Source of the DNA: Sneathiellales bacterium
GTDB taxonomy: Bacteria > Pseudomonadota > Alphaproteobacteria > JANQFL01
Reading direction: 5' to 3'
Assembly (NCBI GenBank): GCA_028277845.1
Contig: JANQFL010000092.1
Coordinates: 1-42,884 of the forward strand
Length of the DNA stretch: 42,884 bases
Shown here: piece by piece, positions 1 through 42,884 of the stretch
Numbering within the stretch: the first letter of the stretch is position 1
How the letters are laid out: every line of letters starts with the position of its first letter
Made by a program: the position numbers and the translations under genes
The notes under the pieces: model-generated
Seen by the model: only the letters and a program-made list of their open reading frames with translations
Told to the model about the DNA's origin: nothing
Database searches by the model: none

Positions 1-62
1 TTGGCGCCAAGACGCCCGTCCCTCCGGGTTTCCGAGCGGCCGCCCCCCACGGCGTCAGACGG

Positions 63-159
63 CTTGCGCGATGCACCACATCGCGCTGCCCCGTCTTCCT
101 GGTGGATGAGCAGGCCGCTCGAGAAACAGAATGGTTCCGTCTAAGGATGAAACGCTCTA
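63..159 (-). repeat. Dispersed gene-end repeat, copy 1 (full length)
   Basis: Read on the minus strand this 97-base unit begins TAGAGC, runs through a core containing ATTCTGTTTCTCGAGCGGCC, then a second module (CATCCACCAGGAAGACGGGG), and ends with a hairpin GCGCGATG-5 nt-CATCGCGC followed by AAG. It aligns almost base for base with 42787-42884, with one single-base indel. Its first three bases are the TAG stop codon of the regulator at 157-1143. Bases 1-62, beyond it, hold a perfect palindrome TTGGCGCCAA at 1-10 and an opposite-facing GAGCGGCC at 34-41, so the repeated unit may extend further outward. Its role is unknown; a 3'-end RNA structure or terminator is possible. Confidence 0.9.
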
Positions 160-1143
160 GGAGAACGTGTCTTTCGGATTTTTGCTTTGGCGGCGGGTTT
201 CGATTGGCGGATATCCAAAATACGTCCGGTAGGCGCGGCTGAGGATCGCCGCACTGGAAAAGCCCGTGCGAGCGGCGATATCAGCGACGGTCTGACCGGT
301 CTCCAGCAATAGATGCCGCGCCGCGCCGAGCCGCATTGCACGATAATACTGGGTTGGCGTAACGGCGAGCGTTGCGGCAAAAGAGCGCTCTAATCTGCGT
401 TGTGAGCAACCCGCACGCCGGGCAATCTCCGGAATGGCCAATGGGTCTTCCACGGCTTCTTCCATGACCGCGATGGCGCGCGCCACATCCGGCGCCCGGG
501 CAATAAATGGTGCGGACAGAGGGACGCGCTGCGGCAGTTCGGCCTGATGTTCGGTGTCGTAAAGAAACAACCGCATGACGTCGATCGCCAAAGCATCGCC
601 CAATCGTTCCCGCACCAGCCGCAACATCAGATCGAGAACGGCGGTCGCACCGCCGGCGGTGATGCGGTCACGGTCGCGGACGTAGCGTTCGCCGCTGACC
701 TCAATCTCGGGGAAGTCCTCTTCCAGCCGTGTCGACTCCTGCCAGTGGATGGTGGCGCGGTAGCCGTCCAGCAGGCCGGCATCGGCCAGCAGCCAAGGGC
801 CCGTATCGAGGCCGCCCAGCACCGGCACAGACCGCGCCGTGCGTCGCAGACGGGCCTTGAACGCCGACGTCGCGAAGCGGTCGTAGCCGTAGCTGGCGAT
901 CACGAAGAGAGCATCGCATCCACTCAACGACTCCAATCCGCCATCGACCGCGACGTGTACCGCGCTGGACGAGGCGACCGGTTCGCCGTCCATCGAAACC
1001 AGCGACCAGTGGTAGTGCGCGCCATCCGCCAAAGTATTGGCGGCGCGCAACGGTTCCACCGCGTTGGCAAGGCACAGGGTGCTGAACTCAGGCAGCAGGA
1101 GAAAGCCGAAACGCTGCAGCGGATTTGTCGAATGACGTGACAT
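157..1143 (-). CDS. cdhR: GlxA-family AraC transcriptional regulator, CdhR-like
   Basis: The 328-residue protein has an N-terminal DJ-1/PfpI-type (class I glutamine amidotransferase-like) ligand-binding domain over roughly the first 180 residues. A C-terminal AraC-type double helix-turn-helix follows (IPEIARRAGCSQRRLERSFA and VADIAARTGFSSAAILSRAY). This is the architecture of the carnitine and glycine-betaine regulators CdhR and GbdR. The gene is divergent from the DUF849 gene at 1221, as expected for a CdhR that activates a carnitine operon. I chose the ATG at 1143 because the frame continues upstream only to a TTG at 1161, and family members usually start a few residues before the RFGFLLLP strand. 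No clear Shine-Dalgarno is visible. The stop codon is supplied by repeat copy 1. The specific carnitine role is inferred from the neighbours. Confidence 0.88.
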   Translation of the reverse strand: MSRHSTNPLQRFGFLLLPEFSTLCLANAVEPLRAANTLADGAHYHWSLVSMDGEPVASSSAVHVAVDGGLESLSGCDALFVIASYGYDRFATSAFKARLRRTARSVPVLGGLDTGPWLLADAGLLDGYRATIHWQESTRLEEDFPEIEVSGERYVRDRDRITAGGATAVLDLMLRLVRERLGDALAIDVMRLFLYDTEHQAELPQRVPLSAPFIARAPDVARAIAVMEEAVEDPLAIPEIARRAGCSQRRLERSFAATLAVTPTQYYRAMRLGAARHLLLETGQTVADIAARTGFSSAAILSRAYRTYFGYPPIETRRQSKNPKDTFS

Positions 1144-1153
1144 ATTTGTCGAA
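1123..1153. promoter_or_regulatory. Direct-repeat operator candidate for the GlxA/AraC regulator
   Basis: Two identical 10-base units ATTTGTCGAA lie at 1123-1132 and 1144-1153. They are spaced 21 bases start to start, two helical turns, in direct orientation as AraC-family dimers prefer. One unit abuts the ATG of cdhR at 1143 and the other lies inside its first codons. The divergent cdhC gene begins at 1221. Binding here would place the regulator over its own start and upstream of cdhC, consistent with autoregulation plus activation. The repeats are seen directly; the operator role is inferred. Confidence 0.55.
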
Positions 1154-1220
1154 AAGTGCAAAGCGAACGGCCCATACTGCCCTTAACGTTATCCGATAAT
1201 CAACCGCAGGCGGGATCGAC

Positions 1221-2126
1221 ATGAACTGGGAGGTTTTCATCACGTGCGCCGTGACCGGCGCGGGGGACACGGCGGACAAAAGCGACAAGGTGCCGGTCAC
1301 GCCGGCCGAGATCGCCGATTCGGCCCTCGAGGCGGCGGAGGCGGGGGCGTCCATCGCCCACATCCACGTGCGCGATCCAGCAACCGGGACCGGCGCGCGC
1401 GATCCGGATCTTTACGCCGAAGTGGTCGAACGGGTACGGGCCGGCAATACGGACGTTGTGCTCAACCTGACCGCCGGCATGGGTGGCGATATGGTGTTCG
1501 GCTCGGCCGAGCAGCCACTGCCGCTGAACGAAGCGGGTACCGACATGGCGGGTGCGTTCGAGCGGCTCGACCATGTGCGCCGACTGTTGCCCGAGATCTG
1601 CACCCTGGATTGCGGCTCCATGAACTTCGCCGCGGGCGGCGACTACGTCATGACCAATACGCCGGACATGCTGCGCGCCATGGCCCGCGAAGTGCAGGCG
1701 CTCGGCGTGCGGCCCGAGATCGAGGTGTTCGACACCGGACATCTGGTGCTGGCCAAGCAACTGGTGGCGGAGGGGCTGATCGACGATCCGGTGATGATCC
1801 AGCTCTGCATGGGTATTCCCTATGGCGCGCCCGACGATCCGCGCACGCTGCAGGCCATGGCCGACGCGGTGCCGGACGAATGGGTGTTCTCGGCCTTTTC
1901 CATCGGCCGCATGCAGTTGCCGTATGTGGCTCAAGCGGTGCTGGCCGGCGGCAACGTGCGGGTGGGGCTCGAGGACAATCTCTATTTGTCGCGCGGCGAA
2001 CTGGCGAGCAACGGCCAACTGGTCGAACGGGCACGCATAATCCTCGAGGCCATGAACGTCCGCGTGATGGCGCCCGACGAAGTGCGCGACAAGCTCAATC
2101 TGGTCAAGCGAGGGCCGGGCACATGA
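1221..2126 (+). CDS. cdhC: DUF849 beta-keto acid cleavage enzyme, 3-dehydrocarnitine cleavage (CdhC-like)
   Basis: This 301-residue protein covers a complete BKACE/DUF849 TIM barrel. The zinc-binding HIH motif is visible (His47 and His49 in AHIHVRDP), as is the late acidic ligand in RVGLEDNLYL (Glu251). BKACE enzymes condense a beta-keto acid with acetyl-CoA and release acetoacetate plus a new CoA ester. In carnitine clusters the substrate is 3-dehydrocarnitine and the products are acetoacetate and betainyl-CoA. Substrate assignment rests on the CdhR-like regulator, the carnitine dehydrogenase-thioesterase at 3919 and the gamma-butyrobetaine dioxygenase at 5427. The start is preceded by AGGCGGG about 8 bases upstream. 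The stop overlaps the next gene's start (ATGA), indicating translational coupling. Confidence 0.88.
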   Translation: MNWEVFITCAVTGAGDTADKSDKVPVTPAEIADSALEAAEAGASIAHIHVRDPATGTGARDPDLYAEVVERVRAGNTDVVLNLTAGMGGDMVFGSAEQPLPLNEAGTDMAGAFERLDHVRRLLPEICTLDCGSMNFAAGGDYVMTNTPDMLRAMAREVQALGVRPEIEVFDTGHLVLAKQLVAEGLIDDPVMIQLCMGIPYGAPDDPRTLQAMADAVPDEWVFSAFSIGRMQLPYVAQAVLAGGNVRVGLEDNLYLSRGELASNGQLVERARIILEAMNVRVMAPDEVRDKLNLVKRGPGT

Positions 2127-2950
2127 GCGAACAGGACTTCAGCGCCTTCGGCCGTATGGAGCGGGACGGCTGGGCCGAACCGGAAACGGTGGCGGCCTAT
2201 GCCTCGGGCTTTGCCACGGCGACGGAGCAATGCGTGCCGGTGATGGTGGACGCCGTTCGAGCGCGGGGCGGGTCCACGGCCCTCGATCTGTGCTGCGGCC
2301 ATGGCATCATCGCCAAGGGTTTACATGAGGCGAACGCATCGGTGACGGGTCTCGACTTTTCGCCGGCCATGCTCGATCTTGCCCGCGACGCCGTACCGGG
2401 TGCCACGTTCCTCGAAGGCGATGCCACGGATTTACCGTTCGATGACACATCCTTCGACGCCGTGACCATGGGGTTCGGAATCCTGCACATTCCGGACTCA
2501 AAGAAAGCACTCACGGAAGCCCGGCGTATCCTGAAACCGGGCGGGCGTTTCGCCTATTCCGTCTGGCACGGACCCGAATTGTCTCCGGCCTTCCGCATCG
2601 TTTTCGGCGCCGTCGCGGAACACGGCGATCCAACGGTGGCCTTGCCGCCCGGACCGGCAATACACGATTATGCGGACCCTGACATTGCCTTTCCGGTGTT
2701 GGCCGAAGCCGGTTTTTCAGACCCGGTACTCACCACGGCCGACTGTCATTGGGTGGTCGCCGACCCGGCGACACCCGTGGATCATTTCATGCAGGGTACG
2801 GTACGCGGGGCGCATCTACTACGCTCCCAGCCGGCTGACAACCTGGCCGCCATCCGGGCCGCCGTCGGCGAGGCGGTGCGGAAAGAGTTCGGTCCCGACG
2901 CGCCGTTCCGCGTACCGATCCCGGCGGCCATCGTATCCGCGGTGGCGTAA
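2123..2950 (+). CDS. Class I SAM-dependent methyltransferase
   Basis: This 275-residue protein overlaps the cdhC stop by ATGA, so it is almost certainly co-translated with it. It shows the class I Rossmann methyltransferase motifs: motif I ALDLCCGHGIIA, an acidic strand end (VTGLDFSP), and the UbiE/MenG-like GDATDLPFDDTSFDAV with a following FGILHI segment. A longer reading from 1244 is only a frame that runs back through cdhC. The substrate is not evident. Its place inside a carnitine-degradation operon suggests an action on a betaine-related compound, but that is inference. Generic small-molecule methyltransferases of this type cannot be assigned from sequence alone. Confidence 0.85.
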   Translation: MSEQDFSAFGRMERDGWAEPETVAAYASGFATATEQCVPVMVDAVRARGGSTALDLCCGHGIIAKGLHEANASVTGLDFSPAMLDLARDAVPGATFLEGDATDLPFDDTSFDAVTMGFGILHIPDSKKALTEARRILKPGGRFAYSVWHGPELSPAFRIVFGAVAEHGDPTVALPPGPAIHDYADPDIAFPVLAEAGFSDPVLTTADCHWVVADPATPVDHFMQGTVRGAHLLRSQPADNLAAIRAAVGEAVRKEFGPDAPFRVPIPAAIVSAVA

Positions 2951-2959
2951 CCCGTGCGG

Positions 2960-3787
2960 CTAACGCGCCGAACGCCGCCGCGTCATGCCAAGGCCTGCCA
3001 GTCCGACGGCGAAGAGCGCCAACGTGCCGGGTTCGGGCACCGTGATAAGCGCATCGGGTATGTACGTGAAAGCGGCGACGCTTTGGTCGGGCGCCAGAGG
3101 TGTGTCAAAGGCGTCGATGAACGAGTTGTTCAGGTTGATGAGGTCGTTCAGCGTGTCGAAGCGCGTCACAATCTGCCCGTTGGCGCCGCCAGGGTCCAGT
3201 TCGGTGATCAAGTAATAGTGGCTGCCGTCGAAGGTCAGGCCGCCGATGCTCTGGTCAAAGGCGAGGGTGGCCATGGAGTGAAGACCGGAGCTGTTCAAGG
3301 CGATCAAGTCGGCCAGGGAATCGTAGACAGCGAGGAGTTGGCTGTTGGCGCTGCCGGGGTCCAACTCGGTGATCATGATGTATTGGCTGCCGTTGTAGGT
3401 CAGCCCGCGGATACTTTGATCGAACGCCAGCGTCGCCATCGCATGAATGGTGCCGCCGCTCAACGAGACCAAATCGGCATAGGAATTGTAGACGCCGAGC
3501 AGTTGTGTGTTAACGCCGCCGGGGTCCGATTCGGTGATCAGAATGAACTGGCTGCCGTCGTAAGTCAGTCCGCCGATGCTTTGATCCGGCGCCACAGGCC
3601 CGAAGGACTCAAGATTCAGTCCGTTCAGGGCGATCACGTCGGGGATCGATGCGTATTGGTTAATCAGCTGGCCGTTGGCGCTGCCCGGATCCAGCTCGGT
3701 GATCAGCGAAAAGACAGGGGCCGCCACCGCTTTGAACGAGAAGACGATCGTGACACTCGCAAGCAACAAAACGTTTCTAATCGACAT
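2960..3787 (-). CDS. PEP-CTERM-sorted secreted protein with four 55-residue repeats
   Basis: The start ATG at 3787 gives a 275-residue precursor with an N-terminal signal peptide (MSIRNVLLLASVTIVFSFKAVAA). Four consecutive repeats of exactly 55 residues follow, each opening with a [L/I]ITE.DPG motif and ending near DQSIGGLTYDGS. The C-terminus is a textbook PEP-CTERM sorting signal: VPEPG, a hydrophobic segment and a basic tail (TRRRSAR). Known PEP-CTERM proteins are processed by an exosortase (EpsH-type) and associated with extracellular polysaccharide. No exosortase gene is in this window. The gene lies antisense between two parts of the carnitine island, only 9 bases past the methyltransferase stop. 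Its function is unknown. Confidence 0.85.
   Translation of the reverse strand: MSIRNVLLLASVTIVFSFKAVAAPVFSLITELDPGSANGQLINQYASIPDVIALNGLNLESFGPVAPDQSIGGLTYDGSQFILITESDPGGVNTQLLGVYNSYADLVSLSGGTIHAMATLAFDQSIRGLTYNGSQYIMITELDPGSANSQLLAVYDSLADLIALNSSGLHSMATLAFDQSIGGLTFDGSHYYLITELDPGGANGQIVTRFDTLNDLINLNNSFIDAFDTPLAPDQSVAAFTYIPDALITVPEPGTLALFAVGLAGLGMTRRRSAR
3053..3712 (-). repeat. Four tandem 165-base coding repeats in the PEP-CTERM gene
   Basis: The translated region divides into four units of 55 residues with no gaps, which is 165 bases each. The most alike units are the second and third, sharing LLxVY, HxMATLAFDQSIxGLT and similar blocks. The fourth is the most diverged (AFDTPLAPDQSVAAFTY). 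The spacing is invariant, so duplication was by whole units. Units this uniform resemble beta-strand or propeller blades, but no fold is assigned. Confidence 0.85.
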
Positions 3788-3854
3788 AATCAAACACCAC
3801 CCTATTGGAACGAACTCCGCATCGCCGGGTTGAAGGCGACCAACGATAAGAAAC

Positions 3855-3878
3855 ATCCCGGGCGGGATACTTGTACAA
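3855..3878. promoter_or_regulatory. Paired palindromes between the PEP-CTERM gene and cdhA
   Basis: In the divergent region before cdhA (3919) two palindromes lie two bases apart: ATCCCG-GG-CGGGAT at 3855-3868 and TTGTACAA at 3871-3878. They are 40-65 bases upstream of the cdhA start and about 70-90 bases from the PEP-CTERM start, a position suited to an operator. No regulator can be named. Confidence 0.3.
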
Positions 3879-3918
3879 AACGGCCATCCGGTGGCCGGCC
3901 TGGCATAGGGAGGGCCGG

Positions 3919-5412
3919 ATGAGCGTCGCCGGCATCCGCCAGGCCGCCTGTATCGGCGGTGGTGTCATCGGTGCCGGGTGGGCGGCCCGGTTGGCCTGGC
4001 ACGGCATCGATGTGACTGTTTGCGATCCACATCCCGAGGCCGAGCGGCGCGTCCGCACGGTCATTGAAAACGCCGAGAGAGCGCTCACCCAACTTTGGGG
4101 CGGACCGGTGAGTGAACGGGGCGCCGTCAACTTCACGGATGACATCGAAATTGCCGTAAAAGATGCTGATATCATTCAGGAAAGTGCGCCAGAGAATATG
4201 GCGGTCAAACACGCCATTTTGGCCGAAGTCGACCGCTATGCGTCGGCTGAAGCGCTGGTTTGCACGTCCACGTCGGGCCTGCGGCCGACGGAATTGCAGT
4301 CGGTCATGGAGCGGCCGGGACGTTTCCTCGTGGGCCATCCGTTCAACCCGGTTTATCTGCTGCCCCTGGTCGAAGTGTGCGGCGGTGATCGAACCGACTC
4401 GGAGAGTATCGAACGGGCCATGGCAGTATACCGCGCGCTTGGCATGCAGCCCCTGCACGTGCGGACCGAAATCGACGGCTTCCTCGCCGACCGGCTGATG
4501 GAAGCCCTGTGGCGCGAGGCGCTCTGGCTGGTCAACGACGACGTTGCCACGGTGGCCGAGGTCGACGACGCCATCCGCTACGGCGCCGGTTTGCGCTGGG
4601 CCATGATGGGCACCTTCATGACCTACCGCATCGCCGGCGGCGAGGGCGGCATGCGCCACTTCATCAGCCAATTCGGACCGGCACTGCAGTGGCCATGGAC
4701 CAAACTGACGGATGTGCCGGAAATGACCGACGCCTTGATCGACAAGATCGCCGGCCAATCGGACATACAGGCCGACGGTGCCGACGTGCGCGACCTGGAA
4801 CGTCAGCGCGACGATGGACTGGTCGCCATCCTGCAGGCGCTGAAACCCCACGGTATCGGCGCGGGCGCGGTGGTGGCCGCACAGGAGAGGGCACGGGTCG
4901 GCGCCCGCGCGGCCGAGACGCCGGACCTGTCGCGCGCCCAGCCGCTGCGTCTGCATACGGCGCAAGTGCTTCCCGGGTGGACCGATTACAACGGTCATAT
5001 GACCGAATACCGCTATTTGCAGGTGTTCGGCGATGCCGCCGACGCCCTGTTCGCGGCCATCGGTGTCGATGCGGCGTACCTTGATGCCGGACACAGCTAT
5101 TACACGGTGGAAAGCCACTTGCGCCACCTGGCGGAAGCGTCGGCGGGGGAGGCGCTGCACGTGGAGACCCAGCTGCTGAGCCACGACGCCAAGCGCCTGC
5201 ACGTCTTTCATCGCCTGATCGGTTCTGACGGCGGCACTCCGGTAGCTACCGCCGAGCAGATGTATCTGCATGTGAACACGGAGAGCGGACGCACCTGTCC
5301 GGCGCCCGCCGAAGTGATGGACCGGCTGCAGACACTGTCCGCGGCCCATGTCGGGCTGCCGTGGCCCGACGGCGCCGGCCGGTCCGTCGGTCTGTCAAAG
5401 AACAGGACTTGA
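3919..5412 (+). CDS. cdhA: L-carnitine dehydrogenase / betainyl-CoA thioesterase fusion
   Basis: The ATG at 3919 follows AGGGAGGG and gives 497 residues. The N-terminal ~320 residues are a 3-hydroxyacyl-CoA dehydrogenase-like NAD enzyme. It has the dinucleotide motif GGGVIGAG (residues 13-20), the STSGLRPTELQ loop and HPFNPVYLLPLVEV, as in L-carnitine 3-dehydrogenase. From about residue 340 a 4HBT hot-dog thioesterase domain follows (PGWTDYNGHMTEYRYL, around residues 351-366), matching the separate CdhB thioesterase of pseudomonads. The two halves would oxidise carnitine to 3-dehydrocarnitine and hydrolyse betainyl-CoA to glycine betaine, acting on either side of the CdhC reaction. Such fusions are known in alphaproteobacteria. 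The dioxygenase gene begins 14 bases downstream. Confidence 0.9.
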   Translation: MSVAGIRQAACIGGGVIGAGWAARLAWHGIDVTVCDPHPEAERRVRTVIENAERALTQLWGGPVSERGAVNFTDDIEIAVKDADIIQESAPENMAVKHAILAEVDRYASAEALVCTSTSGLRPTELQSVMERPGRFLVGHPFNPVYLLPLVEVCGGDRTDSESIERAMAVYRALGMQPLHVRTEIDGFLADRLMEALWREALWLVNDDVATVAEVDDAIRYGAGLRWAMMGTFMTYRIAGGEGGMRHFISQFGPALQWPWTKLTDVPEMTDALIDKIAGQSDIQADGADVRDLERQRDDGLVAILQALKPHGIGAGAVVAAQERARVGARAAETPDLSRAQPLRLHTAQVLPGWTDYNGHMTEYRYLQVFGDAADALFAAIGVDAAYLDAGHSYYTVESHLRHLAEASAGEALHVETQLLSHDAKRLHVFHRLIGSDGGTPVATAEQMYLHVNTESGRTCPAPAEVMDRLQTLSAAHVGLPWPDGAGRSVGLSKNRT

Positions 5413-5426
5413 GTGGAGCCATTGTC

Positions 5427-6602
5427 ATGACCGAACTCGCACCCATTCCCGATTTCAACGTCTATCCGGTACGCGCCACGATCGAGCGGGCCGAATCCTG
5501 GGACACCGGTGCGCAAGTGTTTTGGAGCGACGGGCACGTCAGCCGCTATCACGGCCTGTGGCTGCGCGACAACTGCCCGTGCGCCGAATGCGTCAATCCG
5601 GAAACGCTGGAACAGGTGTTCGACATCTCGACCGTGCCCGACGACCTTGCCGCCGCCTCGGTGGCGGTGGACGATGCCGGTTCGCTGACGGTCGCATGGC
5701 CCGATGGCCACACCAGCCGCCATCATCCCGGCTGGTTGCGGGCCCATTGCTATTCCGCGCCGCCTGTGGTCGAGGGGATGGTGCAAAGCTGGGGCAGCGA
5801 TTTCGTCGTTCCGGAATTCGACGGCCGCGACGTGCTCGACAATGACGACGCGTTGCTGGCCTGGCTCGAAGCCCTGCATGCCCACGGCCTGGCATTGCTG
5901 CGGAACTGCCCGTTGGACGATGGGTCCGTCGAGTGGTTCGCCGATCGCATTTCGTTTCTGCGTCAGACCAACTTCGGCCGGGTCTTCGACGTGATGACCA
6001 AGGCCGATCCCGATTCCAGTGCCTATCTGTCTATCGAGCTGCCGCTGCATGTGGACCTGCCGACCCGCGAGTTGCAACCCGGCCTGCAATTCCTGCTCTG
6101 TCATGTCAATAACGCGTCCGGCGGCGACAGCATCATGGCTGACGGGTTCCGCATTGCCGAGACCCTGCGCGACGAGGAACCACATCACTTTAAGGTTCTG
6201 TCAACCCTACCCATGGAGTTCCGCAACCGGGCCAAGACCAGCGACTACCGTCAGCGGGTGCCGGCGATTCGCCTGAACGATGACGGGTCCATTCATGAAA
6301 TCCGCGTCGGCAACTTTCTGCGCGGGCCTCAGCACGTGGATGAGGCCGACATGCCCAGGCTGTATGCCGCCTACCGCCGCTTCATCGCCATGACCAGGGA
6401 AGACCGTTTTCGCGTTACGTTTCGGTTGGATAGCGGCATCATGGCTACATTCGACAATCGCCGTGTCCTGCATGCCAGGACGGCATTTGATCCTGCCAGC
6501 GGCGATCGACGCTTGCAGGGCTGCTACATAGATACGGACGAATTGAATTCAAGGTTACGTATCCTGCGGCGCATGGCCGCACGCGCGCATGCATCGGCCT
6601 GA
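5427..6602 (+). CDS. Gamma-butyrobetaine dioxygenase (TauD/BBOX family)
   Basis: Starting at the ATG at 5427, the protein is 391 residues, the family's usual length. The N-terminal zinc module is complete: CPCAEC (Cys50, Cys52, Cys55) plus a histidine in SRHHPGW (residues 98-102). The catalytic Fe(II)/2-oxoglutarate domain has HVD (His208, Asp210), a distal His349 in VLHARTAF, and a 2-oxoglutarate-binding arginine in GDRRLQG (361-362). The reaction is hydroxylation of gamma-butyrobetaine to L-carnitine. That feeds the dehydrogenase encoded immediately upstream, so the operon can use gamma-butyrobetaine as well as carnitine. Trimethyllysine dioxygenase is a close relative, but the bacterial context favours butyrobetaine. 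Confidence 0.9.
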   Translation: MTELAPIPDFNVYPVRATIERAESWDTGAQVFWSDGHVSRYHGLWLRDNCPCAECVNPETLEQVFDISTVPDDLAAASVAVDDAGSLTVAWPDGHTSRHHPGWLRAHCYSAPPVVEGMVQSWGSDFVVPEFDGRDVLDNDDALLAWLEALHAHGLALLRNCPLDDGSVEWFADRISFLRQTNFGRVFDVMTKADPDSSAYLSIELPLHVDLPTRELQPGLQFLLCHVNNASGGDSIMADGFRIAETLRDEEPHHFKVLSTLPMEFRNRAKTSDYRQRVPAIRLNDDGSIHEIRVGNFLRGPQHVDEADMPRLYAAYRRFIAMTREDRFRVTFRLDSGIMATFDNRRVLHARTAFDPASGDRRLQGCYIDTDELNSRLRILRRMAARAHASA

Positions 6603-6730
6603 TTGGTCTGTGTTCTCATGGAGCCAGCCATTGGTGAATTCTGCCGAAGTCGCTACCATGAGTTCACGCACGGCACGCCTCACGGGCGCCGTGAGCTGGG
6701 ATTTACCGCGACAGGGCCGTTCAGGAAACG

Positions 6731-7495
6731 ATGACGTCGCTACAGTTACGCCGCATAAGGCGCGTAGCCAGTCTTTGGCCATGCTCCCTGTTGCTAGGCA
6801 TCGGCCTTGCCCACGCTGAAATCTTGGACCCATGTCGCGGCAATGTTGCGATACCGGGTCCGGGAGATCCGCCAAGGGTTTCAGTTCTCCGGGATAACCA
6901 AATCGGTGGCGAATGTGTTCCCAGTCCGCCGTCTCCCGCTGCTTTGACCGTCATTCTGTCGGGACGGTTGCCCGCGTCCATCACAACGGATCAGTTGGCT
7001 TCACAATTCGGCGCCATGTCTGTGATGAGCGGATTGGTCTACTGGTCGGTGTCGGATCAAAACTGGAGGACATTGGTCGAAGCGGCTTACGCGCTCGAAG
7101 ACAATGTGAGAACTTCCAAGCGACCGGATTTTTCCTCCGAAGAGATCCTCTCCGGCCAAACGCTCTTTTTTACCCAGGACGATACCCGTTCGACCGGTTT
7201 CAACATTTACACCATCACGGCCCGCGTGACAGAGCCTGATCGGTTGGTTGTCGTGATCAGAAACGAGTCACCCATTAAATTGTCGTTCGTAACGCTGTTC
7301 GAACCTGGTGCTCTGGTCAGCGTGCATCATGTGGAGCGGGGAGACGGTGGCGACTGGCACTACCAGGGTGTCAGCGTTGTTCGCGACGACATGACTTGGG
7401 CAACAAACGAGAAATCGCTGGTGAATAGAGCGGTCGCGTATTTCCGATTCCTCGCCGGACGCCCGGGAGATGACGGCCCGCCACTGGCACGATGA
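6731..7495 (+). CDS. Secreted DUF6675-like protein of unknown function
   Basis: This 254-residue protein follows a good ribosome-binding site (AGGAAA). It starts with a signal peptide (basic residues, then a hydrophobic stretch ending near GLAHA), so it is probably periplasmic. The mature part has conserved-looking blocks: an early PC...PGPGDPPRV segment, FGAMSVMSGLVYWSV, RPDFSSEEILSGQTLFFTQDD and LFEPGALVSV. These resemble the family I recall as DUF6675; this is recollection, not a search result. Two cysteines near residues 35 and 62 could form a disulfide. It lies alone, 128 bases after the dioxygenase and convergent with the sulfotransferase, and shows no link to the carnitine genes. Confidence 0.65.
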   Translation: MTSLQLRRIRRVASLWPCSLLLGIGLAHAEILDPCRGNVAIPGPGDPPRVSVLRDNQIGGECVPSPPSPAALTVILSGRLPASITTDQLASQFGAMSVMSGLVYWSVSDQNWRTLVEAAYALEDNVRTSKRPDFSSEEILSGQTLFFTQDDTRSTGFNIYTITARVTEPDRLVVVIRNESPIKLSFVTLFEPGALVSVHHVERGDGGDWHYQGVSVVRDDMTWATNEKSLVNRAVAYFRFLAGRPGDDGPPLAR

Positions 7496-7525
7496 ATATG
7501 GCGCCGGGTGCGAAGTTCGATCGAC

Positions 7526-8377
7526 TTATCGGTTGTAGCCGAAAGTCGCGCCTACGATTTCACAGCGCCGGTCGATTTCGGCGCAATCTTCCGGACTGAA
7601 CGTTTCCGCATGGCTGCCGATGCGCGACGCCGAGATCGGCTTGTCCGAGAGGTCAGTCAAGAACGTCCGCCACTTGGTATGGCCGGCGACTTCGGACATG
7701 TGCGGACTATTGCGCCAAGTGGCGTTCGGCGCATTGGGCAAAGCCCCCTCGGCGACGCCGCAAAAGCGCCAGACATCCGCCGCCACGGTGTCCGGTGTCC
7801 GGGCCATGTCTTCATATCGGATGAACAGGATGCGGTTCCTGAGCGCCTCGCCCCTGGATTTGATGAACTGCAACAATGGCAAGTAATAGCCGTTATAGGT
7901 TTCGCACATGGCAGCCAGATCGTCGCCGGTACGCGAAAGGTGGCTGTTGATCCCATCCCTTCGCTGCTTGTCCGCGACGGTGCGCATGGATGCGATCGTG
8001 TCCTTGGGGTCGCGGACCGACACGACGAACCGTGCCACGGGCAGCAGGTGTACGAGCGCCGGCAGGACCCTCGTCAGATCGACCGTCTTCATGACCAATG
8101 CGCCGGGTTTGCCATTGGCAGCCCATGTTTCCGACATCACCCGTTGCAATAGTTGACGGGTAAAGTCCGTGAAACGTTCCTTGCTGCCGAAATAGTCGGT
8201 GATGAACAGGCTGTCCTCACCCATATAGCGGGCATACAGATTGATCTGAGCGCTCAGATACCGGCTCGGGTTGATGGCCGGGTTGGTGTCGGGCGAGGTG
8301 CAGGTGATCTGCTGCAGCAAGGTGGTGCCGCTGCGCATGGCACCGCCGACGAAGATGGGTTTGACCGTGTCGTTCAT
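7526..8377 (-). CDS. Sulfotransferase family protein
   Basis: With the ATG at 8377 the protein is 283 residues. The 5'-phosphosulfate-binding loop is at residues 8-20 (IFVGGAMRSGTTL). The 3'-phosphate-binding strand-helix is RFVVSVRDPKDTIASM, with the conserved arginine and serine. These mark a PAPS-dependent sulfotransferase of the broad Sulfotransfer_1/3 superfamily. A histidine at the usual catalytic position is not obvious and the acceptor is unknown. An in-frame upstream extension to 8446 was rejected because it adds no family sequence and overlaps the promoter side of the divergent thioesterase gene at 8473. Confidence 0.85.
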   Translation of the reverse strand: MNDTVKPIFVGGAMRSGTTLLQQITCTSPDTNPAINPSRYLSAQINLYARYMGEDSLFITDYFGSKERFTDFTRQLLQRVMSETWAANGKPGALVMKTVDLTRVLPALVHLLPVARFVVSVRDPKDTIASMRTVADKQRRDGINSHLSRTGDDLAAMCETYNGYYLPLLQFIKSRGEALRNRILFIRYEDMARTPDTVAADVWRFCGVAEGALPNAPNATWRNSPHMSEVAGHTKWRTFLTDLSDKPISASRIGSHAETFSPEDCAEIDRRCEIVGATFGYNR

Positions 8378-8472
8378 GATCCGCCGAAAATTCCCCTGGG
8401 ATGGGCGCCAGCCTAACCAACTCGGGCAGCGATTGGTAGACAGCACTGCTGGCGCAGCCTAGGGTCCGCTTC

Positions 8473-8958
8473 ATGACCGAAACGCCAGCAACAGACAGGC
8501 CGGGGGACAGCCCGCCGCCGAAAGATGGATTTGTCGCGCGGGACCGGCGCAGCCCGCTGACCGACCCGTGGGAACCAATCTACGAACGTGCAGGGCGCGA
8601 AAGCGTCTCCATCGGTCTGTGGTTGCGCGATGCCCATTGCAACGCCCGCGGCATCGTACACGGTGGCCTGATCTCCGCTTTGGCCGACAATGCCATGGGC
8701 CACAGTTGCATCGCCGCACTGAAAACCCTCGGCGCACGCAACGTGGAAGCCGGCGGGTCACAGGCAGGGCCGAAGATCTCCGGCCTGGTCACCGTCAACC
8801 TGGCGATCGATTTTCTCGGTACCGCGCGGCCGGGCGCGTGGCTGCGGATAGACTGCGATGTCGGCAAAATCGGGCGCACCCTGTGTTTCGCGTCCTGTAC
8901 CGTATCCGCCGACGGCGAACCCTGCGCCCGCGGCACGGCCACGTTCAAAGTGCTGTAG
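8473..8958 (+). CDS. PaaI-type hot-dog fold thioesterase
   Basis: This 161-residue protein has the PaaI/4HBT signature: CNARGIVHGGLISALADNAMG holds the HGG motif and the helix that carries the catalytic acid. It is followed by VTVNLAIDFLGTARPG and a closing strand GKIGRTLCFASCTV. Such proteins hydrolyse aryl- or acyl-CoA esters in the cytoplasm. It is divergent from the sulfotransferase, with 95 bases between starts, and converges on the metallo-hydrolase at 8974. The physiological CoA ester cannot be told from sequence. Confidence 0.85.
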   Translation: MTETPATDRPGDSPPPKDGFVARDRRSPLTDPWEPIYERAGRESVSIGLWLRDAHCNARGIVHGGLISALADNAMGHSCIAALKTLGARNVEAGGSQAGPKISGLVTVNLAIDFLGTARPGAWLRIDCDVGKIGRTLCFASCTVSADGEPCARGTATFKVL

Positions 8959-8973
8959 CGCGAACTGCCGCGG

Positions 8974-9780
8974 CTACACCGGAACCTTGAGCGCTTCCTT
9001 GATCAGATTGGTCTTGGAGAAGTTGTATTTGGTCATGCGGGCCATCATGTCCTCGGGCCCCAGCAGCTCCGCGACGATGTTCTCGACGGGCATACCGCGC
9101 TGGTGCAGGTCCTGCGCCTGGCCGCACAATGTGATGATGTTTTCGAGCTTGGCCGCGAGCGACGGCTTGCCGTTTTCCAGGATACCCCGGTGCGGGCAGA
9201 ACAGGGTGGCGAAGTCCAGGGCCAGGACCTTGCGGATGCTGTCCGTCAATTGGTCAAGCCGCTCGTCGGAACGCAGATAGCGCAACGATTTGGAGATATA
9301 CAGGTCGCCGGAGAATACTTCGCCCCGGTCGGGCAGAAAGAAAACATGGAGATCCTTGGCGTGACCGGGTGTGTGGATGGCCTGCAGCCGGGTGCCGCCG
9401 TCCAGCACCGTGATCTCGGGCAACGGCTGGGTTTCTACCGGCCGTGGCGAGCCCCAGATCAGTTTCTGCAGCACCGGCGTGCGGTACCCGGTTTTCAGTT
9501 TGTCCCGGCTGAGTTCCGGAGCGAAGGGCACCAGGCCGCAGTGCCGGGCGATACGGCTGGCGTTGCCGCCGTGATCCTCATGGTGATGGGTGAGCAGCAG
9601 CTTGCCGACGGGTTGTTCACCGATGAACTTGCGCACCGCCGGCCATTGATTGGCCGGTCCGGCATCGATCAACGCTTCGCCGATCCTGTAGACAATGAAC
9701 GACGTGTTGACGCCGCCCTTGAAACGTCCCACCCGGGCGCCGTCGACATCGTTCAACTGGTAGCGCTGATGAATGCCCAT
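8974..9780 (-). CDS. Metallo-beta-lactamase fold hydrolase
   Basis: The 268-residue protein carries the full metal-binding set: THHHEDHGG (residues 64-72), a downstream histidine in TPGHAKD, the bridging aspartate in VFSGDLYIS and a late CPHRG histidine. No signal peptide is present, so it should be cytoplasmic. It most resembles the broad glyoxalase II-like group. The C-terminal ~70 residues (KLENIITLCGQAQDLHQRG to the end) form a helical extension as in LACTB2/YcbL-type relatives. It is monocistronic and convergent with the thioesterase gene. The substrate is unknown. Confidence 0.88.
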   Translation of the reverse strand: MGIHQRYQLNDVDGARVGRFKGGVNTSFIVYRIGEALIDAGPANQWPAVRKFIGEQPVGKLLLTHHHEDHGGNASRIARHCGLVPFAPELSRDKLKTGYRTPVLQKLIWGSPRPVETQPLPEITVLDGGTRLQAIHTPGHAKDLHVFFLPDRGEVFSGDLYISKSLRYLRSDERLDQLTDSIRKVLALDFATLFCPHRGILENGKPSLAAKLENIITLCGQAQDLHQRGMPVENIVAELLGPEDMMARMTKYNFSKTNLIKEALKVPV

Positions 9781-10030
9781 GCGGCCGCAATGTCCCTTCG
9801 GAAGGCCCGCTTCACACGGGAAAAACGCACCATAGGGCCGCCCGCGGCCGGGTTCAACGGTGCCCTAGGGTCAAGTAAAGGTGCGTTCTTGACGGCACAC
9901 AACCATGCGGCGTCTTCGGGTCTTCCCCTTGCGCGCGAACTCCACCGGACTTGGACCATTGACTTGTGTCAGTGCCGGCGGCGGTATGGTAAATCATTCC
10001 TTACCGGGGATGACGGGAAAGGATGATGCT

Positions 10031-10261
10031 ATGACCAAGCCCAAGGATGCCTTGTTCGACGTCACCCACACCGTCGCCGAAGGGGTTGAAAAACTGCGCC
10101 TTGCCTTGGCCCGCGAATGGCAGGCGGTGGAGGATGCCAGTCTGGATCGCGCCCATGGCGCCACACGGGACGACCGGCCGTCTGCCGGATATCATCCGTG
10201 CGAACCGGCCGATGTGGCCGAACCGGCGGCACGACACCGTCCGGATGCAAAACCCCACTGA
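10031..10261 (+). CDS. Small hypothetical protein
   Basis: A 76-residue acidic-basic polypeptide starts at the ATG at 10031, after GGGAAAGG. The N-terminal 35 residues (FDVTHTVAEGVEKLRLALAREWQAVEDAS) look helical and amphipathic. The C-terminal half is charged and proline/alanine-rich and is probably disordered. A TTGACT hexamer at 9959-9964 and AT-rich bases around 9990 may form a promoter. I do not recognise the family. It converges with the AraC gene at 10281. The plausible ribosome-binding site and a clean start support a real gene, though not strongly. Confidence 0.5.
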   Translation: MTKPKDALFDVTHTVAEGVEKLRLALAREWQAVEDASLDRAHGATRDDRPSAGYHPCEPADVAEPAARHRPDAKPH

Positions 10262-10280
10262 ACGTCCGGCGACGTAACTT

Positions 10281-11306
10281 TCAGACGCGTTCTTGTGCCC
10301 GGCGGGTGTCCGAGGGCAGTTCGCCGAAGTGCGCGCGGTAGTTCTGCGCCAGCCGGCTGAGATGCCATATCCCCAGATCAGCCGCGATGTCGCCGATACT
10401 GCGCTGCCGGTTCGCCTCCGACACGAGGGCGGAGCGGAAGGCATTGAGCTGGACGATACGACGGTACACCGCGGGGCTCTGGCCGAAACGGTCGCGAAAG
10501 GCATATTCCAGGCTGCGGCGCGACACACCCAGGCTACCGGCCAACTCGGCGATGTCCTGATGGGCGCCGGCGGATCGGCGGATGCGGTCGCGGGCCGCCA
10601 GGGCGATATCGTTTGCGATCGCGGCTGCTGCTTCTGTTCGGCAATCGGGCGTCCGCCGTGCAAGCGCGCTGGCAAGATAGCCGGCCATCAGCCCGGCCAG
10701 GGAGATCTGGAATCCGGTCAGGGCGCTCTTGTCCTCCTCGCCGCCCGCGAATCGGCCGGCGAGCGACAAGGCCTGCATCACCATCTGACGCAGTGTCTGC
10801 GCCTGCAACCGATCCCGATCGATCAGCGACAGGGAATCCGCATGGCCGGACAACAGGTGATGATCCACGCCGCCGGGCAGGCAGGGCGTTAGAAAAAGCT
10901 CGAAGACGTCGGCCGCAATATTGATGACGCAAAAATGGGCACCGGCGCGCGCGCGGAAATCGAAACCGGCGCCGGGTGTCAGATACAGCAGGCTGTCGTG
11001 ATCGAACGGTGTGCTTCCGAGCCAGCCGAAATTGCCCTCGCGCATGAAAAACACCACGCCGTAATGATCGGCCGGCGCGGCGCCCCATTGGTCCAGATCC
11101 TGGTCGATGGTCTCGAAATAGAGGCCGAACTTCTCACCCAGCAAAACGGTCCTGAACCAGCCCGTATACCGCCCCGGACTGATCTGCTGGTAATGCTGGT
11201 CATAGCCGGTCAGGCAGGCGGCCTGCTGGTCGATATCGGCGAAGACCTCCTCGTGTGATGACAGTCCGTCTGCGCAATTCGGATATCGTTCCCGGAATGT
11301 CAGCAT
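10281..11306 (-). CDS. AraC-family transcriptional regulator
   Basis: From the ATG at 11306 the protein is 341 residues. The C-terminal ~100 residues form the AraC double helix-turn-helix (HQDIAELAGSLGVSRRSLEYAFRDRFG and RSIGDIAADLGIWHLSRLAQNYRAHFGELPS). The N-terminal ~230 residues are a cupin-like sensor of the AraC_binding_2/EutR-like type (GNFGWLGSTPFDHDSLLYLTPG). The gene is divergent from the secreted alpha/beta hydrolase at 11412, with 105 bases between starts, so it probably controls that gene. The effector is unknown. Confidence 0.87.
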   Translation of the reverse strand: MLTFRERYPNCADGLSSHEEVFADIDQQAACLTGYDQHYQQISPGRYTGWFRTVLLGEKFGLYFETIDQDLDQWGAAPADHYGVVFFMREGNFGWLGSTPFDHDSLLYLTPGAGFDFRARAGAHFCVINIAADVFELFLTPCLPGGVDHHLLSGHADSLSLIDRDRLQAQTLRQMVMQALSLAGRFAGGEEDKSALTGFQISLAGLMAGYLASALARRTPDCRTEAAAAIANDIALAARDRIRRSAGAHQDIAELAGSLGVSRRSLEYAFRDRFGQSPAVYRRIVQLNAFRSALVSEANRQRSIGDIAADLGIWHLSRLAQNYRAHFGELPSDTRRAQERV

Positions 11307-11411
11307 GACAGCCCCCTTGCCGTGCCGCACGGTTGCGTGATGCGGATAACGCCCCGAAGCGGCCTTTGGTTAGCCTCAACGCTAGCACAGACAAAGAGGG
11401 GAGGACACGTC

Positions 11412-12302
11412 ATGACCGTATTCCGCAGCCATTTGATCGGGATTTGCGCCGCCGCCGCGGTGGCGTTGGGCGCGTTTACCGTACCGGCCCAGGCCGGCGG
11501 CTATCTCGAGGTCGAACCGGGCGTCGAAATATACTACGAGGAAAAAGGCCAGGGGCCGGCCCTGGTGCTCGTGCCCGGCTGGACGTTCACCACCAAGGTG
11601 TTCGAAAACCAGGTCGACGCGTTCGCCAAGACCCACCGGGTCATCAGCTTCGATCCCCGTGGCCATGGCCGCTCGACCGTTACTCTGGAAGGCAACAACT
11701 ACACGACCCAGGGTGCCGATCTGACCAAGCTGCTCAAGCACCTCAAGGTAAGCGACCCGGTTCTTGTCGGTTGGTCGTTTGGTTGCCTGGCGACCTGGGA
11801 ATTCATCAAGAGCAACGGGACCGGCGCGGCCAAGGGCCACGTCTGTATCGACCTGTCGCCAACGCCCATGACGGGTGTCGACGGTGACTGGGTGGAAGGC
11901 GGCGTGGCCGATATCGCCGGGTTCTATCACGGTCTGCAGTCGCCCAAGGGTCACCGGGACATCATTGTCTGGTATACCGACGAAGTGATGATCCAGAAGC
12001 CGCTGACGCCCGAGATCACAACCTGGGTGGTCGACCAATCGCTCAGCTCGCCGCCCTGGGTGGCCGCCGCCTACATGGCCGCCGGCATGTTTTCAAACTA
12101 CATGGAGACCGCCAAAAAGATCGACGCCGAGCTGCCGTCGTTGTTCGTCGTGGCCGATCACTGGGCCGACACCGCCAAGCGGTACCTGGCCAAGCATACG
12201 CCGAAGAGCCGCGTTGTGGCGTTCGGCGGGCACATGATGTTCTGGGAACATCACGAAAAATTCAACGGCTTGCTGAAAGAATTCCTCGCCGGCGCCAAAT
12301 AG
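11412..12302 (+). CDS. Secreted alpha/beta hydrolase
   Basis: A strong Shine-Dalgarno (AGGGGAGG) precedes the ATG at 11412. The 296-residue precursor starts with a signal peptide ending at VPAQAGG. The mature enzyme has the oxyanion segment VPGWTF, DPRGHGRS and the nucleophile elbow VGWSFG (Ser122). A catalytic histidine lies near the end (FGGHMMFW). This is a canonical alpha/beta hydrolase exported to the periplasm; the substrate is undetermined. It is divergent from an AraC regulator and closed by a hairpin terminator at 12359. Confidence 0.88.
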   Translation: MTVFRSHLIGICAAAAVALGAFTVPAQAGGYLEVEPGVEIYYEEKGQGPALVLVPGWTFTTKVFENQVDAFAKTHRVISFDPRGHGRSTVTLEGNNYTTQGADLTKLLKHLKVSDPVLVGWSFGCLATWEFIKSNGTGAAKGHVCIDLSPTPMTGVDGDWVEGGVADIAGFYHGLQSPKGHRDIIVWYTDEVMIQKPLTPEITTWVVDQSLSSPPWVAAAYMAAGMFSNYMETAKKIDAELPSLFVVADHWADTAKRYLAKHTPKSRVVAFGGHMMFWEHHEKFNGLLKEFLAGAK

Positions 12303-12358
12303 GAGCCATACGTGATTTGGACGGAGATCGGAGCCGTCGTGACCAACCTGTGAGAGTG

Positions 12359-12400
12359 GCCGCGCCCCCTTGTTCCAGGGCGCGGCTGTGCTTTAATTTC
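12359..12400 (+). terminator. Hairpin terminator after the secreted hydrolase
   Basis: A perfect 9-base-pair GC stem (GCCGCGCCC at 12359-12367 with GGGCGCGGC at 12378-12386, 10-base loop) is followed by a T-rich tail (TGTGCTTTAATTT). It lies 57 bases after the hydrolase stop and just before the next gene at 12405. Confidence 0.75.
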
Positions 12401-12404
12401 CGGT

Positions 12405-12869
12405 ATGGATTGGGACCAGGCCGGATCGGATTTTCTGCCCGACGGGGCGTTGCGGGATATCTATGTCTTGAACGTCACCATCGATGACTGGCAGGCCGTG
12501 GTCGATATCGTCCGGGATCTGGATCCACCACCCGTCTACATGGTCGACATCAAGCCGGTGCCATTGCCCGAAAGGGTGGAAGATATCTTCGCCGTGCGGC
12601 CGAACGCTTCTCCCATGCTGTCGTTCATGCGGGCCAATGCCCAACTCAATTGCCACTTTTTCTCCCAAGACGAAATCGAGTTCGATCTCGACCCGGCCGA
12701 AGTGGCCGAGGCCGAGGACCTGTTCGCCGTGGCGGAATTCATGGAAACCATCGGCTGGCGAACCGGCAAAACGGTGATATTGACCCAGGAAAACACGCGT
12801 AAAAATCCCATCCTGCGCTTCACCACCGATAGCGGCGAGGTGGAATGGTTGCCGCCGGGGCGGGTTTAG
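12405..12869 (+). CDS. Conserved-looking hypothetical protein, acidic
   Basis: This 154-residue acidic cytoplasmic protein has no signal peptide or membrane segment. Regular alternation (LRDIYVLNVTIDDWQAVVDIVRDL, then GKTVILTQENTRKNPILRFTTDSGEVEWLP) suggests an alpha/beta fold, and I do not recognise the family. The start follows a terminator tail with no strong Shine-Dalgarno. Its TAG stop (12867-12869) is also the first codon-length element of repeat copy 2. The following reductase gene may be co-transcribed through that repeat. Confidence 0.7.
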   Translation: MDWDQAGSDFLPDGALRDIYVLNVTIDDWQAVVDIVRDLDPPPVYMVDIKPVPLPERVEDIFAVRPNASPMLSFMRANAQLNCHFFSQDEIEFDLDPAEVAEAEDLFAVAEFMETIGWRTGKTVILTQENTRKNPILRFTTDSGEVEWLPPGRV

Positions 12870-12914
12870 AGCGTGTCTCCCTTAGATGGAAACAATTCTG
12901 TTTCTCGAGCGGCC
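12867..12914 (+). repeat. Dispersed gene-end repeat, copy 2 (first module only)
   Basis: This copy has 48 bases and begins TAGAGC exactly at the stop codon of the gene ending at 12869. It contains TTAGATGGAA and ATTCTGTTTCTCGAGCGGCC and then diverges from copies 1 and 3 immediately after CGGCC. It lacks the second module and hairpin, and the 12930 gene's ribosome-binding region follows directly. It shows that the repeat has at least two separable modules. Confidence 0.88.
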
Positions 12915-12929
12915 GGCGAAGAAACGCAC

Positions 12930-13451
12930 ATGACCGTCATTCGCGGGTACATGGCGGCCAGCGCCGACGGCTATATCGCCGACCGCGATGGCGGTGTCGG
13001 CTGGCTCGATCCGTTCAACGGCCTGGATTATGGCTACACGGCCTTCATCGCGCAGATCCGCACCGTGGTCATGGGCCGCGCCACCTACGATCAGGCGCGT
13101 GGCTTCGGACCCGACTGGGTCTATGCCGGCAAGCGTGGCATCGTCGTCACCTCGTCGTCGCTGCATGACGCACCCGCGGATGTCACTGCCTGGCACGACG
13201 ATTTGCCCGGATTGGCGGCGCATTTGCGGGCCCTGGACGACGGCGATGTCTGGATTGTCGGCGGGTCCCAACTGCAATCGGCCCTGATCGAAATCGGCGC
13301 CCTCGACCGGCTGGAGCTGTTCTACATGCCGGTGTTGCTGGGGAACGGCGTACCGCTGTTTCGCGCCGGCAAAGACATCAGAGCTTTGCAGTTGGAGGCG
13401 GCCGAGCCGTTTGAAAACGGCGTGGTCCGCCTCGACTACCGGCTGTCCTGA
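12930..13451 (+). CDS. Dihydrofolate reductase / RibD C-terminal domain protein
   Basis: From the ATG at 12930 (upstream GAAGAAA) this is a 173-residue single-domain protein of the RibD_C/DHFR-like family. It opens with TVIRGYMAASADGYIADRDGGVGWLD and has TVVMGRATYDQ (the NADPH-binding segment) and VWIVGGSQLQSALIEIG. Members reduce pteridine or deazaflavin-like substrates with NAD(P)H, and many are uncharacterised. An apparent upstream start at 12873 would translate the repeat itself (MSPLDGNNSVSRAAG...), so I rejected it. No riboflavin or folate genes are nearby, so the role is open. Confidence 0.85.
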   Translation: MTVIRGYMAASADGYIADRDGGVGWLDPFNGLDYGYTAFIAQIRTVVMGRATYDQARGFGPDWVYAGKRGIVVTSSSLHDAPADVTAWHDDLPGLAAHLRALDDGDVWIVGGSQLQSALIEIGALDRLELFYMPVLLGNGVPLFRAGKDIRALQLEAAEPFENGVVRLDYRLS

Positions 13452-13552
13452 TATTTGATCGGAGGCCGACCTTGACCGGAGGCGTGCCATCTTGATCGCG
13501 CGTCCCCACCATCGTCTCCACACCGGCCGGTATTCCACCGCCGGGCGCAGCG

Positions 13553-14395
13553 TTAGCTTCCCGGCGTCAGCCCGTTCCAGAATTGAACGTTGGCACGGAT
13601 CAACAGACCGTCGCGGCGGCTTTGCAGACAGGGCCGCAGGTGCGACATGCGGTGCTGTGCGATGTCGTCGAGACAGGCCCGGAAGACCCCGGCCGCTTGG
13701 GCCACCGGACCGTCCGGTGCGCCGTCGAGCGGCACTCCGGCAATGCGCGCCCACAAGGCACGGCGTTGCCGGTCACTCAGCAGGGCCGTTTCGCCGATGG
13801 CGTTGATGGTGCGGTCGAGTACGTTGACCGTATGGCCGAGGGCCTTTTTGTCGTCAAAATACCCCTCCGCCAACTGCCGGGCCGGGCCAGCGGCGAAATC
13901 CTGTTCCGCCAGGGTCATGGGATTGGGATCGTACGGGTCGGCCTCGGGGATCAGGGTGGTTTGAAGCACGACCTCCAACGCGACAGCGCTGGCGTCGAGC
14001 CGCCGTAGAATCCCGAGCGGCAATGACGCCGCAATGCGGGTATTGCCACCCGCCGACGTGAGGTCGATCAACCCATCCGCCCGCATTGTGCGCACGGCGC
14101 CGTCGCGGCCGGTAACGTGCAGGCGCAGACCGCCGGCGACGACATGGTACGGGATGCCGGCGCGCGGTGCGCGCCGCTCCTGCTGCAGACAAAAGCTGCT
14201 GAGTTGCACAATGCAGCCGTTCGGACCGCACTGCATCGGAATCGCCTCGACGGTGTGGATCAGGCCGAGCGCCTGGGGCGCGCCATGGGCCGGGCGCGGC
14301 GCCAACATTGCGGTGGCGGCCAATAGGGCCAGACCGAACATCAAAAGGAACATTGACTGGGGTACGCGAACGGAAAGCAAAACGGAACGGTCCAT
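13553..14395 (-). CDS. Secreted hypothetical protein with conserved cysteines
   Basis: A GGAGG ribosome-binding site precedes the ATG at 14395. The 280-residue precursor has a long signal peptide (two hydrophobic runs, cleavage near RPAHG). Mature features are CGPNGCIVQLSSFCLQQ (three cysteines close together) and later cysteines at RACLDDIAQ and LRPCLQSRRDG. This suggests one or more periplasmic disulfides. I do not recognise the family. It is convergent with the reductase gene and lies downstream of the acyl-CoA ligase, from which the terminator at 14493 separates it. Confidence 0.65.
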   Translation of the reverse strand: MDRSVLLSVRVPQSMFLLMFGLALLAATAMLAPRPAHGAPQALGLIHTVEAIPMQCGPNGCIVQLSSFCLQQERRAPRAGIPYHVVAGGLRLHVTGRDGAVRTMRADGLIDLTSAGGNTRIAASLPLGILRRLDASAVALEVVLQTTLIPEADPYDPNPMTLAEQDFAAGPARQLAEGYFDDKKALGHTVNVLDRTINAIGETALLSDRQRRALWARIAGVPLDGAPDGPVAQAAGVFRACLDDIAQHRMSHLRPCLQSRRDGLLIRANVQFWNGLTPGS

Positions 14396-14492
14396 GACAG
14401 GAGTCCTCCGGGATGCGGACCCGCTTGTACAGAAGCGGATCGGGGTCGCGTTCGATTTCGGCGTTCAGTTTACGGAATTTGCCCGGGCGTAG

Positions 14493-14531
14493 AAACGGCC
14501 TCCGCCATACCCGTTTTGCGCGGGAGGCCGT
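14493..14531 (-). terminator. Terminator of the acyl-CoA ligase gene
   Basis: On the minus strand, 9 bases after the ligase stop, a perfect 9-base-pair stem (ACGGCCTCC with GGAGGCCGT) encloses an inner CCCG/CGGG pairing and is followed by TTTCT. This is consistent with intrinsic termination, although the T tract is short. Confidence 0.65.
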
Positions 14532-14540
14532 GGCGCGGCG

Positions 14541-16091
14541 CTACAGGATCCGGCTCTTGTGCCCCTGCCAGTATTTGTCGCGGAGTTGCCGTTTGTAGAG
14601 CTTGCCCGTGGGCAGCCGCGGCAGCGTGTCCTCGAAATCGATGCTGCGGGGACATTTGAGGTGGGCCAGATGCTCGCGGCAGAACGCGATAAGCTCTTCG
14701 GCCATGGCATCGCCGGGTTCGTGGCCGGGCATCAGTTCGATCGCCGCCTTGACCTCTTCGCCCAGGTCGTCGTTGGGCACGCCGAACACGGCGGCATCCG
14801 CGACCTTGGGGTGGGTGATCAGCAGGTCCTCGCATTCCTGGGGGTAGATATTCACGCCACCGGATATGACCATGAACGTCGACCGGTCGGTCAGGTACAG
14901 GTAGTTGTCCTCGTCGATATAGCCGACATCGCCCACGGTACTCATGGTGCCGTCGGGGGAGCGGGCTTCGGCGGTGCGTTCGGGGTCGTTGAAGTACTGG
15001 AATTCGGTGGCCGTCTTGAACCACACCGTGCCCGGCGTACCCAACGGCAAGGGCTGCATGTCGTCGTCGAGAATGTGCAGATCACCCAGCAGCACCTTGC
15101 CGACGGAACCCTTGTGGGCCAGCCATTCCTCACTGTTGCAGGCCGTGAAACCGAGGCCTTCGGTGGCGCCGTAGTATTCGAAAATGATCGGGCCCCACCA
15201 ATCGATCATCTGCTCCTTGATCTTGACCGGACAGGGCGCGGCGGCGTGTATTGCGATTTCCAGCGATGACACATCGTATTTCAGCCGCACGTCGTCGGAC
15301 AGCTTGAGCATGCGCGAGAACATGGTCGGTACGAGCTGCGTGTGGGTAACCTGGTATCGTTCGACCAGTTGCAGGTAATGCTCGGCATCGAAGTGTTCCA
15401 TGACGATCACCGTGGCCCCGAAGCGCAGAGCGAAACTGACCGCCGCGTTCGGCGCGGCGTGATACAGCGGCGCCGGCGACAGATAGATCATGCCCTCGCG
15501 GTATTGCCACAGGTCCATGAGAAACGTGTAGAGCGGGATGTTGTGATCCGGCGGCTTGTCCGGCATGGGGCGTAGAACGCCCTTGGGCCGACCGGTGGTG
15601 CCTGACGAATACAGCATCGCCAGGCCGAGGCGCTCATCGGCCACCGGTGTGTCCGGAAGGGCGGCGACGGCTTCGTCCAGGTTGACCACTTTACCGCCGT
15701 CACCAGGTCCGTCGACGACGATGCACGACACCACGTCGGGACAGTGCTCAAGGGCCTCCAGCGCCACGGCACGGCGTGATTCCGAGGTGATCAGGACCCG
15801 GCTTTCGCTGTTATTGACGATATAGGCGAGTTCCCCGGCGGTCAGGTACGAATTGATGCAGGTGTTGTAGAGGCCGGTGCGGTCGCCGGCACCGCAGCAC
15901 TCCAGATACCGATTGTTGTTTTCCATGAACACGGAATAGTGGCCCCGGTGTTGCAGGCCGTTGGCCCGAAGCAAATGGGCCAGCCGGTTGCAGCGCCGGT
16001 CGTATTCGGCGTAGCTCACCGCTTCGCCGCTATCGGCCATGATGAAGGCCGGCTTGTCGGGATGTTGCCGAACGTATCTGCCGGGATACAT
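14541..16091 (-). CDS. AMP-forming acyl-CoA synthetase (FadD/CaiC-like)
   Basis: The 516-residue protein is a full ANL-superfamily adenylating enzyme. Its ATP-binding P-loop is YSSGTTGRPKG (161-171), the adenine-binding segment is EYYGATEGLGF, the hinge aspartate region is YLTDRSTFMVISGG, and the C-terminal catalytic lysine is in LPTGKLYKR (Lys497). It activates a carboxylic acid to an acyl-CoA through the acyl-adenylate. An analogy to carnitine-CoA ligases (CaiC) can be drawn, but the gene is 8 kb from the carnitine island and monocistronic, so the substrate stays open. Confidence 0.9.
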   Translation of the reverse strand: MYPGRYVRQHPDKPAFIMADSGEAVSYAEYDRRCNRLAHLLRANGLQHRGHYSVFMENNNRYLECCGAGDRTGLYNTCINSYLTAGELAYIVNNSESRVLITSESRRAVALEALEHCPDVVSCIVVDGPGDGGKVVNLDEAVAALPDTPVADERLGLAMLYSSGTTGRPKGVLRPMPDKPPDHNIPLYTFLMDLWQYREGMIYLSPAPLYHAAPNAAVSFALRFGATVIVMEHFDAEHYLQLVERYQVTHTQLVPTMFSRMLKLSDDVRLKYDVSSLEIAIHAAAPCPVKIKEQMIDWWGPIIFEYYGATEGLGFTACNSEEWLAHKGSVGKVLLGDLHILDDDMQPLPLGTPGTVWFKTATEFQYFNDPERTAEARSPDGTMSTVGDVGYIDEDNYLYLTDRSTFMVISGGVNIYPQECEDLLITHPKVADAAVFGVPNDDLGEEVKAAIELMPGHEPGDAMAEELIAFCREHLAHLKCPRSIDFEDTLPRLPTGKLYKRQLRDKYWQGHKSRIL

Positions 16092-16178
16092 GGCGCCCCC
16101 TGTCGCGCGCGTTTGCCCCTGTCGGAAGACATTTTAGGCACGGCGGGCAAGGCGCGACAAATTGAAAAGTAATCAGCA

Positions 16179-16637
16179 TTACCGTTTGGCGGCCCGCAAG
16201 GATGCCTGCACGGCGGTCTCAAGCCGGTTGAGAAAGTTCGAGCGGTCGGCTTTGCTGAACGGGCGCGGCCCGCCGGTGATGGCGCCGGTCTCCCGCAGGC
16301 TTTGCATCAGGTCCCGGTTCGCGAGGGCCATGCCGATGCCTTGCCTGGTGAAAGCATCGCCGTTGGGCTTGAGCGCCGCCGCGTCCTTCTCAAGGCAACG
16401 CGCCGCCAGGGGGATGTCATTGGTGACGCAGATATCTTGGGTGGCGATGCGCTCGGCGATCCAGTCGTCGGCGGCGTCGCTACCGGAAGCGACGATGACC
16501 AGTTCGACCAACGGACTTCGATGGGGCCGGATGCCGCCGTCGCTGACCATGAAGACCGCCAAACCGTGCCGTTCGGCCACGCGCACCACTTCATCCTTGA
16601 CCGGGCAGGCGTCCGCGTCGACGTAGATCGCCACCAT
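16179..16637 (-). CDS. YaiI/YqxD family protein (DUF188)
   Basis: From the ATG at 16637 the protein is 152 residues, the family's usual length. The N-terminal VAIYVDADACPVKDEV carries the conserved aspartates of this PIN-like nuclease-fold family. DIPLAARCLEKDA and the closing ITGGPRPFSKADRSNFLNRLE are also family blocks. The biochemical function is not established; a role as a PIN-like nuclease is suggested by fold. The frame is open far upstream (to 16979), but that part has no family sequence and was rejected. Confidence 0.9.
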   Translation of the reverse strand: MVAIYVDADACPVKDEVVRVAERHGLAVFMVSDGGIRPHRSPLVELVIVASGSDAADDWIAERIATQDICVTNDIPLAARCLEKDAAALKPNGDAFTRQGIGMALANRDLMQSLRETGAITGGPRPFSKADRSNFLNRLETAVQASLRAAKR

Positions 16638-17166
16638 GTTCGGTTCCCGAAATACTATGCAAACGCCGACCTGCATATCCGATCGGCCCGTCATAGGGAA
16701 GGCCGCGCATAACATACGGCGGCCCCGTCGTCCGGGACCGCCGTACAGTCGATGCGTGAGTTGAGTATTTTGTTTTCTTTTGCGGGTTATTGCCGATGCC
16801 GCCTTGGGCGCGCGCATTGGCGTTAACCATGCAATTCCCGAGCCAAACAGGACAGGTTTAGAGGGAATAAGCGGAAGGCGAGTAAAAACAAATGGTTGTA
16901 GGATTTTGTTCAGTCGTCCGGTTGCCAGCCCTGAGCAGTCGCCAAGTAAGTATTCGGCACCGATTGGCAGGGCAGTCACCGTAAAACCGCATTGGATTGG
17001 AGCGATTGTCGAAAAATTTTACAGCCGCTATTTGATGTTGGGATGGCTGCACGGGCCGTATTACCGCCAATTATCGCCGTCCGACCAGTTCTCTTCCGGC
17101 TTTTGCCTTCCGTTCAATGTCGGAATTATTGACAATTCCGTCTATTGGTGTGCCCCGTGACATCGG
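16638..17166. other. 529-base gene-poor region with two hairpins
   Basis: No convincing gene is seen here; the base composition is more AT-rich than the flanks. A 13-pair stem with one mismatch and a five-base loop lies at 16715-16745, within the presumed 5' leader of the YaiI gene. A second perfect 7-pair hairpin (CGGAATT-6 nt-AATTCCG) lies at 17121-17140, 27 bases beyond the LysR stop. That one could end LysR transcription, although no T run follows. Confidence 0.6.
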
Positions 17167-18075
17167 TCAAGACGTAACCACGTCATGAATAGTCTGTCGC
17201 AGCCAACGGCACATGGGGTCGTCGTGACTGCGGGCGTGCCAATACAGGTAAGACTGAAACCCTTCGTCGCGCAGTTCCTTTGGCATCGGTTTCAAAATGA
17301 GATTCTCGCCCATGACCGGACTCAGCGACGACATGCCCGGTAGGGAAAACAGCACGTCCGTTGTGGCGGCGTAATAGGGTACCGAGGAAAGACTGCTGAG
17401 CCGAAGGGCGACGTGGCGGGTCTTGCCCATGGCCTCGAGTTTCAGATCCATCATGTTGGGCCCTTCGCCGGTGAGCGCGACGACGCCGTGGGACGCTTTC
17501 AGGTAGCGGCTCAGGGTCAGTGGCCCGCGCGCCAGGGGATGATCCCGGCGCATCAGACACGTGTGAGGTGTTTGCGGCAACAGGGCGAGGCGATACAGGT
17601 TGGTGTCCGACTTGGGTTGCAGGCCAAGAATGGCGAAATCGGCTTCATCGTTTTCAAGCCGCGCGAAATAATCGCCGGGGTCGCTGTGCACATCAAAAAA
17701 CAATCCCGGCGCCATTTCGTTGGTGGCGGCGACGATGCGCGGCATGAAGCCGATGATCTCCAGTCCCGGCCCGCACATGCGCACGCGGCGTTGCGTCGTG
17801 GCCGGATCGAATTCGGGTTCGGACACGATGCGGTCGATATCGGCGAGCAGCCGTTGCAGTTCCGGCAACAACTCGCGGCCGCGGGCACTGAGGTCGAAGC
17901 CCTGCCGCGCGCGGACCATCAGCGGATCCCCAAACAGTTTGCGCAGGCGCTGCAGCGCCCGGCTGGCGGCCGGCTGGCTCATGTTCAGTTTGATCGCGGC
18001 GCGCGACACATGCCGGGTTTCCAACAGGGTGCGCAATACGACGAGCAGGTTCAGGTCGATGGAGCGTAAATTCAT
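17167..18075 (-). CDS. LysR-family transcriptional regulator
   Basis: The ATG at 18075 gives 302 residues, the usual LysR length. The N-terminal winged helix-turn-helix is NLLVVLRTLLETRHVSRAAIKLNMSQPAASRALQRLRKLFGDPLMVRA. The co-inducer domain follows (from about residue 90). The NodD-like start (MNLRSIDLNLLVVL) fits; two further in-frame ATGs at 18084 and 18102 would run into the palindrome at 18105. It is divergent from a WrbA-like flavoprotein and so is likely to control it. The inducer is unknown; a quinone or electrophile is plausible by context only. Confidence 0.9.
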   Translation of the reverse strand: MNLRSIDLNLLVVLRTLLETRHVSRAAIKLNMSQPAASRALQRLRKLFGDPLMVRARQGFDLSARGRELLPELQRLLADIDRIVSEPEFDPATTQRRVRMCGPGLEIIGFMPRIVAATNEMAPGLFFDVHSDPGDYFARLENDEADFAILGLQPKSDTNLYRLALLPQTPHTCLMRRDHPLARGPLTLSRYLKASHGVVALTGEGPNMMDLKLEAMGKTRHVALRLSSLSSVPYYAATTDVLFSLPGMSSLSPVMGENLILKPMPKELRDEGFQSYLYWHARSHDDPMCRWLRQTIHDVVTS

Positions 18076-18104
18076 TTGATGCATAATGACTATGACAATC
18101 ATTC

Positions 18105-18116
18105 ATTTCAAGAAAT
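18105..18116. promoter_or_regulatory. Palindrome between LysR and the flavoprotein gene
   Basis: ATTTC-AA-GAAAT is a perfect inverted repeat in the 97-base divergent interval. It is preceded by a short direct repeat (ATGACTATGAC, 18086-18096). It lies 57 bases upstream of the flavoprotein start and 30 upstream of the LysR start, a plausible LysR binding position. Evidence for regulation is positional only. Confidence 0.35.
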
Positions 18117-18172
18117 TTGGTCGGATACCCATGTCCCGGGCGGATACTCAATCGCCCGTGAAAGGACACAAC

Positions 18173-18808
18173 ATGACCGACCAGACCCCCATTGCCCATG
18201 ACGGCCAAGCCCGTACCATCGCCGTCGCCTATCACTCCGGATACGGCCACACCACCGTGCTCGCCGAGTCCATTGCCGCCGGAATTGGCGACGCCGGGGC
18301 AAACGCCATGCTGGTACCGGTGGGGGATGCCGACGCCGTCGATTGGGACGCACTCGACGCCGCCGACGCCATCGTGTTCGGTTCGCCAACTTACATGGGC
18401 AGTGTCAGTGGCCCGTTCAAAGTATTCATGGACGCCACATCGGGACGGTGGATGGAAAAGGCATGGCAGGACAAACTGGCGGCAGGGTTTACCAATTCCG
18501 CGTCGATGTCGGGTGACAAGCTGAATACACTGGTACAGCTTTCCGTGTTCGCCGCTCAGCACGGTATGAATTGGGTCAGCACCGGCATGGCGCCAGGCAA
18601 CAATCATAGCCAGGGCAGCATCGATGACCTCAACCGTTTGGGCAGTACGCTCGGCGTCATGGCACAGAGCAACGCCGACCAGGGCCCCGACATCGTGCCA
18701 CCGCAATCCGACCGCGAGACAGCCAAGGTGTTCGGCCAGCGCATGGCCGCCGCCACCGCCCGCTGGATGGCCGGTGCCGTCGAGGCCGGAGAACCGGCGC
18801 TGGGTTGA
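18173..18808 (+). CDS. Flavodoxin-fold NAD(P)H:quinone oxidoreductase, WrbA-like
   Basis: AAAGGA precedes the ATG at 18173, giving 211 residues. The FMN phosphate-binding loop is AYHSGYGHTTVLAESI, followed by VFGSPTYMGSVSGPFKVFMDAT and AAGFTNSASMSGDKLNT, as in WrbA/flavodoxin_2 quinone reductases. The region GMNWVSTGMAPGNNHSQGS matches the late family block, although WrbA proper has a longer insertion. The expected reaction is two-electron quinone reduction. It is divergent from LysR, a common pairing for redox-responsive control. Confidence 0.88.
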   Translation: MTDQTPIAHDGQARTIAVAYHSGYGHTTVLAESIAAGIGDAGANAMLVPVGDADAVDWDALDAADAIVFGSPTYMGSVSGPFKVFMDATSGRWMEKAWQDKLAAGFTNSASMSGDKLNTLVQLSVFAAQHGMNWVSTGMAPGNNHSQGSIDDLNRLGSTLGVMAQSNADQGPDIVPPQSDRETAKVFGQRMAAATARWMAGAVEAGEPALG

Positions 18809-18941
18809 AGCGCGGCGTGTCGAATAGGTGAGGGGCAGGCGGGGAAATACCGGCCGTCCACGCCGCAATCGCCCATTTTATCCGTGGCATCGCCGCGGTG
18901 GCTGTGCCATGCATAGGGAAATCCTTTGCGTGGAGTAAGCC

Positions 18942-19982
18942 ATGAGGGCGATCACGGTCGGGTCGGCGACCATCGATGTCATTGCCACAGTGGACGATGC
19001 CGACATCGAACGCATGACGCTGCACAACGTCACGGCGTCGTTTCTGTTGCTTGAGCCCGGCCGCAAGGTCGACGCCTCGTCTGTCATCACCCAGACCGGC
19101 GGCGGCGCCGTCAACGCGGCGGTCGCCTTGCGGCGCCTCGGATTCGACGTGTCGGCGCTGATCAAGGTGGGCGCCGACCACAACGCCGAGAAACTGCACG
19201 CCCGCCTGGATGAGGAAGGCATCGGCACCGAGCTGATCAGCGAGGTGCAGGACGAAGCGACCGCCGTTTCCGTGATGATCGCGTCCCACGACCGCAATGC
19301 CGCCATCTTCACGCACCGTGGCGCCAACGGTTATCTGGCCGATGCCGACATCGCGCCGGACGTACTCGCCGGTGCCGGCCTTGTTTACGTCACCAATCTG
19401 AGCAACGCCTCCGCCGACCGTTTCCCCGCGCTGGTGGCCCGGGCCAAGGCGGCCGGCGCTTTCGTCGCCGTCAACCCGGGCATTCGCCAGCTCACGCGCA
19501 AGACCGGGCCGCTTTATGACAGCCTGTGCCATGTCGATCTGTTCACCTGCAACCGCCACGAGGCCTGCGCGCTTGTGCCGGCGCTGGTCGAACGCACCGG
19601 TTGGGACAGTCACAGCGCGCCGCCGCCGGACACCGACGAGCCGATCCTGGAGCTGGAAGGCTTCCGCCTCAGTTTTAACGAGTTCTTCCGCCGTCTGCAC
19701 GGCCTCGGCCCGCGCTATGTGGCGGTGACCGACGGCGTATGCGGCGCCCATCTGTCCGCCGGCACGGAGATGCATTTTCAGCCCTCCGTCGAGGCGAAAG
19801 TTGTCGGTACCGCCGGCGCCGGCGATGCCTTTGCCGCCACGTTGACGGCGGGGCTGGTACGAGGCATCGACCCGGCCTGGGCAATGCGCCGCGCCGCGGT
19901 CAACGCGGCCTCCGTCGTCGGTTACATCGATACGCAAAGCGGCCTGTTGAACGCCGCTGAATTGGACGCACACGTTTCATAA
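18942..19982 (+). CDS. PfkB-family carbohydrate/nucleoside kinase
   Basis: This 346-residue protein starts at an ATG behind GGAG. It has the PfkB signatures: TGGGAVNAAVALRRLGF near residues 52-68 and GTAGAGDAFAATL near 289-301. The second holds the anion-hole glycines and the catalytic base Asp295. A 20-30-residue insertion around 215-250 (SAPPPDTDEPILELEGFR) is longer than in ribokinase. The substrate is a sugar or nucleoside and cannot be fixed. The SMR exporter starts 19 bases later, so the two may share a transcript. Confidence 0.9.
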   Translation: MRAITVGSATIDVIATVDDADIERMTLHNVTASFLLLEPGRKVDASSVITQTGGGAVNAAVALRRLGFDVSALIKVGADHNAEKLHARLDEEGIGTELISEVQDEATAVSVMIASHDRNAAIFTHRGANGYLADADIAPDVLAGAGLVYVTNLSNASADRFPALVARAKAAGAFVAVNPGIRQLTRKTGPLYDSLCHVDLFTCNRHEACALVPALVERTGWDSHSAPPPDTDEPILELEGFRLSFNEFFRRLHGLGPRYVAVTDGVCGAHLSAGTEMHFQPSVEAKVVGTAGAGDAFAATLTAGLVRGIDPAWAMRRAAVNAASVVGYIDTQSGLLNAAELDAHVS

Positions 19983-20001
19983 GTGATGTAGGGGAAGGGT
20001 C

Positions 20002-20325
20002 ATGGCGTGGATCTGGTTGATTGCGGCGGGTGTGCTCGAGGTGGGTTTCGCCACCTGCCTCAAATTGGCGGATGGTTTTACCCGGCCGCTCTGGACGGTG
20101 TTGTTCGTGATCTTCGCCGCCGCGTCGTTCTATGGTCTGACCAGGGCCATGCAGGACATTCCCATCGGTACCGCCTACGCCGTATGGACCGGCATCGGCG
20201 CCGCCGGCACGGTGGCGCTGGGAATCGCATTCTTCAACGAACCCGCCACCGCCGCCCGTCTCGGGTTCCTGACCCTGCTCATCGTCTCCATCGTCGGCCT
20301 GAAGATAGTGTCGGGCGAGGGCTAA
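20002..20325 (+). CDS. sugE: SMR-family exporter, SugE/Gdx-like
   Basis: The 107-residue protein has four predicted membrane helices and the conserved Glu13 (VLEVGFATCLKLADGFT). GTAYAVWTGIGAAGTVALGI matches SugE/Gdx more than EmrE. Family members export guanidinium or quaternary ammonium ions in exchange for protons. No guanidine riboswitch is possible in the short gap after the kinase gene, so that regulation is absent here. The stop TAA shares bases with the opposing TetR stop. Confidence 0.88.
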   Translation: MAWIWLIAAGVLEVGFATCLKLADGFTRPLWTVLFVIFAAASFYGLTRAMQDIPIGTAYAVWTGIGAAGTVALGIAFFNEPATAARLGFLTLLIVSIVGLKIVSGEG

Positions 20326-20921
20326 TTTTCCGCCTGTAGCGCCTTTAAGGCGGCATCGAGCACGGCGTTGGCGCGGGCATCGGTGCAGAGATGGCGGTGG
20401 CTGGCGATCAGGCGCGGGTCGCGAAACAGGACGGTCATATCTTCCAGTAGAGCTGTGGTGGCGGCGTGGTCCAGGTGGTTCAGGCCGTGGGCCGCGAGGT
20501 AACGCGCGACAATGCCGGCGAACAGGTCGTGCATGCGTCGCACGTGTCTCTCGACCACATGCATGTTGCGCATGCCCAGTTCGACATAGGCGTTGAACAG
20601 TGCGGGGTCGGCATCGAACCGATCGCGCTTGAGGCGCAACAGGGTCAGCACGAAATCGCGCAACGCCCGTTCCGGCTCGCCCCGCGATTCGGCGACACCG
20701 GCAAGAGCATCTTCGACGTCCTCAAACCAGCGGGTGGCGACGGTTTCGAGCAAGGCCGCCTTGCTGGGGAAGAAACGGTAGGCGTTGGACTGTGACATGC
20801 CGCAGGCCGCGGCGACCGCCGATACCGTCAGCTTGGCGCCACCGTTGCACTTGATCAGTGCGTCGCAGGCTGCGAGCAGGGTCTCCCGTCCGGCCGCGAT
20901 GTCGGTGCGGGGCCGGGCCAT
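20322..20921 (-). CDS. TetR-family transcriptional regulator
   Basis: The 199-residue protein has an N-terminal TetR helix-turn-helix (KLTVSAVAAACGMSQSNAYRFFPSKAALLETVATRWFED) and a helical ligand domain. It starts 2 bases after the stop of the methyltransferase gene at 20924-21367, so it is the second gene of that operon. A candidate operator lies upstream of the operon at 21410. Its stop codon overlaps the SMR stop tail to tail (shared CTAA). Confidence 0.9.
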   Translation of the reverse strand: MARPRTDIAAGRETLLAACDALIKCNGGAKLTVSAVAAACGMSQSNAYRFFPSKAALLETVATRWFEDVEDALAGVAESRGEPERALRDFVLTLLRLKRDRFDADPALFNAYVELGMRNMHVVERHVRRMHDLFAGIVARYLAAHGLNHLDHAATTALLEDMTVLFRDPRLIASHRHLCTDARANAVLDAALKALQAEN

Positions 20922-20923
20922 GA

Positions 20924-21367
20924 TCAGAACCAGCGGCGCACGCGTTTCTTGTAATCCAGATAGGCGTCACCGAAGGCATCGTGCGCCGCCTTTTCTTCGA
21001 ACGGGATGTACCAAAATTGCGCGGCCAGGAAGAAAAGCGCCGCCACAGCCAACGATGTCACCGCGTTCATCACCAGCCCGGCGCCCATCAGCAACAGCAC
21101 GAAACCGAGATACATGGGATTGCGGCTGACGGCGAACAGGCCGTCGGTGACCAATGTATTGGGCTGGCGGAACGTGTGAATGTTGGTCTGGATGCGGCGG
21201 AACTGGCGGCTCGCCGCAAGCAGAAACCCGACGCCGATCAGGGCAAGGGGAATCCCGGCCAAGTGATAAGGTTCGGGCAATACGGTTGATAGCGGCCAGT
21301 AGTTGCGCAGCAGGAACATAACGATCAACGACAGCAACGTGAACACGGGCGGGATCAACCATTTCAT
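20924..21367 (-). CDS. Membrane isoprenylcysteine methyltransferase-family protein
   Basis: The ATG at 21367 gives 147 residues with about four membrane helices. The C-terminal SAM-binding part of the ICMT/PEMT family is clear: GLFAVSRNPMYLGFVLLLMG and FEEKAAHDAFGDAYLDYKKRVRRW. Bacterial members methylate lipids or small thiol/phenol groups at the membrane; the true acceptor here is unknown. It is first in a two-gene operon with the TetR gene, suggesting TetR-controlled expression. Confidence 0.85.
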   Translation of the reverse strand: MKWLIPPVFTLLSLIVMFLLRNYWPLSTVLPEPYHLAGIPLALIGVGFLLAASRQFRRIQTNIHTFRQPNTLVTDGLFAVSRNPMYLGFVLLLMGAGLVMNAVTSLAVAALFFLAAQFWYIPFEEKAAHDAFGDAYLDYKKRVRRWF

Positions 21368-21409
21368 GGGGCTGCGCACTCCTTGGGCAAAGATGGGTCA
21401 TCAGTATTG

Positions 21410-21431
21410 TGATAAATATGGTATTTTATCA
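21410..21431. promoter_or_regulatory. Candidate TetR operator
   Basis: TGATAAA-8 bases-TTTATCA is a perfect 7-base inverted repeat with spacer TATGGTAT, itself nearly symmetric. It lies in a strongly AT-rich patch 43 bases upstream of the methyltransferase-TetR operon start. The size (22 bases) and position fit autoregulation by the TetR protein encoded second in the operon. Confidence 0.55.
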
Positions 21432-21604
21432 TAATTACAAGGAAACATTGTCCCGAGGTGACCGGCACGTGATGTCCTGGATTTCGTCAGGATGAAGGCA
21501 TCCGTATCGGGGTCGGCGGTGCTGGTGAATCGCCATTGCGACACCGCCACATATTTGACACCGTGTGGCTACAAGCGCCATCAGCCAACGATCACGGATC
21601 CCCT

Positions 21605-22525
21605 ATGCTCGCTGCCCTTGCCGATCCCATTGTGCCGGTCTTCCTGGTCATGGCGCTTGGCGTGGTGCTGGGCCGGACGGGCGTATTCAGTGCCGAGATG
21701 GCGCGGGCCCTGAACGGGTTCGTATTTTATGCCGGGCAGCCGGCGCTGATGTATGTGCTGGCCTCGCAGGCCCGTTTCGACGACTACGACTGGCCGGCGC
21801 TGGGGCTGTATTTTGCGGGCGAGGTGGCATTGTATGCGGCCGTTGCGGTCGTCGCCCGGCGGGTCTTCAAGCGCGGACTGGGCGAGTCGATTCTCATCGG
21901 CATGACAGCGATCTTCGTCAATCATCTCTATTTCGTGCTGCCGATCGTCGAGCTGTTGCACGGCGACGCCGTGGCGGCGCCGGTGGCCGGGGTGGTGTTC
22001 GTCGATGCGGCGGTGCTGTTCTGCGGCACGATCTTCGTTATGGAACTGGTCACCCGGCACAGTGTGTCGGTCACCCAGTATCCGCTGCTGCTGATCAAGA
22101 ACCCCTCATTGGTGGCACTGGTCATCGGACTGGCCGCCAATGCCTTGGGGCCGCTCGTGCCGGAAGGCGTGCTGACCTTCGCCGACTTCGCCGGCGCCGC
22201 CGCGCCGCCGATCGCGCTGTTCGCCCTCGGCGTCATGCTGGCCCGGGTCGACATCCTTCACATCGGTGGGCTGCTGGCGTTGGTGATCGGGGTCAAGGTG
22301 GCGCTGCAGCCGGTTTTGACGTTCGGCCTGCTTTCGGGCGCCGGTGCCGCACCCGCTTGGGCCGGGCCGCTGTTGCTGGTCGCCGCCGGACCCTGTGGTG
22401 CCATGCCGTTCGTCATAGCCCTGCAATACAAGGTCGAGACCGAAACCATGGCCAAGGCCATTCTGATATCGACCGTACTGACTCTGTTCAGCCTGGCCGC
22501 GTTGAGCGAATGGATCGCCGTCTAA
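21605..22525 (+). CDS. Auxin efflux carrier (AEC) family transporter
   Basis: From the ATG at 21605 the protein is 306 residues with about ten hydrophobic helices. These include ALNGFVFYAGQPALMYVLA near the start and FALGVMLARVD and AGPCGAMPFVIALQYKVE late, as in AEC/malonate-transporter relatives. It is an inner-membrane secondary carrier, probably exporting or importing small organic acids. It stands alone between the TetR-operon promoter and a convergent methyltransferase. Confidence 0.87.
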   Translation: MLAALADPIVPVFLVMALGVVLGRTGVFSAEMARALNGFVFYAGQPALMYVLASQARFDDYDWPALGLYFAGEVALYAAVAVVARRVFKRGLGESILIGMTAIFVNHLYFVLPIVELLHGDAVAAPVAGVVFVDAAVLFCGTIFVMELVTRHSVSVTQYPLLLIKNPSLVALVIGLAANALGPLVPEGVLTFADFAGAAAPPIALFALGVMLARVDILHIGGLLALVIGVKVALQPVLTFGLLSGAGAAPAWAGPLLLVAAGPCGAMPFVIALQYKVETETMAKAILISTVLTLFSLAALSEWIAV

Positions 22526-22577
22526 CCGCGTTGCGGAAGAGGCAAACGCCGTTGGGTTGCGTGTGACGTAAACGGGC

Positions 22578-23294
22578 CTAGGGTTTCACACCGGTCAGCA
22601 GGTTGACGCGGCTGTATTCGCTGAAGACATAGTCGCCGTCTTCGGTCCGCCCTTGCTCGAACGCCGTGCGGACCGCGGGCCTATCCACGTCGACGCGGGT
22701 GAAACGGTTGTAGCTGGCGCCGGCGATGCCGTCGACGAAGTCATCGAAGGCGCCATGCCTGACCGGTGACCAGTAGCGGAACTCGCGCGTCTCGGCGAAA
22801 CGGGGCGCGGCGCGTTCGACGGCGGCATAAGCCAACCGGCGCACGTCGGTTTCGTCATGGAAGGGGCGGTAGACGTCCTCCATGGTGCCGGACAGCAATG
22901 GCTCCATGACATATAGAAACCCGCTGTCACGCTTCAGCACCCGGGCCGCTTCGGCCAATGCGGCGTCCATGTGCTCCGCGGGGACGTGATGCAGGGAGTA
23001 GCTGAAGAACACGCCATCGACCGAGGCGTCATCCAGCGGCAGGGACTGGGCCGGCGCTTCGGCATACGTCAAGCCCGGGAGGGGGTCGGCAACGCGGTTC
23101 TTTTGCGCCTGTACCGGATCGGGCTCGACACCCAACACCGTGGCGCCGCGCTCGGCCAGCGCGCGGGCGATGCGGCCGCCGCCGCACCCGGCATCGACGA
23201 GCCGGTATCCCGCCAAAGGCACAAGCTGCTCGATGACGGCAATGTCCTCGCTTTCACCAAGATCTTCGATCCCGGCGCTGATCAGGTCCTTCAT
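22578..23294 (-). CDS. Class I SAM-dependent methyltransferase
   Basis: The 238-residue protein contains motif I VDAGCGGGRIARAL, LGVEPDPVQ and a UbiE-like SLPLDDASVDGVFFSYSLHHVP. It is a cytoplasmic class I methyltransferase, distinct from the one at 2123. The C-terminal portion (FDDFVDGIAGASYNRFTR) has no recognisable substrate signature. It is monocistronic and convergent with the AEC gene. Confidence 0.85.
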   Translation of the reverse strand: MKDLISAGIEDLGESEDIAVIEQLVPLAGYRLVDAGCGGGRIARALAERGATVLGVEPDPVQAQKNRVADPLPGLTYAEAPAQSLPLDDASVDGVFFSYSLHHVPAEHMDAALAEAARVLKRDSGFLYVMEPLLSGTMEDVYRPFHDETDVRRLAYAAVERAAPRFAETREFRYWSPVRHGAFDDFVDGIAGASYNRFTRVDVDRPAVRTAFEQGRTEDGDYVFSEYSRVNLLTGVKP

Positions 23295-23488
23295 ATGTCA
23301 TCCATGTCGTGTCGCGGGGCGCAGAGGATAACCGCTCAGGCGCCGTGCGCAAGTTGGCCGTGGGTGCTCAACACCTCTACCCATGCGATTGCGCAGGCGA
23401 GCCATGTCGGGATGGACATTGACTTGATGTTTCGGTGGCGGGCCTAATTCGGTCCTTGTCGCCTTGCGAACCGGAGTGACGCACCGCC

Positions 23489-24397
23489 ATGAGTCAGACT
23501 GTCGTTGCCGCGAAGCCCATCGTCTACCGGACCGGTGTGGTGCTCGTCGTTATGGCCGGTGTGTGCTGGTCGAGCATGGGACTGGGCATCCGGTTCATGG
23601 CGGAGGCCAATGTCTGGCAAATCCTGTTCTATCGCTCCATGGCCCTGGTGCCGTTCCTGCTGATCATCATATCCCAGCGGTCCGGCGGCCGGCCGTTTCG
23701 GTCGATCCGGCAATCGGGGCTGGCCGGTGTTATCGGCGGCATGGCTCTGGTGGTCGCCTTTGCCGGCGGCATCTATTCCATACAGGCAACGTCTGTGGCC
23801 AACGCTATGTTCCTGTTTGCCGCGGCCCCGTTTTTCGCCGCGCTGCTGGGCTGGCTCGTCCTGCGTGAACGTGTGCGCCGTGCGACCTGGATGGCCATGG
23901 GCGTCGCCATGACAGGCGTCGCCATCATGGTGTGGGAAGGGATCTCGTTCGGCCGGGTTGCCGGAAACATTGCCGCGATCCTGTCGGCCCTGGGATTCGC
24001 GGTGTTCACCATCGCCCTGCGCTGGCGCGCGGTGGAGGACACCATGCCGACGGTCCTGCTGGGCGGTGTGTTTGCCATTTTGGTCTCCGGCACCGTATGC
24101 GCCGGCGCCGGATACGGCGTTGCGATTCCACTCAACGATATCCTCGTCGCCTTTGCCCTCGGTGTCGGGCAGGTCGGCGCGGGGCTCGTCCTCTACACGA
24201 TCGGGTCCAAGGCCGTTCCGGCGGCCGAGTTGGCGCTGCTCAGCATGTCGGAAGTCATTCTGGGGCCGCTGTGGGTGTGGGTGTTTCTCGGTGAGACGGC
24301 TGGGATGTACACGTTGATCGGCGGTGCCGTGCTGATGTCGGCGATCACCGGCAACGCCCTATCCGGATTGAGACGCAAGCCCGTGCCGATTCTTTGA
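23489..24397 (+). CDS. EamA/DMT-family transporter
   Basis: The 302-residue protein has ten predicted helices in two EamA repeats. The first ends with ATSVANAMFLFAAAPFFAALLGWLVLRERV and the second ends with AELALLSMSEVILGPLWVWVFLGE, both typical family blocks. The start ATG lies behind GGAG. Members export amino acids or other metabolites across the inner membrane. No partner gene suggests a substrate. The 194-base gap upstream holds only weak inverted repeats. Confidence 0.88.
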   Translation: MSQTVVAAKPIVYRTGVVLVVMAGVCWSSMGLGIRFMAEANVWQILFYRSMALVPFLLIIISQRSGGRPFRSIRQSGLAGVIGGMALVVAFAGGIYSIQATSVANAMFLFAAAPFFAALLGWLVLRERVRRATWMAMGVAMTGVAIMVWEGISFGRVAGNIAAILSALGFAVFTIALRWRAVEDTMPTVLLGGVFAILVSGTVCAGAGYGVAIPLNDILVAFALGVGQVGAGLVLYTIGSKAVPAAELALLSMSEVILGPLWVWVFLGETAGMYTLIGGAVLMSAITGNALSGLRRKPVPIL

Positions 24398-24516
24398 TTA
24401 TGGGAAGGGCGCCGTTTTCTTGAGAAATTTGTGATGCATAAGCGCTTCGCGGACCGTGTCCGGTTTTGCTAGCATCGAATTGTGTTCGTTGTATCCAGCC
24501 AAAAGGACCCTGCGCC

Positions 24517-25053
24517 ATGCTCATGCCTCGTCAAAAGACGCCCGATCTTTCCGTCGACACCGTGGCCCATGGCCGGTTCGACCTTGCAACGGACGGGGCT
24601 GAACGTTTCACGTTGATCGTCGTCTATCGCGGGCTGCATTGTCCCATCTGCGCCACTTATCTCGGTGAGTTGGAAGCTCTGGCGGGAGAGTTCGAGGAGC
24701 GTGGCGTCAAGACCGTTGCGCTGTGCAGCGACGACCGTGACCGCACGGCCCAAATGGCCGACAAGATCGGCGCCGAGGATTTGCGCTTCGGCTACGGGCT
24801 GCCGCTGGATGTGGCGCGGGAATGGGGTCTCTACATTTCGACGGGCCGGGGCAGGACGTCCATCGGGATCGAAGAACCGGACCTGTTTCCGGAGCCGGGC
24901 ATGTTCCTGGTGCGACCGGACCGGACGCTGTATTTCGCCTCGGTGCAGACCATGCCGTTCGTGCGCCCGCCCATCAAAGGGTTGCTGGGAGCCATCGATT
25001 TTGCCGTGGAGAAGGACTATCCGGCCCGCGGCGAGTATGACGGCGCGGTGTGA
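24517..25053 (+). CDS. Peroxiredoxin-like / thiol-disulfide family protein
   Basis: The ATG at 24517 (behind AAAAGGA) gives 178 residues. The thioredoxin-fold segment FTLIVVYRGLHCPICATYLGELEAL carries a CPIC pair at Cys42 and Cys45, where AhpC/TSA-like redoxin proteins have the peroxidatic cysteine. It has no signal peptide, so it should be cytoplasmic. It probably reduces peroxide or disulfides; the CxxC arrangement resembles the AhpC/TSA-like DUF899/redoxin group more than typical 2-Cys peroxiredoxins. It is convergent with the hybrid kinase. Confidence 0.75.
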   Translation: MLMPRQKTPDLSVDTVAHGRFDLATDGAERFTLIVVYRGLHCPICATYLGELEALAGEFEERGVKTVALCSDDRDRTAQMADKIGAEDLRFGYGLPLDVAREWGLYISTGRGRTSIGIEEPDLFPEPGMFLVRPDRTLYFASVQTMPFVRPPIKGLLGAIDFAVEKDYPARGEYDGAV

Positions 25054-25075
25054 GGAGGAGCCGTCCGTTTACCCT

Positions 25076-26905
25076 CTACGAAAGGACCGACCTGAGCTTT
25101 TCGGCGAGTTCGGCCTTACTGAAGGGTTTGGTGACCATCGGAACGGTGTTCAGATCCTTGTCGTCGGTTTCATGGTCAAGGACGTCGTCCGCATAGCCCG
25201 ATGTGAAAAGGATTTTTGTCTCGGGAGACAGGGTCCGCGCCCGACGGGCGATGTCGGCGCCGCTCAAGCCGCCGGCAAGAACCATATCGGTAAACAACAG
25301 ATTGGGTGCCGGCGTCCGTTCGAGCAGCGCGAGGGCCTGGTGTCCATCCGAGGCCTCGATGGTCTCATAGCCAAGATCGGATAGCATGGTCACCGTCATC
25401 GCGCGCACATCGGGATCGTCCTCCACCACCAGGACACGCTCGCCCCGGGACAGGGGCGGACCCGAATTTTCGGCGTCGGTCTTTCCGTCTGCCGACATGT
25501 CCGGCATGCCGTCGAAGCAGCGGGGCAGATACATGGTGACGGTGGTGCCTTCACCTTCGCTGCTGTCGATGGTCACGAATCCGCCGGACTGGATGATGAA
25601 GCCGTGCACCATGCTGAGTCCCAGTCCCGACCCTTCGCCGACGGCCTTGGTCGTGAAAAAGGGATCAAACGCCTGTTCACGCACCTCGGCGGGCATACCG
25701 ACGCCCGTGTCAGTGACGGCCATCAGGACATAGTCGCCCGGAGGCACGTCATGTTCGGAAGCCACGGCGTCGGACACCACGGTATTGGATGTCGTGATAT
25801 TCAACTGTCCACCGTTCGGCATCGCGTTGCGGGCATTGATCGCCAGATTGAGCAGGGCATTTTCCATCTGTCCGGCGTCGGCGGAACAAAGCCACAGCGC
25901 ATTCCCGTCCGAAAGCGAAATCTCAATGGTCTCGCCCAAGGTGCGGCGCAATATGTCGATCATGCCTTCGGCCAGCTTGTCGAGGGAGATCACCTCCGGC
26001 GCCAGAGCCTGCTTGCGCGAAAATGCCAGCAGACGCTGGGTGAGGTCGGCGCCGCGCCGCGCCGCCCGAGTGGCTGTCGCCGCCATGCGCGCGATGTCCT
26101 TGTCGTCGGTCCGTTCGGCTACGAGTTCCAAATTGCCTTCGATGACCGTCAGCAGGTTGTTGAAATCGTGCGCGACGCCGCCGGTCAATTGACCGACCGA
26201 TTCCATTTTCTGGGCCTGACGCAGTTTGGCTTCCTGCTCGTGATGCTCCGTCAGGTCGACATAGATAAGGAAATAGCCGGGTACGGTGCCGTCTTCGTCG
26301 AAATGGGGGACGCGGGTGGCGCGGAAATAACGGGTGCTGCCGTCGCGCATGGGCATTGCGCCCTCATTTGACGTGATCTTGCCGGCCAATGCTGCCAATG
26401 CATATTCGCGATGCACTTCGAAACCCCTGCGGCCGAAAGCCTGATCGAGGGTCTTACCGACGATCGCCTCGGGGGTCAGACCGGCGTATTCGGCGTAGTG
26501 CTGATTGGCGAAGCGTACGGTAAAGCTGCTGTCGATATAGGCGACCAGGGCGGGGATATTGTCGGTGATCAGGCGCAACTGGGACTCGCGGGCACGCAGG
26601 GCGTCCTCGATTTTCTGCCGAACCGCAATTTCGTTTTGCATGCGGTCGGTGATATCCCGTTGGGCTTCGAGATGCCGAACAAGATTGTGCCGGTTACGGA
26701 TGACGAGAAAGGAGATGATCAGACCGCCGAACGCACCGATGGTGATACCGGGAATCAAATTACCGACGACCACGTTGGCGTAGCCGACGGCCTGGCCGAT
26801 GACATTGTAGGCGATGACACTGAACAGCAGGCCGCCGAGCACGAAGTAAAGGCCGCACCAGGCATACCGTTTCACGAAGGCCGTAATGTTCTGGTCGCCG
26901 CGCAT
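25076..26905 (-). CDS. Membrane hybrid histidine kinase (PAS-HisKA-HATPase-REC)
   Basis: The 609-residue protein has two N-terminal membrane helices (about 17-70). A PAS domain (~108-222) follows, then a HisKA dimerisation domain with His246 in GGVAHDFNNLL. The ATPase has the N box NLAINARNAMPNGG and G boxes DTGVGMP and GSGLGLS. The C-terminal receiver has acidic pair Glu495-Asp496-Asp497, phospho-acceptor Asp540 (LLFTDMVLAGG) and Lys593. There is almost no periplasmic loop, so the signal is probably sensed by the membrane part or PAS. No response regulator or HPt gene is next to it. The kinase core is closely similar to that at 31073. Confidence 0.93.
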   Translation of the reverse strand: MRGDQNITAFVKRYAWCGLYFVLGGLLFSVIAYNVIGQAVGYANVVVGNLIPGITIGAFGGLIISFLVIRNRHNLVRHLEAQRDITDRMQNEIAVRQKIEDALRARESQLRLITDNIPALVAYIDSSFTVRFANQHYAEYAGLTPEAIVGKTLDQAFGRRGFEVHREYALAALAGKITSNEGAMPMRDGSTRYFRATRVPHFDEDGTVPGYFLIYVDLTEHHEQEAKLRQAQKMESVGQLTGGVAHDFNNLLTVIEGNLELVAERTDDKDIARMAATATRAARRGADLTQRLLAFSRKQALAPEVISLDKLAEGMIDILRRTLGETIEISLSDGNALWLCSADAGQMENALLNLAINARNAMPNGGQLNITTSNTVVSDAVASEHDVPPGDYVLMAVTDTGVGMPAEVREQAFDPFFTTKAVGEGSGLGLSMVHGFIIQSGGFVTIDSSEGEGTTVTMYLPRCFDGMPDMSADGKTDAENSGPPLSRGERVLVVEDDPDVRAMTVTMLSDLGYETIEASDGHQALALLERTPAPNLLFTDMVLAGGLSGADIARRARTLSPETKILFTSGYADDVLDHETDDKDLNTVPMVTKPFSKAELAEKLRSVLS

Positions 26906-27057
26906 GTTACTCCGAGCACAGGGCCATCAGGTATTACTGCTGGCCGCACATTGTGTCACGTTCCGCAACGAATTGTCTGAAAAACACTTTAACGACACGT
27001 TGATGAAATTGCGTTAACCAGTTGAAATTGAGAAGTATTTTCAGATTCTCTGTAAGC

Positions 27058-28059
27058 CTAATCCCCCAGTGTGAACAACGCAATGGGTTTCGAAATCCCT
27101 TTGACCGTTTCTTCACCGACCCGGGTAAGGGGCACCGCACCCGCCTTCAACGCGTCGGCCAATACGCCGGAAATGATGACCGGCAGATTATGATCCTTGG
27201 CCTTTTGCTCCATGCGGGCGGCGATATTGATGTTGTCGCCGTTGTATTCGATTGCCCGGCGTAAGTCGCCCTGTTCGCTGACGATGACGTCGCCGCCATG
27301 CACGCCGGCACGAAACGCGGGACGGCGCCCGAATTCCTTCTCGTAGGCCGGGCCGCGCTCATCCAAGGACTTCTGCGCGGCGCGCAGGGCACGGATGACA
27401 TTGGCGTTGGCCAAGGCTTCGTTCCATTCCCAAGTGGCGATAACCCCATCTCCCATGTATTTGTAGACATCGCCCCGGTGATCGGTGACCGGCTTGGAAA
27501 TGTCGAACAGGAAGCGGCTGATGAACTCACGCGCCCGTTGCGCGCCCAGTTCCTCGGTGATGCTGGTCGAGTCCTTCAGGTCAATGAACAGAAAGACCCG
27601 TTTCTCGAACACGGGCCGGTGATATCGCCCGATCAGCAGGGACCACAGATTACGGGCGCCAAGGAAACTGACCACCCGCAGTATCAGCACGGTGACCACC
27701 GTAATGGCGAACACCGCCGGCATGGATTTTGGTATGCGGGCGTAGATTTCGGCAGCCTGCTCGGGCGGCGCCACCAACCAGGCTACCAGGGCGATGCCGA
27801 TGACATAGACCACCAGGATGACGACACCATACAGCAGCGTGTGTATTAGGGGGGGCAGGGAGCGAAAGCGCCCGCCGGTATTGCTTTGGACGAAAAACAC
27901 CTCGAACGTACCGATACTGAGGCCGATATAGGCGGCGACGAACAGTGCGTTTACCGTGGGCGCGCCGATGGCCCGTCCGACGAACAGCCCAGCAGCGACG
28001 AAACAAGCGGTGCCGATCAACACGCTGATGCACTTGCGAACGAAGGTGTTGTTGATCAT
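27058..28059 (-). CDS. Membrane class III adenylate cyclase
   Basis: The 333-residue protein has about four membrane helices in the first 135 residues and a C-terminal class III cyclase domain. Both metal aspartates are present (Asp160 in VFLFIDLKDST and Asp204 in YKYMGDG), as is the transition-state pair in NINIAARME. Lys200 before MGDG and an acidic residue (Glu271) in the second purine position point to ATP rather than GTP. It starts 43 bases after the permease gene stop on the same strand, so read-through is possible. A cyclic-nucleotide-like domain protein lies at 38353. Confidence 0.88.
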   Translation of the reverse strand: MINNTFVRKCISVLIGTACFVAAGLFVGRAIGAPTVNALFVAAYIGLSIGTFEVFFVQSNTGGRFRSLPPLIHTLLYGVVILVVYVIGIALVAWLVAPPEQAAEIYARIPKSMPAVFAITVVTVLILRVVSFLGARNLWSLLIGRYHRPVFEKRVFLFIDLKDSTSITEELGAQRAREFISRFLFDISKPVTDHRGDVYKYMGDGVIATWEWNEALANANVIRALRAAQKSLDERGPAYEKEFGRRPAFRAGVHGGDVIVSEQGDLRRAIEYNGDNINIAARMEQKAKDHNLPVIISGVLADALKAGAVPLTRVGEETVKGISKPIALFTLGD

Positions 28060-28102
28060 GGGTCGAACTGTAGCGGGCGGTGCGGCAACATCAACCGCTT
28101 AG

Positions 28103-28948
28103 TCACTTCACCTGTCCCATGGACAGCCCCCGTGCGATGTGTTTGCGTACGAAATAGATCATCAGGATGCCGGGGATGAGGGTCAGCACGCTGGCCGCCG
28201 ACAGCAGGCCGAAATTGATGCCGCCGACCAGGCCGCCGGCCCGGCCCATGACCGGACCGATGGGCTTGGCGGTGATGGTGGTCAGCGCATTGGCGAACAG
28301 CAGTTCGATCCACGAGAACATGAAACAGAAAAACGCCGTGACACCGATACCGGGGGCGATCTGCGGTATCAGGATCTTGAAAAAGAACCGGGGCAGGGAA
28401 TAACCGTCTACACGCGCCGCCTCGTCCATCTGGCGCGGGACCGAGGAGATGAATCCCTCCAGGATCCACACCGCGATCGGTACGGTGAACAGGCAATGGG
28501 CCAGGGCGACGGCGATGTGGGTGTCGATCAGTTGCAGTTCCGAGAACACCTGGACGTAAGGCACCAGCATGACGGCGGGCGGCATCATGCGACTGGCCAG
28601 GAACCAGAAAAACATGTGCTTGTCGCCGATGAAGCGGTAGCGCGAGAAGGCATATGCGGCGGGCAGGGCGACGGTGATCGAAATGGCGACGTTCATGACC
28701 ACGTAGATCGAGGCATGCAGGTACGCCATATACCAACTCGGATCGGTGAAAATGACCATGTAGTTGGATAGGGTGAATGTGTCGGGCAACAGGGTCGCGC
28801 GGGTCAGGATTTCACGTCCCGGCTTGAAGCTCATATTGACCATCCAGTAGATGGGCAGCATGAGCAGGAATACGTAGATCGCCGGCGCCCAGGACCACGT
28901 ACTTTTGCGCCTTGTGCCACGCCGCGTCGATGCCTGTCGGACCGCCAT
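28103..28948 (-). CDS. glpQ: ABC transporter permease, GlpQ-like (MalG family)
   Basis: This 281-residue inner-membrane permease has six helices and the EAA loop DEAARVDGYSLPRFFFKILIP that docks with the ATPase. Segments such as MLVPYVQVFSELQLIDTHIAVALAH and FSWIELLFANALTTITAKPIGP resemble, from memory, GlpQ of the alphaproteobacterial glycerol ABC system. It is paired with a GlpP-like partner 7 bases upstream. No substrate-binding protein or ATPase gene is in the window, so the pair depends on components encoded elsewhere or outside. Confidence 0.85.
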   Translation of the reverse strand: MAVRQASTRRGTRRKSTWSWAPAIYVFLLMLPIYWMVNMSFKPGREILTRATLLPDTFTLSNYMVIFTDPSWYMAYLHASIYVVMNVAISITVALPAAYAFSRYRFIGDKHMFFWFLASRMMPPAVMLVPYVQVFSELQLIDTHIAVALAHCLFTVPIAVWILEGFISSVPRQMDEAARVDGYSLPRFFFKILIPQIAPGIGVTAFFCFMFSWIELLFANALTTITAKPIGPVMGRAGGLVGGINFGLLSAASVLTLIPGILMIYFVRKHIARGLSMGQVK

Positions 28949-28955
28949 GGCTTGG

Positions 28956-29819
<864 letters not shown>

Positions 29820-29939
29820 GGGCCCGACCGGGATCGGAAGGCAAGATATGCGCTCTTTCGGTCTATGGAACGATTACACTCAGGCAGCCAAGTGTGCCGT
29901 AATATGAAAGAAAGTGAAGCCGAAAATTGCGAATTTCGA

Positions 29940-29971
29940 AATTAAATGAAATTTACCCGGATATGTCCGGG
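29940..29971 (-). terminator. Terminator after the truncated hydrolase
   Basis: On the minus strand CCCGGA-4 bases-TCCGGG (29956-29971) is followed by TAAATTTCATTTAATTT. It begins 4 bases past the stop of the hydrolase fragment, so the fragment's transcript probably ends here before the permease operon. Confidence 0.7.
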
Positions 29972-29975
29972 GCCG

Positions 29976-30449
29976 TCACTCCGCCAGGAACGCCTCCACT
30001 TCTTCCAGGAACCGGGGCCACGCGGGTTCGTCTTCCAGGAACAGATGGTTCTGACCGTCCAGCGGCACGAAACGGGCTTCGGGGATCATGGACGCCATGC
30101 GCCGGCCTTCCTCGAAGTCGACGATGCCGTCGTCCCGGCAGTGCAGGACCAGCGTGGGCACGGTGATCCGGCCGAGAAGACCGGTGACGTCGGTGTTGGC
30201 GCTGACCTGGCGCAGGCGCACGGCGTTTTCCATCAAAAACACCGGCGTCCTCTCTCCCGGTGCAACAAGGGTACGGTGACGGCCGATGGCGCCGTCGTCA
30301 TATGCGAACGTGAACGTGTCCTCGATCACGGTACCGGCGTGACCATCACTACACCAGGCGTCGCCGTCGTAATCGGACGTGAATTCGACCAGGCGCATCG
30401 GTTGGCCGCCTTGCACGGCGCGCTTGAGGCGTAATCCGGGTGCCGGCAC
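29976..30449 (-). pseudogene. Truncated or chimeric alpha/beta hydrolase
   Basis: The frame runs from a GTG at 30449; an internal ATG lies at 30398. The last ~80 residues are a clear C-terminal third of an alpha/beta hydrolase: ITVPTLVLHCRDDGIVDFEEG carries the acid and LDGQNHLFLEDEPAWPRFLEEVEAFL carries the catalytic histidine. The nucleophile elbow (GxSxG) and the first half of the fold are missing. Instead about 70 unrelated residues (VEFTSDYDGDAWCSDGHAGTVIEDTF...) precede it. This looks like a deletion remnant or fusion that cannot be catalytically complete. The relatives I recall are the solo hydrolases often joined to LuxR or cyclase regulators. Confidence 0.55.
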
Positions 30450-30506
30450 TTTTCAGGGCATGTCTTCGAAGTGGATTCTAACGTGACTCATGGTTGCAGG
30501 TGGCGA

Positions 30507-30794
30507 CTATGAATTGTCGACAATGACCGGCGTTTCCAAATACGTGACTTTGAGTTCCGACCCATATTTGCCCGCGATCATGGCTTTCCACTCGTCGGTG
30601 TAGACGGCGTTGGCGGCTTCCCGGCTTTCCCATAGATAAACGCCGCCTCCAGACGGTGCGTCGTCGTAGAGGTAATATTTGCGTATCAAACCGGGTACGT
30701 TCTCGTAATTGGGGGCGGATGCCTTGAATGCCGCCGTGGCATCCTCGAGCGTGGTTCCTGGAGGCAGGGGAAAACGGACGATGGCGGTGATCAT
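30507..30794 (-). CDS. YdhR-like monooxygenase-fold protein
   Basis: From the ATG at 30794 this 95-residue protein is a single dimeric alpha+beta barrel domain. MITAIVRFPLPPGTTLEDATAAF, VPGLIRKYYLYDD and GGGVYLWESREAANAVYTDEW match the YdhR/ABM-like family. Longer in-frame starts up to 31178 lack family sequence. The function is not established; YdhR is a presumed monooxygenase or binding protein. It is divergent from the hybrid kinase at 31073 and followed by the hydrolase remnant. Confidence 0.8.
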   Translation of the reverse strand: MITAIVRFPLPPGTTLEDATAAFKASAPNYENVPGLIRKYYLYDDAPSGGGVYLWESREAANAVYTDEWKAMIAGKYGSELKVTYLETPVIVDNS

Positions 30795-30874
30795 GACGTC
30801 TCCATGGGTGAGATTTTCCTTACGGTCGCGAATTCGGTTTTCACCTAAACCAGATCTTGCCGGATTACGGTAGA

Positions 30875-30895
30875 ATTTCATGTCTTGCTTGAAAT
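30875..30895. promoter_or_regulatory. Inverted repeat upstream of the YdhR-like gene
   Basis: ATTTCA-9 bases-TGAAAT lies 81 bases upstream of the YdhR-like start and about 180 bases upstream of the divergent kinase at 31073. The 278-base interval is AT-richer than the flanks and otherwise shows no gene. Its role as an operator is only inferred from position. Confidence 0.3.
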
Positions 30896-31072
30896 CAAAG
30901 CGGGAGTGTCTTGATTTCGATACAACAAATGAGGCCTGAATCCGGAACTGCGACAAATTCGGACGATCGATAGGAAAGCTTAACCGAATACCGACAATAT
31001 TGGCTGGTTTCCTAAAAGGTAACTCTGTTTCCGGGGGGTGGGGGCGGTCGATCTCCGGAACAAGGCTTTGCG

Positions 31073-33550
31073 ATGTCCGTAGCAGCAGCTGAACAGCAAG
31101 AGAACCAAGATCAGACGGCGCCCGTAGATGGTGGAACGCCGCGTTCCTCCGGACCCTGGTCGACGGCAGGTTTGGCACGCCGCGCCATTGTTATTCCGGC
31201 GTTGGTCACCGTCGTCCTCATGGCACTGGTGGTCATGGGCTGGAACGGTGTACAGCATGAGCGTGAGCACCACTTGTCCGAAGAAACCGGCCGCGCCGCA
31301 GATCTCGCAGCGGCGCGCCTGGAATCGCACATCACCGCCCGGCTGACGATTGGCCGTAATCTCCGCCTGAACTGGGACCATGGCAACATTACCGGATTTA
31401 ACGATTTCCGCCTTCAGGCGCAATCGGCGCACGAACTATTCGGCGACTTTCAAGCGATCAACTGGATCGACCCTTCGGGAGTCATTCGTTGGGTGACGCC
31501 CCTCGCAGGCAATGAAGCGGCACAGGGGCTGAATATCCGCAAGTTGAAGGTGCCGTCCGTGGTCATGGCCGAGGCAGAGAAGACGGGAAAACCTCAGGTC
31601 ACGCCACCCATAAAGCTGGCCCAGGGTGGCGACGGATTTGTCGCCTACATACCGTTGCGCCGAAATGACCTCCCGGACGGATTTCTCAATATCGTGTTCC
31701 GAACCGCCCCGCTCATTGCCGCGGCCTTGCCCGGAGGTGTAGGTGACCGTTACCGGCTGGAGATTTCCGATGCCGGTAAACGGGTGTATCAGTCCCGGTC
31801 GGCGGCTGCGCGTTCGACGGATCAACATACGCAGCCGGCCCGTCGACAGATCGGTGTCGGTAACCGGAATTGGCTGTTGTCCATGTGGCCGACGGCAGCC
31901 GCGCTGTCGGCCGCTTCATCCGTGTACGACGAACTGGTCCTGGGTGCCGGTGTGATCATGGCGTTGGTTGCCGGGTTTCTCATCCATCTCATCCTGGTCC
32001 GGCAGATGTCCCTGAAGGACAGCGAGCAGCGGTTCAGGGATTTTGCGGAATCGACATCCGACTGGTTCTGGGAGACGGATGAAGCCGGCTGCATTGTCGG
32101 CGAGTATGACAGTGACAGAGCCCAAACAGCGGGATTGACTTATCTGGAAGTCAAGGGCAAGACACGGCAGGAAATAGCCGGCGATCTCATGTCGGAATCA
32201 GACTGGCAACCGTATCGTGACGCTCTCGTCGAGCACCAGGACATCAAAAACTTCGAATACCGTTATCGGGGCCGGGACGGGACAATCCGCCATGCGCTCA
32301 TCGACGGCAAGCCCAGGTTTGACGCCGACGGTAATTACCGTGGCCACCGCGGAACCGCCTCCAACATCACCGAGCAAAAGGCCCTGGAGCAACAGCTGCA
32401 GCGGGCGCAGCGTATGGAGGCGGTCGGCCAGTTGACCGGCGGCGTCGCACACGACTTCAACAACCTGATGGCCATCATGATCGGCAATGCCGAATTGCTG
32501 GAGGAACGGGTCGGCCATGATCTGGAGGCTCTCCAGCATGTCGGATCGATCATTCGCGCGGTTGACAGAGGTTCCGCTTTGACCAGCCGCTTGTTGGCCT
32601 TTTCCCGTCAGCAAGCGCTGTCGCCGGAGGATGCCGATATTGGCGATCTTATCGATGGCGTGCACGACTTACTGGAACGCACATTGGGTGAAACGGTGGA
32701 TCTGCGCATCCTGCCGGCACCGGATTTGTGGCCGGCCACCATCGATCCGCATCAATTCGAAAACTCGTTGATCAATCTGGCGATCAATGCACGTGACGCC
32801 ATGCCGGCCGGCGGCACCCTGAGCATCGAGACCGCCAATGTCACCCTGGATGAAACTTTTGCCGCGCAGCACGACGAAGTGATACCGGGTGACTATGTAC
32901 GCATCGCCGTGTCCGATACCGGCGAGGGCATGACACCCGAAGTGCAGTCCAAGGTATTCGAACCGTTCTTTACGACGAAGGAAGTGGGTAAGGGCAGTGG
33001 TCTGGGCTTGAGTATGGTCTATGGCTTCGCCAAACAATCCGGAGGTCATGTTACCATCTACAGCGAAGCTGGACACGGCACGACCATCTGCCTGTTCCTG
33101 CCGCGGGCGATCGGGGCAATCGTGGACAAAGCGGTACCGGTGACCGTAGGCACGTCACACAGGCCGCACGGTTCCGAGCGAATCCTTGTGGTCGAAGACG
33201 ATGACGGCGTGCGGGAAATTCCGGCCAACATTCTTCGGGCCATGGGCTACGATGTTGTCGAAGCACAAGACGGCGCGGACGCCATCAAAGTGCTGGATAA
33301 CGCTGCAGAGCCTATCGATTTGCTGTTCACCGACGTCGTTCTGCCGGGCGGCATGAACGGCATGGACATCGCGGCGCAGGCGGAAATACTGCAACCCGGT
33401 ATCAAGGTGCTTTACACCAGCGGCTATACCGAGAATGTGGTCGTGAATCTCGGCCGGCTCGACTCCGGCGTCGCCATTGTCAACAAGCCCTATCGAAGGG
33501 CGGACTTGCTGACCAAGGTCAGGATCGTCCTGGACAGCGACGGTCAATAG
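31073..33550 (+). CDS. CHASE-type hybrid histidine kinase (PAS-HisKA-HATPase-REC)
   Basis: The 825-residue protein has a membrane helix at ~38-58. A periplasmic CHASE-like sensor (~65-270, with NLRLNWDHGNIT, INWIDPSGVIRWVTPLAGN and QGLNIRK) follows, then a second helix at ~285-308. A PAS domain (~318-435) precedes HisKA with His460 in GGVAHDFNNLM. The ATPase domain has N box NLAINARDAMPAGG. The C-terminal receiver has phospho-acceptor Asp754 (LLFTDVVLPGG) and Lys805. CHASE domains sense small extracellular ligands. Its core and receiver are close to those of the kinase at 25076, as if duplicated, but the sensors differ. Confidence 0.93.
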   Translation: MSVAAAEQQENQDQTAPVDGGTPRSSGPWSTAGLARRAIVIPALVTVVLMALVVMGWNGVQHEREHHLSEETGRAADLAAARLESHITARLTIGRNLRLNWDHGNITGFNDFRLQAQSAHELFGDFQAINWIDPSGVIRWVTPLAGNEAAQGLNIRKLKVPSVVMAEAEKTGKPQVTPPIKLAQGGDGFVAYIPLRRNDLPDGFLNIVFRTAPLIAAALPGGVGDRYRLEISDAGKRVYQSRSAAARSTDQHTQPARRQIGVGNRNWLLSMWPTAAALSAASSVYDELVLGAGVIMALVAGFLIHLILVRQMSLKDSEQRFRDFAESTSDWFWETDEAGCIVGEYDSDRAQTAGLTYLEVKGKTRQEIAGDLMSESDWQPYRDALVEHQDIKNFEYRYRGRDGTIRHALIDGKPRFDADGNYRGHRGTASNITEQKALEQQLQRAQRMEAVGQLTGGVAHDFNNLMAIMIGNAELLEERVGHDLEALQHVGSIIRAVDRGSALTSRLLAFSRQQALSPEDADIGDLIDGVHDLLERTLGETVDLRILPAPDLWPATIDPHQFENSLINLAINARDAMPAGGTLSIETANVTLDETFAAQHDEVIPGDYVRIAVSDTGEGMTPEVQSKVFEPFFTTKEVGKGSGLGLSMVYGFAKQSGGHVTIYSEAGHGTTICLFLPRAIGAIVDKAVPVTVGTSHRPHGSERILVVEDDDGVREIPANILRAMGYDVVEAQDGADAIKVLDNAAEPIDLLFTDVVLPGGMNGMDIAAQAEILQPGIKVLYTSGYTENVVVNLGRLDSGVAIVNKPYRRADLLTKVRIVLDSDGQ

Positions 33551-33602
33551 AATTCATTCACCGCTTAATGTCGTTCTCTGCCGATTGTAATGACGTCTCA
33601 AA

Positions 33603-33617
33603 TTGCCGGCACGGCAA
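33603..33617. other. Hairpin between convergent genes
   Basis: TTGCCG-GCA-CGGCAA forms a perfect 6-pair stem with a three-base loop. It lies 53 bases after the kinase stop, in the 133-base gap to the convergent RDD gene. It could help end transcription from either side, but no T run follows. Confidence 0.4.
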
Positions 33618-33683
33618 CAGTGCGGCAGGGGATCATTCGTATATAGACAGGGTGTTCCGTTCTCTGGTCATCGCGAACTCGGT

Positions 33684-34193
33684 TTATGTGTTGCGGGCTG
33701 CGGGCGAGCGCTTCAAAACGAGCGTTCCAAGTATTTGATCATGCAGGCCCTGTTTCCTGGGCGACCACAATACGAACAGGCACGACGCCACCGACGTCGC
33801 GAATGCGCCGAAGATGAAGGCACGGGTAATCTCGGTTTGCAGTACGTTCTCCAGGGCGATGTGAACGCCCTGCACCACGTTCAGAATGTACATCGGCCAA
33901 CCCCGATAGACGGCGGTCTCGAAGGACAGCGGTTTGCCCTGCATGTCGGCCACGTAGATGCGCATGGCGAGTTTGCCGATGGTCGCCTGGTAACGGCCGC
34001 ATTCCATGCCGCCCTTGTAGACCGCCCAAAAAACGGCGACGACAACGACCGTCAGAGAATTGAACCGGTACCCGGTGCCTCCTGAAGCCAGGTAACCGGG
34101 CTCCAAAACGATGATCAGGATGAAGACCGGGAGCAACAGAACCACGGAATCGATAATGGCTGCCAAGACCCGGGCCAGAAAACTCGCATACAT
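33684..34193 (-). CDS. RDD-family membrane protein
   Basis: With the ATG at 34193 the protein is 169 residues; a GTG at 34205 is an alternative start. It has the family's Arg-Asp-Asp region at the first helix (FLARVLAAIIDSVVLLL), several hydrophobic helices and the block GRYQATIGKLAMRIYVADMQGKPLSFETAVYRGW. The C-terminus QGLHDQILGTLVLKR is also typical. RDD proteins are small inner-membrane proteins of largely unknown role. It is not clearly in an operon with the hydrolase gene upstream. Confidence 0.85.
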   Translation of the reverse strand: MYASFLARVLAAIIDSVVLLLPVFILIIVLEPGYLASGGTGYRFNSLTVVVVAVFWAVYKGGMECGRYQATIGKLAMRIYVADMQGKPLSFETAVYRGWPMYILNVVQGVHIALENVLQTEITRAFIFGAFATSVASCLFVLWSPRKQGLHDQILGTLVLKRSPAARNT

Positions 34194-34285
34194 TGGTCCG
34201 CTCACGGCACCGCCATTGGGTTGGGAAATACAAGGTGTCAATCTATCGCGCGGACCGGTATCCGATCAATGGTCTGTCCCGGCGG

Positions 34286-35215
34286 TCATTCGAATTCCAT
34301 TTCAGCAAAGACGGCCTGCGCATTTCGGCGCGAGAGCTGTTCGAACACGGCAAGATGTTTGAAGGCCGATTGGTCGATCCCGACGGAGTCCATCATGCCG
34401 CCGCCGTTTTCGATCAGCGTGCCGATTTCCTTGCGCAGATGAACCAAGTAGTCGCGGGTTTCGGCCCGCGCCTTGTGCAAGGATGCCGGCCTGCCATGAC
34501 CGGGAACGACGGTGTCGGGACGAACCGCTTCCATGGCGGCAAAGGCGTCCAACCAGGATTTGCTGTCGGATGCGTCGGATACGCCCAGCATGCGATCCAT
34601 GTAGACGATATCGCCGGAAAACACGACGCCGTCATCCGGCAGCCAAACGAATGTGTCGCCCGGCGTATGTGCCTGGCCGGGGTGGACCAAGATAATGCGC
34701 GTACCGCCGAGCGTCAGCGTCTGTTTGCCGCTGAAAATTTTGTCGGCATGGCGTAATTCGGTCCCCGCAAGCTTGTCCTCGCCAATTAGCGCGGTCATGA
34801 CCTGCCACTGAAAGTCCGCGCGATCCTTTTGGTCCTCGACGGCGGCTTGGGAGGCGATAATGGTGGCTCCTTTAACCGCGAAATACCCGTTGCCGAACCA
34901 ACGGTGGTCCTGTCCGCCGGTATTGACCACGAACTTGACCGGCTGGTCCGTCAAATTCGCGATGGCTGTCTCGATTTCAGCTGCGCCCCTGGCGCTGCCG
35001 CCCGGGTCTACAAGGACGACGCCGTCGCTGGTGATGATCACGCCGAACGTGGCGTTGTTGCCCAGGTTTTCCGGTGAGCGCTGTTCCAGCGGGCCGACCA
35101 GCGCGTAGATTCCGTCCGTGACCTTGACGGTTTCGAGGGCGCAAGCGGCTGCGTTGGCATATACGAGAAAGCCGCCCAGGCTCAATACGCCAAGAAACTT
35201 CGCGATACTCGTCAC
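34286..35215 (-). CDS. Secreted metallo-beta-lactamase fold protein with altered HxHxDH motif
   Basis: The 309-residue precursor starts at a GTG 2 bases after the hydratase stop and has a signal peptide (KFLGVLSLGGFLVYANAAACA). The metallo-beta-lactamase fold is clear (ATFGVIITSDGVVLVDPGG, VFSGDIVYMDRMLG, PGHGRP). The metal motif is TGGQDH (residues 99-104): the two leading histidines of HxHxDH are Gly100 and Gln102, while Asp103 and His104 remain. His183, Asp202 and His240 are kept. Site 1 would lose two ligands, so it may be mononuclear with altered chemistry, or non-enzymatic. I recall related sequences with the same variant, but cannot verify this here. Confidence 0.85.
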   Translation of the reverse strand: MTSIAKFLGVLSLGGFLVYANAAACALETVKVTDGIYALVGPLEQRSPENLGNNATFGVIITSDGVVLVDPGGSARGAAEIETAIANLTDQPVKFVVNTGGQDHRWFGNGYFAVKGATIIASQAAVEDQKDRADFQWQVMTALIGEDKLAGTELRHADKIFSGKQTLTLGGTRIILVHPGQAHTPGDTFVWLPDDGVVFSGDIVYMDRMLGVSDASDSKSWLDAFAAMEAVRPDTVVPGHGRPASLHKARAETRDYLVHLRKEIGTLIENGGGMMDSVGIDQSAFKHLAVFEQLSRRNAQAVFAEMEFE

Positions 35216-35217
35216 CG

Positions 35218-36015
35218 TCAGTCCACCACGCGTACGGTTGTCTCACCCAAACCGGCAATGCGGTAGGTCACGGTATCACCGGCTTCCGGGAAGCGGGTCA
35301 GCAGGGCGCTGCCGGTAATGACGATGTCGCCGGCCGACAAAGTACGGCCCCGGCCGATCAGGTGATTGGCGACCCAGGCCAGACCGTTCAACGGATGATC
35401 CATGGACGCTCCGGCAACGCCCCGGTCGACAATTTCGCCGTTCCATTCCAGTTCGACCGGTGCCGATACCAGATCGATATCCTGCCAGTCGGTCACCGGG
35501 TCGCCGAGTACGGCGCCGGCGCACCAGCAGCGGTCGGTGATGATCCAGTCGGCTTTCAGGACCGAGGTATAGTCCGCGTTGCGGTCGTCGGTCAGCTCGA
35601 AGGCCGGCATCAGCGCCCGGACGTAGGGACGGATATTGTTCCTGTCGTACGGTGCGCCGGAGGCCGGCACGTCTGTTTTCATTTCCGCCGCCAGCTCGAA
35701 CTCCAGGCCCAGGTGCCGGGTGTCGGTTATGCGGGCCGTGTAGGGGGAGCGGTGAATAGCGGTGCCGGCCATTTGGCCGTAAGCCGGTTGATCCAGGCCG
35801 CACAGATCCTGCATGGCCTTTGACGTCAGCGCGATCTTGTGCCCGCCGATGGGGCCGGCCCCGGCCTCGTCTGCGAACAGCCGGTGCACTTCATCCTGGA
35901 TGTCATAGGCGTGCTCAAGCGTTGCCGGCCGGTCCTTGTCGGCCAGTGGTTCGAAGGCCAGGCCCTCACGGTTTGCTTTGAAAATCTGCCGGGCGATGCG
36001 CGCTGTGTCTGACAT
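35218..36015 (-). CDS. 2-keto-4-pentenoate hydratase / FAH-superfamily enzyme
   Basis: With the ATG at 36015 the protein is 265 residues; an upstream ATG at 36042 is also possible. Family blocks include HKIALTSKAMQDLCGL, LGLEFELAAEMKTDVP (the acidic metal ligands) and GDIVITGSALLTRFPEAGDTVTYRIAGLGETTVRV at the end. It belongs to the hydratase/decarboxylase branch (MhpD/HpaH-like) that acts on 2-hydroxy-dienoates from aromatic or pyridine ring cleavage. No other ring-cleavage gene is near. The secreted metallo-hydrolase follows almost directly, implying co-transcription. Confidence 0.85.
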   Translation of the reverse strand: MSDTARIARQIFKANREGLAFEPLADKDRPATLEHAYDIQDEVHRLFADEAGAGPIGGHKIALTSKAMQDLCGLDQPAYGQMAGTAIHRSPYTARITDTRHLGLEFELAAEMKTDVPASGAPYDRNNIRPYVRALMPAFELTDDRNADYTSVLKADWIITDRCWCAGAVLGDPVTDWQDIDLVSAPVELEWNGEIVDRGVAGASMDHPLNGLAWVANHLIGRGRTLSAGDIVITGSALLTRFPEAGDTVTYRIAGLGETTVRVVD

Positions 36016-36034
36016 GTGCAGTGACTTCGGATAT

Positions 36035-36093
36035 CGGTTCATATTTGGGGTTGATATTTGGATTGTGCCGATTTCTTACGAATATGAAAACCG
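36035..36093 (-). terminator. Possible hairpin after the GDYXXLXY gene
   Basis: On the minus strand CGGTTTTCATATT (36081-36093) can pair with AATATGAACCG (36035-36045) through a two-base bulge. The loop is about 35 bases, and the stem starts 17 bases past the gene stop. The same interval must also hold the promoter of the hydratase gene, whose minus-strand sequence repeats CCAAATAT twice. Weak evidence for termination. Confidence 0.3.
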
Positions 36094-36109
36094 GATCGTG
36101 GCAGGCGGT

Positions 36110-36661
36110 CTAAAACAACGTCTCCTCATACCGCCGCTCGTCATCGACGAGCACCGCCGTGATGCCGGCATTGCCGAACCGGTCGACGGCGACTTCAATG
36201 GACACCGTTTCACCGGCTGCCGGGCGTTCCAGGGCAAGGCCTTCGCCCTCCGGCACGAAATAGGCTTCGATGCCGTAGCGCACGAGTATTGTGTGCGGTG
36301 TCATGCCGCGCCCGGTATGGGTCACGGTGCCTTCGATCACGACGTGGCCGTCGCGCGGTCCGGGATGGGTACGGTGCAGGGAGACCGGTGTGGCATAAGG
36401 GGTGGCGTGCCGTAGCACGACATAAACGGCATCGCCTCGGGCATAGTCGTCATCGCCCGCCAGCGTGGCGGTATCCAATTCGGATATGACATAGTTCAAG
36501 CGTACGTAATCGCCACGAAACAGGGACCGGGGATCGATTGGTTGGGTTTCCAAAACAACGGGAATACCGGTAGCCAGCGTGTATTGCTTGATGCCGACCA
36601 TGGCAAACAGCACGGCGGTCTGAAGCGCGAGGACAACTGCGATGCGTGGCAGCCAATTCAT
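36110..36661 (-). CDS. GDYXXLXY domain membrane-anchored protein
   Basis: This 183-residue protein starts with an ATGA overlap with the stop of the upstream DUF2157-like gene. A single N-terminal helix (IAVVLALQTAVLFAMVGI) anchors it, and the signature RGDYVRLNY gives the family its name. The mature part is beta-rich. The family is regularly found next to DUF2157/DUF4401 membrane proteins, as here, and its function is unknown. Translational coupling suggests a physical partnership with the larger protein. Confidence 0.88.
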   Translation of the reverse strand: MNWLPRIAVVLALQTAVLFAMVGIKQYTLATGIPVVLETQPIDPRSLFRGDYVRLNYVISELDTATLAGDDDYARGDAVYVVLRHATPYATPVSLHRTHPGPRDGHVVIEGTVTHTGRGMTPHTILVRYGIEAYFVPEGEGLALERPAAGETVSIEVAVDRFGNAGITAVLVDDERRYEETLF

Positions 36662-38070
36662 GACGCGCCCCCCGCCTTGTCGGCATGCGCCAGTCCGCCA
36701 ACCAGTCGCCGGCGTTGACGTTCCATCAGATAGCCGCCGGCAAAAAGCAGCACGCCCAGTCCCATGAAGAAGTAGGACCGGGCCATCAGCCCCCAGAACG
36801 TATCGAAATAAAGGGTCAGCAGACCGAGGGCGAATCCGATGAAAGCGAGGTTGACCTGAAACCGGTCCTGTGTGCGGTACCCGGCAAATATCAGCCAGAT
36901 GAGACCGGTGAGATAGAGGAAGTTGAAAAGCAGGTAGACCGGCATGGCGTAGGGCGAAAAACCCTGTACGGCCATGCTGAACGCCAAGACGGCCAGAACG
37001 GGCACGAGCAACAGCCGGCCCCAGACCGCATGGATGTCGCGCTGAAACTGTCCGACCTGCCACCAATTGACGGCAACAAGTACGCACACGACGGCCATGG
37101 CGATTATGGTGCCGGCGATCCAGCCACCGCCCGGTGAATCGAGATGCTCATGTCCGATCGCGCCACCGATGCCGTGCACCGCGCGCAAGGACAGCAGGTA
37201 AAAGCTGGCCGCCGATACGATCATTCCCTGGTTTTTGAGCGTCTGGGCGAACAGGGCCAGGCGCCGTGTCCGCATCATGGTCAATCCAACGATGAAGAGA
37301 GCCGAACCCAGGAGAAGATATATCCGCAGGACGTCGATGACTTCGGCGTGATGTGTGTCGGCAAGGACGGCCAGACTGAGAGCGCTCCAAAGCAGCAGTA
37401 CAATGGTGGCGACATGGCCCGCCAGGCGCCACCGGTGCCGTATGACGGGCGGCAGGAACAGGCTCCAGACGACGAGAAACGGCCAATGAACCGGACCGTC
37501 GAAGGGGATGTACAACGTGCCGAGAAAGGAAAAATACCCGCGCGGGAGTTCGAACAAGGTCCACAAGGCGGTCAGAACCAGGCCGAACACCGTGGTCATC
37601 TGGTTCGGCACCAGGTACGTCGTCAGAAGCGCACCCAGCGCCCACAGCAGGACGGAGTTGGGCATACGGCCCGAGATGTGGAAGGCCTGGGCGATCAGCA
37701 TGATGTTCGCGCCGAACAGGATGGCGCCCAAAAGCAACATGGCATGCCCGAACCGATGATCGAGCCGGCCGCGCGCCAGCATCCACCCGCCGGTGCCGTA
37801 GGCCCCCCACAGGCTGATCAGCAAGACGGTCAGCTTGGCCAGTTTGGACATCTCGGCCCAGTTGGCGGCGAAAAACGAGATGATGCCGGCGCCGAACAAT
37901 ATGACGCCGAGGACCGCCAAAGCCACCGGCGCCCGGCGTTTGTCGTGCACGCCGTCACGAACGTCCTGGAGAATGGCGTCCTGATGCTCGGGCCGAATCC
38001 AACCTTTGTCGACCCACGCCGGTAAGTCGCGGCGTAGCCGGCGGATATAGAGGAAAGTCGGGTTCCACAT
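36658..38070 (-). CDS. DUF2157-family polytopic membrane protein
   Basis: From the ATG at 38070 the protein is 470 residues. A short cytoplasmic N-terminal part (YIRRLRRDLPAWVDKGWIRPEHQDAILQDV) is the DUF2157 start. Roughly 12-14 membrane helices follow, with GVILFGAGIISFFAANWAEMSKLAKLTVLL a typical block. It overlaps its GDYXXLXY partner gene. The function is unknown. The longer frame to 38169 adds sequence with no family match and was not used. Confidence 0.87.
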   Translation of the reverse strand: MWNPTFLYIRRLRRDLPAWVDKGWIRPEHQDAILQDVRDGVHDKRRAPVALAVLGVILFGAGIISFFAANWAEMSKLAKLTVLLISLWGAYGTGGWMLARGRLDHRFGHAMLLLGAILFGANIMLIAQAFHISGRMPNSVLLWALGALLTTYLVPNQMTTVFGLVLTALWTLFELPRGYFSFLGTLYIPFDGPVHWPFLVVWSLFLPPVIRHRWRLAGHVATIVLLLWSALSLAVLADTHHAEVIDVLRIYLLLGSALFIVGLTMMRTRRLALFAQTLKNQGMIVSAASFYLLSLRAVHGIGGAIGHEHLDSPGGGWIAGTIIAMAVVCVLVAVNWWQVGQFQRDIHAVWGRLLLVPVLAVLAFSMAVQGFSPYAMPVYLLFNFLYLTGLIWLIFAGYRTQDRFQVNLAFIGFALGLLTLYFDTFWGLMARSYFFMGLGVLLFAGGYLMERQRRRLVGGLAHADKAGGAS

Positions 38071-38352
38071 ATCGGGACCTTGGTTGCCGAATGGAAACGC
38101 AGCGTCGCCGTCGATTCGAGCCCCTGCACCGGTAGACTGGAATATTTGCCTGTTGTCCGCACGTTTCAAGTGCAGGCCGATATTGGACCGTGAAGCGTGG
38201 TCGGCGCGGCCAGGGTTGCGTCGGGCAGCCTGACACCGTCCGCCTTGATGCTTATGTGAGGCATTCGATCACGGCTATCCGGGCTTGCCGTGGCCGGGGT
38301 CGGCCCGGCATAGTGTGGCTATTCTTTTGGAGTACATAGTCGGGAACTGGAG

Positions 38353-38733
38353 ATGAGCGAAGAAACCACTTTCAAGCGGCGGACATTCGCCGCCAACAAG
38401 ACGGTATTCGATGAAGGCGACACGGCGGATACCGTCTATGTCCTGTCCAAAGGCGCGGTGGAAATTCGTGTGGGTACGCTCAGCGACAATCCGCGTACGT
38501 TGACGGTTGTCAAGGTTGGTGACGTATTCGGGGAGATGGCCTTGTTGCAGGACCGTCGCCATCAAGCCGCCGCCATCACTCTCGAAGAAAGTGATTTGCT
38601 CGAAGTGCCACGCGACGAATTCATCGAACGTCTGAATGCCTCCGACCCGGTCATGAAGGCGGTGGTCAACCATTTGGTGTCCCGGCTCGCCGAGATGACC
38701 AAGGATTTCAAGAAACAGGGTCAGCCGCACTAG
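38353..38733 (+). CDS. Stand-alone cyclic nucleotide-binding-like domain protein
   Basis: The whole 126-residue protein is one cNMP-binding jelly roll: VFDEGDTADTVYVLSKGAVEIRV, then VGDVFGEMALLQDRRHQAAAIT, then a C-terminal helix. The phosphate-binding cassette keeps GEMALL (60-65). The conserved arginine ten residues after that glycine is His70, with Arg68 and Arg69 just before it. There is no DNA-binding or catalytic domain. It could bind cAMP weakly, or have another ligand. Its stop codon shares bases with the opposing gene. Confidence 0.87.
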   Translation: MSEETTFKRRTFAANKTVFDEGDTADTVYVLSKGAVEIRVGTLSDNPRTLTVVKVGDVFGEMALLQDRRHQAAAITLEESDLLEVPRDEFIERLNASDPVMKAVVNHLVSRLAEMTKDFKKQGQPH

Positions 38734-38739
38734 CGGCTG
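38722..38739. terminator. Bidirectional hairpin built over two opposing stop codons
   Basis: CAGCCGC-ACTA-GCGGCTG is a perfect 7-pair stem with a four-base loop, and the two convergent TAG stops (38731-38733 plus, 38730-38732 minus) lie across its loop and stem. No T run follows, so intrinsic termination is uncertain. Confidence 0.5.
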
Positions 38740-39188
38740 GTGAACGTCACCACCACGGTGATCATGCCGTCGTCGCGGGGGTGAAAACCGGCCTCCATCC
38801 GCAGGTCCGGAGCGTCGCATCCCAGCAACTGGTCGGCCGAAAGCTGTTCCACGGGGAGCGGTTTGAAATTGCGCCGCGTACAGTGATCCAGATGGGCCCG
38901 TGCCAGGTCATCGGGATAGACGTCACTGACATAGCGAAGACCGATACGTCGGGGACTGTCATCGCGACTGGCGTTATAGACATACTCCACATCCCGGCCT
39001 TCCGCCGCAAAGGTCGGAAACTGGCGCACGGCGTCGTCGGTGACGATCAAGCGGTACGCCAGGTCGCCGCGCCGGAACGTGACCTGTTCGCTCATCACAA
39101 TTGTCAACCCGTAGACCGCGCCGGCCAAGGCCACGACCAGCGCCGAGCCAATTACGATATAAAGGAAACGGGAGGGGCTCTTGGCCAT
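38730..39188 (-). CDS. Membrane-anchored hypothetical protein
   Basis: The ATG at 39188 gives 152 residues with one N-terminal helix (RFLYIVIGSALVVALAGAVYGLTIVM) and a soluble remainder, probably periplasmic. Cysteines in LDHCTRRNF and LLGCDAPDLR could pair. I do not recognise the family. The frame extends upstream to 39281 with an arginine-rich stretch that looks like non-coding sequence. It is convergent with the cNMP-domain gene and overlaps it by four bases. Confidence 0.65.
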   Translation of the reverse strand: MAKSPSRFLYIVIGSALVVALAGAVYGLTIVMSEQVTFRRGDLAYRLIVTDDAVRQFPTFAAEGRDVEYVYNASRDDSPRRIGLRYVSDVYPDDLARAHLDHCTRRNFKPLPVEQLSADQLLGCDAPDLRMEAGFHPRDDGMITVVVTFTSR

Positions 39189-39651
39189 GGGAGTGTTGTC
39201 CTTCCGATGGTCGAGAAACACCGTGCGCCGGCGTCGCCGTGCCCGAGCAAGCAAGCTGGCAAGCAACTGTGGCAGGGTCAAGGCGGCGATTGAAATTCAT
39301 CGCCGGGACGAGATTCAAAACCAAGGTCCTCGTGCGATCCACATAGGCTGTGGCTTAAACCGGCGCGGCCTTGCAATCTGCCAAAAATCCTAGTTTATGG
39401 GAATGCGCAGGCGCAAGTGCAGCTTGCGGCCCCTGTCGTGGAGACCACACAATATTGTCACAAAAAGACGACGTCAGGGGATGGCATGACAGTATCGTTT
39501 GAACCGGGTAACAACGGCCGCGTCGTAGACATGCGCGTGAACCGTTGATACCGGATTGCGGACAATGATCAAGTGCAGCCGATCAGACGCGGTTGAGTGG
39601 CTTGACGCCTGCATGAACGAGTGACAAGTCTTTGGATTAATCCATCCGATA
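39189..39651. other. 463-base intergenic region with hairpin, palindromes and a short frame
   Basis: No full gene is visible. I see a hairpin CGCAAG-5 nt-CTTGCG at 39412-39428, a perfect palindrome ACAATATTGT at 39449-39458 and a 20-codon frame at 39486-39548 preceded by AGGGGA. A palindrome TGGATTAATCCA lies at 39633-39644, just beyond the HxlR stop. The mix of structure and a tiny frame would fit a small RNA or leader, but nothing identifies one. Confidence 0.5.
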
Positions 39652-40371
39652 TCACTGACCGCCCACGGGGCCGGGTGACTCGCGTCCGGCCTCGGCAAAC
39701 ACGCTCAAGGAAAACCAGTTGCCGAACGCGTTGATGTCCTTGCGCGATCCTTCCAATTCCAGCTTGTCGTTGCGTCTGGCGCCGGCAATCGTCTCATGGC
39801 CGAGCCAAATCTCCACCATGGTACGGATTGAGGATGTGACGTAGAGATCGACATCGAATCCGGGGTCCTTGATGCAAAGGTCGGGGGTACCACGATCGAA
39901 CACCAGCCAGTAATGTCGCCGGTTGGCGGGCACGCCGGTATATTCGAACAACACCGTGAATCGGCGATTCGTCGGAATACCGACGTCGGTGACCCGGCGG
40001 CTGACGTCCCACATCAATAAATTCGGATCGAGGTTGTCCTCCACCGTTAGGTCCTGACGAAGCCAGCGCTGCGCCCAGTTTCCCATGCCTTGCAGCACCG
40101 GCAGCAATTCACGGCCGGCATCGGTGACACAATATTCCCAGCCGCGGCCCTTGGCGGCAGGATTGCGTTCAACGATGCCGGCGAACTCCAGGTCTTTCAA
40201 TCGCCGTGACAAGAGTGCCGACGACATCCGTGGTACGCCACGTTGCAGATCGTTGAAGCGTACACTGCCACACAACAGTTCGCGTATCACCAGAGGCGTC
40301 CAGCGCTCGGCGAGGATCTCGGCCGCCCGCGAGACAGGGCAGAACTGCCCATATCCTTTTTGTTGTGCCAT
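39652..40371 (-). CDS. HxlR-family transcriptional regulator with C-terminal SCP2-like region
   Basis: The 239-residue protein begins with the HxlR winged helix: FCPVSRAAEILAERWTPLVIRELLCGSVRFNDLQRGVPRMSSALLSRRLKDLEFAGIVER. Cys11 lies at the position often redox-sensitive in this family. From about residue 115 a longer region (VLFEYTGVPANRRHYWLVFDRGTPDLCI...) resembles SCP2 sterol-binding folds and may sense a lipid-like effector. It is divergent from the acyl-CoA dehydrogenase at 40488, and a palindrome lies between them, so the dehydrogenase is the likely target. Confidence 0.85.
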   Translation of the reverse strand: MAQQKGYGQFCPVSRAAEILAERWTPLVIRELLCGSVRFNDLQRGVPRMSSALLSRRLKDLEFAGIVERNPAAKGRGWEYCVTDAGRELLPVLQGMGNWAQRWLRQDLTVEDNLDPNLLMWDVSRRVTDVGIPTNRRFTVLFEYTGVPANRRHYWLVFDRGTPDLCIKDPGFDVDLYVTSSIRTMVEIWLGHETIAGARRNDKLELEGSRKDINAFGNWFSLSVFAEAGRESPGPVGGQ

Positions 40372-40402
40372 GTCGAAACGATAGGCCGGTCCTGTACTTC
40401 TG

Positions 40403-40425
40403 GCAACTTCACATATTGAAGTTGC
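40403..40425. promoter_or_regulatory. Candidate HxlR operator
   Basis: GCAACTTCA-CATAT-TGAAGTTGC is a perfect 9-base inverted repeat with a 5-base spacer. It lies 32 bases upstream of the HxlR start and 63 upstream of the dehydrogenase start. Symmetry this good in a divergent gap is the expected footprint of a dimeric winged-helix regulator controlling both genes. Confidence 0.65.
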
Positions 40426-40487
40426 GAACTGTCGCCAAACGGCGTCACGATACGCTTAGAGATTTGAGACCAAGGGAGTTTCGAACC

Positions 40488-41642
40488 ATGAGCACAGACA
40501 TCGATCTTCAGGCCATATTGACCGAACTGGGCCCGCAGTTTGCGGAAGGCGCGGCGGAACGCGACCGGGAAGCGGCGTTCGTCGCCGATCACTATCAGGC
40601 ATTGCGCACCCGCAAGATATTCTCGGCTCAGGTCCCCAGGGAATTGGGTGGCGGCGGCGTCACCCATAGCGCGATGTGCGCCTTCATTCGCGGCTTGGCG
40701 CGTCATAGCGGCGAGACGGCCTTGCCACTGGCGATGCATCAGCACCTTGTTGCGGCGGCGGTATTTAATTGTCGCAACGGTAAGCCTGGACAGAAACTGC
40801 TGGAGAAAGTCGCGGCGGACGAGACTATTCTGGTCAGTACGGGCGCGAACGACTGGCTGGCGTCCAACGGCAGTTGCGAACGCACCGACGGCGGATTCCT
40901 GGTGAGTGCGCGAAAACCCTTTGCCAGCGGCTCTCCCAAAGGAGATATCGCTGTAACCTCTGCGGCATACGACGATCCCAAGGATGGCCCGCAGGTGCTG
41001 CACTTCCCGGTGTCGCTGGCCAGTGACGGGGTTTCTCTCGGCGGCGACTGGCAGACTATGGGCATGCGCGCCACCGGGTCCGAAACCCTCATCTTCGACA
41101 AAGTGTTCGTACCCGACGAAGCGGTCGTTCTGCGCCGGCCCCGCGCGGCCTACCATCCGGCGTTCAATGTCATTCTGACTGTGGCCATGCCGCTGATCAT
41201 ATCGGCCTATGTGGGTGTTGCCGAAGCTGCGGTGGAAATCGCAACCCGCCAGGCCGTGAAACGCACGGACGATCCGGCGACAGTTTTCCAGATGGGCGAG
41301 TTGACCAATCTGCTGACGACGGCTCAGATCGCCGCCGATGCAATGATCGCCATTGCCGACGATGGCCGGTTCGAGCCCGTGCCCGAAACCGCCAACGCCA
41401 TCCTTGTACGCAAATCCATTGCCGCCAAGGCCGTCATCGAGACGGCGGAAAAGGCGTTGGAAACAGCAGGCGGCGCTGGGTTCTACTCTGCCTTCGGGCT
41501 GGAACGGCTGGTGCGTGACGCCCATGCGGTGCAGTTCCATCCGCTGCAAGAAAAACGCCAGCACGAATTCACCGGCCGGCTGGCCCTGGGCCTGGATCCG
41601 ATCGGTACGGAAACGGAGCAACGCCTCAAAAAGGCTGCCTGA
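40488..41642 (+). CDS. Acyl-CoA dehydrogenase family protein
   Basis: AAGGGAG precedes the ATG at 40488, giving 384 residues. The three-part flavoprotein fold is evident: an N-terminal helical part with AQVPRELGGGGVTHSAMCAFIRGLAR, a middle beta part with DWQTMGMRATGSETLIFDKVFVP, and a C-terminal helical part with EKALETAGGAGFYSAFGLERLVRDAHAVQFHP. This is the acyl-CoA dehydrogenase superfamily, with some resemblance to the DszC/monooxygenase branch, and the usual catalytic glutamate is not obvious. The substrate is unknown. The SCP2-bearing HxlR regulator hints at a lipid or hydrophobic substrate. Confidence 0.87.
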   Translation: MSTDIDLQAILTELGPQFAEGAAERDREAAFVADHYQALRTRKIFSAQVPRELGGGGVTHSAMCAFIRGLARHSGETALPLAMHQHLVAAAVFNCRNGKPGQKLLEKVAADETILVSTGANDWLASNGSCERTDGGFLVSARKPFASGSPKGDIAVTSAAYDDPKDGPQVLHFPVSLASDGVSLGGDWQTMGMRATGSETLIFDKVFVPDEAVVLRRPRAAYHPAFNVILTVAMPLIISAYVGVAEAAVEIATRQAVKRTDDPATVFQMGELTNLLTTAQIAADAMIAIADDGRFEPVPETANAILVRKSIAAKAVIETAEKALETAGGAGFYSAFGLERLVRDAHAVQFHPLQEKRQHEFTGRLALGLDPIGTETEQRLKKAA

Positions 41643-41934
41643 ACCGTCCGCTTATGTCAGTGAGACAGTTTCTGTACCAGCGGTAATCTTCCGTTCGCGT
41701 GTTTGACGAAGCAAATGCCTGAACCTCCTTCGTCACACGCGGACCGGGAGATCGCACATGCGTTTCAGTCGAGTAAGCGTAGGCGAACGAAACGACAGCC
41801 TATCGGTCCGGCCTTTGCCCCGAAAGTGTCCGTAGCCAGTAAGGTGAAATGGTCCGACTGGCCAACATAACTTGAGCCGTGGCCTGCAAGCCGGTAGCGT
41901 GCCGTTTCGAAAAGCAACGGACGGCAGGCACTCC
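41643..41934. other. Intergenic region with a long bulged hairpin
   Basis: No gene is seen. CGCGTGT-TT-GACGAAG at 41696-41711 pairs with CTTCGTC-ACACGCG at 41728-41741, making a 14-pair stem with a two-base bulge and 16-base loop. It lies 54 bases after the dehydrogenase stop and could be a terminator or 3'-end structure, although no T run follows. Confidence 0.5.
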
Positions 41935-42789
41935 ATGGACCAATTTCAAGTCGGCGACATTCATGTCCAACGCATCGTTGAGCTGGAGGACTTGTTTATA
42001 CCGATCAGCGACATGTTGCCCGATGCCGCGAGGGAGGACATCGCCCGACACCGGCAATGGCTGGAACCCTGGGCCTTGTGTCCGGACACAGGCCGCATGG
42101 TGCTTCCGGTGCAAACCTATCTGGTCCGCACATCCCGGCATACGATTCTGGTCGATACCTGCGTCGGCAACTGCAAGTCCAATACATTCTTTGCGCCGTG
42201 GCATAACCGCAACGACTTGACCTGGATGCAGCGGCTGGCCGCAGCCGGTGTTGGACCCGCGGATGTGGACTTTGTTTTGTGCACCCATATGCATCTGGAT
42301 CACACGGGCTGGAATACGCAGCTTGTCGACGGCCGCTGGGTGCCGACATTCCCCAAGGCAAGATATCTGTTCGCACGCGAGGAATTCGAACATCGCCAGG
42401 GCTTGGCCGATTCAACATTCATGGAAAACGTGGTGCCCGTGATGGACGCAGGGCAGGGCGTTATCGTTGCCATGGATCATGCACTCGACGATCAGGTTTG
42501 GCTGGAACCGACACCGGGACATACACCGGGACACGTGACGATACATCTTGCCTCGAACGGCCAACAGGCCGTGTTGATGGGTGATCTCATGCATTCGCCG
42601 GTCCAGTGCGCCGAACCGGATTGGCGCGCCGTGTCCGATGGCGATCCCGATTTGGCGCGCGCCACACGCCGGCGTTTCCTGGATCAGCACGTGGACACCG
42701 ATACGCTGGTCATGACGGCACATTTTCCGTCGCCGTCCGTCGGTCGTGTTGTGCCCCATGCGGACGCCTTTCGTATGAAATTCGTCTAG
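41935..42789 (+). CDS. Metallo-beta-lactamase fold hydrolase
   Basis: The ATG at 41935 gives 284 residues with the full motif THMHLDHTGWN (117-127; His118, His120, Asp122, His123). A further histidine lies in TPGHTPGHV, a bridging aspartate in LMGDLMHSP and a late histidine in TAHFPSPS. This fits the broad lactonase/glyoxalase-like group, cytoplasmic; quorum-lactone or other ester hydrolysis cannot be told apart. The TAG stop is the start of repeat copy 3. It is the third metallo-beta-lactamase fold gene in the window. Confidence 0.88.
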   Translation: MDQFQVGDIHVQRIVELEDLFIPISDMLPDAAREDIARHRQWLEPWALCPDTGRMVLPVQTYLVRTSRHTILVDTCVGNCKSNTFFAPWHNRNDLTWMQRLAAAGVGPADVDFVLCTHMHLDHTGWNTQLVDGRWVPTFPKARYLFAREEFEHRQGLADSTFMENVVPVMDAGQGVIVAMDHALDDQVWLEPTPGHTPGHVTIHLASNGQQAVLMGDLMHSPVQCAEPDWRAVSDGDPDLARATRRRFLDQHVDTDTLVMTAHFPSPSVGRVVPHADAFRMKFV

Positions 42790-42884
42790 AGCAGTTCCTC
42801 TTTAGATGGAATCCATTCTGTTTCTCGAGCGGCCTGCCCATCCACCAGGAAGACGGGGCCGCGCGATGCCGGGCATCGCGCAAG
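42787..42884 (+). repeat. Dispersed gene-end repeat, copy 3 (full length)
   Basis: This is a 98-base copy in the opposite orientation to copy 1. It begins TAGAGC at the stop of the preceding gene, contains the shared ATTCTGTTTCTCGAGCGGCC core and the CATCCACCAGGAAGACGGGG module, and ends with hairpin GCGCGATG-5 nt-CATCGCGC and AAG at the last base of the window. The loop bases differ from copy 1 (CCGGG here), while the stem is identical. Confidence 0.92.

Follow-up and report, generated by a model that had tools for sequence, protein, structure and literature searches.

The gene at positions 2960–3787 (minus strand) of the Sneathiellales contig JANQFL010000092.1 probably encodes a stand-alone substrate of exosortase A (XrtA) with a compact four-bladed β-propeller for surface or matrix binding, inserted among carnitine genes without having a carnitine role. 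We refer to the whole 42,884-nucleotide stretch of DNA that was analyzed as the window. The gene and its parts are as follows.

2960–3787, minus strand: PEP-CTERM repeat protein gene, 275-aa ORF
3719–3787, minus strand: signal-peptide-like N-terminus, residues 1–23 (hydropathy peak of 2.1 over residues 6–21)
3554–3718, minus strand: repeat unit 1, 55 aa, residues 24–78 (self-comparison)
3389–3553, minus strand: repeat unit 2, 55 aa, residues 79–133 (self-comparison)
3224–3388, minus strand: repeat unit 3, 55 aa, residues 134–188 (self-comparison)
3056–3223, minus strand: repeat unit 4, 56 aa, residues 189–244, with one extra residue (repeat alignment and AlphaFold2 model)
2975–3043, minus strand: PEP-CTERM tail with PEP motif, hydrophobic helix and RRR (PF07589, TIGR02595)

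Self-comparison of the window protein gave rise to peaks at offsets of 55 and 110 residues. The score at offset 55 was 320 (versus −32 for the best of 200 shuffles), with 83 identities over 220 positions. An earlier note on this DNA had described four gapless 55-residue repeats; four repeats are indeed present and units 1–3 are exactly 55 residues long, but unit 4 contains one additional residue. The PEP-CTERM sorting tail recognized in the same note scores above the curated cut-offs of both Pfam (PF07589, 29.8 bits; cut-off 20.7) and NCBIfam (TIGR02595, 24.5 bits; cut-off 16). The N-terminus is hydrophobic, with a helix predicted by AlphaFold2 at residues 4–15, and the domain that XrtA would release (~225 residues) has a very low pI (4.05) and contains no cysteine. 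Pfam and NCBIfam scans of the window protein and four relatives, which bear on a refuting condition set in the earlier note, gave no named family above cut-off beyond the tail and no model spanning the repeats, and the Pfam scans of these proteins gave no match to PF00045 (hemopexin) at E ≤ 1. PDB sequence searches yielded nothing significant (best E of 0.2 for one, none for the other). An ORF on the opposite strand (2954–3922) was rejected as a gene because homology, signal and tail all lie on the minus strand; GC3 of its frame is 0.56, compared with 0.79 for the minus-strand gene.

The structure predicted by AlphaFold2 from the window protein and three relatives (pLDDT 77.1, pTM 0.73) contains 16 strands arranged in four blades and closed by the terminal strands, the order being B-C-helix-D, A-B-C-helix-D (three times) and lastly A. 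One 55-residue repeat contributes four strands plus a short helix. In the model, the final strand of unit 4 joins those at the N-terminus to complete the ring. The model of an Accumulibacter homologue (31% identical) has the same order of elements (pLDDT 64.8, pTM 0.62); both models rest on four-sequence alignments and are of moderate confidence (pTM 0.73 and 0.62). The fold prediction that the earlier note had suggested for the repeats thus returned a closed four-bladed ring.

Structure searches point to the same fold class. Foldseek matches were mostly β-propellers, with TM-scores of ~0.2–0.4 and a best E of 4e-4. With VIA-align, the best match to the window model was an apyrase (Z of 10.6), and the best match to the Accumulibacter model was a levan-utilisation protein (Z of 10.9), tied with the hemopexin domain of MMP-1 (Z of 10.7, 3.6 Å over 157 residues); the MMP-12 hemopexin domain followed at a Z of 10.0 (4.4 Å over 163 residues). 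Hemopexin was not among the 50 matches listed for the window model. Hemopexin-type propellers have four blades of about 45–55 residues with terminal closure. The predicted fold resembles those of MMP-1 and MMP-12 in having four blades and terminal closure, and differs from them in the short helix modeled between the third and fourth strands and in the lack of a PF00045 sequence match in the window protein and its relatives. The hemopexin domains of MMP-1 and MMP-12 are four-bladed and some of the matched enzymes five-bladed; since the five-bladed enzymes score as high as hemopexin against the models, the assignment of exactly four blades depends on the number of repeats and on the closure. On the predicted structures, assignment to the β-propeller class is well supported, and the body of the protein is probably a small four-bladed propeller. 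We found no description of a four-bladed PEP-CTERM propeller in the open-licence literature.

It is unlikely that the repeats instead form an elongated or open, β-solenoid-like adhesin, or assemble across subunits, rather than closing into a four-bladed ring. The moderate confidence of the models leaves room for such a form, as does the prospect that copy number may vary among other members (three units at locus L037, gapped sequences at L066 and L067), the three 51-residue units of L037 fitting a strict four poorly. Against it stand the 16 strands, whose order is permuted so that in both models blade 1 is completed by the C-terminal strand, the predominance of propellers among the structure matches, and the presence of exactly four units in all five complete close members.

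With the closed four-bladed propeller as the preferred form, the units themselves carry a record of how the repeats evolved. The five complete members have four units each, of 55, 55, 55, 58 and 56 residues (L066 and L067 were left out of this count owing to assembly gaps). Mean identity among units within a protein is 51–91%, compared with 26–67% between proteins over all pairs, and every protein has a higher mean identity among its own units than with those of another protein; three of the four Nitrosomonas units and two of the four Accumulibacter units entered this comparison. Within the family, divergence among units is greatest in the window protein (mean identity of 51%, compared with 70–91% inside other members). 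From changes in length common to all units of one protein, we infer that units were homogenised or re-amplified within lineages, with unit number staying at four. Newly amplified β-propellers with near-identical blades (PMC9218822) offer a parallel: in the present family, units are closer within than between proteins, the pattern that amplifying a single blade again and again would produce. A difference is the copy number, which here is four in every complete close member. Neither 'PEP-CTERM' nor 'four-bladed' occurs in the text of PMC9218822.

Relatives of the window protein are few. The earlier note had proposed a search for further proteins with the 55-residue repeat, and this search returned one paralogue in the genome and relatives in other lineages. 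The paralogue (C2:14451–15257) has the same four units and is 42% identical to the window protein. Among the 19 PEP-CTERM genes of the genome with resolved starts, tandem-repeat offset scores were 320 for the window protein, 640 for the paralogue and at most 1 for the other 17. Searches with the single protein found no relative in a collection of contigs from other genomes and only the genome itself in a sample of 190 related genomes; viral contigs and plasmids gave no match. In the contig collection, a two-sequence profile detected loci in six named genomes: those of Pelagibius, Nitrosomonas, Accumulibacter (two), Sedimenticola and Denitrobaculum (a remnant). Of 385 sampled genomes of the class, matches at E ≤ 1e-4 occurred in 18; as we read them, those in three (the genome itself, G334 and G115) covered the repeats, the others lying mainly at the tail end of the profile. 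G334 is presumably Denitrobaculum, since the same remnant is found at its locus L036. In a phylum sample of 398 genomes, two matched, the genome itself and that of L071; the translated ORF at L071 has a PEP-CTERM tail without such repeats. These repeat proteins are a rare, unnamed family, and the relatives of the gene stand alone in unrelated contexts.

Several other loci came to light in these searches. In the distant PEP-CTERM protein encoded at L037 (1501–2064, G115), a 51-residue unit occurs three times almost unchanged. L069 (7869–8354, Denitrobaculum tricleocarpae) is the remnant of a four-blade gene in a neighbourhood resembling that of the intact Pelagibius gene, which indicates that the four-blade gene can be lost. 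The PEP-CTERM protein of L018 (G000:C122, tail at 106000–106068) contains WDGTN-type stretches and may likewise form a propeller; offset self-comparison found no fixed-length tandem repeat in it. L019 (784–2574; G000:C2, ~296966–298756) is a single open frame with two PEP-CTERM tails (one at residues 240–264, one close to the C-terminus), resembling a fusion of two PEP-CTERM proteins.

The earlier note had remarked that no exosortase accompanies the gene. This is correct for the window, and mistaken as a worry about the genome: the search set as a test located one exosortase (E of 4.6e-67) on another contig (C23), an exosortase A scoring 337.7 bits against a cut-off of 208. The exosortase A has an EpsI domain, and the region around it on C23 encodes PrsK, PrsR, PrsT, an EpsB_2 glycosyltransferase, an XrtA-type export protein, a TIGR03087 glycosyltransferase and an exosortase acyltransferase, all above their cut-offs. 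Exopolysaccharide genes are present on this contig beside exosortase A and PrsK/PrsR/PrsT. Twenty PEP-CTERM tails score above cut-off in the genome. An exosortase was above cut-off in all seven of the other carrier genomes tested and in 44 of the 385 genomes of the class sample; each of the three carriers that belong to the sample encodes an exosortase (Fisher p of 0.0014). The window gene matches the XrtA (EpsH) substrates described by Haft et al. (2006, PMC1569441) in its signal-like N-terminus, PEP motif, hydrophobic helix and basic end, in a genome with XrtA-PrsK-PrsR-PrsT, in being a lone gene and in its slight similarity to named domains. It differs from that description in its four-fold tandem repeat, for which there is no Pfam or NCBIfam model.

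By analogy with its family, the protein would be exported via the putative signal peptide, retained at the inner membrane through the PEP-CTERM helix, and cleaved and sorted by XrtA. The released domain is predicted to fold as a four-bladed propeller in which the C-terminal strand completes the blade begun at the N-terminus, and it would probably serve as a binding domain, either on the cell surface or within the exopolysaccharide matrix. The surface role raised in the earlier note is thus plausible, the propeller domain being perhaps a matrix- or ligand-binding module.

The window gene also differs from most PEP-CTERM genes of its own genome in lacking a recognizable regulatory box. The published box is a GG-N10-GC σ54 promoter with TTTACA ~63 nt upstream, and in PMC1569441 it is common without being defining (99 of 167 genes). 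A σ54-like site matching at least 9 of 11 positions precedes 11 of 19 PEP-CTERM genes of the genome, and in several of these TTTACA lies close to the expected distance. The count covers 19 of the 20 tails, as L019 and L020 belong to a single open frame and L020 was omitted; start codons were picked by eye. The best site is 7/11 for both the window gene (shuffle p of 0.97, box not recognized) and the paralogue (shuffle p of 0.93), and 6/11 for the Pelagibius relative, where the box was likewise not recognized. The chance that the window gene and its paralogue both fall among the eight of 19 without a good site is about 0.16, which makes the σ54 result weak alone. All four beta/gammaproteobacterial members (L065, L066, L067, L068) have TTTACA 62–64 nt before the best σ54-like site, two of these sites (8/11) being no better than shuffles alone; TTTACA at the expected spacing is absent in the three alphaproteobacterial members. 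This pattern, suggestive only, may mean that PrsR control of the family was lost in the alphaproteobacterial branch.

It is improbable that the gene is an inserted surface gene now in decay and without function. The remnant state of the Denitrobaculum homologue, the divergence of the window repeats and the unrecognized PrsR/σ54 box would suit decay, but the ORF is intact with signal, four units and tail, and its GC3 is like that of its neighbours (0.79, compared with 0.72–0.83). dN/dS is 0.43 versus the paralogue and 0.31 versus the Pelagibius relative (dS near saturation) and 0.22–0.38 among units 1–3 of the protein itself. These values point to purifying constraint on the window gene.

The gene lies within a carnitine locus with the following neighbours.

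157–1161, minus strand: DJ-1/PfpI-AraC type regulator, GbdR-like (below the cut-off of the GbdR model)
1221–2126, plus strand: β-keto acid cleavage enzyme (BKACE) of the carnitine locus (Pfam)
2123–2950, plus strand: class I SAM methyltransferase, overlapping the BKACE stop by 4 nt and converging on the PEP-CTERM gene, 9 nt apart
3788–3918, no strand: 131-bp divergent region between the PEP-CTERM gene and CDH, no σ54/PrsR box recognized
3919–5412, plus strand: carnitine 3-dehydrogenase (CDH)/thioesterase fusion (706 bits; cut-off 592)
5430–6602, plus strand: γ-butyrobetaine dioxygenase-like protein (382.9 bits, below the cut-off of 414.75)

The gene had been said to split the carnitine genes. 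It does lie antisense between BKACE and CDH, but two genes split them, the methyltransferase gene (2123–2950, plus strand) as well. CDH homologues were sought in the 385 class genomes (52 with matches at E ≤ 1e-80), and loci were examined in 30 of these, the window's own included, leaving 29 others. The comparison of gene order, proposed in the earlier note, found BKACE directly before CDH in 20 of the 29, with gaps of −14 to 57 bp. In three, BKACE is on the same strand 520–784 bp from CDH with another gene between (presumably two lipocalins and one DUF1203 protein); five have no BKACE in the examined flank, and one is cut by a contig end. The carnitine loci of Pelagibius and Denitrobaculum, the latter also among the 29, have BKACE and CDH abutting. 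Within about 1.5 kb on each side, neither the methyltransferase gene nor the PEP-CTERM gene occurs in any of the 29 other loci, and at 14 loci from 12 other genomes no carnitine genes flank methyltransferase homologues. From gene order, the 1.8-kb block of these two genes is best read as a derived addition in this lineage, the PEP-CTERM gene having presumably been added beside the methyltransferase gene. The insertion suspected in the earlier note thus fits the gene order (gene in 0/29, flanks abutting in 20/29), but its GC3 is like that of the neighbours, so it is not obviously recent.

Other extra genes occupy the BKACE-CDH junction at L098, L102 and L105 (lipocalin-like, or an antisense gene), which indicates that the junction tolerates insertions. 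A pair of flanking repeats (2100–2118 and 3900–3918, 15 of 19 matching, 1,800 bp apart) was rejected as insertion scars and is probably chance or ribosome-binding-site-like. Promoter and terminator scans were no richer than shuffles, and there were no Rfam matches.

Least probable of all is that the protein belongs functionally to the carnitine locus, for example as a surface or periplasmic binder of carnitine or betaine sharing the divergent region with CDH: the gene does lie between BKACE and CDH with that 131-bp region in common, and the Denitrobaculum and Pelagibius members are on the carnitine-locus contig (about 42 and 64 kb away), but the gene is missing from all 29 other carnitine loci within about 1.5 kb on each side, four of the six carriers searched for CDH (Nitrosomonas, Accumulibacter, Sedimenticola and G115) have no CDH match at E ≤ 1e-20, and the AraC-BKACE and PEP-CDH intergenic regions have no common motif beyond shuffles. 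PEP-CTERM genes are mostly single-gene units, according to published work. The role tied to this locus that the earlier note had suggested lacks support, given the solitary relatives elsewhere, the lack of a common regulatory motif and the usual solitude of PEP-CTERM genes, and the placement among carnitine-breakdown genes looks accidental.

The oddity of the find came from the carnitine tie, which lacks support; as a lone exosortase substrate the gene is of an ordinary kind, and what makes it interesting is its fold and the invariant number of units rather than where it lies. PEP-CTERM proteins act in flocs and biofilms, and most have no recognized domain. For wastewater Accumulibacter they are reported in granules (PMC12019908), and the present family also occurs in these wastewater bacteria. 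A predicted compact fold for one family offers a soluble, cysteine-free domain that could be tested for binding of polysaccharide or metal. The blades provide an example of concerted evolution in which copy number does not change. Tentatively, and with more doubt than for the single protein, we suggest an unnamed family of exosortase-sorted four-bladed propellers with a matrix-binding function, whose lineages re-homogenise their blades while the count stays fixed at four. If this is true, the family would be a natural test of what fixes blade number.

Follow-up and report, generated by a model that had tools for sequence, protein, structure and literature searches.

A MITE family with IS630-type ends supplies in-frame stop codons to unrelated genes in an alphaproteobacterial genome

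Three copies of a repeat in a 42,884-nucleotide stretch of a Sneathiellales genome (the window, which is an entire contig, C112) begin with TAGAGC, and the TAG of each copy serves the gene upstream as its in-frame stop codon. This arrangement raises the question of how a repeat can come to lie in exact register with the ends of unrelated genes. A preliminary description of the locus had proposed either a selected 3'-end element or a mobile element with a preference for stop codons. A 20-base core of the repeat had exactly three matches in the window (113-132 on the minus strand, 12895-12914 and 42815-42834 on the plus strand; chance expectation, 0.00), and the TAGAGC start was confirmed for all three copies. 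The genes were indeed unrelated, encoding an AraC-type regulator with a DJ-1/PfpI domain (TAG at 157-159, minus strand, made up of the target TA and the first base of the element), a 154-amino-acid protein of unknown family (gene at 12405-12869; TAG at 12867-12869, plus strand) and a metallo-beta-lactamase-fold protein with an in-frame coding ORF (TAG at 42787-42789, plus strand). Coding scores of 66, 46 and 65 in the TAG frame and of less than 2 in the other frames (45.8 versus 1.5 and 0 for the second gene) confirmed that each TAG is the stop codon in use.

The positions of the TAG ends agreed with the preliminary description, but the lengths did not, as the repeat units are longer. Copy 1 (1-159, minus strand) has its left (TAGAGC) end at 159 and contains 159 of approximately 272 bp, with the architecture of complete copies, and copy 3 (42787-42884, plus strand) consists of a left end and 98 of approximately 272 bp. 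The contig breaks inside repeat copies at both of its ends, with the rest of copies 1 and 3 lying beyond them, and these two copies form an inverted repeat (I1). Copy 2 (12867-12935, plus strand) is a 5' fragment of 69 bp rather than 48 bp and lacks the right-hand portion of the repeat; 63 of its 69 bases are identical to another copy (L053), and the match stops at 12935. The ATG start of a RibD_C-family gene (12930-12932, plus strand; start assignment inferred from homology) lies within this remnant, and the sequence around it, AAGAAACGCACATG, recurs in about 12 other copies. The decayed copy may, through its 12915-12935 part, give its RibD_C-family neighbour a start as well as giving one gene its stop. 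No curated RNA family was matched in an Rfam search of the window. Elsewhere in the window, a gene at 2963-3856 (minus strand) encodes a PEP-CTERM protein with tandem repeats of approximately 55 residues (four DNA repeats with 165-nt spacing, 3171-3705).

In the whole genome (5.39 Mb in 124 contigs), 71 to 72 matches to the core and 145 inverted-repeat ends (matches to the terminal 24-mer) were detected. The full element is approximately 272 bp long (typically 271 to 297 bp; range, 203 to 323 bp), with pairwise identities of 85 to 97% between complete internal copies, and a complete copy runs from TAGAGCAATTCCTCTTTAGATGGAATCCATTCTG to CAGAATGCTTCCATCTAAAGAGGAATTGCTCTA. Terminal inverted repeats of 25 to 34 bp (TAGAGCAATTCCTCTTTAGATGGAA...TTCCATCTAAAGAGGAATTGCTCTA) are present. 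Among 17 complete copies, the 25-base arms were identical to each other at 18 to 25 of 25 positions within a copy. The inverted repeat spans nearly the full length of the element, and the predicted RNA fold has an energy of -184.7 kcal/mol (z score, -13.7). Neither a transposase ORF nor any other recognisable coding sequence was found in the element. The repeat, which is short and multicopy, has terminal inverted repeats and carries no transposase gene, is a MITE. The assembly is interrupted within many copies, which are therefore located at contig ends, and the family accounts for many of the breaks in this assembly. Copies with divergent ends were also seen (L022, L041 and L057), in which both arms are altered in step, as could arise from sub-families or from homogenisation of the arms.

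The ends and their flanks were then used to define the target. Nearly all copies have a TA at each end, and the base preceding it, at 131 unique ends, was a pyrimidine in 124 (C, 85; T, 39), with A at 6 ends and G at 1. For the 16 copies with known sequence on either side, the pre-insertion tetranucleotide was reconstructed on the assumption that TA is duplicated; this gave CTAG in 8, CTAA or TTAG in 5, TTAA in 2 and TTAT in 1, i.e., YTAR in 15 of 16. From these base counts and reconstructed sites, the target is YTAR, mostly CTAG, and the element proper is GAGC...GCTC. A CTAG preference has reportedly been seen for IS630 itself, by Tenzen and Ohtsubo in 1991. Duplication of all 4 bp of YTAR was considered and rejected, as C or T precedes TA whichever end is considered, while a 4-bp duplication would require the element-side C at that position in every case.

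A YTAGAGC motif was found at both ends, approximately 1.06 kb apart, of five IS630-family elements, from Dinoroseobacter shibae, Sinorhizobium (ISRm2011-2), Rhizobium, Microvirga and a further genome (G193). Elements of the ISRm2011-2 type thus resemble the MITE in having YTA|GAGC ends on both sides and a TA target within YTAR, but differ in being approximately 1.06 kb long with a transposase gene, whereas the repeat in the window is of 272 bp and has no recognisable coding sequence. A multicopy element in another genome (G337) has a 25-base end with two mismatches to the MITE end and encodes a peptide terminating in ...ECRNYFANAGYASV, which resembles the C terminus of the G193 transposase by eye; its 39-amino-acid C-terminal piece had no match in Pfam. 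These shared ends strongly suggest a link between the MITE and the IS630 family. Biochemical work has established that IS630 elements use TA as their insertion site, with duplication of the TA, a specificity for DNA sequence and a requirement for the transposase alone (PMC2170065). Because IS630-family elements have the same YTA|GAGC ends, the MITE would be mobilised by an IS630 transposase with duplication of TA, and by this analogy the TA duplication would hold for the family in the window. A cognate IS630 transposase gene with matching ends was not found in the draft assembly (no DDE_3 match; only sub-cut-off matches for NF033545/transpos_IS630) and could have been lost or be hidden in a gap between contigs; a MITE does not require one in its own genome. 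A fragment at a contig end of this draft (C51; G000, L194) weakly matched the C-terminal part of an IS630 model and was discarded as a candidate, being of a different IS630-like type that lacks TAGAGC ends.

In order to determine how general the register is, a codon-usage score was trained on long ORFs, and each end was examined for a coding ORF running into it and for the frame of that ORF. Such an ORF was present at 50 of 131 ends and at none of the remaining 81. The element TAG served as the stop codon at 41 of the 50, the remaining two frames accounting for 5 and 4, against a chance expectation of one-third (P = 2e-12). The register therefore withstood the first refuting condition that had been named, a TAG in frame no more often than chance. 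One of the five (L022) has a TGA stop one base earlier. Genome-wide, only 41 of 131 ends are in-frame stops, and the three-of-three register, while correct for the window, was therefore partly luck. Whether most copies lie away from stops, which had been named as a refuting result, came out as a draw: about 40 of 66 to 72 elements (approximately 60%) are at stops by end count, on the assumption of two ends per element, whereas among the 16 copies flanked by known sequence on both sides just 5 are so placed. A single copy (L018) terminates two convergent genes, its reconstructed TTAA site being the overlapping TAA codons of both. Eight genes (L010, L030, L079 and five more) were observed to enter the element out of the TAG frame, by which they would be extended by 6 to 96 codons. 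When reading proceeds in frame 2, another TAG is met in the arm six codons on; a TorS-like kinase, with a short added tail ending ...RAIPL, is an example.

The proteins that stop at the element TAG were examined for completeness against full-length family models. The PcaF 3-oxoadipyl-CoA thiolase was matched over 399 of 399 residues and reached the end of the model (400/400), and matches extended to 390 of 391 positions for O-succinylhomoserine sulfhydrylase, 280 of 282 for DapB, 314 of 315 for a B6 permease and 473 of 475 for an aldehyde dehydrogenase. Judged by these alignments, the checked proteins are full length.

A related family allowed occupied and empty sites to be compared. Genome G334 contains an element of 139 bp that also has TAGAGC ends, for which 16 of 16 ORF-abutting ends were in the stop frame and the TA was in most cases preceded by C and followed by G in the flanks. 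The empty sites at three of its loci were found in the sister species G387, G386 and G385, and in each the gene stops at the same codon. At L226 the empty G387 site ends the gene with CGT TAG, at L227 the empty site ends with AGC TAA, and at L233 it ends with TTC TGA (G387 and G385) or TTT TAG (G386). Where the empty site has a TA there is one copy of it, not two, and the element now supplies TAG at that codon. These comparisons showed insertion into existing stop codons for the G334 family, a relative of the family in the window. The register with stops was found in two genomes that belong to different families, with the empty sites of sister species as a check.

Taken with the target and the ends, these observations suggest a simple mechanical reason for a repeat in exact register with the stops of unrelated genes, namely the combination of target site and element end. 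The MITE would be moved in trans by a transposase of the IS630 family (Tc1/mariner superfamily) and would enter YTAR sites, CTAG in most cases, at their TA, which would be duplicated. At both ends the target TA and the terminal G of the element give TAG, and insertion into a TAA or TAG stop, in either orientation, would leave an intact TAG at the same codon. Within a reading frame TAR can only be a stop, and other insertions into coding sequence would break genes and be lost through purifying selection, which would act as the filter; surviving copies would then be found at stop codons or between genes. The register would follow because in-frame TAR is always a stop and TA plus the G of the element restores TAG from either end. 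This account, in which an IS630-family transposase acts in trans on YTAR and the stop is rebuilt, is very probably correct. The proposal of a mobile element is thereby upheld, but its preference would be for YTAR tetranucleotides rather than for stop codons as such, these being the insertion-tolerant kind inside genes.

The excess at stops is nevertheless larger than target choice and loss from coding sequence alone predict. A 400-kb sample of this genome contains YTAR 99 times at stops, 123 times in coding sequence and 220 times elsewhere, and among non-coding placements stops were enriched for the element (approximately 40/63 versus 99/319 for background YTAR; odds ratio, 3.9; P = 3e-6). Avoidance of, or loss from, promoter regions may be the cause. 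The same enrichment is what would be seen if the element recognised stop codons themselves, perhaps by way of the 3' ends of transcripts or of ribosome release, instead of a DNA tetranucleotide, but in copies away from stops TA is likewise preceded by Y (76 of 81 ends) and the targets are likewise YTAR, and the biochemistry of IS630 cited above is specific for DNA sequence; we consider such targeting highly improbable. The over-representation of stops relative to YTAR would also fit a selected 3'-end RNA element (a terminator, stabiliser or processing site) held in register by its working there, as would the near-full-length hairpin and the finding that arms within one copy match each other better than arms across copies (permutation P = 0.001). 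Matched arms would equally be a requirement of a transposase, however, and two-thirds of the ends are not stop codons. Furthermore, the same signal is present at both ends, either of which can be the stop, giving no polarity, the repeat is patchy and missing from most of the class, and sister species lack the related G334 element at the same genes. A 3'-end function is therefore unneeded and has no direct support, and it is very unlikely to explain the register. A trivial origin, in which random insertions into genes were stopped early, would draw on the fact that the element starts with TAG and terminates any frame-0 reading at once, but a frame-0 YTAR target is already a stop, the proteins that end at the element are full length and the empty sites of the G334 family have a stop at the same codon. 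Such premature termination, which these observations already contradict in the cases examined, is exceedingly improbable.

The family appears to be new and undescribed, although the kind of element is already known. In the literature searched, from which most subscription journals were absent, neither the family nor the stop-register rule was described for Alphaproteobacteria. RIME (Rhizobium-specific intergenic mosaic element) is an alphaproteobacterial intergenic palindromic repeat that is similar by description only. RUP of Streptococcus pneumoniae is an IS630-related MITE of 107 bp that inserts at TA (PMC2229807, PMC3049150); it is like the repeat in the window in its IS630 link and TA insertion but unrelated in sequence and host, and a stop-codon rule was not found in those portions of the two accounts of RUP that were available (PMC2229807, PMC3049150). 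BOX, a modular, MITE-like repeat of S. pneumoniae with a proposed link to another insertion sequence, ISSpn2, is described as encoding the stop of the upstream CDS in 36 copies, without strong evidence of truncation (PMC3049150), and so provides a precedent of a stop-encoding repeat for the MITE, with unrelated sequence.

These results caution that repeats in register at gene ends need not be regulatory. They also lead to the prediction, for IS630-type elements generally, that those with G (or A) after TA will be enriched at stop codons and those with other ends will not. It is conceivable, if rather doubtful, that this IS630 clade acquired its terminal G as an adaptation, with TA|G ends making stop codons safe landing sites and so aiding spread through the Alphaproteobacteria; if true, stops would be the commonest harmless in-gene TA sites of a GC-rich genome, and the clade and its MITEs would have spread by regenerating stop codons.

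Further elements with these ends were detected in other genomes. A search of the GTDB genome collection with the exact inverted-repeat pattern gave one element, in Nitratireductor arenosus (L142, 1936-2244), with nearly the same inverted-repeat ends, a different interior and a TAG that is the apparent stop of a gene (frame by eye). Hairpin repeats in Rhizobium and Aminobacter plasmids had 66 to 71% identity over 142 to 257 bases and TAGAGC...GCTCTA ends, so that the ends are shared with the MITE while the interior has diverged; they are unannotated and unnamed in the records examined. In Rhizobium sp. N731, the stop codon of a RefSeq-annotated CDS coincides exactly with a related element's TAG. 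Near-perfect hairpins of 58 bp with TAGAGC...GCTCTA ends, each joined to a second hairpin, were observed at two loci of genome G313 (L148 and L168) and represent another small repeat of the same terminal type.
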